Assembly (NCBI GenBank): GCA_033344815.1
Contig: JAWPMR010000001.1
Span: 1,040,136 to 1,104,135, forward strand
Source: Paracoccaceae bacterium
GTDB taxonomy: Bacteria; Pseudomonadota; Alphaproteobacteria; Rhodobacterales; Rhodobacteraceae
DNA: 64,000 nucleotides
Direction: 5' to 3'
Positions 1 to 64,000 of this stretch are shown here, one piece after another; position 1 is the first letter of the stretch, and every line of letters starts with the position of its first letter. A program made the translations under genes and the position numbers. Below the pieces are notes generated by a model that saw only the letters and a list, made by a program, of their open reading frames with translations, was not told the DNA's origin and searched no databases.

Positions 1-2
1 TT

Positions 3-584
3 GCCTTTAACCTCGTATTGCTCGCCGCATTGGCAAGTCCGGGTCCGGCGATGCTCTATTGTATCAGGACATCGGTCAGCGCCGGGCGGGTCGCGGGGCT
101 TGCAGCGGGCCTTGGTCTGGCCACGGCTGCATCTCTCTGGTCGCTGTCAGCGCTCTTGGGGCTGGATGCGCTTTTTCGAGTATTTCCCTGGACATACACA
201 CTTCTGAAAACGGTTGGTGCTCTTTATCTGATCTGGCTAGCGGTACAGACTTGGCGTCACGCGCGCGATCCGGTCGGGGCCTCTGATCGGCCTGCACGGC
301 GCGCGTTTTTGGCGGGGCTCCTGATCAATGCGGGCAATCCCAAATCCATGCTCTTCGCCGCCGCTGTGATCGTTGTGGTTTTTCCGACCGGGCTGACGAT
401 GGCGGAAATATCTCTGATCGTCACAAACCATTTTGCTTTGGAAGTTCTGTTCTACGGGCTTTTCGCAGCCCTGTTGTCCAGTACTCCAGCACGGCGCGGA
501 TATATGAGCGCCAAACCCATTCTGGACCGCATAACCGCAACACTGCTGGGGGCTTTGGGATTGCGCCTGCTGACTGAAAGGTAA
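3..584 (+). CDS. LysE-family amino acid exporter, 5'-truncated by window edge
   Basis: The reading frame is open from base 3, so the true start lies outside the window. The visible N-terminus reads [19 protein letters not shown], with the Pro-Gly-Pro segment typical of the first membrane helix of LysE/RhtB exporters, followed by a GR-x-AGLAAGLG stretch. Further hydrophobic helices (around [12 protein letters not shown] and [15 protein letters not shown]) fit the family, which exports amino acids or related metabolites across the inner membrane. The C-terminal part is short and the end ([11 protein letters not shown]) matches the family. The substrate cannot be inferred. The stop lies 5 bases before gpt, and the gpt ribosome-binding site overlaps the last codons, so the two are probably cotranscribed. 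Confidence 0.85.
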
Positions 585-588
585 AGAA

Positions 589-1101
589 ATGAGCAAAGAT
601 TCAAGCCGTCTGCCCCATGAGAAGGGCTTTCACATCAGTTGGGACCAGATCCATCGCGATAGTCGTGCCTTGGCCTGGCGTCTGGATGGGCAAGGTCCGG
701 ACGGTGGCGCATGGCGCGCAGTGGTGGCAATCACACGCGGCGGTATGGCCCCAGCCATGATTGCCGCGCGCGAATTGGACATTCGCACGGTCGATACGAT
801 TTCGATAAAGTCCTATGACCATCAAAAACAATCCGAAGCCAAGATGCTGAAAGCGCCGGACAAGACGCTTATGGGAGATGGCACTGGCATCCTGATCATC
901 GATGATCTGGTGGACAGCGGCAAGACACTTGAAGTCGTGCGCGCGATGTACCCCAAGGCCCATTTTGCCACGGTCTATGCCAAGCCTTCGGGCCGCCCGC
1001 AGGTAGATACATTTATCACCGAGGTCAGTCAGGACACATGGATCTTTTTCCCATGGGATATGGCGTTGCAATATGTTGAGCCTTATCGCGGCACTGATTG
1101 A
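589..1101 (+). CDS. gpt: Xanthine(-guanine) phosphoribosyltransferase
   Basis: Purine salvage enzyme that joins xanthine or guanine to PRPP to make XMP or GMP. At 170 residues it has the size of the XGPRT family. The PRPP-binding motif is clear ([13 protein letters not shown], about residues 102-114), as are the N-terminal [13 protein letters not shown] segment and the late [17 protein letters not shown] segment that in this family shapes the purine site. The ATG at 589 is preceded by GAAAGGTAAAGAA, a good ribosome-binding site lying at the end of the LysE-like gene. Assignment to gpt rather than hpt rests on length and the WIFFPWD end. Confidence 0.92.
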
Positions 1102-1209
1102 ACCGCGCAAAAACTGAATGCCTCCGTCGAGAGTATTTGAGGCCAAAAGAACCCGATCCGCAAAAGACATCCGCACCCGTTGAACGGGATGCCGCCAGAC
1201 TGGAGCGAC

Positions 1210-2394
1210 ATGATGACGATTTCGAGAACCGCCGCAACTTTTGCGCCGCCAGTCATGGAGGCACGACGCTGGTTGGACGGGATTGATTTTCCCACCGATC
1301 GACCGCTGATAAACGTCAGTCAGGCCGCCCCTGTTGACCCTCCGCCCGACTCTCTGAGACAGGTTATGGCAGATGTGGCGCTGAGCCGTGATGATGCGCA
1401 TCTATACGGGCCGGTGCTGGGCTTGCCTGATTTGCGCACCGAACTCGCGCGGCAAACCAGCCGGATCTATGGCGGCGATGTCGATACCGCCCAAGTAGCG
1501 ATTACCTCCGGGTGCAATCAGGCTTTTGCTGCGGCCGTTGCGACGCTTTGTGCTGAGGGCGACGAAATCATTCTGCCAACGCCGTGGTATTTCAACCATA
1601 AAATGTGGCTCGATATGTCTGGTGTTAACGCTGTTCCGCTGAAAACCGATGCCGCCCTTATGCCCGATCCGGAAGTCGCACAGGGCCTGATCACGCCACG
1701 CACCCGCGCCATTGCGCTGGTGTCACCCAATAATCCGGCAGGTGTTGAATACCCCGGAGAGCTTCTGCAGGCGTTCCTCGAACTGGCGCGCCGCAACGGC
1801 ATCGCACTGATCCTTGATGAAACCTATCGCGATTTTCACAGTCAGATGGGTGCACCACATGGACTATTTGAAGATCCGGATTGGGACGACACACTGATCC
1901 ACCTCTATTCCTTTTCCAAAGCATACCGACTGACCGGGCATCGGGTCGGTGCCATCGTCACCTCGCCCGCACGCTTGTCAGAGGTTGAGAAATTTCTCGA
2001 TACTGTCGCCATTTGCCCCGGCCAGATCGGCCAGCACGCCGCCCTCTGGGGGATGCAAAACCTTGCTCAATGGCTGGCCGGAGAACGCGACGAAATTCTG
2101 GCACGTCGCAAAGCGATTGAGTCTGGGTTTCACAAATTGGAAACCCAAGGTTGGACCCTTCTCGGATCCGGAGCCTATTTCGCCTATATGGCGCATCCCT
2201 TTGAGATAAGTTCCGCCCAACTGGCCCCAAAACTCGTACGAGATCAAAGCATCCTGTGCCTGCCCGGCACGATGTTTTGCCCTGACGCCGATGCGGATGG
2301 TGCGCGACAGTTGCGCATTGCTTTTGCCAACCTTGATAAAGACGGTATTGGCGTGCTGTTTGACCGGTTGAACACAATGCGCCCGCGCGGCTGA
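1210..2394 (+). CDS. Class I/II PLP-dependent aminotransferase
   Basis: A fold-type I aminotransferase of about 394 residues. The PLP lysine sits in YSFSKAYRLTGHRVGA, and the upstream NNPAGVEYPGE and ILDETYRDF blocks match the class I/II family (Asn contact and Asp holding the pyridine nitrogen). The ATG at 1210 is chosen because CTGGAGCGAC directly precedes it; the frame is open back to a TTG at 1180, but those residues (MNGMPPDWSD) look non-coding. The substrate is unknown. It lies about 110 bases after gpt and 80 before the PpiD gene, with no tight coupling to either. Confidence 0.88.
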   Translation: MMTISRTAATFAPPVMEARRWLDGIDFPTDRPLINVSQAAPVDPPPDSLRQVMADVALSRDDAHLYGPVLGLPDLRTELARQTSRIYGGDVDTAQVAITSGCNQAFAAAVATLCAEGDEIILPTPWYFNHKMWLDMSGVNAVPLKTDAALMPDPEVAQGLITPRTRAIALVSPNNPAGVEYPGELLQAFLELARRNGIALILDETYRDFHSQMGAPHGLFEDPDWDDTLIHLYSFSKAYRLTGHRVGAIVTSPARLSEVEKFLDTVAICPGQIGQHAALWGMQNLAQWLAGERDEILARRKAIESGFHKLETQGWTLLGSGAYFAYMAHPFEISSAQLAPKLVRDQSILCLPGTMFCPDADADGARQLRIAFANLDKDGIGVLFDRLNTMRPRG

Positions 2395-2472
2395 GACCCC
2401 TTGCCCCCCGGCCCCCGGACGCTTAGACAGAGCGTCAAATCGTGACAAATGCGCCGCGCGCAAAGGGTGAAC

Positions 2473-4314
2473 ATGGCCAAAGGCTCCTCAAGCATTTCGA
2501 AAACCGCCGTCTGGATTCTGATGGGTCTGTTGATCCTGGGTCTGGGAGGGTTTGGCGCCACCAGCCTGTCGGGCAACATCCGTACCATCGGGACCGTTGG
2601 CGACATGCCTGTGTCGGTGGACAGCTATGCGCGCCAGTTGCAACAGGAAATGCAGGCGGTCCAGCAACAGACAGGCCAACCTTTGCCCTTTGCGCAGGCA
2701 CAACAAATCGGGCTCGACCGCGCGGTGCTTCAACGGGTGATCGCAACGCGCGCGCTGGATCATGAAGCCGCCCAGATGGGCCTGTCGATCGGAGATGCGA
2801 CCCTGCGCGACCGGATTCTTGAAATATCCGCTTTTCGCGGCGTGGACGGGACCTTTGATCGCGACGGATATCGCTTTGCGTTGGAACAAAACGGCGTGAC
2901 CGAGGCGCAGTTCGAAACACAGCTGCGCGAAGAAGTGTCCCGCACCTTGATCCAGGGAGCGATCCTGAACGGTGTCGTCATGCCTGATGCCTATGTGGAA
3001 ACACTGGTGAACTTCGTCGGGGAGCAGCGCAGTTTCACATGGACCCGTCTGGGAGAGGCGGATTTGGCGACCCCCATTCCAGTTGCCGACGATGTCACCT
3101 TGCGTACGCATTATGACGCGAATATCGACGCTTTCATGCTGCCTGAGACCAAGCAGATCACCTATGCGATCCTGAGCCCGGATTCGTTGATTGACGAGGT
3201 CGAGATCGCCGAGGCTGAACTGCGCGAAGCTTATGATCAGCGCAGCGCTGAATTTGACCAGCCCGAACGTCGGCTTGTGGAACGTCTCGCCTATCTGGAT
3301 GAGACAGGCGCGAATGATGCCAAGGCCGCTCTTGAGGTCGGAAACAGTTTCGAAGGTCTGGTAGAGGCGCGCGGCCTGACGCTTGCGGATATTGATCTGG
3401 GGGATGTGACTGAGGCAGAACTCGCCGACGCCGGTGCTGAGGTGTTTGCGGCGGAAGTTGGCGCAATTGTGGGTCCGCTTCCGAGCTCTTTGGGACCTGC
3501 CCTTTATCGCGTAAATGCGGTTCTTCCTGCTCAGTTTGTACCATTTGAAGACGCGCAATCCATCCTGCGTCCAGAGCTCGCGGCAGATCGCGCGCGCCGG
3601 CTGGTTGAGGCACAGGCGGAAAATCTGGACGATCTTCTGGCGGGCGGCGCCACGCTCGAAGAATTGGCAACGGACAGCGACATGATTTTGGGCAGCATTG
3701 ACTGGACCCTTGAAAGCACAGATGGCATTGCAGCTTACGAAGCATTCCGGCGCGCAGCCAACGCGGTCACGGTAGAGGACTTCCCGGAGATTGAGCAAGT
3801 GGAAGACGGCGGGTTGTTTGCCCTGCGTCTGGACGCGGTTTTGCCGCCCCGCCCGGCCCCGTTCGAACAGGCACGTGCAGACGTCTTGACCCATTGGCAA
3901 GCCGGCGAGATCGAGGCCAGCCTGACGGCTCAAATTGAAACGCAATTACCGCAACTGCGCGAAGGTGCGGAGTTTGCGACACTGGGCCTGGATGCCGTGC
4001 GCGAAGAAAACCTGTTACGCAGTAGCTTTGTAGGCGGCACACCGACCGGTTTCATGTCGGATGTTTTTGATATGGATGTCGGAGATGTCGCTGTAATGCA
4101 GGACGACGCCGCCATTGTGATCGTACGTCTGGATGAAATTGCCGCACCTGAAGAGAACGAGGATACCGCGACCCTGCGCATGCAGTTGGAACAGCAGGCG
4201 GGTCAGGCTCTTGCGCAGGACGTCTATGAAATCTTTTCAAATGATGTGACCCTGCGTGCCAACCCGCAAATCAATCCGCAGGCCTTGCAGGCGGTCCATG
4301 TGAATTTCCCCTGA
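2473..4314 (+). CDS. ppiD: PpiD/SurA-N-type periplasmic folding chaperone, inner-membrane anchored
   Basis: A protein of 613 residues with a short cytoplasmic N-terminus (AKGSSSISKT), one membrane helix (VWILMGLLILGLGGFGATSL) and a large periplasmic part. The helical segment after it (MQAVQQQTGQPLPFAQAQ ... VLQRVIATRALDHEA) matches the SurA_N region of PpiD proteins, which help outer-membrane and periplasmic proteins to fold. The middle and C-terminal parts contain parvulin-like sequence but are divergent, so peptidyl-prolyl isomerase activity is uncertain. The ATG at 2473 follows AAAGGGTGAAC; an upstream in-frame ATG at 2449 has no such site. trpE starts 3 bases after the stop, so the pair is translationally close although the functions are unrelated. 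Confidence 0.88.
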   Translation: MAKGSSSISKTAVWILMGLLILGLGGFGATSLSGNIRTIGTVGDMPVSVDSYARQLQQEMQAVQQQTGQPLPFAQAQQIGLDRAVLQRVIATRALDHEAAQMGLSIGDATLRDRILEISAFRGVDGTFDRDGYRFALEQNGVTEAQFETQLREEVSRTLIQGAILNGVVMPDAYVETLVNFVGEQRSFTWTRLGEADLATPIPVADDVTLRTHYDANIDAFMLPETKQITYAILSPDSLIDEVEIAEAELREAYDQRSAEFDQPERRLVERLAYLDETGANDAKAALEVGNSFEGLVEARGLTLADIDLGDVTEAELADAGAEVFAAEVGAIVGPLPSSLGPALYRVNAVLPAQFVPFEDAQSILRPELAADRARRLVEAQAENLDDLLAGGATLEELATDSDMILGSIDWTLESTDGIAAYEAFRRAANAVTVEDFPEIEQVEDGGLFALRLDAVLPPRPAPFEQARADVLTHWQAGEIEASLTAQIETQLPQLREGAEFATLGLDAVREENLLRSSFVGGTPTGFMSDVFDMDVGDVAVMQDDAAIVIVRLDEIAAPEENEDTATLRMQLEQQAGQALAQDVYEIFSNDVTLRANPQINPQALQAVHVNFP

Positions 4315-4317
4315 TCT

Positions 4318-5829
4318 ATGGCACTAATCCCAGAGTTTAAGGCCTTTGAGACCGCCTACGCAGCAGGGCGTAATCAAATTGTCTACACGCGGCTGGCCGC
4401 GGATCTGGACACGCCTGTTTCCTTGATGCTCAAGCTGACCGGGGCAAAAAAAGACGCCTTTGTTCTGGAATCGGTGACGGGCGGCGAAGTGCGCGGACGC
4501 TATTCGATCATCGGTATGAAACCAGATCTGATCTGGCGGTGTCACGGGACGCAGAGCGAAATCAACCGCGCTGCGCGCTATGACGCGGAAGCGTTTACCC
4601 CGCAGGACGGCAATCCGCTGGATGGGCTGCGCACGCTTCTGAGCGAAAGCAAAATTGATCTGCCCGATGACTTGCCACAGGCGGCAGCGGGGCTTTTCGG
4701 CTATCTTGGCTATGACATGGTGCGGCTGGTGGAACATCTGCCAGACATTAACCCGGACCCGCTGGGCTTGCCGGATGCTGTGATGATGCGCCCTTCCGTG
4801 GTGGCTGTGTTGGACGGTGTGAAGGGCGAGGTGACCGTCGTCTCTCCCGCTTGGGTCTCAGATGGGCAATCCGCCCGCGCGGCCTATGCGCAGGCCGCCG
4901 AACGCGTCATGGATGCAGTCCGAGATCTCGAACGCGCCATGCCCGTTGCGACCCGTGACCTTGGTGAGGCGGACACGCCCGGCGATCCGATTAGTAATTT
5001 CACCCATGACGGGTATAAATCAGCCGTCGAAAAAGCGCGCGATTATATCCGCGCCGGTGATATCTTTCAGGTGGTGCCTGCACAGCGCTGGACGCAGGAT
5101 TTCAAGCAGGATCCCTTTGCGCTCTATCGCAGCCTGCGGCGTACAAATCCTTCGCCCTTCATGTTTTATTTCAACTTCGGCGGCTTTCAGGTGATCGGTG
5201 CCAGCCCCGAAATTCTGGTGCGTGTCTTTGGCAAAGAGGTCACCATTCGACCAATCGCCGGAACGCGCCCGCGCGGCGCCACGCCTGAAGAAGACAACGC
5301 CTTGGAAGCCGATCTGCTGGCCGATCAAAAAGAGCTCGCCGAACACTTGATGCTTTTGGATCTGGGCCGCAATGATGTGGGTCGTGTTGCCAAGATTGGC
5401 ACCGTTCGCCCCACCGAAGAATTCATCGTCGAGCGCTATAGCCATGTGATGCACATCGTATCCAACGTGGTGGGCGAATTGCACGACGACAAGGACGCGC
5501 TGGACGCGTTTTTCGCTGGTATGCCTGCGGGCACAGTATCCGGCGCGCCCAAGGTGCGTGCGATGGAGATCATCGACGAGTTGGAACCTGAAAAACGCGG
5601 TGTCTACGGGGGCGGCGTTGGCTATTTCAGCGCGGGCGGCGATATGGATATGTGCATCGCGCTGCGCACCGCCGTGGTGCAGGATCAAAAGCTTTACATT
5701 CAGGCCGGGGGGGGCGTCGTCTATGACAGCGACCCGGAGGCCGAGTTTCAGGAAACCGTGCATAAATCCAACGCGATAAGGCGCGCAGCAGCCGATGCCG
5801 CGCGGTTCTCAGGCGAGGGCAACACCTGA
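4318..5829 (+). CDS. trpE: Anthranilate synthase component I
   Basis: Catalyses, with TrpG, the first step of tryptophan synthesis (chorismate plus ammonia to anthranilate). The 503 residues show the family's N-terminal regulatory part with an FVLESV block (tryptophan feedback site region) and the C-terminal chorismate-binding part: PSPFMFYFNFGG, IAGTRPRG, LMLLDLGRNDVGRVA and MPAGTVSGAPKVRAME. It lacks a fused TrpG domain, and the glutaminase gene trpG is separate, 3 kb downstream. No leader peptide rich in tryptophan codons was found before it, and it starts only 3 bases after ppiD, so transcription probably depends on an upstream promoter. Confidence 0.97.
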   Translation: MALIPEFKAFETAYAAGRNQIVYTRLAADLDTPVSLMLKLTGAKKDAFVLESVTGGEVRGRYSIIGMKPDLIWRCHGTQSEINRAARYDAEAFTPQDGNPLDGLRTLLSESKIDLPDDLPQAAAGLFGYLGYDMVRLVEHLPDINPDPLGLPDAVMMRPSVVAVLDGVKGEVTVVSPAWVSDGQSARAAYAQAAERVMDAVRDLERAMPVATRDLGEADTPGDPISNFTHDGYKSAVEKARDYIRAGDIFQVVPAQRWTQDFKQDPFALYRSLRRTNPSPFMFYFNFGGFQVIGASPEILVRVFGKEVTIRPIAGTRPRGATPEEDNALEADLLADQKELAEHLMLLDLGRNDVGRVAKIGTVRPTEEFIVERYSHVMHIVSNVVGELHDDKDALDAFFAGMPAGTVSGAPKVRAMEIIDELEPEKRGVYGGGVGYFSAGGDMDMCIALRTAVVQDQKLYIQAGGGVVYDSDPEAEFQETVHKSNAIRRAAADAARFSGEGNT

Positions 5830-5832
5830 TCC

Positions 5833-6870
5833 ATGCCCAATGCGCCCTTTGAGATTGCCGGAAAAAGGATCGCGCGGGGCAGCAGCGAGACCGTGCACTT
5901 GCCGGTTTCAACAATGCCGGATCATACGCCGGTCAACCTGTCGGTGCAGGTGCATCATGGCAAACGTATTGGGCCAACGCTCTTTGTATCGGCGGCGGTG
6001 CATGGCGACGAGGTGATCGGTGTGGAGATCGTCAGGCGTCTGTTGCGCGCTCCCCAGCTTCGCTCGTTGCGCGGGACTCTGCTGGTTGTGCCTGTGGTGA
6101 ACTCATTCGGGTTTTTGAACCGTTCTCGATACCTGCCGGACCGACGCGATCTCAATCGTTGTTTTCCCGGCCATCCCTCGGGCTCGCTGGGCTCCCGTTT
6201 GGCCCATATTTTTCTCAACGAGGTGGTACTGCGCTGCGATGTTGGGATTGATTTGCATTCCGCGGCCATCCACCGCACCAACCTGCCGCAGATCCGGGTG
6301 TCTCCTCGTGATGAGGCCACGCAGAAAATGGCTGCGGCTTTTGGCGCACCGGTGGTTTTGACGTCGCCGCTACGCGAGGGATCGCTGCGTGCTGAGGCGG
6401 CTGAGCGCGGCACGCCAGTCCTGCTTTATGAAGCGGGCGAAGGTCTTCGCTTTGATGAAATGGCAGTGCGCGCAGGCGTCATGGGCATCCTTCGGGTCAT
6501 GCGCGGCCTCGGCATGGTGGCAGCCAAGGGCGTCGCCAGAGCCAAGGTTGAACCCTATTACTGCAAATCCTCCACGTGGCTGCGCGCACCCGCCGGTGGA
6601 TTGCTGCGCACATTCCGTGCAGAAGGCGAAACGGTGGAAACGGGAGATGTGCTGGCAACAGTATCCGATCCATTTGGTGGCAAGGAAACGGACTTGCTGG
6701 CCCCCTCACCGGGAATTTTGATCGGCCGCGCCATTCTGCCTGTGGTCAATGAGGGGGATGCGGTTTTCCATCTGGCCGCCCTGAACCCGCGTGTCTCGGA
6801 AGACACCGTCGAAGATCTGGCAACTCAGTTGGAAACTGATCCGCTTTTTGACGAAGACGAGATCATCTGA
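5833..6870 (+). CDS. Succinylglutamate desuccinylase/aspartoacylase-family zinc deacylase
   Basis: 345 residues of the M14-like AstE/AspA family. Zinc-site elements are visible: VHGDEVIGVE (His and Glu ligands) and GIDLHSAA (third His). The C-terminal quarter (APAGGLLRTFRAEGETV through LAPSPGILIG) is the barrel-sandwich extension common to this family. Members remove acyl groups from N-acyl amino acids or related compounds; the substrate here is not predictable. It begins 3 bases after trpE, giving a ppiD-trpE-deacylase run. A link to tryptophan metabolism is not shown by the sequence. Confidence 0.88.
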   Translation: MPNAPFEIAGKRIARGSSETVHLPVSTMPDHTPVNLSVQVHHGKRIGPTLFVSAAVHGDEVIGVEIVRRLLRAPQLRSLRGTLLVVPVVNSFGFLNRSRYLPDRRDLNRCFPGHPSGSLGSRLAHIFLNEVVLRCDVGIDLHSAAIHRTNLPQIRVSPRDEATQKMAAAFGAPVVLTSPLREGSLRAEAAERGTPVLLYEAGEGLRFDEMAVRAGVMGILRVMRGLGMVAAKGVARAKVEPYYCKSSTWLRAPAGGLLRTFRAEGETVETGDVLATVSDPFGGKETDLLAPSPGILIGRAILPVVNEGDAVFHLAALNPRVSEDTVEDLATQLETDPLFDEDEII

Positions 6871-6901
6871 CCGCTTGTCGGGGATGTATTTGCAAATTGC
6901 G

Positions 6902-8662
6902 CTATTGGCTTTGCAAAGCCGCAGAGACAGGCACCAGCGCCACGGTTTTGGCCCGGTCTTGCAAACCCCAGATCAAGAGCGCAGAAATCGTGTCTTCACG
7001 CAGACGGCCCAGCATGATCACGCCGCCCTCGCGCCCTGCTTTGAATGCAGCCTGATCGAGAAACCGTCGAATGACCGTGGGCGTTTGTTCAGCGCTGTCA
7101 AAGTCGCGAAAGACAACCGCTGAGGGAACCCCTGATTTCGCGGCCAGCTTCTGCACAGTATTCAAGCCCTGGTTCTGCGTTACAAAGCCATGTCCGGTCT
7201 GCGCCAATATCTCGGTCACCTGTTCCGCCGCATCGCGCGTGCCTTGCAGGCCTTCGCCAACGCCCTCCAAGACGCCCACCGCTTCGGGGACCATCTCAAG
7301 AGCTGCGGCGAGCGTGACTTCGGCATCGCGCGCCGTCGCACCGCTGGGTAAATCAATCAGAGCCAGCACCTCGAAACCTTCGGCACGATATGCAGCCATG
7401 CGGTCCTGCGCGTCGGGCAGGTTCGTGTCCACCGCGAAACTGATCGGATAAGGAAAGCTGCGCAATGCAGGTAATCCTATGGTATCGCGCGACAAATTCA
7501 CCCCTTCATCCATAAGAACAATCGCCATCACCGGTTTGTCGCCTGTATTGTCAAACGCGGCTGCAAACTTCTCAACCGGGCGCAGGGCGCGCGCAGCACC
7601 TTCATTTGTCTGACCCGCCTCCGATATCTCGCCCGTTGCGTCGCCATCGGCATCTCCCGCGAGCGTTGGCAATCTGTTCACTTCGACTTCTGGCGCGAGG
7701 TTCCCAACCGTGCCTTCGGATCCCTTGAGCGCCAGCATCTGATCCTCTGGCAACGGGTCTGATTGTGGTTGCGGTGCAGGCTCCGCATCAAAAGGCCCCG
7801 AACCGATCTGCGGCACAGGCGCTGTTCCAATGACGGGCGAGACGGTGATCTCTTCTGAAACCGGGGAGTCGGGTGACGTGACAGGTGACATTGAGGGTTG
7901 CGATTGTTGCGCCTGCGCTGTTTCAGCCTCAGGGCCCGGTGTCTCAAACGCCTGCGTTTCGGACGGCACGGCGGGCGCTTTGGGTTGATCCGGGTCTTGA
8001 GAGATCGATGTGGAAACACCGGGCGCTGATTCCGGCGCTTCGGCCTCGCTGACATCGCCAAACGCGCTTTCATCCCCGCTTGGGGGCACCGGTTGTACCG
8101 GGTCGACGCTCAAGGCAATTTCGGAGTTGGCAGATGGCGTGGCAGGCTGCGCGGGATCGGTTGAAACCGTCACGGAAGGCTCCACGCTCGGGGCTTGCAG
8201 ACCTGTCGTTCGTTCCGCTGGAACAACTGGCGTCTCACCTGTCGTTGTATCAATGTCGGGCGTTGCAGTTTCCACATCAGGATCAGCCAAATCAGACGCC
8301 GCACCCGTTTCGGGCTGCGCAGCGGGCGCCATCACAGCCTCAGGAACAGCCGCCAGAGTATCGGGTTGTGGTGCCGGTATCGGTTGGCCCGTCACAGGGA
8401 CAGGCTTTTCAGCATCGGGCGTTGTTTCCTGATCCTGTGACGCAATATCGGGCTCCGATAAGGGTTCTGTCTGATCGGTTGACGGCACAGCCTCATCTAC
8501 TGCAGCCGTCGCCTCTTGCTCCTGCGGAACAATAGCGGCTTCAGGTGCTGCCAGCGTGACATCCGCCGTCTGCGAACGATCTGCAAATGTGGATACGACG
8601 CCCAATACACAAATACTGACCGCGCTGCCCCAAACAGCTCCTTTCAGAAAACCACGTGCCAC
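6902..8662 (-). CDS. Membrane-anchored protein with low-complexity linker and YibQ-type divergent polysaccharide deacetylase domain
   Basis: 586 residues in three parts. The N-terminus (residues 1-25, MARGFLKGAVWGSAVSICVL) is a membrane anchor or signal. Residues of about 28-370 form a low-complexity stretch rich in Pro, Ala, Glu, Gln, Val and Thr with no globular domain visible. The C-terminus (from about 373, KPVMAIVLMDEGVNLSRDTI) resembles the divergent polysaccharide deacetylase family (DUF610/YibQ), a NodB-like fold usually lacking the full catalytic set. The start is a GTG at 8662 preceded by GAGGTGAGGGCATC. It is transcribed away from trpG. A role in cell-envelope assembly is inferred from the architecture only. 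Confidence 0.8.
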   Translation of the reverse strand: MARGFLKGAVWGSAVSICVLGVVSTFADRSQTADVTLAAPEAAIVPQEQEATAAVDEAVPSTDQTEPLSEPDIASQDQETTPDAEKPVPVTGQPIPAPQPDTLAAVPEAVMAPAAQPETGAASDLADPDVETATPDIDTTTGETPVVPAERTTGLQAPSVEPSVTVSTDPAQPATPSANSEIALSVDPVQPVPPSGDESAFGDVSEAEAPESAPGVSTSISQDPDQPKAPAVPSETQAFETPGPEAETAQAQQSQPSMSPVTSPDSPVSEEITVSPVIGTAPVPQIGSGPFDAEPAPQPQSDPLPEDQMLALKGSEGTVGNLAPEVEVNRLPTLAGDADGDATGEISEAGQTNEGAARALRPVEKFAAAFDNTGDKPVMAIVLMDEGVNLSRDTIGLPALRSFPYPISFAVDTNLPDAQDRMAAYRAEGFEVLALIDLPSGATARDAEVTLAAALEMVPEAVGVLEGVGEGLQGTRDAAEQVTEILAQTGHGFVTQNQGLNTVQKLAAKSGVPSAVVFRDFDSAEQTPTVIRRFLDQAAFKAGREGGVIMLGRLREDTISALLIWGLQDRAKTVALVPVSAALQSQ

Positions 8663-8853
8663 GATGCCCTCACCTCATTCCGCCCCTGATCCGCTTTGAC
8701 GTTGCGCGTTTCAGGACTGTCTATCCCGGTCATGCCCTGACCTTTTGCACGTGTTTGCGCCCCTTGACGCAGCCTTGCAAGCCTGAACATGTATGCAACA
8801 CATATACCGTGCTAGAGCCTTCCTGCTCCAGCCCCGAATTCGAAGTAATGGAC

Positions 8854-9435
8854 ATGCTGCTGCTGATCGACAATTACGACAGTTTTACCTACAACCTGTT
8901 GCACTATCTGGGCAGTCTCGGGGCGGAAGTCGTCGTTCATCGTAATGACGCGCTGGATGTGCAACAAGCCATGGCCATGAACCCTGCTGGCATTTTGCTG
9001 TCCCCCGGACCTTGCGATCCGGATCAGGCAGGAATTTGCCTTGCGATTACGCAAGCAGCGGCGGAAACCCGCACGCCCTTGATGGGGGTTTGTCTGGGAC
9101 ATCAGACCATTGGACAGACGTTCGGCGGCAAGGTCGTTCAGGCAAAAGACATCGTGCACGGCAAAATGGGGCATATCGACCATAGTGGTAAGGGGCTGTT
9201 TGCCGGGCTGCCAACCCCCTTCGCCGCTACGCGCTATCATTCGCTGACGGTGGATCGCGCCACATTGCCCGACAGCCTTGAGATCACCGCCGATCTGGCG
9301 GACGGAACGATCATGGGACTTCAGCACCGGGAACTCCCCATCCACGGCGTACAATTCCATCCGGAATCAATCCGGTCAGAGCACGGCCATGCGCTTTTGC
9401 AAAACTTTCTGAACGAAATGAAGGTTGCGGCATGA
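8854..9435 (+). CDS. trpG: Anthranilate synthase component II / aminodeoxychorismate synthase glutaminase
   Basis: Class I glutamine amidotransferase of 193 residues that supplies ammonia to TrpE, and in many bacteria also to the para-aminobenzoate enzyme. The N-terminus [15 protein letters not shown] is canonical; the nucleophile Cys lies in [12 protein letters not shown] and the His/Glu of the triad in VQFHPESI. The frame is open back to 8656, but the extension is not family-like. ATG 8854 gives the canonical N-terminus; ATG 8848 (two residues longer) is equally possible. It overlaps trpD by 4 bases (ATGA). Confidence 0.95.
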
Positions 9436-10451
9436 GTGACGCGCTGAAACCGCTGATCGGGGCGGCCGCAACCGGCCCTTTGACCAAAGAACAAGCGGAA
9501 ATGGCATTCGCAATCCTCTTTGAGGGCGAAGCCACGCCCAGCCAGATCGGTGGCTTGCTGATGGCGTTGCGCACGCGTGGGGAAACGGTCGACGAATATG
9601 CCGCCGCCGCGGCTGTCATGCGCGCGAAATGCCATGCCGTGCGTGCGCCCGAAGGGGCGATGGACATCGTGGGCACAGGCGGTGACGGCAAGGGCACCCT
9701 GAACATCTCCACCGCCACAGCCTTTGTCGTCGCAGGCGCAGGCGTGGTCGTGGCCAAACACGGCAATCGCAACCTGAGTTCAAAATCCGGCGCAGCAGAT
9801 GCGCTGACACAGATGGGATTGAATGTCATGGTTGGCCCGGAAACCGTGGAAAGGGCTCTGGCTGAGGCCGGGATCGGCTTCATGATGGCACCGATGCATC
9901 ACCCGGCGATTGCCCATGTGATGCCGACGCGGGCAGAACTGGGAACCCGCACGATTTTCAATATCTTGGGGCCTTTGACAAACCCTGCGGGGGTCAAACG
10001 ACAGCTCACAGGTGCGTTTTCGCGTGACCTGATCCAGCCTATGGCCGAAACACTCGCGGCATTGGGATCCGAGAAAGCCTGGCTGGTGCATGGCTCTGAT
10101 GGCACGGATGAACTGACCATCACGGGCGTTTCCTGGGTCAGTGCGCTGGATCTGGATGGATCGATTTCCAATATCGAAATCCACCCGGAAGATGCCGGTT
10201 TGCCAGTGCACCCTTTCGAGGACATCATCGGCGGGACGCCAGAGGAAAATGCACGTGACTTCAATGCATTGTTGGATGGTGAGCTTTCGGCTTATCGCGA
10301 TGCGGTTTTGTTGAATGCGGCAGCTGCACTTTTGGTGGCGGATGCGGTTTCCACCCTGAGGGAAGGCGTCGAGCGCGCCGCCGCAGCCATCGACAGCGGT
10401 GCCGCGCGTGACAAGATCGCTGCTGTCGCAGAAATCACCCAAGCAGCGTGA
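9432..10451 (+). CDS. trpD: Anthranilate phosphoribosyltransferase
   Basis: Second step of tryptophan synthesis: transfers phosphoribose from PRPP to anthranilate. 339 residues with the glycine-rich [18 protein letters not shown] loop (about residues 77-90), [15 protein letters not shown], and the anthranilate-side block [10 protein letters not shown] followed by [14 protein letters not shown]. It starts inside the trpG stop (ATGA) and its own stop overlaps the ung start (GTGA), indicating translational coupling through trpG-trpD-ung-trpC. Confidence 0.97.
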
Positions 10452-11119
10452 GCGAATACAGTCTGCGATCTCTCGGCGCTTGGGCAGATCTGCCGTTTTT
10501 TGCGACCCAATGGCCCAACATAGAAGCGCAGTTAGCCACAGAAACACGTCAGGTATTGCCTCCGCCTGGCAAGGTGTTTCGTGCCTTGGAACGCGCGCAA
10601 CCTTGTGACGTCAAGGTCGTTATTCTAGGTCAGGACCCCTATCCGACACCGGGACACGCGCATGGGTTGGCATTTTCTGCCGAGGCGGATGTGCGACCGC
10701 TGCCCAGATCGCTGGGAAATATTTTCAAGGAAATGCAAAGTGATCTGGGTGCAGCCCCTGTGAGTGCCAATCTGGAATTTTGGGCAGATCAAGGTGTCTT
10801 GCTGCTCAACACCATCCTGACTGTCCCGGCTGGCGAAGCCAAGGGACATGAAAAACTGGGGTGGCAAATCCTGACAGGCCAAATCCTGAACCGATTGGCA
10901 GACCACCCGCGCGCCTACCTGCTTTGGGGAGCCGACGCCCATAAGACAGCCCGAGACGTAGATGCAGAGCAAAATCTCAAGATCGAAACGTCGCATCCCT
11001 CCCCGCTCTCTGCCCGGCGCGGTTTTTTTGGATCCAGACCGTTCAGCCGGGTCAATGTGTGGTTGCAGGCGCGCGGCGCGCAGGCCATAAACTGGGCGAA
11101 CGCGCCGGAGATCCCATGA
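10448..11119 (+). CDS. ung: Family-1 uracil-DNA glycosylase
   Basis: Removes uracil from DNA, starting base excision repair. 223 residues carry both family-1 signatures: the water-activating [16 protein letters not shown] and the C-terminal [13 protein letters not shown] loop that intercalates into DNA. The [12 protein letters not shown] and LLWGADA blocks also fit. The start is a GTG at 10448 overlapping the trpD stop by 4 bases, and the gene ends overlapping the trpC ATG (ATGA). A DNA repair gene is therefore translationally embedded between trpD and trpC. Confidence 0.95.
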
Positions 11120-11928
11120 CCGAAACCATTCTTGAAAAAATCAAAGCCTACAAGCTGGACGAAGTTGCCGCAGATAAAATTGCAAAACCTCTGGTGGAAA
11201 TTGAGGCAGAGGCACGCGAGGCACCGCCGGTAAGACCGTTTGCAGATGCTGTTCACCATGCCACGTTGGAAGGCTACGGGCTCATCGCTGAAATTAAAAA
11301 AGCAAGCCCGTCCAAGGGTCTGATCCGGCCCGATTTTGACCCGGAGTCCCTGGCCAAAGCCTATGCAGATGGAGGGGCGACCTGCCTGTCCGTCTTGACA
11401 GATACGCCCAGTTTCCAAGGCGCAAAGAACTACCTCGTTGCCGCCCGTGCGGCCTGCGATTTGCCGGTATTGCGCAAGGATTTCATGTACGACACCTATC
11501 AGGTAGCCGAGGCACGCGCCATGGGGGCGGATTGCATCTTGATCATTATGGCATCGGTGAGCGATGATCAGGCCAGCGATCTGGAAGAGGCGGCAACGGA
11601 ATGGGGCATGGATGCCTTGATCGAAGTGCATGACGGCATTGAATTGCAACGCGCAAGCCATCTCAAGAGCCGCATGATCGGGATCAACAATCGCAATTTA
11701 AAGACCTTCGAGACGTCGCTTGATACCACGCGCAGGCTGTCACGTGACGTGCCTGCGGATCGGTTGATTGTTGCTGAATCCGGTCTGAGCACAGCGGAAG
11801 ATCTTGCCGATATGGCGCGATATGGCGCACGCATTTTCCTGATCGGGGAAAGCCTGATGCGTCAGCAAAACGTCGAACAGGCGACGCGAGACTTACTCGC
11901 AAATCCGATGACCGCCGGAGGCATGTAA
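11116..11928 (+). CDS. trpC: Indole-3-glycerol phosphate synthase
   Basis: TIM-barrel enzyme of tryptophan synthesis that closes the indole ring from CdRP. 270 residues; family blocks include [16 protein letters not shown] (first strand with catalytic Lys), [44 protein letters not shown] and [12 protein letters not shown] 11116 is preceded by CGCCGGAG and overlaps the ung stop. The monofunctional form, without a TrpF fusion, is usual in this group. moaC follows after a single base. Confidence 0.97.
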
Positions 11929-11929
11929 G

Positions 11930-12409
11930 ATGACCGGGAAGCTGACGCATTTTGACAGCAAGGGCGACGCCCATATGGTCGATGTGGGCGACAAGCCGGT
12001 AACGGATCGGATCGCCGTTGCGCAATGCCACATCAGGATGAAGCCTGAAACGTTTGATATCATTACAAAAGGTCGCGCAAAAAAGGGTGACGTTCTGGGG
12101 GTCGCGCGTCTGGCCGGCATCATGGCGGCAAAACGTACATCTGACTTGATTCCGCTGTGCCATCCTTTGCCGATCACGAAGATCGGAGTCGCGTTCACCG
12201 CAGATAGGGACTTACCGGGGTTTCACATCGAGGCAACCGTCAAAACCACGGGCCAGACCGGTGTCGAAATGGAAGCGCTGACGGCAGCCTCAGTCGCCGC
12301 TTTGACGGTCTTTGACATGTCCAAGGCTGTCGATAAAACCATGCAAATCAATGAACTGCGTGTTGTTCTTAAAGATGGCGGTAAATCCGGTCGGTTTGAG
12401 GCGCAATGA
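11930..12409 (+). CDS. moaC: Cyclic pyranopterin monophosphate synthase
   Basis: Works with MoaA to turn GTP into cyclic pyranopterin monophosphate, the first intermediate of molybdenum cofactor. 159 residues; family blocks are [16 protein letters not shown] at the N-terminus, [15 protein letters not shown], and [19 protein letters not shown] with the following SKAVDKTM catalytic-lysine region. It sits one base after trpC and overlaps moeA by 4 bases (ATGA), linking cofactor synthesis to the trp genes. Confidence 0.97.
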
Positions 12410-13578
12410 TCACGGTCGCGCAGGCGCTGGATCACTTGTTCGAGCTCGTGAAGCCTCTCGACATCGAAACTGTGCCGCTGCGCCGCGCGTCAGGTCGGAT
12501 CCTTGCGCGCGACGGGGTGGCGGCCCGCACGCAGCCCCCCTTTCATGCGGCCTCCATGGATGGTTACGCGATGCGCCGCTCAGAGGCTGAACCGGACGCA
12601 ATGCTCAAAGTCGTCGGAGAGGCCGCCGCGGGTCACAGCTATCAGGGCAAGTTGGGCCCCGGCCAATGCACGCGGATATTCACCGGCGCTCCGATGCCGC
12701 AAGAGGCTGATTTCGTTGTGATTCAGGAAGATGTCACGCGGCGCGGCGATGTGATCACCTTGAACCGTGACATGGACACAAAGGACAACGTTCGACCGGC
12801 GGGTGGTGATTTTAAGGTGGGCGACAAGATTGAGGCCCCGCGCCGGTTGGGGGCCCCGGATGTGGCGTTGCTGGCCGCCATGAATATTGCTGAGGTGCCT
12901 GTCACGCGTCGTCCCATCGTCGCCATCATGGCGACCGGAGATGAATTGGTCATGCCCGGCGAGACCCCGGGACCAGATCAGATCATCGCCTCCAATTCTT
13001 TCGGGCTGGCCGCGCAGCTGGAAGCCCTTGGCGCTGAGACCCGCATGATCCCGATCGCGCGCGATACTGTCGCATCGCTCAAGACGGCGTTTGCACTCGC
13101 CGCTTCTGCCGACCTGATTGTGACCATTGGCGGCGCATCGGTTGGAGACCATGATCTGGTCGCACCCGTGGCCGCCGACCTCGGCATGAAACAATCCTTT
13201 TACAAGGTTGCCATGCGTCCGGGTAAGCCGCTGATGGCGGGTCGTTTGAACGATGTGCCAATGATTGGCTTGCCGGGAAATCCAGTCTCGGCCTTGGTGT
13301 GCGGCCTCATTTTTGTGGCCCCTGTAGTGCGCGCAATGTTGGGCCTCCCCGCTGGTGCAGCCCCAAGAATGGTAACGCAACTCGCCGCAACCTTGCCCAA
13401 GAACGGGCCGCGAGAGCATTACATGCGTGCCAAGGTAACGCCTGATGGGTTACGCGCTTTTGACCGACAGGACAGCTCGCTTTTGACAGTTCTCGCCGAT
13501 TCCAACGCGCTTTTGGTGCGCGCGCCTCATGATCCGGCCCGCGAAACCGGTGAGAGCGTGTCATACCTGCCTTTGTGA
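12406..13578 (+). CDS. moeA: Molybdopterin molybdotransferase
   Basis: Inserts molybdate into adenylylated molybdopterin to finish the cofactor. 390 residues show the MoeA order: N-terminal domain with [13 protein letters not shown], domain II with [19 protein letters not shown], the MoCF-binding domain III with [22 protein letters not shown] and [11 protein letters not shown], and a C-terminal beta-barrel. The ATG overlaps the moaC stop. About 80 bases, with a dedicated promoter, separate it from lexA. Confidence 0.96.
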
Positions 13579-13594
13579 AATCCTTTAGAAAGCG

Positions 13595-13623
13595 TTGACA
13601 CAAAACGGGAACATCACTAGAAC
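13595..13623 (+). promoter_or_regulatory. lexA promoter with overlapping SOS (LexA) box
   Basis: A TTGACA hexamer at 13595-13600 is followed after 17 bases by TAGAAC at 13618-13623. The direct repeat GAAC-N7-GAAC at 13609-13623 is the reverse complement of the alphaproteobacterial SOS box GTTC-N7-GTTC and covers the -10 element. LexA bound here would exclude RNA polymerase, giving the usual autoregulation of lexA. Confidence 0.85.
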
Positions 13624-13656
13624 AAACGCAAATTCAGGCGTCGGAGGGACCAAAAG

Positions 13657-14358
13657 ATGCTCACCAAGAAGCAGTTGGATTTGCTGGAGTTCATTCAAAA
13701 GCGCATGCAGCGTGATGGTGTACCGCCCAGCTTTGATGAAATGAAGGAAGCGCTCGATCTGCGCTCCAAATCGGGAATTCATCGGCTGATCACAGCCTTG
13801 GAAGAGCGTGGATTTATCCGTCGTCTCGCCCACCGGGCTCGGGCCATAGAAATCGTGAAGCTGCCTGAAAGCCTTGGCGGTAACCCCACAAGCGGGTTCA
13901 ACCCGCGCATCATTGAAGGCGACAAACCGGATGCGCCAAAACCTGCGGGTGCACAATCTGTCACCAGCGCCTTTGCTATCGAACTGCCGTTGATGGGGCG
14001 GATTGCCGCGGGTGTTCCGATTGAGGCGATTAATCAACAATCCCACAACGTCGCGGTGCCAAGTCAGATGTTGTCGGGATCAGGAGAACATTACGCCCTG
14101 GAAGTGCGCGGAGATTCCATGATCGAAGCCGGTATCAATGACGGCGACGTGGTGGTGATCAAGGAAACCAGCGTAGCCGACAACGGCGACATCGTCGTGG
14201 CCCTCGTCGAAGATCATGAGGCCACGCTGAAACGCTATATGCGCAAGGGTCAGAGCATCGCGCTGGAGGCCGCAAACCCAGCTTATGAAACCCGCATCTT
14301 CAAGGACGATCAGGTCAAGGTACAAGGTAAGCTGGTGGGACTTATCCGCACTTATTGA
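13657..14358 (+). CDS. lexA: LexA repressor of the SOS response
   Basis: 233 residues. Residues 1-65 form the winged helix that binds the SOS box ([16 protein letters not shown], then SIHRL-type recognition region [13 protein letters not shown]). The self-cleavage site Ala118-Gly119 ([11 protein letters not shown]) and the catalytic dyad Ser154 ([10 protein letters not shown]) and Lys192 (ATLKRYM) are all present, so the protein should be cleavable with RecA. The linker of about 45 residues is longer than in E. coli, as usual in alphaproteobacteria. RBS GTCGGAGGGACC precedes the ATG. The last 7 bases overlap the convergent comEC gene. Confidence 0.97.
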
Positions 14359-16400
14359 CGCGGAAAACCGCGTGCGTGCCACGGCGTCCAGAGCCGGTCA
14401 CCCGTTACATCGCGGACAGATGTCAGACGGATTCCGTTTTTTCCAGTGGTGATGGCGACAGCCCCCATGTTCTTCAGGCGCGCCGGGTCAAACAGCATGC
14501 ATCCCGATGCTGTTTTGGGTAGGTTCAGGTTTGCGACAATGATCTGGCCTTCTGAGCACCCCTCAAACCCCGCTACCGCTTTTTTACCGGCCAGATGCAT
14601 GACGCTAATGCCCCCGGGCAACGCCGCGATGCGCGTGTCTGGCCACCGCTCGGATGCCGTGAATTGATCGGTCATCTCGCCATCGTTTTCCAGCCAGTTC
14701 TGCGCAACAAATCCTGCCCCTTTCGCTTTGCTCAGGGCGCGTCCCTCCCCAGTCATGATGCCAACCAGCGTGCCATTTTCGGCAATCAATCCGATGGGGC
14801 GATCCGAAGTCACCCAGAGCCAGAACGCCGCCAAAACCGGTATCACGCCCATCAACCGCGTGCGCCCTTGCCACAGGCACAGCCACAAAAACCCCAATGC
14901 GATCATCGGTAAAACCGCAACCCCCGGTCCATGTACAAAAGAGCGCGCGCCGTCCAAACCGGCCACAAACGTGCTAACCTCGAGGATCCAGCGCAACCCC
15001 AGCCCCATGATCCAGAGGCCGATCCAGTCGAGCCCGAAAGGCGCAAGCAAAGCGGCCAAAACCGCCGCCGGAATGACAACGGTTCCCATCATCGGCACGG
15101 AGGTCAGATTGGCCAGCAAACCATAGTGCGACAGCGCATTGAAATGCGCAGCACCAATGGGGGCGGTTGCGATGCCTGCAACACCCGATGAAATCAGGAC
15201 GGCGACCACGGGTTTTGCCCAATTGGGCCCCATTGAAATCTGGTGATCGCGCATGTAGCCGAAGACCGTAACCAATGCCGTTGTGGCGGCAAAAGACATT
15301 TGAAAACCTGGGCCCAGCAGCGCTTCGGGCCTCAGAAACAGAACGATTGTCGCCGCAATTGCGACGGCGCGCAGGCTGATAGCACGGCGGTTCAGCATGA
15401 TGGCAGTAAGGGCCACTGCAACCATGATGAAGGCACGTTCAGTCGCCACATTGCCGCCCGACAGGGCGAGGTAGCAACAAGCCACGATCAAAGAACCCGC
15501 CGCTGCCATTTTGCGCGCAGGAACACGCAAGGCCAGGGGCGGGATCAATGCAATCGAAATCCGCAATAAGGCAAATACAAAACCGGTCAGAAGACCCATG
15601 TGTAATCCGGATATCGCCAACAGATGCGCGAGGTTGCTGGCGCGCAGGTCATCAAGCGTTTCCCGACTGATCGCGCTGCGCGACCCCGTTGTAACCGCGA
15701 CTGCCACGCCGCCAACGTCACCGGGGAGGATTTCCAGCATGCGCGATGCAACCGCCATCCGGACGCGAAAAATCAACAGGTCGAACCGGCCTTTTTCTGG
15801 CAGGGAAATCGCCAAAAGGGGCACGCGGGAATAGCCGACGCCACCTAGTTGACCAAACCAGGCGTGGCGTTGGAAATCAAAGCCCCCTGGCTCCACTGGC
15901 CCGCCCGGAGGTGAGACATGCGCCGTTGTGAACACACGCAATCCCGGAGTTGGTTTGATGCTCAGACTTTGATCACCGTGCAGAGAAATGCGCACCCGTT
16001 CGGGCGTACGTTCAGGTGCCGTGCGTTCCAGCACCACTTGATCGAGGGTCAGGCGCAGCGCATCCGAACCACTGCGATCAATGTTGACGATGCGCCCCTC
16101 AACCGGGCCGTAATACCGCCAACTCATAACAGGGCTCGCCACATCATGCGCGCGGTAGGCCGCCAGCACAAATCCGGTGGCGATCAACACTATTGCTATC
16201 AAAACGGGGCTTAGCGCCTCGCCAAGCCAACGTGTCAGGATCAAAAGCGTGACAGCCAGAATGCCAACACCTGCCAGGAACACAGCTGAGGGTTCAAAAC
16301 GCAACAGGAAGTACCAGCCAATGCCGATCGCAAGACAAATGGGGATCCACTCGAAAAGCGCGCCGCGCTGGTCAAGCAGGATGGCCCGGATTTGTATCAC
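14352..16400 (-). CDS. comEC: ComEC/Rec2-family DNA-uptake channel protein
   Basis: 682 residues. The N-terminus has DUF4131-like helices, then an OB-like segment ([27 protein letters not shown]) and the Competence domain with many membrane helices, including [22 protein letters not shown], the family hallmark. The C-terminal 150 residues look like a remnant without the HxHxDH metal-binding motif of the metallo-beta-lactamase domain. The protein would carry single-stranded DNA across the inner membrane. It shares its upstream region with divergent gltX and overlaps lexA tail to tail. Confidence 0.88.
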
Positions 16401-16489
16401 GCAGCACCTCCTTGCCCCCGTTCACTGCACTGGATAGACAGACGTTCTAGATTTACGCCCCTCATGGTTACTGAAAGGTAAATGCAAGC

Positions 16490-17902
16490 ATGTCAGCGCC
16501 CGTCGTCACTCGTTTCGCCCCTTCGCCCACCGGGTATCTGCATATCGGCGGCGCGCGCACGGCGTTGTTCAACTGGCTCTATGCGCGTGGACGCAATGGC
16601 AAATTTCTGCTGCGGATTGAAGACACAGATCGGGCGCGCTCGACCCCGGAGGCCACCGACGCGATTTTGCAGGGGATGGCGTGGCTCGGACTGGATCACG
16701 ACGGCGAGAGCGTCAGCCAGTTTGAAAATGCTGAGCGCCACGCGGCAGTGGCGCATGAATTGCTGGCGGCGGGCAAAGCGTACAAATGTTATGCAACCCA
16801 GGATGAGATCGCAGCGTTTCGTGAAGCAGCCCGCGCTGCGGGGCAAAGCACCCTCTTCCGCTCGCCTTGGCGAACTGCCGACCCTGATACCCATCCCGAC
16901 GCCCCATTTGTGATCCGCATCAAAGCGCCGCAAACCGGACAAACCGTGATACAGGATCAGGTTCAGGGCAATGTAACCATCCGCAACGACCAACTTGATG
17001 ACATGGTTCTGTTACGCTCCGATGGCACGCCCGTTTATATGTTGGCTGTTGTTGTAGATGACCATGATATGGGCGTGACCCATGTGATCCGCGGGGATGA
17101 CCACCTCAACAATGCGGCGCGCCAGATGATGATCTATGAGGCCATGGGCTGGGACGTTCCGGTCTGGGCCCATATCCCGCTGATCCACGGGCCTGACGGG
17201 AAAAAACTGTCGAAACGACACGGCGCTCTGGGCGCGCAGGAATATCAGACCATGGGGTATCCGGCGGCGGGCATGCGCAACTATCTGGCCCGTCTGGGAT
17301 GGAGCCACGGGGACAACGAATACTTTACGGATGCACAGGCATTGGAGTGGTTCGATTTGTCCGGTATCGGGAAAAGCCCGGCACGTTTTGATTTCAAGAA
17401 ACTGGAAAACCTGTCCGGACGCCATATCGCCCATGCGGATGATGCCGCGCTGCAGCATGAAATAGCGCTATATCTGGAAGCTTCAGGGCTGCCAGCCTTG
17501 GGGCAGGAACAATCCGACATGCTGTTACGCGCCCTGCCCTTTATCAAAGAGCGGGCAAAAACATTTCCCGAACTCCTTGATAAAGCACAGTTTGCGCTGA
17601 CCTCTCGTCCGATACAACAAGATGAGAAAGCCGCAAAAAACCTGGATACGGTATCCCGTGGTATGCTGAGAGAATTGACGCCGCAGTTGCAAACTGATAG
17701 CTGGGACAGAGAAAATCTGGAGGGTATCCTGAACCGTTTTGCACAGAGCAAAGAGACCAAGTTCGGCAAACTCGCCGGGCCGCTGCGTTCTGCGCTGGCA
17801 GGGCGGGCCGTGACACCTTCGGTTTTCGATATGATGCTGGTTCTGGGCAGGGATGAAACCCTCGCACGTTTGACAGAGGCAGCACAGGACGCAGGACAAT
17901 AA
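16490..17902 (+). CDS. gltX: Glutamyl-tRNA synthetase
   Basis: Class I aminoacyl-tRNA synthetase of 470 residues. The HIGH-type motif is HIGG in [17 protein letters not shown] and the KMSKS-type motif is KLSKR in [12 protein letters not shown]. The C-terminal helical part binds the anticodon. The ATG at 16490 follows CTGAAAGGTAAATGCAAGC. Alphaproteobacteria often carry two GltX paralogues, one of which charges tRNA-Gln for amidation; this one cannot be placed without comparison. gltA follows after 85 bases. Confidence 0.95.
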
Positions 17903-17904
17903 GC

Positions 17905-17932
17905 TTGCGCAAATTGTTGGCTGGATGCGCAA
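17905..17932 (+). promoter_or_regulatory. Inverted repeat upstream of gltA (candidate operator)
   Basis: TTGCGCA at 17905-17911 and TGCGCAA at 17926-17932 form a perfect 7-base inverted repeat with a 14-base spacer, so the arms are 21 bases apart centre to centre, two helical turns. It starts 2 bases after the gltX stop and ends 55 bases before gltA. No T-run follows, so it is not a typical terminator. Spacing suits a dimeric repressor, but the regulator is unknown. Confidence 0.45.
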
Positions 17933-17987
17933 TGCATCACGGGCTGAATACCGGGTGCGCCCGCAGAAATAACAGGAAGGACCACTC

Positions 17988-19283
17988 ATGGCTGAAAGCA
18001 CAAAATCCGCAAAGCTGAGCATTGACGGCAAGGACTTTGATCTGCCGATTTTCTCCCCGACGGCGGGACCGGATGTGGTGGATATCCGTAAACTATATGC
18101 CCAAGCAGGCGTGTTCACTTATGATCCGGGCTTCACCTCCACGGCCAGCTGTGACAGCACCATCACCTTCATTGACGGTGACAAGGGCGAATTGCTGCAC
18201 CGGGGTTATCCGATCGACCAGCTGGCCAGCAATTCGCACTACCTTGAGGTGTGTTATCTGCTGCTTTACGGCGAGTTGCCCTCCGGCGCGCAACTTGAGG
18301 AATTTGAACATCACATCACGCACCACACGATGCTTCACGAGCAGATGCAGAACTTCTTCCGCGGGTTCCGCCGCGACGCGCATCCGATGGCGATCGTGGT
18401 GGGTGTCGTCGGGGCAATGTCGGCCTTCTACCACGACAGCACAGATATCACCGACCCGCATCAGCGAGAGATCGCAAGCCACCGCCTGATTGCCAAGATG
18501 CCCACCATCGCGGCCTGGGCCTACAAATACTCGATTGGTCAGCCTTTCGTCTATCCGCGCAACGATCTGGATTATGCCTCCAATTTCCTGCGCATGTGTT
18601 TTGCGGTGCCGGCCGAGGACTACGAGGTCAACCCGATCCTCAGCCGCGCCATGGACCGCATTTTCACCCTGCACGCAGACCATGAGCAGAACGCATCCAC
18701 ATCGACTGTGCGCTTGGCCTCATCCTCCGGTGCCAACCCCTTTGCCTGTATCGCAGCGGGCGTGGCGTGCCTTTGGGGGCCCGCGCATGGGGGGGCAAAT
18801 CAGGCCTGTCTTGAGATGCTGAACGAGATCGGTACGCCAGACCGCATTCCTGAATTCATCGCACGGGCCAAGGACAAGAATGATCCTTTCCGCCTGATGG
18901 GTTTTGGCCACCGGGTCTACAAGAACTTTGACCCGCGCGCGAAAGTGATGAAGCAATCCGCCGATGAAGTCCTGGATCTGTTGGGCGTTGAGGATAACCC
19001 CATTTTGCAAGTCGCAAAGGAACTCGAAGCCGCAGCCCTTGCCGATCCCTATTTTGCCGACAAAAAGCTGTTCCCGAATGTGGATTTCTATTCCGGCATC
19101 ATCCTTGAAGCGATGGGATTCCCGACCTCCATGTTCACGCCCATCTTTGCGCTGAGCCGGACTGTCGGGTGGATTTCCCAGTGGAAAGAAATGATCGCTG
19201 ATCCACAGAATAAAATCGGTCGCCCCCGTCAGCTTTATCTCGGCAGCACCGCGCGTGACTACGTGGATATTGAAAACCGCTGA
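17988..19283 (+). CDS. gltA: Citrate synthase (hexameric type II)
   Basis: Condenses oxaloacetate and acetyl-CoA, entering the TCA cycle. 431 residues, the size of the NADH-sensitive type. Catalytic regions visible are [32 protein letters not shown] and [15 protein letters not shown], with the catalytic aspartate region near NVDFYSGI. N-terminal [30 protein letters not shown] matches the family. RBS AGGAAGGACCACTC precedes the ATG. No obvious terminator follows within 100 bases. Confidence 0.97.
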
Positions 19284-19680
19284 TCTCCAAATGGCGCGCG
19301 CGCCTCAGTGGTGCGCCGCTCTCGGTCCGGGAAGACACCGATTTGCAGCGAATCGCATTTGCCGTGTCTGACCCGCGGTGGTGCTGGCGTATTTTTTACA
19401 AAGAGGCTCGCCTTGAACTGGTCTCGGTTCAACGGGCGAAAAATCTTATCCGCTGGTCACAGTGTCGCGCATGCCTTCAATAGCGCGGTTTCCTTGTCCC
19501 CTTGCCGCGGTGCCTTTTTACGGTCATGAAATGCCAAAGAAATGCACACAGGCTCCCGTGTATCGCACTGACCGCGAGCACCCATTTGAAATCTGGCGCG
19601 AAACACCTGAACAGGGCCTGTACCAGATCTGGCTTTCTCGGTTGGCGCCGTGGTGCAGGCAAATGGGATATGATGCACTT

Positions 19681-19763
19681 TGCACGAAGGTTCACCTCCT
19701 GTGTTTGGCGCGAGATTTGCCTGTCATGGCGTCATGGATTAGGGGCCTGAAGAGGCCCTTTTT
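19681..19763 (+). ncRNA. Possible small RNA ending at a strong terminator
   Basis: A TATGAT hexamer at 19669-19674 could act as a -10 element (no good -35 seen), giving a transcript of about 83 bases that ends at the hairpin and T-run at 19743-19763. It contains an ACCTCCT segment (about 19694-19700) complementary to Shine-Dalgarno sequences, also seen in the stronger candidate at 32475. The start is a guess. The hairpin could instead end a longer transcript from gltA. Confidence 0.22.
19743..19763 (+). terminator. Rho-independent terminator in the gltA downstream gap
   Basis: GGGCCT (19743-19748), loop GAAG, AGGCCC (19753-19758), followed by TTTTT. A perfect 6-base GC-rich stem and a T-run on the plus strand. 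It lies 460 bases after gltA with no clear gene between. Confidence 0.75.
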
Positions 19764-19975
19764 CCCGTTGATGATGCGGTCGAAGACACCATCACAGTTA
19801 TCCATGACAGAGCCCAAACCCCACCCGTCATCACACGCTCTGATATGTCTCGAAATTTGCAGACCACAATGGCCAATTATGTAGCGGTCAACGTGGTTGG
19901 GTGCGCGGGTTGTTCCAGATTCATCACACAGAACGTTTTGTCGGCAGAAAGGTTGGTCGCCAGTCCTGCGTAGTC

Positions 19976-20752
19976 TTAGCGCCCCTCAAAACGTGCCTGG
20001 CGTTTTTCAGTAAAGGCCAGAACGCCCTCCTTGAAGTCGCGGGATTTACCACATTGGCCTTGCTGTTTGGCTTCAAATGTCAGTTGCTCATCCAGAGAAT
20101 TATCCCAACTGCCTCGGATAACTTTTTTGATGGCCGCATAGGCGGCGGTCGGACCCTGGGCGAGATGGTCGGCGCGCGCGCGCCAGTGTGCCTCGAAACC
20201 ACTGTCCGGAACAGCTTCCCAGATCAAACCCCAGTCATCCGCCTGCCGCGCCGTTATTTTATCAGCAAAAAGTGCCGCTCCCATTGCTTTGGCGGTACCC
20301 ATCGTTCGGGGCAGAACATAGGTTCCTCCCGCGTCGGGGATAAGGCCAATACGCGCAAAAGCCTGCAGAAAATAGGCGCTTTCCGCCGCAATCACCACAT
20401 CGGCCGCCAGCGCGAGGTTCGCCCCGGCCCCTGCTGCAGGACCATTCACCGCCGCAATGGTCGGCACCGGGCAATCCGTAATGGCGCGCAACATCGGTGC
20501 GTATTCATCACGCAGGGTGCGTTCCAGATCCAGATTAGCCGCGCTCACCCGATCACCCAGATCCTGTCCCGAGCAAAATGCGCGCCCTGCCCCGGTCAGC
20601 ACAACCACGCGCGCGGTTTTGCCAGCTTCGGAAACCGCATAGGCAATTTCCGCACGCATCTGCGTACTGAGAGCGTTCATCTTTTCCGCCCGGTTGAGGG
20701 TGATCGTCGCCACGCCATCAGTTGTTTCGCAAATCAGGGTTTGATAGTCCAT
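19976..20752 (-). CDS. Enoyl-CoA hydratase/isomerase family protein, PaaG-like
   Basis: 258 residues of the crotonase superfamily. Oxyanion-hole segments are GAGRAFCSGQDLGD and VNGPAAGAGANLALAADVV. The stretch FARIGLIPDAGGTYVLPRTMG followed by MGAALFADKITARQADDWGLIWEAV resembles PaaG, the ring-1,2-epoxyphenylacetyl-CoA isomerase of aerobic phenylacetate breakdown, but no other paa gene is in the window. The indolepyruvate:ferredoxin oxidoreductase 7 kb upstream makes aryl-acetyl-CoA esters, a possible metabolic link. It lies 70 bases after ccmH on the same strand. General enoyl-CoA hydratase activity is the alternative. Confidence 0.85.
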   Translation of the reverse strand: MDYQTLICETTDGVATITLNRAEKMNALSTQMRAEIAYAVSEAGKTARVVVLTGAGRAFCSGQDLGDRVSAANLDLERTLRDEYAPMLRAITDCPVPTIAAVNGPAAGAGANLALAADVVIAAESAYFLQAFARIGLIPDAGGTYVLPRTMGTAKAMGAALFADKITARQADDWGLIWEAVPDSGFEAHWRARADHLAQGPTAAYAAIKKVIRGSWDNSLDEQLTFEAKQQGQCGKSRDFKEGVLAFTEKRQARFEGR

Positions 20753-20822
20753 GTGGCTTCCTCTTTCTCAGGCTCGCCCTGTCCTAACAAACTCATTGGT
20801 ACACAAAAAGAGCAACGAGACG

Positions 20823-21275
20823 TCACTCTTTCATGATTTCTCGTAAACGCGCTGATTCTGCCTCTGACAAGACCACCTCTTGAGGCGCAGAGATCTTTGC
20901 CCGACCGCGGATGTAGCCAATTCCAAGACCCAACCCGATCAGCAACATCAACGGCCCTGCGGCCCAGAGCAACCAGTTTGACCCACTGGCGCGGGGCGAC
21001 ATCAGAACAAATTCACCGTAGCGCGCCACAAAGAAATCCATCACCTGATCATCTGTTGAGCCCTCCGCGATCAACTCGCGCACGGTGCGGCGGGCGTCCT
21101 CAGCCCAGTTGGCATTGGAGGAGGCAACCGACTCTGATTGGCAGACCACGCAGCGCAATTCATGATCCAAAGCTCGTGCGCGCGCCTCAAGGGCGGGGTC
21201 CTCCAGCATCTCGGACGGATCAAGTGCCCAGAGGGGGCTCGCCAGAAAACTCAAGATGAGAATAAGGCGGATCAT
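20823..21275 (-). CDS. ccmH: Cytochrome c maturation protein CcmH
   Basis: 150 residues: a signal sequence (MIRLILILSFLASPLWA), the thiol-redox motif RCVVCQ at residues 41-46, a helical domain, and one membrane helix (SNWLLWAAGPLMLLIGLGLG) near the C-terminus. CcmH reduces the apocytochrome CXXCH thiols and works with CcmF during heme attachment in the periplasm. The short form lacks a CcmI-type TPR part, which must be elsewhere. The start overlaps the ccmF stop by 4 bases. Confidence 0.95.
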   Translation of the reverse strand: MIRLILILSFLASPLWALDPSEMLEDPALEARARALDHELRCVVCQSESVASSNANWAEDARRTVRELIAEGSTDDQVMDFFVARYGEFVLMSPRASGSNWLLWAAGPLMLLIGLGLGIGYIRGRAKISAPQEVVLSEAESARLREIMKE

Positions 21276-23236
21276 TCCGCGGGCACCGCTTTGACTTTGT
21301 TGCGCGCGCCTGCGGCAACCCGGAAGCGTCGGTCTGAAAGGCTGAACAGTCCGCCCAGAGACATCAGCGCACAGCCGATCCAGATCCAGTTGGTCAGAGG
21401 TTTAATATATGTGCGCACAGCCCAGCCCCCGCCCACCTGTTCGTCCCCGATCACCACATAGACGTCGCGTGCAAGGTCATAATCAATTGCCGCTTCTGTT
21501 GTGGGCATCTGGGCCACCGGATAGATGCGTTTTTCCGGTTCCAGTTGTGCAATCACGTCTCCGCCTTGAGACAGAGTAATGTAGCCTGTGGTCGACAGGT
21601 AATTAGGCCCCTCGCTGCGGACCACATCGTTTAAAGTCAGCGTGTAGCCACCGACTTCAAAGGGTTCGCCGAACTGCGCCACCTGGATGTCTTCCTGCTG
21701 CCAGGCCATCAGGCCAGAAACGCCCATGATCGTGACGCCGAGACCTGCATGCGCGATCGCTTTACCCCAGTCAGCACGTGGCAGGCGGGTCAACCGCGCC
21801 CAACGTCCAGGTCCGCGACCCGTGCGTTGTGCCAGATCAACGACAGTACCCATGATGACCCAAGCCGCCAGAAACATGCCGATGGGCCCCAACAGCGTGC
21901 GCCCGGATTGCATTGCAAAGACCAAACCGCCAATGGCCACGGCCAATAGAAAGAGATAGCGCAGGGGACGCAGTGCCCGCATCATCCGCGCCCGCTTCCA
22001 AGGCATCGCCGATCCGATGGGCAAAATCAGCCCAAGCATCAGCATGAAGGGTGAAAACGCCATGTTGAAAAATGGGGGCCCGACGCTGAGTTTGCGATCA
22101 AAGAACATCTCCGCAATCAACGGCCACATCGTGCCGACGAACACCACAAAGCAAGATACCGCCAAAAGTAGATTGTTGGCCACCAAGGCGCTTTCGCGGC
22201 TAACGACGCTGAAGACACCTTTCGCTTCCATCGTGCTGGCCCGTATCGCAAAAAGCAACAGAGCACCGCCCATGAAAAACGCCAAGATCATCAAGATGAA
22301 GACGCCACGCTCAGGATCATTTGCGAACGCATGCACCGACGTCAAAAGGCCGGAGCGCACAATGAATGTGCCAATCAGTGAGAAGCCAAACGCAAGGATG
22401 GCGAGCAGGATGGTCCAGCTTTTGAGCGCCTCGCGTTTTTCCACAACAATCGCGGAATGTAACAGGGCGGCAGCCAAGAGCCATGGCATGAAAGAAGCGT
22501 TCTCCACCGGGTCCCAGAACCAGAACCCGCCCCACCCGAGCTCATAATAAGCCCACCAGGAGCCCAGCGCGATCCCAATGGTCAAAAATACCCAGGCCGC
22601 CAAGGTCCAGGGTCGCACCCAGCGGCCCCATGCCGCGTCCACGCGCCCCTCCAGCAGCGCCCCAACGGCGAAACTGAATGTCATGCTCAGGCCGACGTAT
22701 CCCAAATACAGGAAGGGTGGATGGAATGCCAAGCCCGGGTCCTGAAGTAACGGATTCAAATCCTGACCGTCAAAGGGCGGCACAGCGAGACGCAAAAACG
22801 GGTTTGATGTGAACAGAATGAAGGCGAAAAAGGCCACAGCAATGGCCGATTGAACCGCAAGCACCCGCGCCCTTAAAGTGGGCGGCAAATTTCCACCAAA
22901 CCACGCCGCCATGGCCCCGAACAGAGTCACGATGAGCACCCAAAGCAACATGGAGCCTTCGTGATTGCCCCATGTACCGCTGATTTTGTAAAGCATCGGC
23001 TTTGCGGAATGACTGTTTAGCGTCACAAGCCGGAGGCTGAAATCAGAGACAATGAACGCATACATCAGCGCCCCGAACGAAAAAGCCGTGAGCCAGAACT
23101 GCGCTGTGGCGGCAGGTTCTGCCACCGCCATCCACGCAGGCCAACGTTTGTGCGCCCCGATCAGCGGAACAACCGTCTGAACGATGGCGACGATGAAGGC
23201 CAGGATCAACGCGAAATGTCCAAATTCAGTAATCAT
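21272..23236 (-). CDS. ccmF: Heme lyase CcmF
   Basis: A polytopic inner-membrane protein of 654 residues, the usual size, that takes heme from CcmE and joins it to apocytochrome c. The tryptophan-rich WWD heme-handling motif is GWGGFWFWDPVENASFMPWL, preceded by the conserved HPPFLYLGYVG segment. The frame runs open upstream to 23404, but MITEFGHFALILAFIVA from the ATG at 23236 is the canonical N-terminus. It is coupled to ccmH. Its neighbour upstream is not ccmE, as expected, but a holin gene ending 58 bases before it. Confidence 0.96.
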   Translation of the reverse strand: MITEFGHFALILAFIVAIVQTVVPLIGAHKRWPAWMAVAEPAATAQFWLTAFSFGALMYAFIVSDFSLRLVTLNSHSAKPMLYKISGTWGNHEGSMLLWVLIVTLFGAMAAWFGGNLPPTLRARVLAVQSAIAVAFFAFILFTSNPFLRLAVPPFDGQDLNPLLQDPGLAFHPPFLYLGYVGLSMTFSFAVGALLEGRVDAAWGRWVRPWTLAAWVFLTIGIALGSWWAYYELGWGGFWFWDPVENASFMPWLLAAALLHSAIVVEKREALKSWTILLAILAFGFSLIGTFIVRSGLLTSVHAFANDPERGVFILMILAFFMGGALLLFAIRASTMEAKGVFSVVSRESALVANNLLLAVSCFVVFVGTMWPLIAEMFFDRKLSVGPPFFNMAFSPFMLMLGLILPIGSAMPWKRARMMRALRPLRYLFLLAVAIGGLVFAMQSGRTLLGPIGMFLAAWVIMGTVVDLAQRTGRGPGRWARLTRLPRADWGKAIAHAGLGVTIMGVSGLMAWQQEDIQVAQFGEPFEVGGYTLTLNDVVRSEGPNYLSTTGYITLSQGGDVIAQLEPEKRIYPVAQMPTTEAAIDYDLARDVYVVIGDEQVGGGWAVRTYIKPLTNWIWIGCALMSLGGLFSLSDRRFRVAAGARNKVKAVPAE

Positions 23237-23294
23237 GAGCGAAGTATAAGGTACCGCTTGAAAACGTCCAATGACAATCGCGCTTTTCAGGTGA

Positions 23295-23885
23295 TCACTT
23301 TGTCGCGGTTTGCCGTTTTTTGGCTTGCCAATCTGCCAGCGCTGGATTGCCATCTGGCAGCACAGAAAGGGCGGACAGGCGTGCATCGTGCCCCGTATCC
23401 GCAAGTCCCGGCGTCGTTGGTTTCAGGCTGTTCAGGGCAGTGATGTTTTCGATCACGCGCGGCGCAATTGCCATGGTTTGAGCGATGGAGCGCTGAAATT
23501 GCTGGCTTTTGATCTGATGGCGCGCGCCAAAGTAAAAGGAGACGACCACCCCCAACAGCCACCAAAGCGGCTCTGGCACCAGTGCAATGCCTTGCATGCG
23601 CGCCGAGAACCAAATGGGATCAACCATCGCTGCAACAAAAAGCCCCAGTGTTCCGAGCGCCAAGGCAGGGCGCGGCAGACGGTTTACGCCATCCATCATC
23701 CGGTCAAACCAACCGTTTTTGGAGGATTCAAACTCTTGGGCGAACTGCTTCATCGCCTCCAGACGCAATTCCTGTGAACGGGATGCGCCCTCTTCCGCGT
23801 TCTCGCGAAACACCCCCGCCGTTTCTGTAATCACATTGCGGCCATTGCCAAAAATGGCGCTCAAAATGCCTGTAATCAAACCCAT
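23295..23885 (-). CDS. Holin of the 3-TM gene-transfer-agent type
   Basis: 196 residues starting at MGLITGILSAIFGNGRNV. A hydrophilic, coiled N-terminal half (ENAEEGASRSQELRLEAMKQFAQ) is followed by hydrophobic segments PRPALALGTLGLFVAAMVDP and PEPLWWLLGVVVSFYFGA and a polar tail. This matches the Pfam family of holins used for GTA release in Rhodobacteraceae. Such a holin opens the inner membrane so that the endolysin reaches the cell wall. The ATG at 23885 has AAAGGG upstream and overlaps the endolysin gene by 10 bases, so the two are coupled. The alternative longer start at 23963 lies inside the endolysin and is less likely. Confidence 0.85.
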   Translation of the reverse strand: MGLITGILSAIFGNGRNVITETAGVFRENAEEGASRSQELRLEAMKQFAQEFESSKNGWFDRMMDGVNRLPRPALALGTLGLFVAAMVDPIWFSARMQGIALVPEPLWWLLGVVVSFYFGARHQIKSQQFQRSIAQTMAIAPRVIENITALNSLKPTTPGLADTGHDARLSALSVLPDGNPALADWQAKKRQTATK

Positions 23886-24487
23886 GCCGAGACCCTTTGC
23901 TGAAACTGCTGCTCTGTCAGGTGGTATTGTGTTGCGATGAATTCCTCGGCGCGTTTGATCCATCCGCCTTTGCCGCCCTTGCGGGTCCGTGCGTATTTGC
24001 GACTTGCCGCGCGACGATCCGCAATACGGAAGTAATAATTGCGCCGGGCAATCCCGTAAGCATCGGAAAGATAATGGGACGCCTGCTCATAGGCCGCCTG
24101 CGTTGCCGCGATGCTCTGCGGGCCAAGCGCACCGTCGACCGCAACACGATGTCCCATGTCACAAAGCAGCCGTTGCAGAAGCTTGATCGCGTTGCTGCCC
24201 GCATTCACGTACATGTCAAAAACTGTCGCATGTAAGGCCGGTGGCAACAAAGCGATCAATGGCTTTTCGAAGTAATGCTTTTCAAATATTTCGATGGCTT
24301 GCTCTTTTCCGAGCGCACGCACATCCGAAACGGTCACGGCCCCGTCCCGATCAAGATCAATGCCCAACATGCGCATAGTATGGATCGTAACGCCAAATTT
24401 AGTTGCACCGCCCGGATCATCCGGGTCGTTTACGAAACCGCCCTCGCGCGCCACAATCTCGGACGCGATTTGTCTGACCGTTTGCAT
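23876..24487 (-). CDS. GH108-type endolysin (holin-associated N-acetylmuramidase)
   Basis: 203 residues. The N-terminal glycosyl hydrolase 108 domain carries the catalytic glutamate Glu15 in VAREGGFVNDPDDPGGATKF; the C-terminal half (VFDMYVNAGSNAIKLLQRLL, then VDGALGPQSIAATQ) matches the PG_binding_3 domain that follows GH108. It should cut the glycan chains of peptidoglycan. No signal peptide is seen, so export depends on the holin. RBS AAAGGGGACATGC precedes the ATG. In Rhodobacter capsulatus the GTA endolysin and holin also form a pair outside the main GTA cluster. Here the pair lies between ccmE and ccmF. Confidence 0.87.
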   Translation of the reverse strand: MQTVRQIASEIVAREGGFVNDPDDPGGATKFGVTIHTMRMLGIDLDRDGAVTVSDVRALGKEQAIEIFEKHYFEKPLIALLPPALHATVFDMYVNAGSNAIKLLQRLLCDMGHRVAVDGALGPQSIAATQAAYEQASHYLSDAYGIARRNYYFRIADRRAASRKYARTRKGGKGGWIKRAEEFIATQYHLTEQQFQQRVSAWV

Positions 24488-24537
24488 GCATGTCCCCTTT
24501 GCTTGCCTGTCGCGGCAACAAAGATGGACATAAAGAA

Positions 24538-24553
24538 GTTAATTCAAATTGAC
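24538..24553 (-). promoter_or_regulatory. Imperfect palindrome upstream of the endolysin gene
   Basis: On the plus strand GTTAATTCAAATTGAC: 7-base arms GTTAATT and AATTGAC around CA, with one mismatch. It lies about 50 bases before the endolysin start, in the only gap between ccmE and the lysis genes. On the coding strand it contains TTAAC, a CtrA half-site, but not the full TTAA-N7-TTAA. It is a candidate binding site or promoter element, not an identified operator. Confidence 0.3.
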
Positions 24554-24567
24554 AGCAGCGTGCGGTG

Positions 24568-25011
24568 CTACCCTTCGGTACCCTTGTAAACACCTTGTTC
24601 CTTCAAAGCGTCCACGACCTCTTTGGGCATGTAGGTCTCATCATGTTTCGCAAGTATTTCAGAAGCTTCAAAAACACCGTCAATGTAGCTTCCTGTACCC
24701 ACCATCCCTTGATTCTCTTCAAACAGGTCCGGCAGCACCCCGGTATAGGTCACGGGGATCACCGCGCCACCATCGGTCACACTGAACTTTATGGTTTTTC
24801 CCTGGCCGCGGACGATAGAGCCCTCTTCTACCAGACCACCAATGCGAAAAACTTCGGCAGGACCTGGGGGCTCAGCAATAATTTGACTCGGTGCCCGAAA
24901 AAAATTGATCCCGTCTCGCATGGCATATCCGATTAGCGCAGTAGAAAGCGCCAACGCGACAGCAGCTACTGCGATAATCTGAATACGACGTTGCTTTTTA
25001 AGGCTTTTCAT
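24568..25011 (-). CDS. ccmE: Heme chaperone CcmE
   Basis: 147 residues with an N-terminal membrane anchor (QIIAVAAVALALSTALIGYA, residues 11-30) and the periplasmic OB-fold. The heme-binding His123 and nearby Tyr127 lie in LAKHDETYMP. Blocks FRIGGLVEEGSIVR and VTYTGVLPDLFEENQGMV are typical. It receives heme from CcmC and passes it to CcmF. It starts 7 bases after argC and is probably read from the murI-argC transcript. ccmABCDG are not in the window. Confidence 0.95.
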   Translation of the reverse strand: MKSLKKQRRIQIIAVAAVALALSTALIGYAMRDGINFFRAPSQIIAEPPGPAEVFRIGGLVEEGSIVRGQGKTIKFSVTDGGAVIPVTYTGVLPDLFEENQGMVGTGSYIDGVFEASEILAKHDETYMPKEVVDALKEQGVYKGTEG

Positions 25012-25018
25012 AGCACCC

Positions 25019-26047
25019 TCATGGAAAAAGAGGCGCCATCATGAGCCCCTCCGTCTCCTTGATATTTAGCATGAGATTGGCGTTTTGCAACGCTTGGCCG
25101 CTGGATCCTTTCGTGAGGTTATCCAACGCGCCGATGATGATCGTCCGCCCGGGAATGCGATCACTTGCAACGCCGATGTGGCAAAAATTCGAACCTCTTA
25201 TGTGTCGCGTGCTTGGCGTTTCCCCAAAAGGCAGAACATGGATGAACGGCTCACTGGAATAGGCTGACGCCAGAATATCATGGGTCTCGGAAGGGTTTGC
25301 CTTCACATAGGCTGTTGCAAGAATACCCCGATTGGCCGGAACGAGGTGTGGTGTGAACTGCACATGAACCGGCCGCCCGGCAAGCACGCTGAATTCCTGA
25401 TCAAACTCTCCAAGATGGCGATGCTTTCCGCCAACGGCATAGGCGTGGTAGCCTTCGGAAAGTTCTGCATGCAGCAGGTTTTCCTTGAGGCTACGGCCCG
25501 CTCCGGACACAGCGCATTTCAGATCAAGAATGATATCGTCCAGATCAATGCAGCCCGCTGTGATCAAGGGCCTCAGAATGAATTGCCCGGTTGCGGCGTT
25601 ACACCCGGTGCCTGCCACCAGGCGGGCATCCTTGATCTCGTCGCGATAGAACTCGGTCAGCCCATAGACCGCTTCTTTTTGCAGCGCGACAGCGGCATGA
25701 TCATTCCCATACCACTTCCGGTACTCATCCGGGTCACGCAGCCGGAAATCCGCACTCAGATCTACGACCTTGAGATCGGAAGGCAACGCAGAAATAACCT
25801 GCTGGCTAGTTTTATGCGGCAAGGCGCAAAAGCACAAATCGACATTTGCAAAGTCAATATCATCAATTTGCAAAAGATCCGGCAAGTCCAGGTGGCGCAG
25901 ATGTGGGAAAACCTGAGCAATGGTCTGCCCGGCTTTTGAATGGGCTCCTAGAGCCGTAATTTTCATGTTTGGGTGATCGGCTATCAGCCGGATCAGCTCC
26001 GCCCCGGTATAGCCGGAGGCCCCGAGAATAGCGATTGAATAAGTCAT
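25019..26047 (-). CDS. argC: N-acetyl-gamma-glutamyl-phosphate reductase
   Basis: Third step of arginine synthesis (NADPH reduction of N-acetylglutamyl phosphate). 342 residues; the NAD(P)-binding N-terminus is [18 protein letters not shown]. The active-site cysteine lies in [12 protein letters not shown], differing from the usual PGCY/F context; the C-terminal [13 protein letters not shown] and [13 protein letters not shown] blocks are family-like. The ATG at 26047 gives the canonical start; the frame continues to 26149 without support. It lies between murI and ccmE on one strand. A variant paralogue acting on a related substrate is possible. Confidence 0.88.
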
Positions 26048-26078
26048 GTGAATTCCGTCTTGGATAGGGTGATATGCG

Positions 26079-26888
26079 TCAGGCAGATTGAAATGTAATC
26101 CGTCGTCGCAAAAACTGAGTTGCCCGGTCGCTGACGCGGCGCGGGTCACCGGTTGTCAGAAACGCCGCCTCGCCCTTACCTATCATATCAGGATGGCGCG
26201 CAAGATAGTCCGCAAGGCTGTCCGCCACCAGACTGGCTTGGCTGAACACCCGCACATCCTCTCCGAGGGCGCTCTGGAAATATTCCTGCATAAGCGGATA
26301 ATGCGTACACCCCAATATCGCCGCATCGGGATTGGGCATTTTACGTTGCAATGCGTCCACGTGACTGCGCACGAGGGCTTCGGCCAGGATCATGTCACCG
26401 TCCTCAATCGCATCCACGACACCGCCACAGGCCTGAGCTTCGACATCTACGCCAATAGCGCGAAACGCCAGTTCCCGCTGAAACGCCCGGCTGGCGACCG
26501 TTGCCGGCGTTGCAAACAACGCGACATGCTTCACGTCAACTTCGCGCGGGGGAGAATTATCACCCCATTGCCGCTCCGTCATGGCTTCGATCAATGGCAC
26601 AAAAACACCAAGAACACGTCTGTCCTGCGGCACCCATGATTCCTGCATGCGCCGCAAGGCAGCCGCCGATGCTGTATTGCACGCCAGAATGACCAAACTG
26701 CATCCGGCTTCAAACAAACGCGCCACGGCGGCACAGGTCAGATCAAAGATATCCTCAGCCGTTCGCACACCATAAGGCGCATGCGCGCTGTCGGCAAGAT
26801 AGACAAATGCCTGATCCGGAAGGCGTTTTTGCACAGCATCGAGGACGGTCAGCCCTCCTAAACCACTATCAAATATCCCAATTGCCAT
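26079..26888 (-). CDS. murI: Glutamate racemase
   Basis: Makes D-glutamate for peptidoglycan. 269 residues beginning [19 protein letters not shown], the family's N-terminal signature. The two catalytic cysteines are in [11 protein letters not shown] and [11 protein letters not shown], and [11 protein letters not shown] matches the substrate loop. It precedes argC by 31 bases on the same strand. Confidence 0.95.
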
Positions 26889-26915
26889 CGTCTTCAGTGC
26901 CCTTTGGGCGCCTGA

Positions 26916-27791
26916 TCAAATCCGGTGCCGCTTTTCGAATTCGTAGCCCAGATCAAATTGCTGTTCCGGATCCATAGAAAGCTCATACGTGGCTTTTCGC
27001 AGGAAATCCATCATCGCTTTGCTGTCTGTCGCCAAAGGGTCGAGCACCTCACGATGAATCGGAGCGCCAATTGAAATTCTGACCGGTATATCAACGCGTT
27101 TGCCGAACTCATTGATCAGCAAACCCATACGCAGGGTTGCGTGCATATGACTTGCAATCTGAAACAACCGACTGGTGTGACCCTCAAAATAAAGCGGCAC
27201 GACCGTTGCTCTTGATTTGGCGATCATCCGCGCGGTAAAGTTCCGCCACCCCGGATCCATGGGGCGCGAGAACGGTTTCGCGGCTGTGCTGACCGTTCCG
27301 CCTGGAAAAACCCCGATTGCACCATTGTTCCTCAGGTAAGCCAATGCGGTTTTCCGAGTCGCAAGGTTCAGCGCCAAGGCGTCCTTGGTGCTTGCAAAAC
27401 TGATCGGCAAGACGTGACGATTAAGGTCCTTTGACTGGCTGAACACCGCATTGGCCAGAATTCGATAATCACCGCGGGCCCGTGCCAGAATTTGCCCCAT
27501 CATCAGACCGTCAAGAATGCCATAGGGGTGGTTTGCAATCAAAATCAGCGGCCCATCGCGCAGGATATTATCCATAGATCCCGCAACCACTTCGAGCGAC
27601 AGGCCGTATCTTTCTGCCATCACGTCAAAAAAGTCGCGCCCCGCAGCGATCTCATCCTCATAGCCATGCGCACGCTTTATCAACTGCAATCGACCCGTGC
27701 TGTTTTCCATCACACGTATCAAGGCGCGGCCGCCCTTGGTCTGCGCCGAAAAAGAATAACTTATGTCACGTGCCGTCTTTGATCGCATCAT
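26916..27791 (-). CDS. Lysophospholipid/lyso-lipid O-acyltransferase family protein
   Basis: 291 residues of the PlsC-like acyltransferase superfamily, in the branch with an NHPYGILDG catalytic motif (His and Asp five residues apart) and a later GVFPGGTVSTA block. Related proteins acylate lysophosphatidate or lyso-ornithine lipid. There is no N-terminal helix of the full PlsC type, so it is probably a peripheral membrane protein. It lies 27 bases upstream of murI on the same strand. The exact acceptor cannot be told. Confidence 0.83.
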   Translation of the reverse strand: MMRSKTARDISYSFSAQTKGGRALIRVMENSTGRLQLIKRAHGYEDEIAAGRDFFDVMAERYGLSLEVVAGSMDNILRDGPLILIANHPYGILDGLMMGQILARARGDYRILANAVFSQSKDLNRHVLPISFASTKDALALNLATRKTALAYLRNNGAIGVFPGGTVSTAAKPFSRPMDPGWRNFTARMIAKSRATVVPLYFEGHTSRLFQIASHMHATLRMGLLINEFGKRVDIPVRISIGAPIHREVLDPLATDSKAMMDFLRKATYELSMDPEQQFDLGYEFEKRHRI

Positions 27792-27878
27792 TCCCTCAGG
27801 GTGGCGCCCGATACTGCGCGCAGTCGCTGGTGTCGGGGGCCGTCTTATGCATCCTCAATATGACAACCGCGTGACGGA

Positions 27879-30800
27879 CTATTCTGCCGCTTGCATCGTT
27901 GTTGTGCCCCCTGAACGGATCACCGCAAGTAACGCTTCGCGCGATTTTGCAGCTTTCGCCTCATTGGCTTGTTTGACAGGACCGAAACCTTTGATTTGCT
28001 GCGGCAAGGCGGCCAAAGCAGTGATCGCGGCGCGCGTTCCTTCATCCAGCAAGGGCAATACTTCTGTCATGTCCCGTTCGTATTGTTTTATCAACGCACG
28101 TTCCATGCGCCTTTCACCCGTATATCCAAAGGGATCAAAAGGCGTGCCGCGCAGCCATTTCATTTTGGCAAGAACACGCAGCGGTTTTTCCAACCAAGGG
28201 CCAAATTCACGTTTGATCGGCCGGCCATCCACACCTTTTTTCGACAGCATCGGGGGTGCAAGATTAAAGGTCATTTTGAAATCGCCATCAAATTCGGCCT
28301 GTGCCTTTTTGCGGCTTGACAAAAGTAAGCGTGCCACCTCGTATTCATCCTTATAAGACAAAAGCTTATGGTAGGATTTCGCGACTTCCCGCCTGATCTC
28401 TTGGTCGGCGACGCTATCCACGAACTTCCGATATCGTTTTGCAAGCCTTTTGCCTTGATATGCGCTCAATTGATCGGCGCGGAAGGCGATCTGACCTTCG
28501 TGCGTTTTGGGCAAATTGATAACATTGGGCTGCAAAATAGTCTGCACGTCCTCGGGAAAAAGAACCGACCACCGACCAATTTCAAAGGCGCGTTGGTTGC
28601 GGTCAACGGCTGCACCATTCAGCTCAATTGCCTGAGAAATTGCGGCGCGCGACAGTGGGACCAAACCGCGCTGCCACGCCGCGCCGAAGATCATCATGTT
28701 GGAGAAAATTGAATCTCCGAGGGTCGCTTTTGCCAATTCAGAAGCATCAAAGAGGTCCACACGGTCTTTCAGGCGCGCCTCCAGAGCGAGGGACAAACGT
28801 TCGCTTGGCAGTTGAAACTCGGTGTCGCGCGTGAAGTCACCCGTGATAATTTCGTGGCTATTAACAACCGCTCCGGTACGACCGGTGCGCGTCAACCCAA
28901 GCGTTTTCGCCCCGGCGGAAACCACCAGATCCCCTCCGATCAACGCGTCCGTTTCACCCGTTGCAACTCGTATTGCGCTGATATCTTGGGGTTTTTCCGC
29001 GATCCGGCAATGGATGTGCACAGCGCCGCCCTTTTGGGCGAGACCGGCCATTTCCATCATCCCGGCACCCTTGCCATCTATGTGCGCCGCCTGCGCCATA
29101 ACAGCTCCGATGGTCACCACGCCGGTGCCACCGACGCCAGTAATGACAACATTCCACGTGCCATCAATTTTAGGCAACTCCGGATCGGGCAAGTCCGGGA
29201 TGTCCAGGTCAGTGGTTGGGGATTTGCGAACTTTTGCGCCTTCCAGAGTTACAAAAGAGGGGCAAAACCCTTTGACACAGCTAAAGTCCTTGTTGCACGA
29301 AGATTGGTCGATCGCGCGCTTTCTACCCAGTTCGGTTTCTTTTGGGACGATGGACACGCAGTTTGATTGCACCCCGCAATCGCCACATCCCTCACAGACG
29401 TCTGTATTGATAAAGACCCGCTTGTCCGGATCCGAGAAAAGACCGCGCTTGCGGCGGCGACGTTTTTCAGCGGCGCAGGTCTGTATATAAACAATTGCAG
29501 AAACGCCTTCTATATTTGCAAACCGCTTTTGCACAGTTTGCAAATTCGCTCTTTCGTGCGTTTCCACCCCTGCAAAATTGGCCAGATCAACGTCCTCTTT
29601 TTCATCATAGACAACAGCGATGTGTGGCACGCCCATGGCTTGCAGTTCTTTGACAATGCGCGGCGCATCCAGATCGCCGTCATTATTTTGGCCACCCGTC
29701 ATCGCGACCGCATCGTTGTATAGAATCTTATACGTGATGTTGGTCTTGGCGGTCAAAGCGGCGCGGATGGCCTGCACACCAGAGTGGTTGTACGTGCCAT
29801 CACCGATGTTCTGAAAGACATGGGGTCGCTTGGAGAAGGGTGCTTCGCCAATCCAATTCGCGCCTTCCCCGCCCATATGGGTGAAACCCGTCGTTTCGCG
29901 GTCCATCCATTGCACCATATAGTGGCAACCGATGCCCGCGTAAGCGCGGGACCCTTCGGGAAGCTTGGTCGACGAGTTATGCGGACATCCTGAACAGAAA
30001 TATGGCAGCCTTTGCGCGATCTCTTCTGCGTTATCGCTCCGGCGCGCTTCATCCAACAAGGCGAGGCCGGCACGCAACCGCTCGGTATCGCGTCCTTCTT
30101 CCAAGAGAATGCCGCCCAGTTTTTCGGCAATCATGATCGGATCCAAGGCGCCGCGCGTGGGAAACAATTCTTCCCCATGCATCGACCCCGCGCCACCCCC
30201 CTTGTGCCAGCCAAATACCCGCCGCCCGCGACGATCATCGAAAATGGCTTCCTTTATCTGCACTTCGAGCAGCTTGCGCTTTTCTTCGACCACCACAATC
30301 AGATCGAGACCTTCAGCCCAATCGTGAAACCCGCGCATGTCCAGCGGGAAGGTTTGCCCGACCTTATAAGTGGTGATCCCGAGCCGTTCGGCCTCTTCAG
30401 CGTCAAAGTTCAACAGACTCAACGCGTGTTCGAGATCCAGCCAATTTTTACCGGCCGCAACAAAGCCGATTTTCGCGCCCGCTTTGCCCCAGACGCGTTT
30501 GTCCATCTTATTGGCGTGGCTGAAAACTTCGGCTGCGAGCTTTTTATGATCGATCATCCGCGCTTCCTGAGCATGCGGCGTGTCAATCAAACGGATGTTC
30601 ATTCCGCCTTCGGGCATTTCAAGGGCAGGCAGTACAAATTGCGCCCGCGCGAGATCGGCGTTCACAACAGATGTGACCTCGACCGTATCCTTCATGGTCT
30701 TGAGACCCACCCAAAGGCCGGAAAAACGGCTCAACGCAAACCCATAAAGCCCATAATCGAGAATTTCCTGCACGCCCGCCGGGCTCACCACGGGCATATA

Positions 30801-31298
30801 GGCATCCACCATGGCCCATTCCGATTGATGCAAAACGGTGGAGCTTTCGCCCGTGTGATCATCGCCCATAGCCATTAACACACCGCCATTTGGCGAGGTC
30901 CCAGCCATATTGGCATGGCGCATCACATCGCCGGATCGATCTACGCCCGGTCCCTTGCCGTACCAAAGCCCGAACACACCATCGAATTTGCCCTCACCTC
31001 GCAATTCCGCCTGTTGACTGCCCCACAGAGCTGTCGCTGCGAGGTCCTCGTTCAGGCCTGGTTGAAATACGACATCATGCTCCGTCAATTGTTTTTCAGC
31101 GCGTGCCATCTGCATATCCACAGCACCAAGCGGCGATCCGCGGTACCCTGTGACCAGACCGGCCGTATTCAGCCCATGTGCCCGATCCAGGGCTTTTTGC
31201 ATCAACATCAGCCGTACAAGCGCTTGCGTTCCGTTGAGCAAAACGTTCTGTCTTGTCAAATCATAGCGGTCGTTCAGTGAAATTTTCTGAGTGCTCAT
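27879..31298 (-). CDS. Fused indolepyruvate:ferredoxin oxidoreductase family protein
   Basis: 1139 residues, the largest protein here, with the IorA and IorB parts in one chain. In order: a pyruvate-oxidoreductase-like N-terminus (TAGLVTGYRGSPLGAVD), a thiamine-diphosphate part around YFCSGCPHNSSTKLP and GIGCHYMVQW, a cysteine-rich iron-sulfur segment near residue 636 (NTDVCEGCGDCGVQSNC), a gamma-type domain (ITGVGGTGVVTIG, near 722) and a C-terminal DUF6537-like part. The family oxidatively decarboxylates aryl-pyruvates from Phe, Tyr or Trp to aryl-acetyl-CoA with ferredoxin. A divergent LysR gene and a LysR-type dyad upstream suggest its control. Confidence 0.93.
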   Translation of the reverse strand: MSTQKISLNDRYDLTRQNVLLNGTQALVRLMLMQKALDRAHGLNTAGLVTGYRGSPLGAVDMQMARAEKQLTEHDVVFQPGLNEDLAATALWGSQQAELRGEGKFDGVFGLWYGKGPGVDRSGDVMRHANMAGTSPNGGVLMAMGDDHTGESSTVLHQSEWAMVDAYMPVVSPAGVQEILDYGLYGFALSRFSGLWVGLKTMKDTVEVTSVVNADLARAQFVLPALEMPEGGMNIRLIDTPHAQEARMIDHKKLAAEVFSHANKMDKRVWGKAGAKIGFVAAGKNWLDLEHALSLLNFDAEEAERLGITTYKVGQTFPLDMRGFHDWAEGLDLIVVVEEKRKLLEVQIKEAIFDDRRGRRVFGWHKGGGAGSMHGEELFPTRGALDPIMIAEKLGGILLEEGRDTERLRAGLALLDEARRSDNAEEIAQRLPYFCSGCPHNSSTKLPEGSRAYAGIGCHYMVQWMDRETTGFTHMGGEGANWIGEAPFSKRPHVFQNIGDGTYNHSGVQAIRAALTAKTNITYKILYNDAVAMTGGQNNDGDLDAPRIVKELQAMGVPHIAVVYDEKEDVDLANFAGVETHERANLQTVQKRFANIEGVSAIVYIQTCAAEKRRRRKRGLFSDPDKRVFINTDVCEGCGDCGVQSNCVSIVPKETELGRKRAIDQSSCNKDFSCVKGFCPSFVTLEGAKVRKSPTTDLDIPDLPDPELPKIDGTWNVVITGVGGTGVVTIGAVMAQAAHIDGKGAGMMEMAGLAQKGGAVHIHCRIAEKPQDISAIRVATGETDALIGGDLVVSAGAKTLGLTRTGRTGAVVNSHEIITGDFTRDTEFQLPSERLSLALEARLKDRVDLFDASELAKATLGDSIFSNMMIFGAAWQRGLVPLSRAAISQAIELNGAAVDRNQRAFEIGRWSVLFPEDVQTILQPNVINLPKTHEGQIAFRADQLSAYQGKRLAKRYRKFVDSVADQEIRREVAKSYHKLLSYKDEYEVARLLLSSRKKAQAEFDGDFKMTFNLAPPMLSKKGVDGRPIKREFGPWLEKPLRVLAKMKWLRGTPFDPFGYTGERRMERALIKQYERDMTEVLPLLDEGTRAAITALAALPQQIKGFGPVKQANEAKAAKSREALLAVIRSGGTTTMQAAE

Positions 31299-31349
31299 CG
31301 GACGCCTCCCCAGCGCTGAACCAGTGTTGCACGTTTCGAAGTTGATAAT

Positions 31350-31368
31350 AGGTCACATAAGCTGACCT
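31350..31368 (+). promoter_or_regulatory. LysR-type operator between ior and lysR genes
   Basis: AGGTCA (31350-31355), 7 bases, TGACCT (31363-31368): a perfect 6-base dyad. Inside it T31353 and A31365 are separated by 11 bases, matching the T-N11-A signature of LysR-family boxes. It lies 52 bases from the oxidoreductase start and about 92 from the LysR start, a normal position for control of both. Confidence 0.6.
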
Positions 31369-31460
31369 GTATACCCAATTTTTCGTGTTTCGCAGGTTTT
31401 GTAAGATGGAACACTGTATTTCAAAGGCGGATATCGCTAACACGGGGCGTAACGATTGAT

Positions 31461-32378
31461 ATGGGTAGCGGTATGGACTGGGATAAGTTGAGGATTTTTC
31501 ACGCTGTGGCGGATGCGGGGTCGCTGACCCATGCGGGCGACAAGCTGAACCTATCCCAATCTGCGGTCAGCAGGCAGGTCAGAGGTCTCGAAGAATCGCT
31601 TAATACCACTCTGTTTCATCGACACGCGCGCGGGTTAATACTGACGGAGCAGGGTGAGTTGCTGTTTGATGCGACCAGCGCCATGTCACGGCGGCTGGAT
31701 ACCGCTTCCGCGCGCATACGTGACAGCGAAGATGAAGTTTTTGGTGAATTGAAGGTTACAACCACCACAGGGTTTGGCACATTATGGCTATCCCCTCGTT
31801 TGCCGAAACTCTACGAGCAATATCCTGATCTCAAGATTGACCTGATGCTGGAAGAGCGCGTTCTCGACTTGCCGATGCGCGAAGCGGATGTGGCCATTCG
31901 TATGAAAGAGCCAAGTCAGGCAGATCTCATCCGCAAGAAACTGATGATGATCCGAATGTGTCTCTATGCGACGCCGGATTATCTGGATGAATATGGCACG
32001 CCAAGGCAAATCGAAGACATCTCGGAACATCGGCTGATTTGCCAAAACACCGACAGCGATCAGGTTGGCGCTGGTTTGAACCTTGTCCAACATCTGATGA
32101 CGCATCAGATTCGCTCTACGCTGACGGTCAACAACTACTACGGCGTCTTGCAGGGCGTTCTGAACAATCTCGGAATCGGCGTGCTGCCGGACTATGTCAC
32201 TGAGGATTTCCCAGATCTGGTTCAGGTCTTGCCGGATCTTGAATCGGCCGACGTACCAGTCTTTCTGGCCTATCCAGAGGAGTTGCGACATTCTCAGCGG
32301 GTTTCTGCTTTCAAGGACTTCGTGCAGGAAGAGATCATAAGTTACCGCAAACAGTTGAGAGATAAGCAAAACTCCTGA
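31461..32378 (+). CDS. LysR-family transcriptional regulator
   Basis: 305 residues. Winged helix-turn-helix at about residues 5-64 (KLRIFHAVADAGSLTHAGDKLNLSQSAVSRQVRGLEE), then the LysR substrate-binding domain (LKVTTTTGFGTLWLSPRLP and later NNYYGVLQGVLNNLGIGVLP). The ATG at 31461 is used; ATG 31473 (MDWDKLRIFH) is a plausible shorter start and neither has a strong ribosome-binding site. Its divergent partner is the indolepyruvate oxidoreductase gene, so control of aryl-pyruvate breakdown is inferred. Confidence 0.92.
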   Translation: MGSGMDWDKLRIFHAVADAGSLTHAGDKLNLSQSAVSRQVRGLEESLNTTLFHRHARGLILTEQGELLFDATSAMSRRLDTASARIRDSEDEVFGELKVTTTTGFGTLWLSPRLPKLYEQYPDLKIDLMLEERVLDLPMREADVAIRMKEPSQADLIRKKLMMIRMCLYATPDYLDEYGTPRQIEDISEHRLICQNTDSDQVGAGLNLVQHLMTHQIRSTLTVNNYYGVLQGVLNNLGIGVLPDYVTEDFPDLVQVLPDLESADVPVFLAYPEELRHSQRVSAFKDFVQEEIISYRKQLRDKQNS

Positions 32379-32474
32379 CGTCGCGCTCAGCCATGCATCT
32401 GACGCATATCCGGCATGACGATGTTCGTCCTAAATCAGCCTTGATCGTGTGCAACCTGCCCCCTATTTCATCTC

Positions 32475-32552
32475 TTGAAGGTACCGGTGCTTGCACCTGC
32501 CTTCACACCTCCCTGTTGGACTTGGCCGAGCTTTGTGCTCGGCCTTTTTTTT
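32475..32552 (+). ncRNA. Candidate small RNA with anti-Shine-Dalgarno segment
   Basis: A short unit of about 78 bases with its own signals. TTGATC (32441-32446), 17 bases and TATTTC (32464-32469) form a modest promoter. The RNA would start with a stem-loop: outer arms GAAGG (32477-32481) and CCTTC (32500-32504), inner arms GGTG (32486-32489) and CACC (32494-32497). A single-stranded segment follows with CCTCCC (32508-32513), complementary to ribosome-binding sites, and then a strong terminator. No protein frame fits. It could also be processed from the end of the lysR mRNA. Confidence 0.45.
32524..32552 (+). terminator. Strong Rho-independent terminator after lysR / candidate small RNA
   Basis: GGCCGAGC (32524-32531), loop TTTGT, GCTCGGCC (32537-32544), then eight Ts. 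A perfect 8-base GC-rich stem. It ends transcription from lysR and/or the small RNA candidate. Confidence 0.92.
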
Positions 32553-32653
32553 GGCGCTGTCAAAAAAGCGAAAACAAACGGCAATCATCCGCCTTGCCAG
32601 TTGCCTTCAATACCCTGAGGCATGAAAGCATCATGCAAATGTAGATCTGCCAA

Positions 32654-32869
32654 GTGAAAACGGTTGATGTCGTCAAATGGATTGCAACCGCCATTCAATT
32701 GGTAGGGTACGCTCTGACAGGACTGAACATTGTCCCATGGAATGTTTTCGCCTTCATCATCGCAATCGTGCTTTGGTTTCTTGTAGGGCTCATGTGGAAA
32801 GACCGCGCGATCATGGTTGATCATGTCGGGGCGTTCGTTGCCATTCTAGGCGATTATCTGAATTCATAA
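32654..32869 (+). CDS. Small two-helix membrane protein (DUF6552-like)
   Basis: 71 residues from a GTG start, since no usable in-frame ATG lies upstream. Two hydrophobic segments (VVKWIATAIQLVGYALTGLN and VFAFIIAIVLWFLVGLMW) are followed by a short polar stretch and a third weakly hydrophobic end (HVGAFVAILGDYL). It resembles the small DUF6552 family, of unknown function; this assignment is from memory of family features and is tentative. It lies between the terminator after lysR and purL on the same strand. Confidence 0.65.
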   Translation: MKTVDVVKWIATAIQLVGYALTGLNIVPWNVFAFIIAIVLWFLVGLMWKDRAIMVDHVGAFVAILGDYLNS

Positions 32870-33086
32870 CGGATAGTGACGCAGATACTCCGTATTCGCG
32901 GCGATGGTATACCTGTTAGTTTAGATCGCTGGCAATGAAGACGGGCAACGCCCTGACAGCAAATTCCGGTTCAGATATAAGGCTAAAACCGTGGCGTATA
33001 TCGACAACGTCAATCCAATCTCCCCTTTCCCCGCGCCAGCCCTTGTCCTAAAGACACCGCATACCGACACGAGAAAGACACAGCCC

Positions 33087-35246
33087 ATGCAAGAGCCTGC
33101 CATCACGCCTGACCTGATTGCCAGTCACGGGCTTAGCCCCGATGAGTACCAGCGCATCCTAGAAATCGTTGGCCGGACCCCGAGTTTCACGGAATTGGGG
33201 ATTTTTTCGGCCATGTGGAACGAGCACTGTTCCTACAAGTCCTCCAAGAAATGGTTGCGCACCCTGCCCACCACCGGTCCGCAAGTCATCTGCGGCCCCG
33301 GCGAAAACGCAGGGATCGTCGACATCGGCGACGGGCAAGCGGTCGTCTTCAAGATGGAAAGCCACAATCACCCCTCCTACATCGAGCCTTATCAGGGTGC
33401 GGCAACCGGCATGGGCGGCATCCTGCGCGATGTGTTCACTATGGGCGCGCGGCCTGTCGCGGCGATGAACAGCTTGAGTTTTGGTGAGCCTTCTCATCCC
33501 AAGACGCGTCAATTGGTCAACGGCGTGGTCGAAGGCATTGGCGGCTACGGCAATTGCTTTGGCGTGCCAACCGTTGGCGGCGAAGTGCGGTTCGATCCGG
33601 CCTATAATGGCAACTGTCTGGTGAATGCTTTTGCGGCGGGCCTCGCGGACACGGACAAGATATTTTATTCCGCCGCCTCCGGTGTGGGCATGCCGGTGGT
33701 CTATCTGGGTGCAAAAACCGGGCGCGATGGCGTCGGCGGCGCGACCATGGCCTCAGCAGAATTTGACGACACCATCGAAGAAAAACGCCCCACCGTTCAG
33801 GTAGGTGATCCCTTCACCGAAAAGCGCCTGATGGAAGCCACGCTGGAGTTGATGCAAACCGGCGCCGTCATCTCTATTCAGGACATGGGGGCCGCTGGCC
33901 TGACTTGCTCGGCTGTGGAAATGGGCGACAAGGGCAATCTCGGCGTAAGGCTCGAATTGGAACGTGTTCCGGTGCGCGAAGAAGCCATGACAGCCTATGA
34001 AATGATGCTCTCTGAGTCCCAGGAACGCATGTTGATGGTCCTACGCCCCGAGCTTGAAGCACAAGCCAAGGCGGTCTTTGACAAATGGGACCTCGATTTC
34101 GCCATTGTCGGCGAAACCATCGCGGAAGATCGGTTTTTGATCTTGCACAATGGCGAGGTCAAAGCTGACCTGCCGCTCAAAACGCTGGCTGGCACCGCGC
34201 CCGAATATGACCGCCCGTGGGAGCCGACGCCAGCCCCCGCGCCTTTCACAGAAAAACTAAATGTGGATCCAATTGAGGGCTTGAAGGCGCTGATCAGCAG
34301 CCCGAATTATGCCTCCAAGGCTTGGGTGTTCACACAATATGACACGATGGTCATGGCAGATACGGTGCGCGTTCCCGGGCTCGGCGCGGGGATCATCCGG
34401 GTGCATGGCACCGACAAGGCGCTGGCGTTTACCTCTGATGTGACCCCGCGCTATGTCAAAGCAAACCCGATTGAGGGTGGCAAACAGGCCGTGGCCGAAG
34501 CGTACCGTAACCTTTCCGCCGTCGGCGCCAAGCCATTGGCCACAACAGACAATATGAACTTCGGAAACCCTGAAAAGCCCCGGATCATGGGACAATTCGT
34601 CGGTGCGATCCAAGGCATTGGTGCCGCCGTAGAAGCGCTTGATATGCCGATCGTGTCGGGCAACGTGTCGCTTTACAATGAGACCGACGGAGCGGCGATC
34701 CTGCCGACACCAACAATCGGTGCCGTTGGATTGCTCGCGCACACAGACGACATCATCGGATGCGATGTGCGCGAAGGATACATCGCGCTGGTATTGGGAG
34801 AAACACAAGGGCATTTAGGGCAATCTGCTCTTTTGGCTGAGGTATTTGGCCGCTTTGAGGGTGACGCGCCCGCTGTCGATCTCGTGCAAGAGGCCGCGCA
34901 TGGCGATTTCATCCGTGCCAATCGATCTCATATCGCGGCTTGCACAGATTTGTCAGATGGCGGTTTGGCCCTTGCAGGGTTTGAAATGGCCGAAAAAACA
35001 GGCGTTGGCATCCAGCTGACAGCAGATGATCCGGCGACACTTTTTGGCGAAGATCAGGGACGCTATCTGATCGCTTGCAGTTCCGATCAAGCAAAGAAAT
35101 TGATGTCGACTGCGTCAGCGGCCGGTCTGACGTTGATCGAATCGGGAAAATTTGGCGGCGACGTCGTAAAGCTGGGAAGTGCCAGCGAGACCCTAGATGC
35201 GCTTTCAACGCTTTATCGTGGATCATTTGCGGCTGCAGTGGCCTAA
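33087..35246 (+). CDS. purL: Phosphoribosylformylglycinamidine synthase subunit II
   Basis: 719 residues, the small PurL type that needs PurS and PurQ. It uses ATP and ammonia from PurQ to make FGAM in purine synthesis. Blocks: [37 protein letters not shown] (catalytic His), [38 protein letters not shown] and [19 protein letters not shown]. The ATG at 33087 is chosen; the frame runs open to a GTG at 32991, but that extension is not family-like. It ends 3 bases from the convergent VWA gene. Confidence 0.96.
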
Positions 35247-35249
35247 GCC

Positions 35250-36512
35250 CTATTCACTGATCAACCGCATCAACCTGTCTTTCTCGCCCATATCATCCGG
35301 GCGGGACAGAGAAATCGCAAGATCCTCAAGAGAGGCAATCGAATGCCCCGCCCGAAAGCTGTCCACATGCGGCAACATGGCGCGAATACCTTGTGCCTTG
35401 GGAGCGAAACCCTCCCACCGCAGCAACGGATTGAGCCAGATCAGACGGCGCGATGACAGGTGCAAGCGTTCGATCTGTCGCTCCAGCGCCTCCGGATCAT
35501 CGCGATCCAGACCATCGGTAATCAGCAAGACCACCGCCCCCTGCCCCATCACGCGTCGCGACCAGTCGCGATTAAAACTTTCCAGACATTGGCCAATCCG
35601 CGTACCACCTTCCCAGTCCTGCGCTTCGGCCCCCGCGGCGGCCAGTGCTGCATCCACATCGCGCTGTTTCAAATGGCGCGTAATGTTTGTCAGCCGCGTG
35701 CCGAAGGTAAAGGCATGCACCTTCGCCCAACCTGCGCCTTTGGCGTTCGCCACGGCGTGCAGAAAATGCAAAACGACGCGGCTGTATTGGCTCATCGAGC
35801 CAGATATATCGCAGAGCACCACCAGATTGGGCCAGCGCGGGCGCGGTTCCTTAAAGGCAATCTTGTGCATTTCGCCCCCCTGACGCGTGGCGGCCCTCAA
35901 GGAACGTGCAGGGTCTACGCGTCCGCCCGTCAGGCTTGGTTTGGCGCGCCGTGACCGGATCGGCGGCACTGGCAGATTGAGCTTGGCCAACATCCGTTTT
36001 GCCTCCGCCATCTCAGCATTGCTCATTTGCTCAAAATCCAGACTACGCAGGCGTTCCTGTGAAGACATAGTCAGACTCGCGTCGATCTCGACCTCTGTGG
36101 TCTCATCCTCGCCGCCTTTTTCGGGGTCGAAATCGGGTGCCTCGGCCCCATCCAGCAGTGCCTCAGCGGCGCGCTTCTCTGCCGATTGCGCCTTACGATC
36201 CTCCTGCACCCCGCGCACCGCCGGGATCATATAAGACATCATGTGTTCAAGGTATCGCGGATCTCGCCAGTAAAGGCGGAAGATCTGCGCAAACACCAAT
36301 CGGTGCTCTGGTTTGTTTACGAAACACGCATGCAACGTCCAATAAAAGTCTCGCTTTTCGGTAAACCCTGCTGCTTCCACAGCGCGAATGGCCTCAATAA
36401 CGCGGCCCGATCCAATCGGAATCCCAGCGCGCCGCAATGCCCGCGCGAAATGGGTGATATTGCCCGCAAGTTTCGGGTTTTCGGGCAAATCGAGAGGGGC
36501 GTATTCAGGCAT
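35250..36512 (-). CDS. CoxE-like von Willebrand factor A domain protein
   Basis: 420 residues. The C-terminal VWA domain has the metal-ion-dependent adhesion site DISGS at residues 235-239, with TRIGQCLESFNRDW and LLITDGLDRDDPEAL supplying further metal-site residues. The N-terminal half (HFARALRRAGIPIGSGRVIEA) matches CoxE proteins, which act with a MoxR/CoxD ATPase to assemble or metal-load partner enzymes. The middle is acidic. Its start overlaps the upstream kinase stop by one base, and a MoxR ATPase gene comes before that. No cox structural genes are present, so the client is unknown. Confidence 0.88.
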   Translation of the reverse strand: MPEYAPLDLPENPKLAGNITHFARALRRAGIPIGSGRVIEAIRAVEAAGFTEKRDFYWTLHACFVNKPEHRLVFAQIFRLYWRDPRYLEHMMSYMIPAVRGVQEDRKAQSAEKRAAEALLDGAEAPDFDPEKGGEDETTEVEIDASLTMSSQERLRSLDFEQMSNAEMAEAKRMLAKLNLPVPPIRSRRAKPSLTGGRVDPARSLRAATRQGGEMHKIAFKEPRPRWPNLVVLCDISGSMSQYSRVVLHFLHAVANAKGAGWAKVHAFTFGTRLTNITRHLKQRDVDAALAAAGAEAQDWEGGTRIGQCLESFNRDWSRRVMGQGAVVLLITDGLDRDDPEALERQIERLHLSSRRLIWLNPLLRWEGFAPKAQGIRAMLPHVDSFRAGHSIASLEDLAISLSRPDDMGEKDRLMRLISE

Positions 36513-37051
36513 CAGAGTAATTCAACGCCACTTACAACCGCCATCGCTGCTTCATGAGGAGACATCGCTGTGACGTCGAGCGTAAATGCGCCTTCGGGAA
36601 CAAAAAGTCTGTCGCATTCGCGAATGGTCCGTAAAGTATCCGCGTCCATCAGTTTGGTCCCACCCGCCCTAGACGGATCGATCAACCGGCGTCGGTTCTC
36701 CTCCCCGTCAAGGTCGAGAATACAAGAATAAAGGGAGGCCTTTCGCGCGCGTGCAAGATCAACTGCCGGCTGATAAAGAGGCCGCGCGGCGGGTTCATCT
36801 GCCAGCGCATCCGTCAAGACGATGGCAACGTCCGCAGGGAGATCCTTTGCATGGTCCAAAACGACCTCCCGCACCTCTTCGCGCAGCACAGACCACCCGG
36901 ACGTCCCCCGCTCATAAATTGCGCAGGCAGCGTCAAGCATGATGTGGTTGTCGATCAGACGCCCGCCCAAGTGATCAGCGACAATCCTTCCGATCGTCCG
37001 CTTACCTGCTCCGGGCCAGCCGCCAATATGAATTACCGGTGCCGTTGCCAT
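36512..37051 (-). CDS. Small P-loop kinase-like protein
   Basis: 179 residues with an N-terminal P-loop (GGWPGAGKRTIGRIVADHLGG, residues 10-30) of the shikimate kinase/AAA_33 type, but with Arg18 at the position normally Ser or Thr, directly followed by Thr19. LIDNHIMLDAACAIYERG and VIVLTDALADEPAARPLY-like segments fit a small nucleoside or antibiotic kinase fold. The substrate is unknown. It sits between the MoxR ATPase gene (4-base gap) and the VWA gene (1-base overlap), so the three are probably made together. Confidence 0.78.
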   Translation of the reverse strand: MATAPVIHIGGWPGAGKRTIGRIVADHLGGRLIDNHIMLDAACAIYERGTSGWSVLREEVREVVLDHAKDLPADVAIVLTDALADEPAARPLYQPAVDLARARKASLYSCILDLDGEENRRRLIDPSRAGGTKLMDADTLRTIRECDRLFVPEGAFTLDVTAMSPHEAAMAVVSGVELL

Positions 37052-37055
37052 AAAG

Positions 37056-37964
37056 TCAGACCATCTCCAGCGAGGCCTTGACCTGATCCAGAATACGTTT
37101 GGCCTCAGAGCCTTGCAGCTTTTGAATGTCGTCCTGATACTTCAGAATGGCACCCAGCGTATCGGCGATCACTTCCGGGCTGAGGTTGATCGCGTCCAAT
37201 GCCAACAGGCATTTGGCCCAATCAATGGTTTCGGCCACGCCGGGTTTCTTGAACAAATCCTCGGTGCGCAATTGCTGCACAAAAGCAACCACTTCGCGGC
37301 TGAGTGCGGCGGCGGCTTCCGGGGCCTGCGCTTGCAGAATTTCCATTTCGCGATCGAAATCCGGATAGTCCACCCAATGATACAAACACCTGCGTTTAAG
37401 CGCATCATGCACTTCGCGGGTCCGATTTGAGGTCAGGATCACAATCGGCGGTTCAGGAGCCTTGATCGTGCCCAGTTCAGGGATCGTCACCTGAAAATCG
37501 CTGAGCGCCTCCAGTAAAAAGGCTTCAAACGGTTCATCCGTGCGGTCCAATTCGTCAATCAACAGCACCGGCGCGCCGTTTTCATCCGGGCGCATAGCGT
37601 CCAACAAGGGGCGTTCGATCAAAAAATCGTCGCTGAACAGTTCGGTTTGCAGGTCTTTGCGCGAGGTATTGCCCGTCGCCTCGGCGGTGCGAATGGCCAC
37701 CATCTGCGCCGGGAAGTTCCACTCATAGACCGCGCTGGAAGCGTCCAAGCCCTCATAACATTGCAGCCGGATCAGGCGACGCCCAAGGCCCGCCGACAAG
37801 GCTTTGGCGATTTCGGTTTTGCCAACACCTGCTTCACCTTCCAGAAACAAGGGTCGCCCCAAGCGCAAGGCCAGAAAGACCACCGTGCCCAATGATCTGT
37901 CACAGACGTAACCTTGTTTCGACAGCATTTGCTGGACGGCATCTATAGAGTCTGGTGCTGACAT
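37056..37964 (-). CDS. MoxR-family AAA+ ATPase
   Basis: 302 residues. Walker A GEAGVGKT at residues 43-50, Walker B VLLIDELDR, sensor ILTSNRTREVHDALKRRCLYHW, all typical of MoxR/CoxD chaperone ATPases. The ATG at 37964 is preceded by AGAAGGAGACATC, an excellent ribosome-binding site; the longer frame to 38030 is not supported. MoxR proteins work with VWA proteins, and one lies two genes downstream. The upstream 281 bases are shared with divergent pyrC. Confidence 0.92.
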   Translation of the reverse strand: MSAPDSIDAVQQMLSKQGYVCDRSLGTVVFLALRLGRPLFLEGEAGVGKTEIAKALSAGLGRRLIRLQCYEGLDASSAVYEWNFPAQMVAIRTAEATGNTSRKDLQTELFSDDFLIERPLLDAMRPDENGAPVLLIDELDRTDEPFEAFLLEALSDFQVTIPELGTIKAPEPPIVILTSNRTREVHDALKRRCLYHWVDYPDFDREMEILQAQAPEAAAALSREVVAFVQQLRTEDLFKKPGVAETIDWAKCLLALDAINLSPEVIADTLGAILKYQDDIQKLQGSEAKRILDQVKASLEMV

Positions 37965-38245
37965 GATGTCTCCTTCTGATGGGTCGTAGCCTGCATTCCA
38001 GCACCGGGGCGTCAAGCACAGATCGTACATAAGTCATGCATCAGACACAGTTTCATCGCCTGAATCACTGGATGTCTGAAACAGCGCGCAAACGACAATC
38101 TTACGATTGCGGAACTGACCCACACCTATGCGGGCAAATGAACAATCCGAAAAAGCCCCTTTCTTAGTCCATTTTCCAAGCCAAAATTCCAATGCTCTAC
38201 GCGCCGTCTCTGGCGTAGCGGATGCGGGTGTGCTAGCGCAATTGC

Positions 38246-39280
38246 ATGACCCAGACCCTGACAATTCGCCGCCCCGACGACTGGCATTTGCACCTGCGTG
38301 ATGGCGCTATGATGCAAGCCGTTTTGCCCTCAACGACCGCACATTTTGCGCGCGCGATCATTATGCCCAACCTTGTGCCGCCCGTTGTCACCCACGCACA
38401 GGCAAAAGACTATGAAACACGGATTTTAGCGGCCTGCCCTCCAGGGACGGATTTCAAACCGCTGATGACATTATACCTGACCGAAAACACCGATCCCGCA
38501 GATGTCGCCGCGGCACATGCTTCCGGATTGGTCCATGCGGTGAAACTGTATCCGGCTGGTGCGACGACCAATTCAGCAAGCGGCGTTTCGGATTTCGACA
38601 CCGTGCGACCAGTGTTGGAAAAGATGGCGGAGATCGGATTGCCGCTCTGCGTTCACGGCGAAGTCACTGACGCGGAGATCGACATTTTTGATCGTGAGGC
38701 CGTGTTCATCGACCGGGTTCTGGACCCGATTCGTCGCGCAACACCGGGATTGCGCGTGGTGATGGAACATATCACAACGTCAGATGCCGTGGCGTATGCA
38801 CGCGCACAGGATGACACGCTGGCGGCAACAATCACAACGCATCATCTTGTGATCAACCGAAACCACATTCTGGCCGGTGGGATCAAACCACACTATTATT
38901 GTCTGCCCGTAGCCAAGCGCGAGGAGCATCGATTGGCGCTGCGCGCCGCGGCCACATCGGGCGAGGCGCGTTTCTTTTTAGGGACTGACTCCGCGCCTCA
39001 TACGGATGCAAACAAACTGCTGCCGTGCGGATGCGCGGGATGCTTCACGGCGCCCAACACCCTGTCAATACTGGCGCAGGTGTTTGAACAAGATGACGCG
39101 TTGGAAAAATTAGAACAGTTTACGTCTCTCAATGGCCCCGCGTTTTACGGGCTGCCCGTCAATCAGGACACAGTAACACTTGAAAAAACCGGCGCCAGCT
39201 ATCCAACACATGTGGAAAGCGCCGAAGGGCCTGTAACTGTTTTTGACCCTGGTTTTGATCTTGAATGGGCGGTGCGATAA
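38246..39280 (+). CDS. pyrC: Dihydroorotase
   Basis: Third step of pyrimidine synthesis. 344 residues of the class II (E. coli-like) type: [16 protein letters not shown] supplies the first metal-binding histidines, [25 protein letters not shown] the carboxylated lysine, PLCVHGEV and VMEHITT later ligands, and FLGTDSAPH the catalytic Asp. pyrE follows on the same strand after 52 bases. An upstream short inverted repeat (CTACGC ... GCGTAG near 38198-38219) is of unknown meaning. Confidence 0.96.
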
Positions 39281-39332
39281 TCCGACTAGATCGCCCAACG
39301 CCCCCCGACACCGCACTTAAAAGGACTGCACA

Positions 39333-40010
39333 ATGATCCCCTCTACCTACCCTGATCCATCCGAAATCGCGCGCCTGACCGCCCGGATGTTGCTGGAGAT
39401 CAAGGCCGTGCATTTCAATTCGGCGGAACCGTTTATCTTCGCCTCCGGTCTGGCCAGCCCGACCTATATTGATTGCCGCAAACTCATCAGTTATCCCCGC
39501 ATCCGCAGCACGTTAATGGACTTTCTGACTGCGACCGTCATGCGCAACGCCGGCTTTGAGGCCTTTGACAATATCGCGGGCGGCGAGACTGCGGGTATCC
39601 CTTTTGCCGCTCTGGTGGCGGAACGCATGGGGTTGCCGATGACCTATGTGCGCAAAAAGCCCAAAGGCTATGGACGTGACGCGCGTATTGAGGGGGACAT
39701 GCTTGAGGGGGAACGCGTGCTCCTGGTTGAAGATCTGACAACCGACGGCGGATCGAAACTCTCGTTCGTGGATGCCATCCGTGAAACTGGTGCGACCTGC
39801 AGCCACACGGCAGTGATTTTCTATTACGGCATCTTCCCGGAAACCGAAACAAAACTGCGTGATCACGGCGTGCAACTTCACAGCCTCTGCACATGGTGGG
39901 ATGTCTTGGCCGAAGCCAAAAACCACGCATCCTTTGACGCCCAAACGCTCGGTGAGGTCGAACGATTTTTGAATGATCCGCGTAAGTGGCAGTTGGGTAA
40001 CGCAAAATAA
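39333..40010 (+). CDS. pyrE: Orotate phosphoribosyltransferase
   Basis: Joins orotate to PRPP giving OMP. 225 residues; the PRPP motif is [17 protein letters not shown] and the flexible loop is [34 protein letters not shown] at the N-terminus is typical. It follows pyrC and probably shares its transcript. dnaB begins 245 bases later with its own promoter candidate. Confidence 0.96.
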
Positions 40011-40067
40011 AGTTACCCCCAGCGACGTCACAAAACTGACATAGATTCGCGCGACCCAAAGCATATG

Positions 40068-40095
40068 TTGCGTGAGATTTCGTCTCTGCTACACT
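40068..40095 (+). promoter_or_regulatory. Candidate sigma-70-type promoter for dnaB
   Basis: TTGCGT (40068-40073), 16 bases, TACACT (40090-40095). It lies in the 245-base gap after pyrE, about 155 bases before dnaB. The hexamers are reasonable matches; use in vivo is inferred. Nothing else was recognised in the gap. Confidence 0.4.
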
Positions 40096-40255
40096 ATCAG
40101 GTGTAAATTCCGCCGGTGAGGTTTTATGCACAGCTTTATCCCAGCCTTCTCCACCAAGATATGAAGATAGGGTTCGCGCGCAAACTTCTGTAAGACAAGT
40201 GCAGCAGACAGCAGGCGCGCCATCGAGCGCGCTATCGGGGCAAACAGGGACAGTC

Positions 40256-41749
40256 ATGAACGAAATAGCGGCCTTCAATCCGACCGGCGTCGATGTGCAA
40301 TCGCCCGACTCCATGCCTCATTCCATCGAGGCGGAGCAGCAGCTTTTGGGCGCGATCCTGACCAACAATGACATCTACGATCGTGTCGCCTCGATCATTG
40401 GGGCCAAGCACTTTTACGATCCAGTACATGCGCGCATTTTCGACATCTCCGCAGCTCGTATTGCCAAGAACAACCTCGCCTCTCCCGTCACGCTCAAGGC
40501 ATTCATGGAAGATGACGAAGGCTTGACGGAACTCGGCGGTCCCGCCTACCTCGCGCGCCTCGCAGGTGCTGCGATTTCGGCCTTTGCGGTGCGCGATTAC
40601 GCGCAGATGATTTATGATCTGGCAGTCCGGCGCGATCTGATCCAACTCGGGCGGGAAATCTCGGATAAGGCCGCGACTGTTGATGTGGCCTCTGAGCCGC
40701 GCGAGCAGATCGTGGAGGCGGAACAAGCGCTTTACAAGCTGGCCGAACAAGGTCAGGCAGAAAGCGGTTTTCAAAGTTTTCTCAAAGCAGTAACCGACGC
40801 AGTTAATGTCGCAAATGCAGCCTACCAACGTGAGGGGGGCCTTGCCGGGGTTTCCACCGGGCTGATTGACATGGACAAGAAACTGGGCGGTCTTCACCGT
40901 TCGGATTTGCTGATACTTGCTGGGCGTCCTTCCATGGGTAAAACCTCGTTGGCGACCAATATCGCGTTCAACGTCGCCAAAGCCTATAAACGCGGCCAGT
41001 TGCATGATGGTACAGAAGGCGCGGTGGACGGTGGTGTTGTCGGGTTCTACTCTCTTGAAATGAGCGCTGAACAGTTGGCCGCTCGCATCCTCTCAGAAGC
41101 CGCGGAAGTGCCCTCCGAGCAAATCCGTCGTGGTGATATGACCGAGGTCGAATTCCGCCGTTTCGTCGACGCCGCCAAGGCCCTTGAGGCTTGCCCGCTA
41201 TACATTGACGACACTCCCGCCCTGCCGATCAGCCAATTGGCGGCGCGCGCGCGCCGACTGAAACGGACCTATGGCTTGGATGTGCTGATCGTGGACTACC
41301 TGCAATTGGTGCGCGGGACAGGCAAATCCGAAAACCGGGTGAATGAGATTTCCGAGATCACCATGGGCCTCAAGGCCATCGCCAAGGAGCTGGACATTCC
41401 GGTCATTGCGCTGTCGCAGCTGTCGCGTCAGGTCGAGAACCGTGAAGATAAACGCCCCCAACTCAGTGATTTGCGCGAATCCGGCTCGATTGAGCAGGAT
41501 GCAGATGTGGTGATGTTTGTGTTCCGCGAAGAATATTACAAAGAACGTGAAAAACCAGGCGACCACGATCTGGAGGCGATGGCAAAATGGCAAGAGGAAA
41601 TGGAGCGTCTGCATGGGCGCGCCGAGGTGGTCATTGGCAAGCAGCGTCATGGCCCTATCGGCACGGTCGAGTTGAGCTTCGAGGGGCGCTTCACGCGGTT
41701 TGGCAACCTCGTGCAACCGTGGCAACAGGGGACTGATCGCGAATTCTGA
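40256..41749 (+). CDS. dnaB: Replicative DNA helicase
   Basis: Hexameric 5'-3' helicase of the replication fork. 497 residues: N-terminal DnaB domain (MPHSIEAEQQLLGAIL), then the RecA-like motor with Walker A GRPSMGKTS, VGFYSLEMSAEQLAARIL, VLIVDYLQLV (Walker B) and QLSRQVENREDKRPQLSDLRESGSIEQDADVVMF (split over helicase motifs). The ATG at 40256 has AGGGA upstream; the frame to 40199 is not family-like. No intein is present. Confidence 0.97.
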   Translation: MNEIAAFNPTGVDVQSPDSMPHSIEAEQQLLGAILTNNDIYDRVASIIGAKHFYDPVHARIFDISAARIAKNNLASPVTLKAFMEDDEGLTELGGPAYLARLAGAAISAFAVRDYAQMIYDLAVRRDLIQLGREISDKAATVDVASEPREQIVEAEQALYKLAEQGQAESGFQSFLKAVTDAVNVANAAYQREGGLAGVSTGLIDMDKKLGGLHRSDLLILAGRPSMGKTSLATNIAFNVAKAYKRGQLHDGTEGAVDGGVVGFYSLEMSAEQLAARILSEAAEVPSEQIRRGDMTEVEFRRFVDAAKALEACPLYIDDTPALPISQLAARARRLKRTYGLDVLIVDYLQLVRGTGKSENRVNEISEITMGLKAIAKELDIPVIALSQLSRQVENREDKRPQLSDLRESGSIEQDADVVMFVFREEYYKEREKPGDHDLEAMAKWQEEMERLHGRAEVVIGKQRHGPIGTVELSFEGRFTRFGNLVQPWQQGTDREF

Positions 41750-41797
41750 TCTGATTTGTGATTGGACAGGCGTGCGTTTTTCTGGCGCAATGTGCGC

Positions 41798-42592
41798 ATG
41801 CGTTTGCTCCTTGTCTTTTGCACTTTCTTGATCGCCGTACCACCAGCCACCGCCCAGGACATCGAGGTCGATGTTGAGCTGTTTCTGGCGGTGGATGTAT
41901 CGCGGTCCATGTCACCCGCCGAACTGGAAATCCAACGGCGTGGGTACGCTGAGGCACTGACCAGCGAACAGGTCATGACCGCCATTCAAAATGGTCTTTT
42001 GGGACGTATTGCAATTACCTATGTGGAATGGGCAGGCGAATATGCGCAGCGCGTGATCGTGCCCTGGACCCTGATACAGACTGACTCGGATGCGCAAAAG
42101 ATTGCGCGCCAGATCACGGCGCGGTTTGATGAGGGCCTCAGGCGTACGTCAATTTCCGGCGCGCTCCTCTATGCGCAGGACGACTTCCAAGAAAACGGTT
42201 TCATAGGCTTACGTCGTGTTATTGATGTATCTGGTGACGGTCCGAACAATCAGGGACGTCCAGTTGAAAGCGCCCGGGATGCTGCTTTGTCGCAGGGTTT
42301 CATCATCAATGGCCTGCCTTTGATGACGCAAGATGCGCTCAGCGAGATCTGGGGCATTCCCGATCTCGATATCTACTATCGAAACTGTGTGATCGGCGGG
42401 CCCGGCGCCTTTGTCATTTCGGTATTGTCATGGGACCAATTTGGCGCAGCTGTCAAACGCAAGCTGGTGTTGGAGATTGCCGAGATACCTGTCCGCGTCG
42501 TGCCCGTACAATATCAACCTCCAACACCCTATGACTGCTTGGTGGGTGAGAAAATGTGGGAGCAAAACAGAGCCTATTTCGACATCCCGTGA
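41798..42592 (+). CDS. Secreted DUF1194 (von Willebrand-type) protein
   Basis: About 264 residues from the ATG at 41798, which gives a clean signal peptide ([20 protein letters not shown]); the frame also starts at a TTG at 41762. [20 protein letters not shown] carries a DxSxS metal-binding motif as in VWA domains, and [15 protein letters not shown] is the hallmark of DUF1194. Family members are periplasmic proteins of unknown role. It follows dnaB by about 50 bases and precedes alr. Confidence 0.85.
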
Positions 42593-42663
42593 ACAGGGTG
42601 GCGCCGTTGCAAAAGCGCCATTTTCCGCTTGACGCTCCGCACAGCCCTGTCAAAACCCGATCC

Positions 42664-43695
42664 ATGGCTTCTGCAACCCTGACCATTGATCTGAAGGCCC
42701 TGCGCGAGAATTGGCGCAGCCTGAATGCAACCGCACAAGGCAAGGCCGCCGCAGTTGTGAAGGCGGATGCCTACGGGCTCGGGATTGCGCCGGTTGCCAA
42801 AGCTCTGGGCAAGGCGGGCGCACGATCTTTCTTTGTGGCCATTGCTGAAGAAGGGGTCGCTCTGCGCCAAATTCTGGGCAAGGGTCCCGAGATAAGCGTT
42901 TTTGCCGGGCATATGGCAGGCGATACAAAGTCCATCCGGGATGCGAACCTAACGCCGATGCTCAATTCCATTGATCAGATGTCGCGCCATTTCGAGTCCC
43001 TGCCCGGTCATCCTTTTGGGATTCAGTTGGACACCGGCATGAACCGCTTGGGCATGGAGGCAGCGGAATGGGCCGCCGTGCGTGATCTTGCTTTGGCGCA
43101 ACGACCAACCCTGATCATGTCACATTTGGCCTGTGCAGACACGCCTGATCACGCGATGAACAACCAACAACTGCAGACCTTCAAAGAGATGACGCAAGGG
43201 ACCAATGTGCCGCTTTCGCTGGCGGCAACGGGCGGCACGCTGCTGGGTCCTGAGTTCCATTTTGATCTGGTGCGCCCCGGCATCGGCCTCTACGGCGGGT
43301 TGCCCTATATTGATGCGCGTCCGGTTGTTGCTCTCACTGTCCCCGTAATCCAAATCCGCGATGTCGCGGTGGGTGAAACCGTTGGGTATTCAAATACCTG
43401 GGTTGCGCGCGGCCCGTCGCGGATCGCCACCATTTCAGCCGGTTACGCAGATGGCATCATCCGTGCGATGGGGCCGCAGGCGCATTTTCATGCAAACAGT
43501 TCCACCGTTCCCGTGGTCGGGCGCATTTCGATGGACTTGATTGGCGTTGATGTAACCGGTCTCGCGCACGAGCCCGAGCATCTGGAGTTGATCGGCCCGC
43601 ATCAATCGGTGGACACGGTTGCCGGATTTGCCGATACCATAGGATATGAAATCCTGACCTCGCTGGGAGCGCGCTACAAACGCGTCTATATGTGA
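42664..43695 (+). CDS. alr: Alanine racemase
   Basis: PLP enzyme that makes D-alanine for peptidoglycan. 343 residues; the PLP lysine is in [21 protein letters not shown] and RPGIGLYGG are typical, and the catalytic tyrosine region is VGYSNTWVA. The ATG at 42664 starts [17 protein letters not shown], the family N-terminus; the frame continues upstream to 42556 without support. Its stop overlaps the GTG start of the MlaE-type permease gene. Confidence 0.95.
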
Positions 43696-44468
43696 TAAAT
43701 CCGCTCGCTCTCATTGGCCGCACCGTCTTGGGCGTATTGGCCGCTATTGGCCGCATCGCTCTGTTCGGTCTTGAGGCCATCAGTCATATGCTGCGCCCGC
43801 CCTTTTATCATCGCGAATTCCTCTCTGCGTTGCTCAACATCGGTTGGTTGTCGTTGCCCGTTGTTGGGCTAACGGCCGTATTCACCGGTGGTGCGTTGGC
43901 GTTGCAGATCTATGCCGGTGGGTCGCGGTTCAACGCAGAGGCCGTGGTGCCTCAGATCGTCGCCGTGGGCATGGTGCGTGAACTCGGGCCGGTTTTGGTC
44001 GGGTTGATGATCGCAGCGCGGGTCACCTCCTCTATTGCGGCCGAAATTGCCACGATGAAAGTGACCGAACAGATCGATGCTTTGGTTACGCTCTCAACCC
44101 ATCCGATGAAGTACCTCACAGTGCCGCGCGTGCTGGCCGCCGTTTTGGTTGTGCCGGTGCTGGTTGGCATAGGCGACATCATTGGGATTTTTGGCGGATA
44201 CGCCGTTGCCACCGGTACGTTGGGCTTCAACCCGTCCGGCTATATTCGCAACACGGTCAATTTCCTTGAGCCGGTCGATATCATCTCTTCTTTGACCAAA
44301 GGCGCAGTATTTGGGTTCGCCGCAGCCCTTATGGGTTGCTATCACGGGATGAATTCCGGACGCGGCGCGATGGGCGTGGGGCGTGCAACAAAAACTGCCG
44401 TTGAGGCGGCAGCCGTGCTCATTCTGGCCGCGAACTTCGTGCTCACCGGGGTGTTCTTCTCGCTATGA
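43692..44468 (+). CDS. mlaE: MlaE-type ABC transporter permease
   Basis: 258 residues, six or so membrane helices, with the family segment [38 protein letters not shown] that joins the permease to its ATPase. MlaE/YrbE proteins move phospholipids between the membranes in the Mla system. The GTG start overlaps the alr stop, and the stop overlaps the ATPase ATG by 4 bases. The substrate-binding MlaD partner is not next to it. Confidence 0.92.
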
Positions 44469-45211
44469 TCAAAATGGAAAACATCAAAAAATCCTTTGGA
44501 ACGAACCACGTGTTGCGCGGTCTTGATCTTGAGATTGGAACCGGCACGTCGATGGTCATCATCGGCGGATCCGGCACGGGAAAGTCAATTGCACTCAAAT
44601 GCATCCTCGGCCTGATCAAACAGGACAGCGGCACAATATCAGTAGATGGTCAAAACGCCGACAGCGGGGACCGCGATGCCTTTCTGGCCCGCTTTGGCAT
44701 GCTGTTTCAGGGTGGTGCATTGTTTGACAGCCTGCCGGTCTGGCAGAATGTGGCGTTTCGCCTGCTGCGGGGATCGCTGAAACGCCCACATGATGAGGCA
44801 CGCGCAATTGCGATTGAAAAACTGCGCCGCGTCGGGCTGAAGGCAGATGTCGCAGACCAGTTTCCCGCTGAGTTATCGGGCGGCATGCAAAAACGCGTCG
44901 GCCTTGCCCGCGCCATTGCCGCTGAACCTGAAATCATTTTCTTTGACGAACCCACAACCGGGCTCGACCCAATCATGTCCGGAGTCATCAACGAATTGAT
45001 CCGCGAGATCGTGGTGGAGATGGGTGCAACGGCAATGACCATCACTCATGACATGACGTCTGTTCGCGCCATTGCCGACAACATCGCCATGCTGCACGAG
45101 GGCGTTATCCAGTGGACCGGCCCTGTCAGCCAGATGGATGACAGCGGGAATCCCTATCTCGATCAGTTCATTCAGGGCAAGGCAGAGGGGCCAATTGAGG
45201 CCGTTCGCTAA
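44465..45211 (+). CDS. mlaF: MlaF-type ABC transporter ATP-binding protein
   Basis: 248 residues: Walker A IGGSGTGKS, Q-loop FQGGALFDSLPVWQNV, ABC signature LSGGMQKRVGLARAIA, Walker B IIFFDEPTTGLDPI and H-loop TITHDM. The GALFDSLPVWQNV segment is characteristic of the Mla/Ttg2A group. It pairs with the overlapping MlaE-type permease. Confidence 0.93.
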   Translation: MIKMENIKKSFGTNHVLRGLDLEIGTGTSMVIIGGSGTGKSIALKCILGLIKQDSGTISVDGQNADSGDRDAFLARFGMLFQGGALFDSLPVWQNVAFRLLRGSLKRPHDEARAIAIEKLRRVGLKADVADQFPAELSGGMQKRVGLARAIAAEPEIIFFDEPTTGLDPIMSGVINELIREIVVEMGATAMTITHDMTSVRAIADNIAMLHEGVIQWTGPVSQMDDSGNPYLDQFIQGKAEGPIEAVR

Positions 45212-45397
45212 GAAACCCGTAAACAATCCCGCCTCAATTGAGAGATTGTAAAACCTGCGCGAACAATATGCCCGGATCGGTTGAAACGTTCACCAATTCT
45301 TGGGTTTTATTCGAATTTTCAAAATTATTGTGTTACGTTTCCATTAAGTTCGGCGATTGTTTGCCGACGTTAATGATTTTTCAGGGAGTGTTTTTCC

Positions 45398-46174
45398 ATG
45401 GAACAATTTCGTCCTGCGCTGTCGATGACGCGCTCGGTTTTCCAAAGCTTTTCTTTGGCGCTTGTTGCGGGCGCTGCGATGATCGCTGTTTTGTTTTCGG
45501 GGCTGGCGGCTTTTGGCGTGCTGCCGTGGGTTGAAGTGCCACTCGCGATCAATGGCGTGATGGTTGAAAACGGCGGCGTCTATGCCCAGGTCACAATCAC
45601 TGTGTTGTTGCTGTGCATGTGCTTTTTTCTCCCGACAAACCAGCGCGTTTTGCGTCTCGAAAGTGCGCATCACAGCTTTTCAATACGCATGGAAGATGTC
45701 GCCCGCGCCTATGCCATCGCGCATGCGGAAGACCGTAAAGGCCTGTTCCATGCACCATCCGAATTTGATGCTGTCAAAGAACGGATTGTTCATTTACGCG
45801 ATCATCCCGACCTCGGCAGCCTCGAACCGGATATTCTCGAAGTCGCTGCGCAGATGAGCCGGATCAGTCAGGACCTCGCGGAGAGTTTTTCCGACGACCG
45901 TGTCGACCGCGCTCACGGGTTTCTGGTGCAACGTCAGCAGGAAGTCGAAAAATTTCAGGAGCGGTTGGATCATGCGAAAGCGCTACACGCCGACATCCGG
46001 CAATGGAGCAATCGGCTTGAGCTTGATGAAGCTGTTGCCAAGTCCCAACTGGATCGTTTAATCGAGGATCTCGAAGAAATCCTGCCTGAAATCAAGATTG
46101 AAGACGCGACCAGCGCATCCGGCAAGAGCCAAACAGAGGGCGTCATAAGACTGCCAAGACTCGCCGCAGAGTAG
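45398..46174 (+). CDS. Membrane-anchored coiled-coil protein of unknown function
   Basis: 258 residues with two N-terminal membrane helices (SFSLALVAGAAMIAVLFSGLA and VYAQVTITVLLLCMCFFLP), then a polar, helical, coiled-coil-like region (VARAYAIAHAEDRKGLF, FLVQRQQEVEKFQERLDHAKAL) and an acidic end. Homologues next to radA in this bacterial group are often labelled DNA repair protein, but nothing in the sequence shows that. RBS CAGGGAGTG lies upstream of the ATG. It is followed by radA after about 47 bases. Confidence 0.75.
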   Translation: MEQFRPALSMTRSVFQSFSLALVAGAAMIAVLFSGLAAFGVLPWVEVPLAINGVMVENGGVYAQVTITVLLLCMCFFLPTNQRVLRLESAHHSFSIRMEDVARAYAIAHAEDRKGLFHAPSEFDAVKERIVHLRDHPDLGSLEPDILEVAAQMSRISQDLAESFSDDRVDRAHGFLVQRQQEVEKFQERLDHAKALHADIRQWSNRLELDEAVAKSQLDRLIEDLEEILPEIKIEDATSASGKSQTEGVIRLPRLAAE

Positions 46175-46220
46175 GGCATTTACCCTTTGACCTCATATGC
46201 CCGCTGGGGCATCAAGTGTC

Positions 46221-47582
46221 ATGGCAAAATCCCCCTCCTACTCCTGCGCGTCCTGTGGCAATGTCACAACAAAGTGGGCCGGACGCTGTGAGGCTTGTGG
46301 CGAGTGGAACACAATTTCGCAGGACGCTGGGATTTCCAAGGGCCCGGCCAAATCGCTGGGCGGAAAGCGTGGATCCTCCATTGTTCTGACCGATCTGGCC
46401 ACACAGGAGGCCCCGCCTCCGCGGACCCAATCCGGAATTGCAGAGTTGGACCGGGTCTTGGGCGGTGGTCTGGTCCCGGCGTCTGCGATATTGGTGGGCG
46501 GTGATCCCGGCATTGGCAAATCCACACTTCTGTTGCAGGCCGCCGCGCAATTCGCGCGCTCGGGATTGAAGACCATCTATGTTTCCGGCGAAGAAGCTTC
46601 TGCACAGGTCCGGATGCGCGCGCAGCGCCTTGATCAGGCGAATGCACCGGTCAAACTCGCCGCCGAAACCAATTTGCGCGATATTCTGACAACGCTGGAG
46701 TCAGAGAAACCACGACTGGCGATCATCGATTCCATCCAGACCATGTGGGCGGACAATGTAGAAAGCGCACCTGGGTCCGTCAGTCAGGTGCGCGCGGCGG
46801 CTCATGAGTTGACCAGCTTTGCCAAACGCAAGGGAGTGTCCGTCATCCTGGTGGGCCATGTCACCAAAGACGGGCAGATCGCCGGACCGCGCGTGGTCGA
46901 ACATATGGTTGACACTGTGCTTTATTTTGAGGGCGAGCGTGGGCATCAATTCCGCATCTTGCGCGCGGTAAAAAACCGCTTTGGCCCAGCCGATGAGATC
47001 GGCGTTTTTGAAATGACCGGCAAGGGGCTTGCTGAAGTTGCAAACCCGTCTGCGCTGTTTCTGTCTGAGCGGGGAGAGCCCTCCCCCGGTTCTGTGGTCT
47101 TTGCCGGCGTTGAAGGAACGCGCCCGGTCTTGGTCGAATTTCAGGCACTGGTAGCTCCGTCCCCCCACTCGCAAGCCCGTCGCACGGTGGTGGGCTGGGA
47201 TGGCGGACGGCTGGCGATGATACTTGCCGTGCTGGAAGCACGTTGTGGCATCCCCTTTGCGGGCCTTGATGTTTATTTGAACGTCGCGGGAGGCATGAAA
47301 GTGTCCGAACCTGCAGCGGATCTTGCCGTGGCCGCCGCGCTTTTGAGTGCGAGAGAAGACGTCGCCCTGCCCGCCGACACAGTTGTTTTCGGTGAAATTA
47401 GCCTGTCTGGGGCATTGCGTCCGGCATCACAGACCGAAAACAGGTTGAAAGAGGCGCAAAAACTTGGTTTCACCAGCGCAATCGCGCCCAGCGGCGGCAA
47501 ACCTGTGGGATTGGGTGGGATTTCCCTGAACACAATGGGGGATCTGACGGCGTTTGTGGGTGAAATATTTGGCGCAGGATAA
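46221..47582 (+). CDS. radA: DNA repair protein RadA (Sms)
   Basis: 453 residues: N-terminal zinc finger CASCG ... CEACGEW, RecA-like core with Walker A GGDPGIGKST and the RadA motif KNRFGPADEIG, then a Lon-protease-like C-terminal domain. A branch-migration helicase in recombination. The ATG at 46221 (MAKSPSYSCASCG) is preferred over the upstream ATG at 46197. cvpA follows after 26 bases. Confidence 0.96.
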   Translation: MAKSPSYSCASCGNVTTKWAGRCEACGEWNTISQDAGISKGPAKSLGGKRGSSIVLTDLATQEAPPPRTQSGIAELDRVLGGGLVPASAILVGGDPGIGKSTLLLQAAAQFARSGLKTIYVSGEEASAQVRMRAQRLDQANAPVKLAAETNLRDILTTLESEKPRLAIIDSIQTMWADNVESAPGSVSQVRAAAHELTSFAKRKGVSVILVGHVTKDGQIAGPRVVEHMVDTVLYFEGERGHQFRILRAVKNRFGPADEIGVFEMTGKGLAEVANPSALFLSERGEPSPGSVVFAGVEGTRPVLVEFQALVAPSPHSQARRTVVGWDGGRLAMILAVLEARCGIPFAGLDVYLNVAGGMKVSEPAADLAVAAALLSAREDVALPADTVVFGEISLSGALRPASQTENRLKEAQKLGFTSAIAPSGGKPVGLGGISLNTMGDLTAFVGEIFGAG

Positions 47583-47608
47583 GCGCGATACGAAAGGCAA
47601 TTGAGACT

Positions 47609-48163
47609 ATGGAAGGTTTTACCATCATTGATGGCGTCGTGGCGCTGGTCCTGATTGTCTCGGCGCTACTCGCCTATGGGCGTGGTCTGGTGCGCGAAGT
47701 TATGGCCATCGTTGGCTGGATTGCCGCAGCTGTTCTGGGATTTCTGTTCGCCCCTCAGGTCGAACCGCTTGTGCGCGAAATTCCGGTTGTGGGCGAATTT
47801 TTGGCCGATAGCTGCGAATTGTCCATCATCGGGGCTTTTGCAATCGTCTTTGCCGTAGCCTTGATTGTGGTGTCCTTGTTCACGCCATTGTTTGCCTCCG
47901 TTGTACAACGCTCGGCATTGGGCGGCATTGATCAGGGATTTGGTTTCGTGTTTGGCGTTGCACGAGGTGTGCTGTTGATCGCCATTGCCTTTTTCGTTTA
48001 TGAAACGGTGGTCACTGGCGAAAAATATACCATCGTAGACGAAAGCCGCTCGGCGATTGTCTTTTCGCAGATTTCCTCTCAAATCCAGAACTCCGAACCA
48101 GAGCAAGCATTGGGCTGGATTACGCAGCAATATGAAACACTTGTCGGAAACTGCGGCGCCTGA
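47609..48163 (+). CDS. cvpA: CvpA family membrane protein
   Basis: 184 residues with four membrane helices: VVALVLIVSALLAYGRGLVREV, AIVGWIAAAVLGFLFAPQ, IIGAFAIVFAVALIVVSLFTPLF and FVFGVARGVLLIAIAFFVYE. GLVREVMAIVGWIAA and GGIDQGFGFVFGVARG are family blocks. CvpA is needed for colicin V production in E. coli and is usually next to purF; here a histidine kinase gene lies between. Confidence 0.92.
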   Translation: MEGFTIIDGVVALVLIVSALLAYGRGLVREVMAIVGWIAAAVLGFLFAPQVEPLVREIPVVGEFLADSCELSIIGAFAIVFAVALIVVSLFTPLFASVVQRSALGGIDQGFGFVFGVARGVLLIAIAFFVYETVVTGEKYTIVDESRSAIVFSQISSQIQNSEPEQALGWITQQYETLVGNCGA

Positions 48164-48186
48164 AATCTCCCCCTGCATCTCTAAAA

Positions 48187-48213
48187 AAAACCGCATGGTT
48201 TTAACTCGGTTTT
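48187..48213 (+). terminator. Weak possible terminator after cvpA
   Basis: AAAACCG (48187-48193) and CGGTTTT (48207-48213) could pair in a 7-base stem with a 13-base loop, ending in Ts. The stem is AT-rich and the loop large, so function is doubtful. Confidence 0.25.
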
Positions 48214-48262
48214 AAGGCCAGCAGACCTAGCCTCCGCTCAAACGAAGAGCCCAGAGGCGCGC

Positions 48263-49357
48263 GTGACCGATATACAAACCGAATGTTTTGACGATATTGC
48301 AGCCTCTGTATTTGTCCTGGAACCGGATCAAACAGGCGTACCCCGTTATGTGATCTGGAATACGACTGCAGAATTAGAAAGTGGTCTGAATCGTGACTCC
48401 GTGCTCGGCCGAACCGCGCGTGACGTCTACGCTGGATCGGTGGCGGAAATTGAGTACCAACGCCACTTGGTCGCGCTCCGCACCGGTGAAAGTGTTGTCT
48501 ATGACATCAATGACACCACGTCAGGCGCATCAAAACGGCGTTGCACGACACTGAAGGCCCAACATGACTGCGATGGATCAATTCTGCGCCTGATCGGAAC
48601 AATCAAGGACACAACGGCCGAACACGAGGCGCGTAATCTGAGAACCAGGCTTGCGTCGTTAAGCGGCGAGGCGGAACAGTTCGTGGCGCTCGCGGCTCAT
48701 GATCTGCGCACGCCTATGCGCAACATCTCCATACTAGCGGACATGCTGCGAGAAGATTTTGAAGATCGCGGCGATGGAAAGCTTGAACTGATTGATCTGC
48801 TTGAAGAAGTCGCAGAAAAATCAGGGGGTTTGCTCAGGGAAATCCTTACACACACCCAGGACATAAACGCTTCTGCAGAAGTGAAATGGTTCGATTTCGA
48901 ACAGCTCTGTCAAACACTGATTGACGTGCTTGACCCCCTTTCCATGCACAGTATCGTTGCACCAAAAATCTGGCTCTTCAGCGATAAAACCGCGATGCAG
49001 ATCGTGCTGCGCAACCTCTTTGACAATGCGTTGAAGCATGGTCAGAAATCAAACCTGTCAATAATCGTTGATGTGCAACAATCCAGTTTTGACACCCTGA
49101 GCATCCAGGTTCAGGACAATGGGCAAGGGTTTGAGGGCGCAGGTCGTGCCCTTTTGGACACCGGACCGTTTCGTGCCGACAAAGGATATGGCTTGCTGGG
49201 GATCCGTCGGTTGCTGACGGCACGCGGGGGCACTATCAGGTCGCAAGACAGAAGCGATCGCAAAGGCTGCACCATCAGTTTTACCCTGCCCGGTCAGATC
49301 GACGCCAATCGCTCAAGAGACATGGATATCCCCAAGCGTGCCCGCAAAACAGGATGA
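48263..49357 (+). CDS. Soluble PAS-domain sensor histidine kinase
   Basis: 364 residues, GTG start, no membrane helix. Residues of about 10-118 form a PAS-like sensor (FVLEPDQTGVPRYVIWNTTAELE). The HisKA domain carries the phosphorylated His146 in LAAHDLRTPMRN; the ATPase domain has NLFDNALKHG (N box), VQDNGQGFEG (G1) and GYGLLGIRRLL (G2). No response regulator is adjacent. The HDLRTPMRN box resembles light- or redox-sensing PAS kinases, but no cofactor site was recognised. Confidence 0.9.
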   Translation: MTDIQTECFDDIAASVFVLEPDQTGVPRYVIWNTTAELESGLNRDSVLGRTARDVYAGSVAEIEYQRHLVALRTGESVVYDINDTTSGASKRRCTTLKAQHDCDGSILRLIGTIKDTTAEHEARNLRTRLASLSGEAEQFVALAAHDLRTPMRNISILADMLREDFEDRGDGKLELIDLLEEVAEKSGGLLREILTHTQDINASAEVKWFDFEQLCQTLIDVLDPLSMHSIVAPKIWLFSDKTAMQIVLRNLFDNALKHGQKSNLSIIVDVQQSSFDTLSIQVQDNGQGFEGAGRALLDTGPFRADKGYGLLGIRRLLTARGGTIRSQDRSDRKGCTISFTLPGQIDANRSRDMDIPKRARKTG

Positions 49358-49424
49358 CTTCTCGTCAAACGTGTCGATACCGTTGCCGACAGGCGACATT
49401 CGTCAGTCACACCATGATAGTTTC

Positions 49425-49453
49425 GTGACACTCAAGGCATGACGTCCTACATA
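49425..49453 (+). promoter_or_regulatory. Candidate purF promoter
   Basis: GTGACA (49425-49430), 17 bases, TACATA (49448-49453). The transcript would start near 49460, leaving a short leader before ATG 49503 and ruling out the TTG at 49461 as the start codon. Confidence 0.45.
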
Positions 49454-49502
49454 AGATCTGTTGTCCCAAACCGGATTCGGAGCTGCCCCGTTGTCCAAAG
49501 TC

Positions 49503-50984
49503 ATGCCCGCCGCACATCCTTTTGATTCATCTTATCTGCGTGATGGCGAGGATGAAGACAAACTAAAAGAAGAATGCGGCATATTTGGCGTCGTGGGCGT
49601 GGTAGATGCCGCCAATTTTGTCGCTCTTGGTTTGCACGCCCTGCAACATCGCGGGCAAGAGGCGGGTGGCATTGTCTCGCATGACCCTGACCAGGGTTTC
49701 CAGTCTGCCAGACGATTTGGGTATGTACGCGACAATTTCACATCGCAAAAGATCATGGAGACTTTGCCCGGACCCCTGGCCATCGGGCACGTGCGATACT
49801 CAACGACCGGTTCAAAAGGACCGACGGCGATCAGGGACGTACAACCTTTCTTTGGTGAATTCGCCATGGGCGGCGCGGCGATCGCACATAATGGCAATAT
49901 CACCAACGCGAATGCATTGCGGCGGGAATTGATTGAGCGCGGTTCGATTTTTCAATCCTCATCTGACAGTGAGTGTATCATCCATCTGATGGCCCGCAGC
50001 CTGCAGCGGACGATCCCGGAACGTATGGAAGACGCGCTGCGCCGCGTTGAGGGCGCGTTTTCCGTGGTGGCGATGACGCGTACCAAGCTGATTGGCGTGC
50101 GCGACCCTCTTGGTGTGCGACCTTTGGTTCTGGGCCGCGTCGGGGATGGTTGGGCGCTGAGTTCAGAAACCTGTGCACTTGACATCATTGGCGCTGAATT
50201 TATGCGCGAGATCGAACCCGGTGAGATGGTTGTCATCACCGAAAAGGGAGTGGAATCTCATTTCCCCTTTCGTCCGCAAAAACCAAGGTTTTGCATTTTC
50301 GAACATGTATACTTTAGCAGACCTGACAGTATCCTGGGGGGCCGGTCTGTCTATGAGACCCGCGAGGCCATTGGCCGCGAATTGGCAAAAGAGGCTCCTG
50401 TTAATGCCGATCTCGTTTGCCCTGTTCCCGATTCAGGAACACCTGCGGCGATTGGTTTTTCTTTGGAGTCCGGAATACCCTATGCGATGGGAATTATTCG
50501 CAACCAGTACATGGGCCGGACGTTCATTGAGCCGACCGAACAAATCCGCAACATGGGCGTGCGCCTGAAATTGAACGTGAATCGGGCATTGATCAAAGGG
50601 AAGCGCGTCATTCTCGTTGACGATTCCGTGGTGCGCGGCACGACATCGCGCAAGATAAAAGAAATGATCTTAGACGCAGGGGCCGCCGAGGTTCATTTCC
50701 GTATCGCCTCACCGCCTACAGCCTGGCCTTGTTTTTATGGCGTCGACACGCCGCAACGCGAAAAGCTACTGGCCGCGACCATGTCCGAAGACGAGATGCG
50801 TGATCATTTACAGGTGGACAGCCTGAAATTTATCTCGCTAGACGGTCTTTACCGCGCCGTTGGCGAGGCAGACGGTCGCAACGCGGCCCAGCCGCAATAC
50901 TGTGACGCCTGTTTCTCTGGCGAATATCCCGTTGAGCCTGCCGACCAGATCGAAAGCGGGTTTGAAATGAAAGCAGCCGAATAG
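49503..50984 (+). CDS. purF: Amidophosphoribosyltransferase
   Basis: First committed step of purine synthesis. 493 residues from ATG 49503, with a short propeptide (ending KLKEE) before the catalytic Cys of CGIFGVVGV. The PRPP site is VILVDDSVVRGTTSRK; LQHRGQEAGGIVS and VPDSGTPAAIGFS are typical. The end (CDACFSGEYPVEPAD) matches long proteobacterial forms. Confidence 0.95.
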   Translation: MPAAHPFDSSYLRDGEDEDKLKEECGIFGVVGVVDAANFVALGLHALQHRGQEAGGIVSHDPDQGFQSARRFGYVRDNFTSQKIMETLPGPLAIGHVRYSTTGSKGPTAIRDVQPFFGEFAMGGAAIAHNGNITNANALRRELIERGSIFQSSSDSECIIHLMARSLQRTIPERMEDALRRVEGAFSVVAMTRTKLIGVRDPLGVRPLVLGRVGDGWALSSETCALDIIGAEFMREIEPGEMVVITEKGVESHFPFRPQKPRFCIFEHVYFSRPDSILGGRSVYETREAIGRELAKEAPVNADLVCPVPDSGTPAAIGFSLESGIPYAMGIIRNQYMGRTFIEPTEQIRNMGVRLKLNVNRALIKGKRVILVDDSVVRGTTSRKIKEMILDAGAAEVHFRIASPPTAWPCFYGVDTPQREKLLAATMSEDEMRDHLQVDSLKFISLDGLYRAVGEADGRNAAQPQYCDACFSGEYPVEPADQIESGFEMKAAE

Positions 50985-51030
50985 CAATCTGTTGACAATT
51001 CCCGTCACGATCAAAGGGCAATGTAACAAA

Positions 51031-51435
51031 ATGAACCCTTTGCCAACGAATATCACCGCGACGCTTGCGGCTTGGCCAAAGCTGGCGACTGATCGGTTTC
51101 ACCAAATTCGTGAAACTGTGTTCATCGTGGCAAAACGTGATGACGTGGGGCGCTTGATTGAAACGCTGAAATGGGGGCAACCTTCTTGGCTGCCGGAACA
51201 ACCGCGGGTTGGAACGACGCTGCGCTGCAACTGGACCCAAGCAAGACCAGATCATCTAAGCCTCTTTGTGAACTGCCAGACCAATCTGCTTGAGACAGTG
51301 AAAACGATTTACCCCAAAGACTTCGAGTACGATGGCAAACGTGCTTTGCATTTGGATCTGCATAAGCCGTTGCCAATGGACGCAATCGAACACTGCGCTG
51401 CTCTGACGCTAAGGTATCATCGCAAGACTGCTTGA
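51031..51435 (+). CDS. DUF1801 family protein
   Basis: About 134 residues with the DUF1801 profile: FHQIRETVFIVAKRD near the N-terminus, LIETLKWGQPSWLPEQP, RCNWTQARPDHLSLFVNCQT and LHLDLHKPLPMDAIEHCAAL. The family has a conserved small fold and no settled function. The ATG at 51031 is chosen; the frame is open to a TTG at 50992, close to the purF stop. A short SDR gene follows. Confidence 0.78.
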   Translation: MNPLPTNITATLAAWPKLATDRFHQIRETVFIVAKRDDVGRLIETLKWGQPSWLPEQPRVGTTLRCNWTQARPDHLSLFVNCQTNLLETVKTIYPKDFEYDGKRALHLDLHKPLPMDAIEHCAALTLRYHRKTA

Positions 51436-51467
51436 CGCGGGCGCCAATCGCGCCCATCACCTGCGAC

Positions 51468-52103
51468 ATGACAAAAACAGCATTGATCACTGGCGCGTCA
51501 CGCGGTCTGGGTGCCGCTCTCGCAGAAGCTTTGGCGCCAACCCACCACATCATCGCTGTGGCAAAAACCACCGGCGCGCTTGAAGAACTGGATGACCGAA
51601 TTCAAGCAAAGGGCGGCTCGACGACGCTAGCGCCGATGGATGTGACAAACGCGGATGCAATGGCAACGCTTTGCCGTGGCATTTTCGAGCGGTGGAAAAC
51701 GTTGGATTTATGGTGTCACACGGCCGTGCATGCCGCACCGCTGGCACCAACGGATCATGTTGACGCCAAAGACCTGGCGAAATCCATAACCGGTAATGTC
51801 ACGGCGACGGCCACATTGATTGCCTACGTTGCGCCCCTTCTGGGACAAACCGGTCAGGCGGTGTTCTTTGATGATCCGCAGGCCGGAAAGAAGTTCTTTG
51901 GCAGCTATGGCAGCACCAAGGCTGCCCAAATCGCACTGGCAATAAGCTGGCAAGCCGAAACAGAAAAACTCGGTCCAAAGGTTTTAATTTTAACGCCTCC
52001 CGCAATGCCGACGGCCACGCGCGCGCGGTTTTACCCCGGTGAGGATCGCCAAGCGTTGACTGATCCTGCTGTAGCGGCCGCTGAAATTCTGGCGCAACTC
52101 TGA
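51468..52103 (+). CDS. Short-chain dehydrogenase/reductase family protein
   Basis: 211 residues. The nucleotide-binding loop TGASRGLGAALAEALA is clear, and YGSTKAAQIALAI carries the YxxxK-type catalytic pair. NVTATATLIAYVAPLLG matches the Asn helix. The substrate is unknown. It starts at ATG 51468 and lies between the DUF1801 gene and surE. Confidence 0.88.
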   Translation: MTKTALITGASRGLGAALAEALAPTHHIIAVAKTTGALEELDDRIQAKGGSTTLAPMDVTNADAMATLCRGIFERWKTLDLWCHTAVHAAPLAPTDHVDAKDLAKSITGNVTATATLIAYVAPLLGQTGQAVFFDDPQAGKKFFGSYGSTKAAQIALAISWQAETEKLGPKVLILTPPAMPTATRARFYPGEDRQALTDPAVAAAEILAQL

Positions 52104-52196
52104 CGCCACACGCTCCGTCATAAATTTCCCTTCTGGCAGCGCGCGCTCTTGTCGCTTGCGCGGGGCTCGCTTATCAATGCGCAAAGGGGCTTATCC

Positions 52197-52982
52197 ATGC
52201 GCATTCTCATCACAAATGACGACGGTATCAACGCACCGGGCCTAAAGGTGCTCCACGCGATTGCCACCGATTTAGCAGGCGAAACAGGTGAGGTTTGGAC
52301 CGTCGCCCCTGCTTTTGAACAATCAGGCGTTGGGCATTGCATCAGCTACACTCACCCCATGATGATCAGCGAATTCAGCCCGCGCCGTTTTGCAGCCGAA
52401 GGGTCGCCAGCCGATTGCGTGCTCGCAGGGTTGCACGAAGTGATGAAAGATGCGCCGCCCGATCTGGTTTTATCCGGCGTGAATCGTGGAAATAACTCAG
52501 CGGAAAACACGCTCTATTCCGGCACAATCGGCGGCGCAATGGAGGCTGCATTGCAAGGTTTGCCCGCAATCGCCTTGTCGCAATATTACGGCCCCAAAAA
52601 CGCTCAGACGGAAAACCCTTTCGAGGCCGCAGCACAGCATGGTGCCGATGTTGTCCGCCGAATTCTGGCGCACACCCCGGAAGAAAATGGTGGGTATCGC
52701 TTGTTTTACAACGTAAATTTCCCACCCCTGCCCGGTGCGGATGTCAAGGGTATCCGCCTGTCTACACAAGGTATGCGCAGCGGCACGGGGTTTTCGACCG
52801 AGCCCCATATGTCCCCTTCCGGGCGTCGGTTCTTGTGGATAAAGGGCGGTAATCAACAAATCGCAACGGCTCCGGGTTCGGATGCTGCGGATAATCTTGA
52901 AGGGTATGTTTCAGTGACCCCGATGCGTGCAGACCTCACGGCTCATGATATGATGAACGATCTATCTGGCATCGCCTCATGA
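52197..52982 (+). CDS. surE: 5'-nucleotidase SurE
   Basis: 261 residues. [19 protein letters not shown] gives the metal-binding Asp-Asp pair, and [26 protein letters not shown] the rest of the site. Hydrolyses nucleoside monophosphates. RBS AAAGGGGCTTATCC precedes ATG 52197. It overlaps pcm by 4 bases, keeping the surE-pcm-nlpD order found also in gammaproteobacteria. Confidence 0.95.
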
Positions 52983-53623
52983 GCGCTGAGGCGGAACGCA
53001 AAATGCAATTTCTATATGCGCTCCGCTCCAAAGGTGTGACCGATAAACGCGTGCTGTCCGCCATGGAAAGCATCGACCGAGGCCCGTTCATACGCGGGAT
53101 TTTTTCCGAACGCGCGTATGAGGACATGCCGCTGCCCATTGCTTGCGGACAAACGATCAGCCAGCCTTCTGTCGTTGGTCTGATGACGCAGGCTTTGCAT
53201 ATCAGCCCTCGCGATAAGGTGCTCGAAATCGGGACGGGTTCGGGTTACCAGGCGGCCATCCTCAGCAAGCTTGCGCGTCGCGTCTACACGATTGATCGTC
53301 ACACCCGTCTGGTGCGTGAAGCTCGCGACATTTTTGATCAGATGGATCTGTCAAACATCACCGCCATCACAGGTGATGGTAGCTTTGGTCTGCCTGATCA
53401 GGCCCCTTTTGATCGCATCATCGTCACGGCGGCTGCCGAAGATCCCCCCGGTACTTTGATGGAACAACTTAAGACAGACGGGATTATGGTCGTGCCTGTC
53501 GGGCAGTCGGATGCCGTTCAGCACCTGATTGTCGCACGAAAAACCGCGCAAGGCGTTGAATATGAAGAGTTGCGCCAAGTTCGCTTTGTTCCATTGCTGG
53601 AAGGCTTGGGAAAGGACGGATAA
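52979..53623 (+). CDS. pcm: Protein-L-isoaspartate O-methyltransferase
   Basis: Repairs isoaspartyl residues using S-adenosylmethionine. 214 residues; SAM-binding motif [15 protein letters not shown], post-I acidic residue in [33 protein letters not shown], and the family block [22 protein letters not shown]. It overlaps surE by 4 bases and is followed by an NlpD-like gene. Confidence 0.95.
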
Positions 53624-53692
53624 GCTGCTATAAAGGTCTCATAAAGTGTTGGACAAACCAATGCGTGTCGATGATCGATTGAGGACTAGCAG

Positions 53693-54904
53693 ATGACCCG
53701 AGCCATTCCACGCAAGCGCGTGCGCCTTTCATTGATGACTGCCACAGCCCTTGTGGTGCTTGCAGGCTGCGGCCAACCGCTGGACTTTGATCTGCGCGGC
53801 GGCCTTGGCGATTTCAGTACCGCTGGGGCGGCCAATCAAGTGGCAACTGCCGATCGACCCAGCCCGGATGATCGCGGCGTCATTTCTTATCCGAACTATC
53901 AAGTGGCGGTCGCCGAGCGTGGCGATACGATCAACACGGTAGCACAACGTCTTGGTGTTGATGCGCCTGAATTGGCGCGTTTCAACGGAATAGACGCAGA
54001 TGTCGCCTTGCGTAGTGGAGAAGTAATCGCGCTGCCCAATCGGGTCGCTGAACCCTCACCCGCGACAGGCGCTATTGGTTCGGGGCCCATTCAGCCTGGA
54101 GCCGTGGATATTGGCACGCTGGCGGGTGATGCCATCAACCGGGCCCCGGAACAGCAGGGCGTGCGCACCGCGGCCTTGCCGCCTGCCGCAACTACGCCGC
54201 AACCACAAACCGGCGCAGAACCCACGCGACACAAGGTGGAGCGTGGCGAGACCGCCTATACGATAGCGCGCCTGTATCGTGTACCAGTCAAATCGCTCGC
54301 CGAATGGAACGGACTGGGCTCCGATTTTGCCATTCGCGAAGGCCAATATCTGTTGATCCCGGTTGCAGAACAAAACGCGCCTGCACCAGCAGCAGATGCC
54401 GCAGCAGGGACAGCCGCAGTTACACAACCCGGTGCGGGCACACCCACACCGACCCCGCCGAGCGCGACCAAACCGTTACCTGAGCCAGAAAAAACGGTGA
54501 CGGCAGAGGAACTTCCAAAAGTTGATGTCGGTGAAAAAACACAGGCTTCCGCTGAAACCGCTATGGTTTTCCCGGTCTCAGGGTCCATCATCCGCGAGTA
54601 TGCAAAAGGCAAGAACGAAGGGATCAACATCAAAGCGAAGCCCGGAGATCCCGTCAAAGCGGCGGATGCGGGAACCGTTGCGGCAATCACCAAGAGTGCC
54701 GAAGGTATTCCAATCGTTGTGATCCGCCATGACCCTGAATTACTGACTGTCTATGCCAATGTAACGGATGTTTCAGTAAAAAAAGGAACAAAAGTCACGC
54801 GTGGTCAGAGCATTGCCGAGCTGCGCGAAGGCGATGAAGCCTATGTTCATTTCGAAGTGCGAAAAGGGTTCGACAGCGTGGATCCCATGCCGTTTCTCCG
54901 GTAG
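53693..54904 (+). CDS. nlpD: NlpD-like lipoprotein: two LysM domains and a degenerate M23 domain
   Basis: 403 residues. Lipobox LAGC with Cys26, then LysM domains at about 68-115 and 180-223 joined by Pro/Ala-rich linkers, and an M23/LytM domain at about 290-403. The metal ligands of active M23 enzymes are lost: the His and Asp of the HxxxD motif are Asn308 and Asn312, and the first His of HxH is Tyr384 (second, His386, kept). This is the pattern of NlpD/EnvC-type activators of cell-wall amidases at division, not of an active endopeptidase. Position after surE-pcm supports NlpD. Confidence 0.88.
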   Translation: MTRAIPRKRVRLSLMTATALVVLAGCGQPLDFDLRGGLGDFSTAGAANQVATADRPSPDDRGVISYPNYQVAVAERGDTINTVAQRLGVDAPELARFNGIDADVALRSGEVIALPNRVAEPSPATGAIGSGPIQPGAVDIGTLAGDAINRAPEQQGVRTAALPPAATTPQPQTGAEPTRHKVERGETAYTIARLYRVPVKSLAEWNGLGSDFAIREGQYLLIPVAEQNAPAPAADAAAGTAAVTQPGAGTPTPTPPSATKPLPEPEKTVTAEELPKVDVGEKTQASAETAMVFPVSGSIIREYAKGKNEGINIKAKPGDPVKAADAGTVAAITKSAEGIPIVVIRHDPELLTVYANVTDVSVKKGTKVTRGQSIAELREGDEAYVHFEVRKGFDSVDPMPFLR

Positions 54905-54939
54905 TTTCGGGCGCTTTCATGGACGCGTCACACGCATGA

Positions 54940-55785
54940 TTAGCCCGGCAGGGTCACACCGTTGCGCCCTGCAAGATCCATGAAATACTGCCAAGCGACG
55001 CGTCCAGATCTTGATCCCCGCGTTGCCTGCCACTCAATGGCCTCCGCGCGCATGTTTTCGTCGCTGATTTCCACGCCATAAGCGGTGCAGTATCCTCGGA
55101 TCATTTCCAGATACTGATCCTGATCGCAGGGGTGGAAACCGAGCCATAGTCCAAAACGATCCGACAGGGACACTTTTTCTTCGACCGCCTCGGAGGGGTT
55201 AATTGCGCTGCCGCGCTCGTTTTCGATCATATCGCGGGGCATCAGGTGTCGCCTGTTGGACGTTGCATACAGTACGACGTTTTCAGGGCGCCCCTCTATG
55301 CCACCATCCAGAACAGCCTTCAGGCTTTTGTAATGCGCATCGTCATGCCCAAAGCTCAGATCGTCACAGAACAGGATAAAACGGTAGGGCTCCCCGCGCA
55401 GCAGATTCAAAAGCCGGCCGACGGAGGGTAGATCCTCACGCTGCAACTCGATGATCCGCAATCCTTCATGTTTAACATGAACTGATCCATGTATTGATTT
55501 GACAAGACTTGACTTTCCCATGCCACGCGCACCCCAGAGCAGTGCGTTGTTGGCAGGCAACCCACGAGCAAATTGTTCGGTATTCGCCAAAAGCGTATCC
55601 CGGGAACGATCCACCCCAATAAGCAATGAAAGATCCACACGTGCAACCTGTGTCACGGGCTCCAACCGGTCAGGCTCCACATGCCAAACAAACGCAGAAG
55701 CGATTGAGAAGTCGGGGGCGGCTTGCGGCGCGGGAGCCATACGTTCCAGAGCAGCCGCTATTCGGTCCATCGGGTCGTCGATCAC
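54940..55785 (-). CDS. DUF815 family AAA ATPase
   Basis: 281 residues. Walker A LLWGARGMGKSSLVK, Walker B ILFCDDLSFG, sensor VLYATSNRRHLMPRDMIEN and the block LSDRFGLWLGFHPCDQDQYL are characteristic of DUF815. The role is unknown. It overlaps tatC by 4 bases on the same strand. Confidence 0.92.
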   Translation of the reverse strand: MIDDPMDRIAAALERMAPAPQAAPDFSIASAFVWHVEPDRLEPVTQVARVDLSLLIGVDRSRDTLLANTEQFARGLPANNALLWGARGMGKSSLVKSIHGSVHVKHEGLRIIELQREDLPSVGRLLNLLRGEPYRFILFCDDLSFGHDDAHYKSLKAVLDGGIEGRPENVVLYATSNRRHLMPRDMIENERGSAINPSEAVEEKVSLSDRFGLWLGFHPCDQDQYLEMIRGYCTAYGVEISDENMRAEAIEWQATRGSRSGRVAWQYFMDLAGRNGVTLPG

Positions 55786-56669
55786 GTTAGATCGTCCTCG
55801 TCGTCATAGTAGCCCTCGGCGCGCAGCTTGTCTTCGCGCTTGGTTTCCACGCGGCGCACGAGAAAGATCGACACCTCATAGAGCCCGTAGACCACCACAA
55901 AAAGGATGCCTTGCGTGATCACGTCTGGCGGCGTCACCAAGGCTGCCAGCACAAGGATGCCAACCATTGCATACTTACGGACATTGGCGAGCCCTTCGCC
56001 GCTCACCAAACCGGCTTTACCCATCAGCGTCAGCAGAACGGGCAGCTGAAAACAAAGACCAAAGGCCATGATGAATTTCAACGTGATATCCAGTGACTCG
56101 TTGACCTTGCCGAAAAAGGTAATGCGCACGCCGTCCTGGGTTTCCGGCACAACAGCGGCATCCGCCGGCAGGCTGGATACTGCGCCCGACAAGAGATTCG
56201 CGAAAATCGATGATACATCCGCGAAGCCCAGAAAAAATTGCATCGCGAGCGGTGTGACCACCAAATGCGCAAAACTCGCGCCCAAAAAGAACATTACCGG
56301 AGAGGCCAGCAAGAACGGTAGGAAAGCGCCTTTTTCGGCTTTGTAGAGGCCCGGCGCCACAAAACGCCACATCTGAAATCCGATCACCGGAAAGGCCAGC
56401 GCAAAGCCGAAAACCATCGAGATTCTAAAGAGCGTAAAGAGGTATTCCTGGGGCGATGTATATTGCAAGGTCGGAGACGGATCACCCAAATCCCTGAGCG
56501 TGGCCTCAATTGGTCCCAACAGATACTGCAGGATCGGTTCGGCCACCACAAAGGCCAGAATGATGCCAATCAAAAACGCAATCACGGATCGGATCAGCCG
56601 CGTACGCAGTTCCGCCAAATGCTCGATCAGGGGTGCTGCGCTCTCGTCAATGTCGTCAGATGAGCTCAT
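55782..56669 (-). CDS. tatC: Sec-independent translocase subunit TatC
   Basis: 295 residues, six membrane helices. [19 protein letters not shown], the signal-peptide binding start, and [21 protein letters not shown] are typical. An insertion ([20 protein letters not shown]) lies between two helices as in other Rhodobacteraceae TatC. It overlaps tatB by 4 bases. Confidence 0.96.
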
Positions 56670-57124
56670 GTGTCACTCTTTGTCGGGGGCGTTGGGGCTG
56701 CATCGCGCGCCTCTTCCAGCTTCTCAGCAGCGGCCTGTGCGTCCTGCGCTTCCTTCATTTTACGATCAGCCGCCGCGCGCGCCGTGGCCGCCTGAATTTT
56801 CTTGGTCTGTTCTGCTCGCTCCGCGGCAAGCTTGCCGGTTTCGCTCTCTGGGTCAAACTTACCCAGATCGGCGGCAGCACTTTTGACACCATCCATCGCG
56901 GAGTTGATTGGATTAGTCGCCGTTTTCAACCCTTTGGCCACATCTTTCATGCCGGACTCGTCAGCTGCATCGTTCATGGCACGGCTGAATTCGCGCGCCA
57001 TACCCTTGGCTTTGCCCACAGCCTCCCCCGCTTTACGGAAAAGTACTGGCAAATCCTTGGGCCCGACAACGATAAGCGCGACGATGCCGATCACCAGCAT
57101 CTCCGTCATGCCAATATCGAACAT
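56666..57124 (-). CDS. tatB: Sec-independent translocase subunit TatB
   Basis: 152 residues. [33 protein letters not shown] is the TatB N-terminal helix with the GP hinge, followed by an amphipathic helix and a charged, Ala-rich coil. It recruits twin-arginine substrates with TatC. It is 3 bases after tatA. Confidence 0.95.
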
Positions 57125-57127
57125 GGT

Positions 57128-57340
57128 TTAGACCTTGTCTTTTTCAGTCTCGGGCGTCACGTCCTTGGCTTCCTCAGAGGCTTTGGCAATTTCGTCCTGG
57201 CCTTCGCTGACACCCTTTTTGAACGAGGTAATGCCTTTGCCCACTTCGCCCATCAGGCTGGAAATTTTACCACGCCCAAAGAGAACAAGCACCACAACTG
57301 CGATAAGCAAGAGGCCCGGAAGGCCGATATTATTCAACAT
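57128..57340 (-). CDS. tatA: Sec-independent translocase subunit TatA
   Basis: 70 residues: short N-terminus, membrane helix [32 protein letters not shown] with the FGRGKIS hinge, then a charged tail. It forms the translocation pore. ATG 57340 has GGGAGACTTCAA upstream. A TTGACA at 57433-57428 on this strand is a possible -35 element, without a clear -10. Confidence 0.95.
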
Positions 57341-57493
57341 TTGAAGTCTCCCAAATCGTTGGCGCCCCACAAGGAGGGCGCATTTTTGTCATCGTTAGGA
57401 CTACGAAAATCCTGAGCGCGCGGGAAGTGTCAAAACCCTTTTCGACCTCTGTTGACCGGCCACACATCAGAAAAATCCCGGGCGAATGAAATC

Positions 57494-57526
57494 AACTGAC
57501 AGGTTTATGTCAGTTGTGACCTGTCA
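57494..57526 (+). promoter_or_regulatory. Overlapping inverted repeats upstream of the secreted protein/WYL regulator pair
   Basis: AACTGACA (57494-57501) and TGTCAGTT (57508-57515) form a perfect dyad. TGACAGGT (57497-57504) and ACCTGTCA (57519-57526) form a second perfect dyad, with arms two helical turns apart. Three TGTCA/TGACA units lie within 30 bases. They are 39 bases before the next start codon, a fitting place for a repressor such as the WYL regulator downstream. Confidence 0.5.
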
Positions 57527-57564
57527 TGTCCATTCTCAACGCAAGACAATGAAAGGACTCGTTC

Positions 57565-57939
57565 ATGCGCATACTTCCCCTTTTCACCACTCTCATCGCA
57601 TTTGCAGCTGCAGATACGGGTCGGGCCGGATCTGATACCGCCCAAATCGCGGAAATTGTAACCTATCGACTCAAGGACGGGGTCACCACGCAAGACGTTG
57701 TGAAGGCCGCGCAGGCCACGGAACCCTTTTTGGGCAGTACGGGCGCGGTCGTGTCGCGCAGCCTGTCACGGGATGAAAACGGTGTTTGGACGGATTATAT
57801 TCTCTGGACATCACTGGAGGCGGCCAAAGCCACCGAAGCTCAGGCAATGCAACGGCCCGAATTCATGTTCTTTTTTGCAATGATGGCCGAGAAGACCGTC
57901 GAGCTGCGATACGCAACGGTTCTGATGCAGATGGACTAG
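57565..57939 (+). CDS. Small exported protein with a possible dimeric alpha/beta-barrel fold
   Basis: 124 residues: signal peptide MRILPLFTTLIAFAAADTGRA, then IAEIVTYRLKDGVTTQDVVKAAQA, which resembles antibiotic-biosynthesis monooxygenase or stress-responsive dimeric barrel proteins, as do YILWTSLEAAKATEAQAM and FMFFFAMM. No catalytic residue can be named. RBS AAAGGA lies upstream of ATG 57565. The WYL regulator gene follows after 27 bases. Confidence 0.7.
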   Translation: MRILPLFTTLIAFAAADTGRAGSDTAQIAEIVTYRLKDGVTTQDVVKAAQATEPFLGSTGAVVSRSLSRDENGVWTDYILWTSLEAAKATEAQAMQRPEFMFFFAMMAEKTVELRYATVLMQMD

Positions 57940-57966
57940 CCCGCCCGCCGGTGGCAGTGTCAGCAC

Positions 57967-58632
57967 ATGCGCCGCACTGACCGCCTTTTCGACATCATAC
58001 AGATCCTGCGCGATGGCAAGTTACACCGCGCGCAGGACATTGCCGAACGGCTTGAGGTGTCAACCCGCACAATTTATCGCGATATGGACACGCTGACGGC
58101 CTCGGGCGTGCCCGTGGAGGGTGAACGCGGTGTTGGTTACATGATCACATCGGCGATCACCCTGCCCCCACTGACGTTGACCGTTGAGGAGTTGGAAGCC
58201 CTCAACTTGGGTATGGCGATTGTGGCAGAAGCCGCAGACGCGGAACTCAAATCAGCAGCTCTCAGCCTCGCAGAGAAGGTCGATGCAGTTCTGCCGGTGC
58301 AGACAATCGCGGAGGCGGATGCCTGGAAATTTGCGGTGTATCCCTTCGCGGACGCCGCGCGTGGTTTTTCACATATGTCGACCTTGCGTGCGGCCATCCG
58401 GGCCAAGCAGAAACTTCGACTGACCTACACCTCAAAACATGCAGAGGTGACGACACGCACCATCCGACCGCTGCACATGGAGTATTGGGGGCGTATCTGG
58501 ACGCTGACGGGGTGGTGCGAATTGCGCGACGCTTTCCGCGTGTTTCGCGTCGATCTGATCGACACCGCGGAGGCACTCCCGGAGTTATTCGTTGATGAAC
58601 CCGGCAAATCACTCAGTGACTATGTGCCATAG
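57967..58632 (+). CDS. YafY-family WYL-domain transcriptional regulator
   Basis: 221 residues. N-terminal helix-turn-helix (HRAQDIAERLEVSTRTIYRD, residues of about 19-38) with a wing (EGERGVGYM), then a WYL domain ending in EYWGRIWTLTGWCELRDAFRVFRVDLI. WYL proteins sense small ligands or nucleotides. It probably controls its own operon through the dyads at 57494-57526. Confidence 0.9.
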   Translation: MRRTDRLFDIIQILRDGKLHRAQDIAERLEVSTRTIYRDMDTLTASGVPVEGERGVGYMITSAITLPPLTLTVEELEALNLGMAIVAEAADAELKSAALSLAEKVDAVLPVQTIAEADAWKFAVYPFADAARGFSHMSTLRAAIRAKQKLRLTYTSKHAEVTTRTIRPLHMEYWGRIWTLTGWCELRDAFRVFRVDLIDTAEALPELFVDEPGKSLSDYVP

Positions 58633-58808
58633 GGACCGCGCAAAATCCGTCCTGAGCCCGTTAAAAGCTCCCAAACGACACAGCTCCGCCAAGTCAAACA
58701 CCATCGGTCCGTGACTGCTTGTTCCTAAAACAAAGCGTTGCCGAGGTTCGGGCCAAAACAACACTTTGTCTGTTTGCTGCAGAGAGTCCCCTACATCTTA
58801 GTTGGTGA

Positions 58809-59039
58809 TCAGCAGCCTGCTGCATTATTGGCAGCAACGCCACCAGCGACAGCACCACCAGCGGTAAGGATGTCATTCCCGGATCCACCGCCAAGCTGAT
58901 TACCAAGCGCTGCACCAGCCAACGCACCGGCGACACCGGCACCCACGCAACCAACCTGCCTCTGTTGCTCAGGGGATGTTGCGCAGGCCTGCAAAAGACC
59001 CATGGCGGCGAGCACCGCGATAATACCTGTTTTTTTCAT
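58809..59039 (-). CDS. Glycine-zipper lipoprotein
   Basis: 76 residues from ATG 59039 (RBS GAGGAA). Lipobox LQAC with Cys19, then a glycine/alanine-rich zipper (VGCVGAGVAGALAGAALG and AGGAVAGGVAANNAAG) of the outer-membrane lipoprotein type. The function is structural or unknown. A hairpin at 59061-59079 (GGTCGG/CCGACC) lies in its 5' region. The 176 bases between it and the WYL gene show nothing. Confidence 0.78.
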   Translation of the reverse strand: MKKTGIIAVLAAMGLLQACATSPEQQRQVGCVGAGVAGALAGAALGNQLGGGSGNDILTAGGAVAGGVAANNAAGC

Positions 59040-59150
59040 TCGTCTATTCCTCATAAAGCCGGTCGGCCCGATACCGACCATTATTTAAGTACGGGTAGGT
59101 TGATAACGCTTCAAGTCGTAGAATATTCAATCCGGCGGAAATGCGCTCGT

Positions 59151-59510
59151 TCAAGATGTAAGTTTCCAGCCGGTTTGAGCGGGTAAAAACGCTTCGACGC
59201 TGGCTTGTGCGATGACAATCGGACCTTCGCCGTCCGTCGGCACGTCGAGCCCCCCCTTGACCACACGCACGCTCGCCCGGCCGCGCGGCAGCGTCGCCAC
59301 CAATGCATCCGCATCAACAGAATCAGGATCCTGGACCCCCACTGTGACCTGCACCCGCATCTGATCATGGCCCAGATCTACAGCGCCAAAGAGTGGCAAT
59401 GACGAATGACGAAACGCATCCTCAATCGCCCGTTTGGCCGCCTTGGTGTAATCCTGACCATGCAGATCATTGCCCATGCCCATTTCGATGATCAACCGTT
59501 GCTCAGTCAT
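59151..59510 (-). CDS. Lin0512 family protein, copy 2
   Basis: 119 residues of the small Lin0512 family (function unknown). Segments RLIIEMGMGNDLHGQDYT, AIEDAFRHSSLP and VRVVKGGLDVPTDGEG align with the upstream copy at 59503-59853. It overlaps that copy by 8 bases. No membrane or export signal. Confidence 0.83.
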   Translation of the reverse strand: MTEQRLIIEMGMGNDLHGQDYTKAAKRAIEDAFRHSSLPLFGAVDLGHDQMRVQVTVGVQDPDSVDADALVATLPRGRASVRVVKGGLDVPTDGEGPIVIAQASVEAFLPAQTGWKLTS

Positions 59511-59853
59511 CTGCGCGCTCCATGTTGAACCCGACCGTCAGGGCGACATTGGCCATGATCGTCGGATGACCCTGTCCTTCAGGGCGCGCGACGTCGAGCC
59601 CCCCGTGATAGACCCGCACTTCGGTGTTGCCGTAGGGAAAAACCTTGCGCACCTCGGCCACGTCAACCGCATCCGGTTGTTGCACGCCAATATCGACGAT
59701 GATCTGCATATCGGTTTTCTCAAACCCGAACAGTTCGGCAAGGTTGATTGAATTGTGCCAAAGCGCATCACGCACCCCGCGCACGGCGGCTTGTGTGTAA
59801 TCCCCGCGCCGCAGGGACGTTCCCATGCCAAATTCCACCAGTAACCGTTTCAT
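59503..59853 (-). CDS. Lin0512 family protein, copy 1
   Basis: 116 residues. KRLLVEFGMGTSLRRGDYTQ, VRDALWHNSINLAE, IVDIGVQQPDAVD and VRVYHGGLDVARPEGQG align position by position with the downstream copy, so the two are paralogues and may form a heteromer. It starts 20 bases after the ABC ATPase gene. Confidence 0.83.
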   Translation of the reverse strand: MKRLLVEFGMGTSLRRGDYTQAAVRGVRDALWHNSINLAELFGFEKTDMQIIVDIGVQQPDAVDVAEVRKVFPYGNTEVRVYHGGLDVARPEGQGHPTIMANVALTVGFNMERADD

Positions 59854-59873
59854 CGCTTCTTCCTTTCCGCCCC

Positions 59874-60968
59874 TCAGGCGTCAAAAACAAAACACCGGTC
59901 ACGCCGGATCGTGAGCCACATCACCGTGCCCGGCTTTGGCAGGAATACATTTGGCACGGTCGCGCGCAGCATGGATCCGTTGTAGTCCATCTGAAACTCC
60001 ACAAGGCTTTCGCTCCCCATGAAACGCGCGCGCTGCACGACTGCCCGCGCGGCTGTTCCATCACTTGCCGTTGGCTTGGGCCCCTGCCCGTTTCGGTCAA
60101 AATCAATCCGCACGTGTTGGGGGCGAAACACAATATGCACCTGCGTTCCATCCGGTACACCGGGTGCCAGGAACCGCCCGAACGGCGTTTCCGCCAAAGC
60201 CCCGCTGACCTCTGCCTGCAACACATTGGAATCCGAGAAAAACGCCACCGCGGCGCGGTCCACAGGACGGGTATAGACATTGTAGGGCGCGCCGCGTTGT
60301 ACGATCCGGCCATCCCGCATGAGCGCGATTTCATCAGCCATGCGCATGGCTTCTTCAGGCTCATGCGTTACGAGTAAAACGGCCGTGTCTTCTTCTTTGA
60401 GAATGTTCAACGTTTCATCGCGTATGCCATCCCGCAGCCGGTTATCGAGGCCCGAGAATGGCTCGTCCATCAACATGATCTTGGGCTTTGGCGCCAGCGC
60501 TCGGGCCAGAGCCACACGCTGCTGTTCCCCCCCTGAAAGCTGATGCGGATACCCGTCGATAAAGCGCATCAGGTCCACCCGGGTCAGCAATTCCTCGACC
60601 CGAGCGCGCTTTTCAGATTTGCTGAAGGATTTCAATCCAAAGGCCACGTTTTCCGCGACGCTGAGGTGCGGAAACAGCGCAAAATCCTGAAACATCAGTC
60701 CAATCTCGCGCCGTTCAGGCGGCAGGCGAAAAATCGTATCGCAGACCAACTGGCCATCTACATGAATTTCACCACTGTCCTGCATCTCAACACCGGCAAT
60801 CATGCGCAACGTGGTGGACTTTCCACATCCGGACGGCCCGAGCAGGCAGGTCACCTGCCCTGGCTCGATCGCGAAACTCACGTCATCAACAACCGCGCGA
60901 CCGTTGAAGGCGCGTCTCAGGTTCCTGATTTCCAGCCGTGGCGGGGAAGGTGTCACGCAGCTATCCAA
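59874..60968 (-). CDS. ABC transporter ATP-binding protein, importer (MalK/FbpC) type, no permease nearby
   Basis: 364 residues: Walker A LLGPSGCGKST, signature LSGGEQQRVALARALA, Walker B IMLMDEPFSGLD, H-loop LLVTHEPEEAMRMAD, then a TOBE-like C-terminal part. The start is a TTG at 60968 (or GTG 60956). It is of the importer type used for iron, polyamine or sulfate uptake, yet neither permease nor binding protein genes are adjacent. Instead it follows an SSS symporter gene by 30 bases. Confidence 0.9.
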   Translation of the reverse strand: MDSCVTPSPPRLEIRNLRRAFNGRAVVDDVSFAIEPGQVTCLLGPSGCGKSTTLRMIAGVEMQDSGEIHVDGQLVCDTIFRLPPERREIGLMFQDFALFPHLSVAENVAFGLKSFSKSEKRARVEELLTRVDLMRFIDGYPHQLSGGEQQRVALARALAPKPKIMLMDEPFSGLDNRLRDGIRDETLNILKEEDTAVLLVTHEPEEAMRMADEIALMRDGRIVQRGAPYNVYTRPVDRAAVAFFSDSNVLQAEVSGALAETPFGRFLAPGVPDGTQVHIVFRPQHVRIDFDRNGQGPKPTASDGTAARAVVQRARFMGSESLVEFQMDYNGSMLRATVPNVFLPKPGTVMWLTIRRDRCFVFDA

Positions 60969-60998
60969 ATCCGATAGAATTCATCAGATAACGGGCTA

Positions 60999-62357
60999 TC
61001 AGCCCTTCCGGCTACCCGCAAGCACTGCTGCGAATCCGACGCCCAGAACCACGATGCAGATTACCAGCAACTGTTCATATTTATGACCATCCGGAAGCAA
61101 TGCGGCGACGGTTGGCCAGCTGCGCGCAAAATAGGCAATAGCCCCCAGCATCGCAGCGGCATAGGCCACCAGATAGGACCACAAGGCAATGGTGCGCCCG
61201 CCCATGAGCCCGATCAGCAGGATCGGCGACAGAAACATGGAGGCCGTGCCGCTGACGGCAACAGCATCAAACAGCGTCGCATTCCCCCAGAGGGTCAGAG
61301 CCGCCCCCAGCCCCATCACGGCACACATTACCAGACGCCCACCGCTGAGGCTGCGCGCAACGAGGCCCATTTCTTCTACTGCGAGCCGCGCAGAGGAGGC
61401 CAGCGCAGAATCAAGTGTGCTCAGTGCGGAGACCAGCAAAGAAAGGATCAGAAGCGTAAACACCCACGGTGGGAACATATCTGACCACGTACCGATCAAT
61501 TGAGCCTCATAAGGCGCGCCGATCAGGCTGGCCTGAATGCCAAAGAAACCAAATGCGAGAATGCAAAGAGTGGAAATCCAGAACGCATGGATAAAGGAAC
61601 GCTTTGTGATGTCCGGGTCGGCCAGAAATCCGCGATCCATCATCACCGGATCATGTGCCGGATAGGAAAAGACCTGAAGGCCCGCAACGACCAAGAGAAT
61701 CCAGCCGTTGTAGGGACCAGACACGCCCGGCGCCGTCATAACCGCCGCAAAGGAGAATTGTGGCGACACGACAAGCGCGACAAAAGCCAGCGCCAGCGCC
61801 GCGAGAAAAAGCGCCATCTGAACAACATCTGTGCGCAGGGCTGCATTCAGCCCGCCCCATGCAGAATAGGCTAATCCCAGAACGGATACGATCAGGATCG
61901 CGATTGTGCCATTCCCGCCCGCCAGCGCATCAAAGATCAGGCCGATCACAAGCAGGTTGGCAAACACCTCTGATAGAAGCCGCAAGCCAATCACCAGGTT
62001 ATAGCCGCCCTGCCCGACCCGCCCGAAATGCGCACCCAGCCAGTCCTGAACTGATCGCGCGCCCGTCCGGCGCAAATGCGCGACAATCAGCCCCCCTGTC
62101 AGAAATGATCCATAGTAAGCAGTATAAGCGAGTGTGCCCGCGATCCCGTAGTAATACCCCAATATGGCCGCGTTCATCAGGGAGCGTGCGAAAATCCACG
62201 TGGTCACCTGGCTGAGAACGAGCATCCAGAGACCGGGTGCAGAGCCGCGCGCCGATCTGCCACCAAAGAATCCCTCAACCGTGACGCGACGCGGCGCAGC
62301 CAGCATACTGGCGGCAATAACGACAGCAAAGAGGACAATTAAAACAGTGACATGCAT
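60999..62357 (-). CDS. Sodium:solute symporter (SSS) family transporter
   Basis: 452 residues with about 12-13 membrane helices. MLVLSQVTTWIFARSLMNAA at the start and LLVSALSTLDSALASSARLAVEE (sodium-site serines of helix 8 type) place it in the SSS/proline symporter group. The substrate is not predictable. It heads the unit followed by the ABC ATPase and two Lin0512 genes. The first 120 bases upstream separate it from the DNA repair gene. Confidence 0.88.
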   Translation of the reverse strand: MHVTVLIVLFAVVIAASMLAAPRRVTVEGFFGGRSARGSAPGLWMLVLSQVTTWIFARSLMNAAILGYYYGIAGTLAYTAYYGSFLTGGLIVAHLRRTGARSVQDWLGAHFGRVGQGGYNLVIGLRLLSEVFANLLVIGLIFDALAGGNGTIAILIVSVLGLAYSAWGGLNAALRTDVVQMALFLAALALAFVALVVSPQFSFAAVMTAPGVSGPYNGWILLVVAGLQVFSYPAHDPVMMDRGFLADPDITKRSFIHAFWISTLCILAFGFFGIQASLIGAPYEAQLIGTWSDMFPPWVFTLLILSLLVSALSTLDSALASSARLAVEEMGLVARSLSGGRLVMCAVMGLGAALTLWGNATLFDAVAVSGTASMFLSPILLIGLMGGRTIALWSYLVAYAAAMLGAIAYFARSWPTVAALLPDGHKYEQLLVICIVVLGVGFAAVLAGSRKG

Positions 62358-62483
62358 GCCGGGACTTTCTTGTTGTTCCGTCCCCCGGCTAGCCGAACCA
62401 TTCGACGCACGCCAGTCCGCCTGAGTGATTTGTCATGAAAGTGATCGAGCGTGCGCAGTGCGCGCCGCGTTGCCGCTCTGAAT

Positions 62484-63602
62484 TCAGGTCAGCTCAAACA
62501 CGCCGGCGGCGCGGTCCACGCCATTGACTTGCACAATGATCTGGTGCGTTCCGGGATAGAGCCTGAATGTCGTCGCATCCCCTTTGAGCTTATGGGTCTT
62601 GCGCAGCACCATGGATTTACCCGGGCTGACCGAACCCTGTTTGAGCTTGAACACTTTCTGTCCTTGTTTTCCTTCGGGGCGCGCGAATGTGATGCGATAG
62701 TCTACAAGAACTGGCAGGTCGGATGGGGCATCAATTTCACAACTGAAAACCAAGGCGTCGCCCATTCTCACGCTGGGAGTCTCGATGTCCAACTGGACCG
62801 AAACCGGCGCTTTGGCGTCGTATCCCAAAGCGGTCATGGCGCCTGTGTGCCCCTGTTTGATCAACGTGCGCAAAGCATGGCGTGTCATCCACGCAAGTTC
62901 CCCCGACGTTTGATGTCCGCGTTTCTTCCACTGGCTCAACCTCTCCAAAACCAGTTCAGGATCCGTTTTTGAAAGATCATTCAGATGATTGGCAATGGAC
63001 CTTGTGACATAGCGTGTCGGATCAGCATGCAACTTGTCCAACAGAGGCACGGTTTGATTGGCGCTGAGCGTCACGGCCTTGGCCCAAGGCAGTTTCGGGC
63101 GCGTGCCCTCGCTCACAAGTCGGCGTACATGATAGTTCTCATCCTCAGCCCAAGTCGCCAATGTGATGAGGGTTTCTTCCGGCCATCGGTTGATGAAAGG
63201 ACGGATGTAAAACTCCATCGAAAATCGCTGTGTCGCGCGATAGAGCAAGTCCATTGAACGCGCACGATGCATCTCCAATCCACGGCGCACCGCCAATATA
63301 CCGGGAACGGCATGGATAAACTGTCCAAAATCATCGTCCCTGAGCGCCGGATCCAGCGGGGCGGGCATGGCCGCCTCCAGCGCTTCAGCCATTGACGGAA
63401 AGTCACCCGGCAGCTGGGTCGCGATGCAATCTGCGAGCCACTCCATCCGCGCCATCAGTTCCCGTTCAGCGAAACCGGCGAGGGCCTCGCGCTGAAAACG
63501 CGCCGCATCGAAACCCGGTACGGCAGAGGCATATTCCTGGGCCAGCTGAGCAACCGTGGTTTGGTTGAACAACTGGTCTTTCAATAGGACCGTTTCAGCC
63601 AT
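62484..63602 (-). CDS. AlkC-type DNA alkylation repair protein
   Basis: 372 residues. A HEAT-repeat-like part (ENYHVRRLVSEGTRPKLPW, VTRSIANHLNDLSKTDPEL) like AlkC/AlkD glycosylases, followed from about residue 270 by a beta-rich Ig-like domain (FSCEIDAPSDLPVLVDYRITF), the AlkC extension. It removes alkylated bases. ATG 63602 follows an SDR stop by 3 bases, so the two are cotranscribed. Confidence 0.85.
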   Translation of the reverse strand: MAETVLLKDQLFNQTTVAQLAQEYASAVPGFDAARFQREALAGFAERELMARMEWLADCIATQLPGDFPSMAEALEAAMPAPLDPALRDDDFGQFIHAVPGILAVRRGLEMHRARSMDLLYRATQRFSMEFYIRPFINRWPEETLITLATWAEDENYHVRRLVSEGTRPKLPWAKAVTLSANQTVPLLDKLHADPTRYVTRSIANHLNDLSKTDPELVLERLSQWKKRGHQTSGELAWMTRHALRTLIKQGHTGAMTALGYDAKAPVSVQLDIETPSVRMGDALVFSCEIDAPSDLPVLVDYRITFARPEGKQGQKVFKLKQGSVSPGKSMVLRKTHKLKGDATTFRLYPGTHQIIVQVNGVDRAAGVFELT

Positions 63603-63605
63603 GAA

Positions 63606-64000
63606 TTAGATTGTCGCGTTGGTGGCGCCACCGTCACACAAAATATTTTGCCCAATGATGAAACCTGCGTGTTGCGAGCATAAGAACGCACAGGTCGCAC
63701 CAAATTCCTGCGACGTGCCATATCGGCCAGCCGGGATGGTCGCCGCGCGTCGTGCGCGGGCATCTTCAATTGAAATGCCATCACGTTTTGCCACCGGACC
63801 ATCAAGCGCTTCCGCGCGATCCGTGGCATGAATGCCCGGCAGGAGGTTATTGATCGTCACACCCTTGCCCGCGACCTGACGACTGGTACCGGCAACATAA
63901 CCGGTCAACCCGGTGCGCGCGGCGTTGCTGAGTCCCAATTGCGGGATCGGCGCTTTGACCGATTGTGACGTGATATTGACCACCCGCCCCCAACCGCGGT
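63606..64000 (-). CDS. SDR family oxidoreductase, 5' part outside the window
   Basis: The visible C-terminal part (about 131 residues) continues past base 64000. WGRVVNITSQS, a YVAGTSRQV stretch (place of the YxxxK motif, here lacking the usual Tyr-x3-Lys spacing), PAGRYGTSQEFGATCAFL and GQNILCDGGATNATI match the SDR family. The N-terminus is not visible. Confidence 0.85.
   Translation of the reverse strand, partial: RGWGRVVNITSQSVKAPIPQLGLSNAARTGLTGYVAGTSRQVAGKGVTINNLLPGIHATDRAEALDGPVAKRDGISIEDARARRAATIPAGRYGTSQEFGATCAFLCSQHAGFIIGQNILCDGGATNATI

Follow-up and report, generated by a model that had tools for sequence, protein, structure and literature searches.

A GTA-type lysis cassette with a fixed address between ccmE and ccmF in Rhodobacterales and its putative separate switches

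Endolysin and holin genes of the type that releases gene transfer agents (GTAs) are located in the middle of a cytochrome c maturation (ccm) operon of Paracoccaceae bacterium GCA_033344815.1. Such a location raises the question whether lysis is expressed together with the respiration genes around it or is switched separately. We analyzed the pair (C1:1063430-1064622) within a window of 64,000 nucleotides, which is the whole stretch C1:1040136-1104135 of this genome; positions given without a prefix are those of the window.

The lysis pair and its genomic setting

The first gene of the pair (minus strand, 23876-24487) encodes an endolysin of 203 aa, an N-acetylmuramidase with a GH108 and a peptidoglycan-binding domain, identified from its open reading frame and from Pfam and NCBIfam profiles. 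It matches the family of holin-associated N-acetylmuramidases (NF040573) with 345 bits at a cut-off of 240 and, in addition, PF05838 and PF09374. The second gene (minus strand, 23295-23885) encodes a three-TM GTA-type holin of 196 aa when read from the ATG at 23885; the longest open frame begins upstream of this codon, at 23963. The holin matches PF11351, “Holin of 3TMs, for gene-transfer release”, with 104 bits (cut-off 24.8). NCBIfam gave no match for it, and its PHROG matches were weak (E 0.042 and 0.17). With a muramidase of this family adjoined by a three-TM GTA holin, the pair is of a known kind, the GTA-type lysis cassette, as represented by rcc00555/rcc00556. The relation to GTA holins and endolysins, proposed in the preliminary description from the letters alone, is therefore borne out by homology searches. 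The two genes overlap by the ten bases described before (23876-23885 in the open reading frame listing), and of 56 loci measured, 55 share this overlap.

On the minus strand, the genes are ordered as murI-like racemase, argC-like, ccmE (24568-25011; PF03100), endolysin, holin, ccmF (21272-23236; PF01578 and PF16327), ccmH (20823-21275; PF03918) and enoyl-CoA hydratase (ECH), so that Pfam places the pair between ccmE and ccmF as first described. Of the ten window proteins scanned with Pfam, eight are encoded around the pair, namely an acyltransferase, an Asp/Glu racemase, a semialdehyde dehydrogenase (argC-like), CcmE, CcmF, CcmH, enoyl-CoA hydratase and citrate synthase. No phage structural or integration gene was detected among these neighbours. 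A prophage at this site was considered and rejected, since the scanned neighbours are cellular genes and the address is shared across loci. Elsewhere in the same genome, a frame of 368 aa encodes a further GH108-like endolysin that is only distantly related (39% identical; C1:4431411-4431782).

The GTA particle genes are located about 490 kb away from the lysis pair in the same genome. A GTA_TIM profile match (C1:561914-562804) and a GTA capsid match (C1:569254-570429) fall outside the window and no GTA structural protein was found among the ten scanned proteins, which agrees with the earlier statement that the window holds no such gene. More frames of the cluster were recognized by eye in the stretches L116 and L211 of this genome. 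A gene at C1:856887-857300 belongs to the DUF6456 family, to which annotated GafA relatives are assigned (PMC9638019). Upstream of it stands TTAACGAACGGGTAAC, which fits the CtrA site TTAAC-N6-GTAAC described for gafA in passages of PMC6363796. Both an RcGTA-type head-tail cluster and a gene of the gafA family are present elsewhere in this genome, as belongs to a cassette of this kind.

In Rhodobacter capsulatus, rcc00555/rcc00556 are likewise described as an endolysin/lysozyme and holin pair outside the head-tail cluster of RcGTA and under control of GafA and CtrA. GafA was described to bind the promoters of the GTA and of the lysis cassette, and induction of the endolysin requires both GafA and CtrA (PMC6363796). 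Putative CtrA half-sites are reported for the lysis cassette promoter (PMC9638019), and rcc00555/556 belong to the GTA co-expression module (PMC4158056). Disruption of rcc00555 is reported to lower gene transfer and to leave particles trapped inside the cells (Hynes 2012 as cited in PMC3423380); the authors of the latter point out that no direct lytic activity was shown. The pair of the window is a counterpart of rcc00555/rcc00556 by family only, and the ccm address, the hairpin and the ccmF promoter discussed below are absent from the R. capsulatus passages searched. Dshi_1756/1757 of D. shibae is a roseobacter endolysin/holin pair, likened here by family and description, and is induced by quorum sensing together with the GTA genes (PMC6473078). 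Caulobacter LypABC releases a related GTA, but it is not a holin/endolysin system (PMC13236601).

Location of the pair across Rhodobacterales

For comparison of the ccmE-ccmF interval, two sets of loci were used. The first consists of the best 80 of 532 loci (genome_contigs) and the second of 82 loci from genomes of the order, made up of the 30 best-scoring matches and 52 loci picked mostly one per genus, including 5 genomes without GTA_TIM. The two sets share five loci (L017/L120, L054/L098, L059/L088, L061/L128 and L078/L089), so that counts over 162 loci hold them twice and 157 loci are distinct. The pair has ccmE and/or ccmF beside it at 72 of 80 loci of the first set, at 79 of 82 loci of the second and at 146 of the 157 distinct loci. 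In the first set, the full order ccmE-endolysin-holin-ccmF was found at 54 loci, ccmE without ccmF at 2, ccmF without ccmE at 16 and no ccm match at 8. The corresponding numbers are 57, 12, 10 and 3 for the second set, where the loci without a ccmF match refer to the stretch covered downstream and one of the 12 (L109) has a short flank, and 107, 14, 25 and 11 for the distinct loci. Upstream of the pair, ccmE is missing and a cupin gene in divergent orientation is located instead at 19 loci, 18 of which are distinct. In Paracoccus ferrooxidans the annotated order is murI-ccmE-lys-hol-ccmF-ccmH.

The endolysin was detected in 283 of the 292 genomes of the order, of which 282 exceed the cut-off. 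In a class-wide sample it exceeded the cut-off in only 6 of 289, four from the family of the window's genome and two from one other family. Two loci of a second family of the class (L184 and L185, from genomes G486 and G372) encode an endolysin that is 52-54% identical together with a holin, and their short flanks gave no ccm match.

The ccmE-ccmF junction lacks the lysis pair at two loci (L170 and L171), both in genomes without the endolysin. Congeners of each carry the endolysin, and loss of the pair by deletion is therefore likely. The pair had been described as inserted between ccmE and ccmF. The location is correct, but a recent insertion does not agree with the comparison: the address is fixed across the order.

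Putative promoters and a predicted hairpin at the ribosome site of the endolysin

The gap between ccmE and the endolysin gene contains a conserved sequence, CGNACGNT-16 nt-TTAACC, which resembles GafA and CtrA sites and is read here as a putative GafA box (CGNACGNT) followed by a putative CtrA half-site (TTAACC). In the window, the putative GafA box for the lysis pair is CGCACGCT (minus strand, 24557-24564), assigned from the consensus of 87 loci and the match in the window, and the CtrA half-site-like TTAAC (minus strand, 24538-24542) follows 16 nt after CGCACG, likewise by consensus and window match. TTAAC was found upstream of the endolysin at 107 of 162 loci versus 8.0 in mononucleotide shuffles (104 of 157 distinct loci), mostly 45-64 nt before the ATG, and was not found in 55 of the 162 upstream regions. 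Anchored on TTAAC, the consensus of 87 ccmE-type loci selected for having this motif is CGNACGNT, with frequencies of C.91, G.94, N, A.62, C.95 and G.89 and with 16 nt from CGNACG to TTAAC. A search of both strands of 80 loci for the strict form CG.ACG-16-TTAAC gave 35 matches, of which 33 lie at the endolysin promoter; in the window it matches at 24564. The strict form is present in only 70 of the 157 distinct loci; many others have a looser form or none.

The first half of this element recurs upstream of GTA clusters. CG.ACG.T, the 8-mer class of CGCACGCT, was found 300-420 nt before the GTA large terminase gene in 10 of 17 GTA clusters versus 2.5% of random windows. A generic promoter scan of the window gave 4 matches versus 3.0 in shuffles and thus no excess; among its matches is a shifted reading of the ccmF sequence described below. 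A terminator-like stem after ccmE and before the lysis promoter was recognized by eye in Ruegeria-type and related loci (L029, L049, L054, L062, L064, L071 and L080). In the window, the terminator scan returned only a weak candidate (24572-24551).

The gap between the holin gene and ccmF, located at 23237-23294 in the window, was examined in 137 loci. In the window it contains the promoter-like sequence TTGGAC-17-TATACT (minus strand, 23243-23271), which ends 6 nt before the ATG of ccmF and would give a leaderless message. TAT[AG] (TATR) was found at -13/-12 of the ccmF ATG at 110 of 137 loci (106 of 132 distinct), and the promoter-like sequence lies 6-7 nt before the ATG. At control starts it was seen once in 119 ccmE loci and never in 60 ccmH, 102 ECH and 138 endolysin loci. 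SD-like sequences are scarce at ccmF (8/137) and also at ccmH (14/60), and their lack at ccmF is not unique. Together, TATR before the ATG and the rarity of SD-like sequences suggest that ccmF is made from a leaderless message off its own promoter across the order.

A hairpin (minus strand, 24489-24532), predicted by folding and covariation, covers the ribosome-binding site of the endolysin gene (SD approximately at 24493-24499). In the window it folds with -23.1 kcal/mol (z -4.3). Over the 162 loci, folding of the 48 nt before the endolysin is stronger than in dinucleotide shuffles, with a mean z of -2.07. The mean z is -2.19 for ccmE-type loci (n=125) and -0.59 for cupin-type loci (n=19; p 2e-5, the loci being related), and ccmF control regions show -0.2 to -0.9. 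The mean probability that the SD is unpaired was calculated as 0.22 at the endolysin of ccmE-type loci versus 0.42-0.53 at the starts of ccmE, ccmH, ECH and ccmF. Covariation was scored on ten aligned rows, namely the window plus nine loci from the best set. The score of 0.288 lies above 500 of 500 shuffles and above every slid control. Changes on both sides were seen in 10 of 18 hairpin pairs, a count which 2 of 500 shuffles also attain and one slid control equals; it was scored on the window's own structure, a choice favouring that structure. RNAalifold alone gave a weak consensus for the 10-row alignment (-0.15 kcal/mol), perhaps because stem lengths differ. In phage T4, a hairpin over the ribosome site of the lysozyme gene e silences read-through messages. 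The endolysin hairpin appears similar in covering the ribosome site of a lysozyme-type gene and in being conserved, though weak in RNAalifold; T4 belongs to a different phage group.

A z below -1.5 was reached at 2 of 22 loci with a divergent upstream gene versus 91 of 135 others. The idea that the hairpin occurs only where read-through is possible was rejected as proof, since this raw contrast fails when counted as independent events on the tree. The tree test comprised the 157 loci with five prophage-like ones excluded and offered 2 pairs on supported branches and 8 on all. With z<-1.5, the hairpin changed as expected in 0.6 of 2 pairs and the opposite way in 0.0; with z<-1, changes against the read-through idea (1.1) were more frequent than those for it (0.5). 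Five co-directional loci show no hairpin (L058, L085, L119, L130 and L141). A role of the hairpin as silencer of read-through from ccmE is favoured but unproven. The message from the pair's own promoter may carry the hairpin too, in which case the hairpin cannot separate the two kinds of message. The initial guess that this message starts inside the hairpin was given up once the upstream CGNACGNT box was noticed.

As far as the sequence tells, the pair is insulated from its host operon. It would also be possible that GTA induction raises ccmF and ccmH through read-through past the holin gene, as considered in the preliminary description, though ccmF seems to own a promoter.

Function, alternative readings and meaning

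Based on these features, the pair is probably a Rhodobacterales GTA lysis cassette, long established at its fixed address between ccmE and ccmF and switched separately from both. The explanation is held somewhat less firmly because fewer than half of the distinct loci have the strict promoter element. During GTA production, transcription of the pair would be started by GafA at CGNACGNT and by CtrA at TTAACC. The holin would then open the inner membrane, the muramidase would cut the wall, and the particles would leave. With less certainty, in non-producing cells the run-on messages from ccmE would carry the hairpin and allow little translation of the endolysin, and ccmF-ccmH would be served by their own leaderless promoter.

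The lysis pair is also found in genomes which appear to have lost the GTA particle genes. A GTA capsid match is absent in 29 of the 292 genomes of the order, 9 of which were deduced from gaps in the capsid match list. GTA-less is used here for the 23 genomes without a capsid match in which GTA_TIM is absent or has a best E of 3.7e-41 to 6.5e-25; 6 more capsid-less genomes with strong GTA_TIM were left out of this count. The endolysin is kept in 22 of the 23. DUF6456 was detected in 11 of 12 GTA-less genomes tested, which is a family match and not proof of GafA function. Both frames are open in all 19 of the 22 loci that were read, with an endolysin of 203 aa in 19/19 and a holin frame of 158-193 aa. 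ccmE is located upstream in 19/19 and ccmF downstream in 15/19, and 8/19 match the bipartite promoter element. The endolysin DNA of one GTA-less genome, G027, is identical to that of Ruegeria sp. HKCCSA071 (L054). The pN/pS of pairs ranges from 0.07 to 0.60, mostly 0.1-0.4, and GTA-less genomes resemble GTA-bearing ones, also when compared among each other. A tie between presence of the pair and the head-tail genes was considered and rejected: 8 of 9 genomes without the endolysin have GTA_TIM, and 11 of 12 without GTA_TIM have the endolysin. In the eight genomes with a GTA_TIM match and no endolysin of this kind (G013, G081, G110, G141, G145, G149, G227 and G247), particles would therefore be released by other means or not at all.

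Persistence of the pair without GTA could be explained by recent loss of the GTA or by an independent use. A general module for programmed lysis under GafA, used but not owned by the GTA, is an unlikely reading of the cassette. The retention of the endolysin in GTA-less genomes would fit such a module and would not be predicted by a purely GTA role, and the DUF6456 matches, the open frames and pN/pS values within the GTA-bearing range point in the same direction. However, loss of the GTA occurs here and there among the genera and may have been recent, much of the pairwise divergence may predate it, the DUF6456 match does not prove GafA function, and the bipartite element is matched in fewer than half of the GTA-less loci read. 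More narrowly, and still doubtfully, the pair and GafA might form a lysis module that outlives the GTAs. Lineages without the particles would then retain a GafA-family gene and an intact pair at the shared address for programmed lysis of few cells, and the hairpin would block killing by read-through and so make a place within a respiratory operon tolerable.

It is very improbable that the pair belongs to the ccm operon like any other gene in it, expressed from ccm promoters with lysis tied to cytochrome c maturation. Such a reading would explain the same strand and order with both neighbours at 111 of 162 loci (107 of 157 distinct), and also the codon-bias survey in which ccmE is among 14 gene families tracking GTA genes (PMC9765227). 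The authors of this survey judged the chaperone-like class of ccmE less likely to participate directly; adjacency of the lysis pair may be relevant to their result, although the survey extends to orders beyond our address comparison. Against transcription from ccm promoters, which had been considered as one possibility earlier, stand the pair's own conserved promoter-like element, the hidden ribosome site of the endolysin (SD unpaired 0.22), the 19 cupin-type loci without ccmE, the promoter-like sequence of ccmF and the 12 loci of the second set in which no ccmF match follows (L109 with a short flank). Since the pair has its own promoter-like element and ccmF has another, the anatomy of the locus gives no support for lysis being coupled to the respiration genes.

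Related lysis genes are known from viruses. In IMG/VR, both genes were found at 53 of 80 loci, and the endolysin is 56-73% identical at 59 of the 80. These cassettes resemble the window's pair in the endolysin and the often overlapping holin but differ in their setting, as none of the 80 loci has a ccm match beside the lysis genes. All 313 matching records of GenBank phages show less than 60% identity to the endolysin. In a tree of 143 endolysins, which includes a random 70 of 151 ccm loci and whose bootstrap is not settled, the setting must have changed, on supported branches, no fewer than 5 (ccm) to 7 (virus) times. Among the 11 loci that lack ccm genes, five resemble prophage copies. L040 and L043 encode endolysins identical to IMG/VR ones, L023 clusters with these, and weaker branches join L037 and L038 to viral rows. 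That the pair at this site is the leftover of a prophage lysis cassette without a GTA role is the least probable reading, since the IMG/VR cassettes and the changes between phage and ccm setting on the tree would fit it but the ten scanned window proteins contain no phage protein besides the pair, pN/pS is mostly 0.1-0.4, the promoter box is of GTA type and disruption of rcc00555 is reported to lower gene transfer in R. capsulatus (Hynes 2012, cited in PMC3423380).

Among the matches listed from the open-access literature searched, no passage mentions the fixed address, the insulation and hairpin, the ccmF promoter or the survival of the pair without GTA. GTAs kill the cells that produce them, so the location and wiring of the kill switch bear on the persistence of GTAs. 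If the pair is indeed a GTA lysis cassette switched separately from ccmE and ccmF, its fixed address in the ccm operon with flanking switches would show how a lethal phage cassette can be domesticated harmlessly. Its presence in GTA-less genomes would permit a direct test of whether the suicide part is retained for its own sake.
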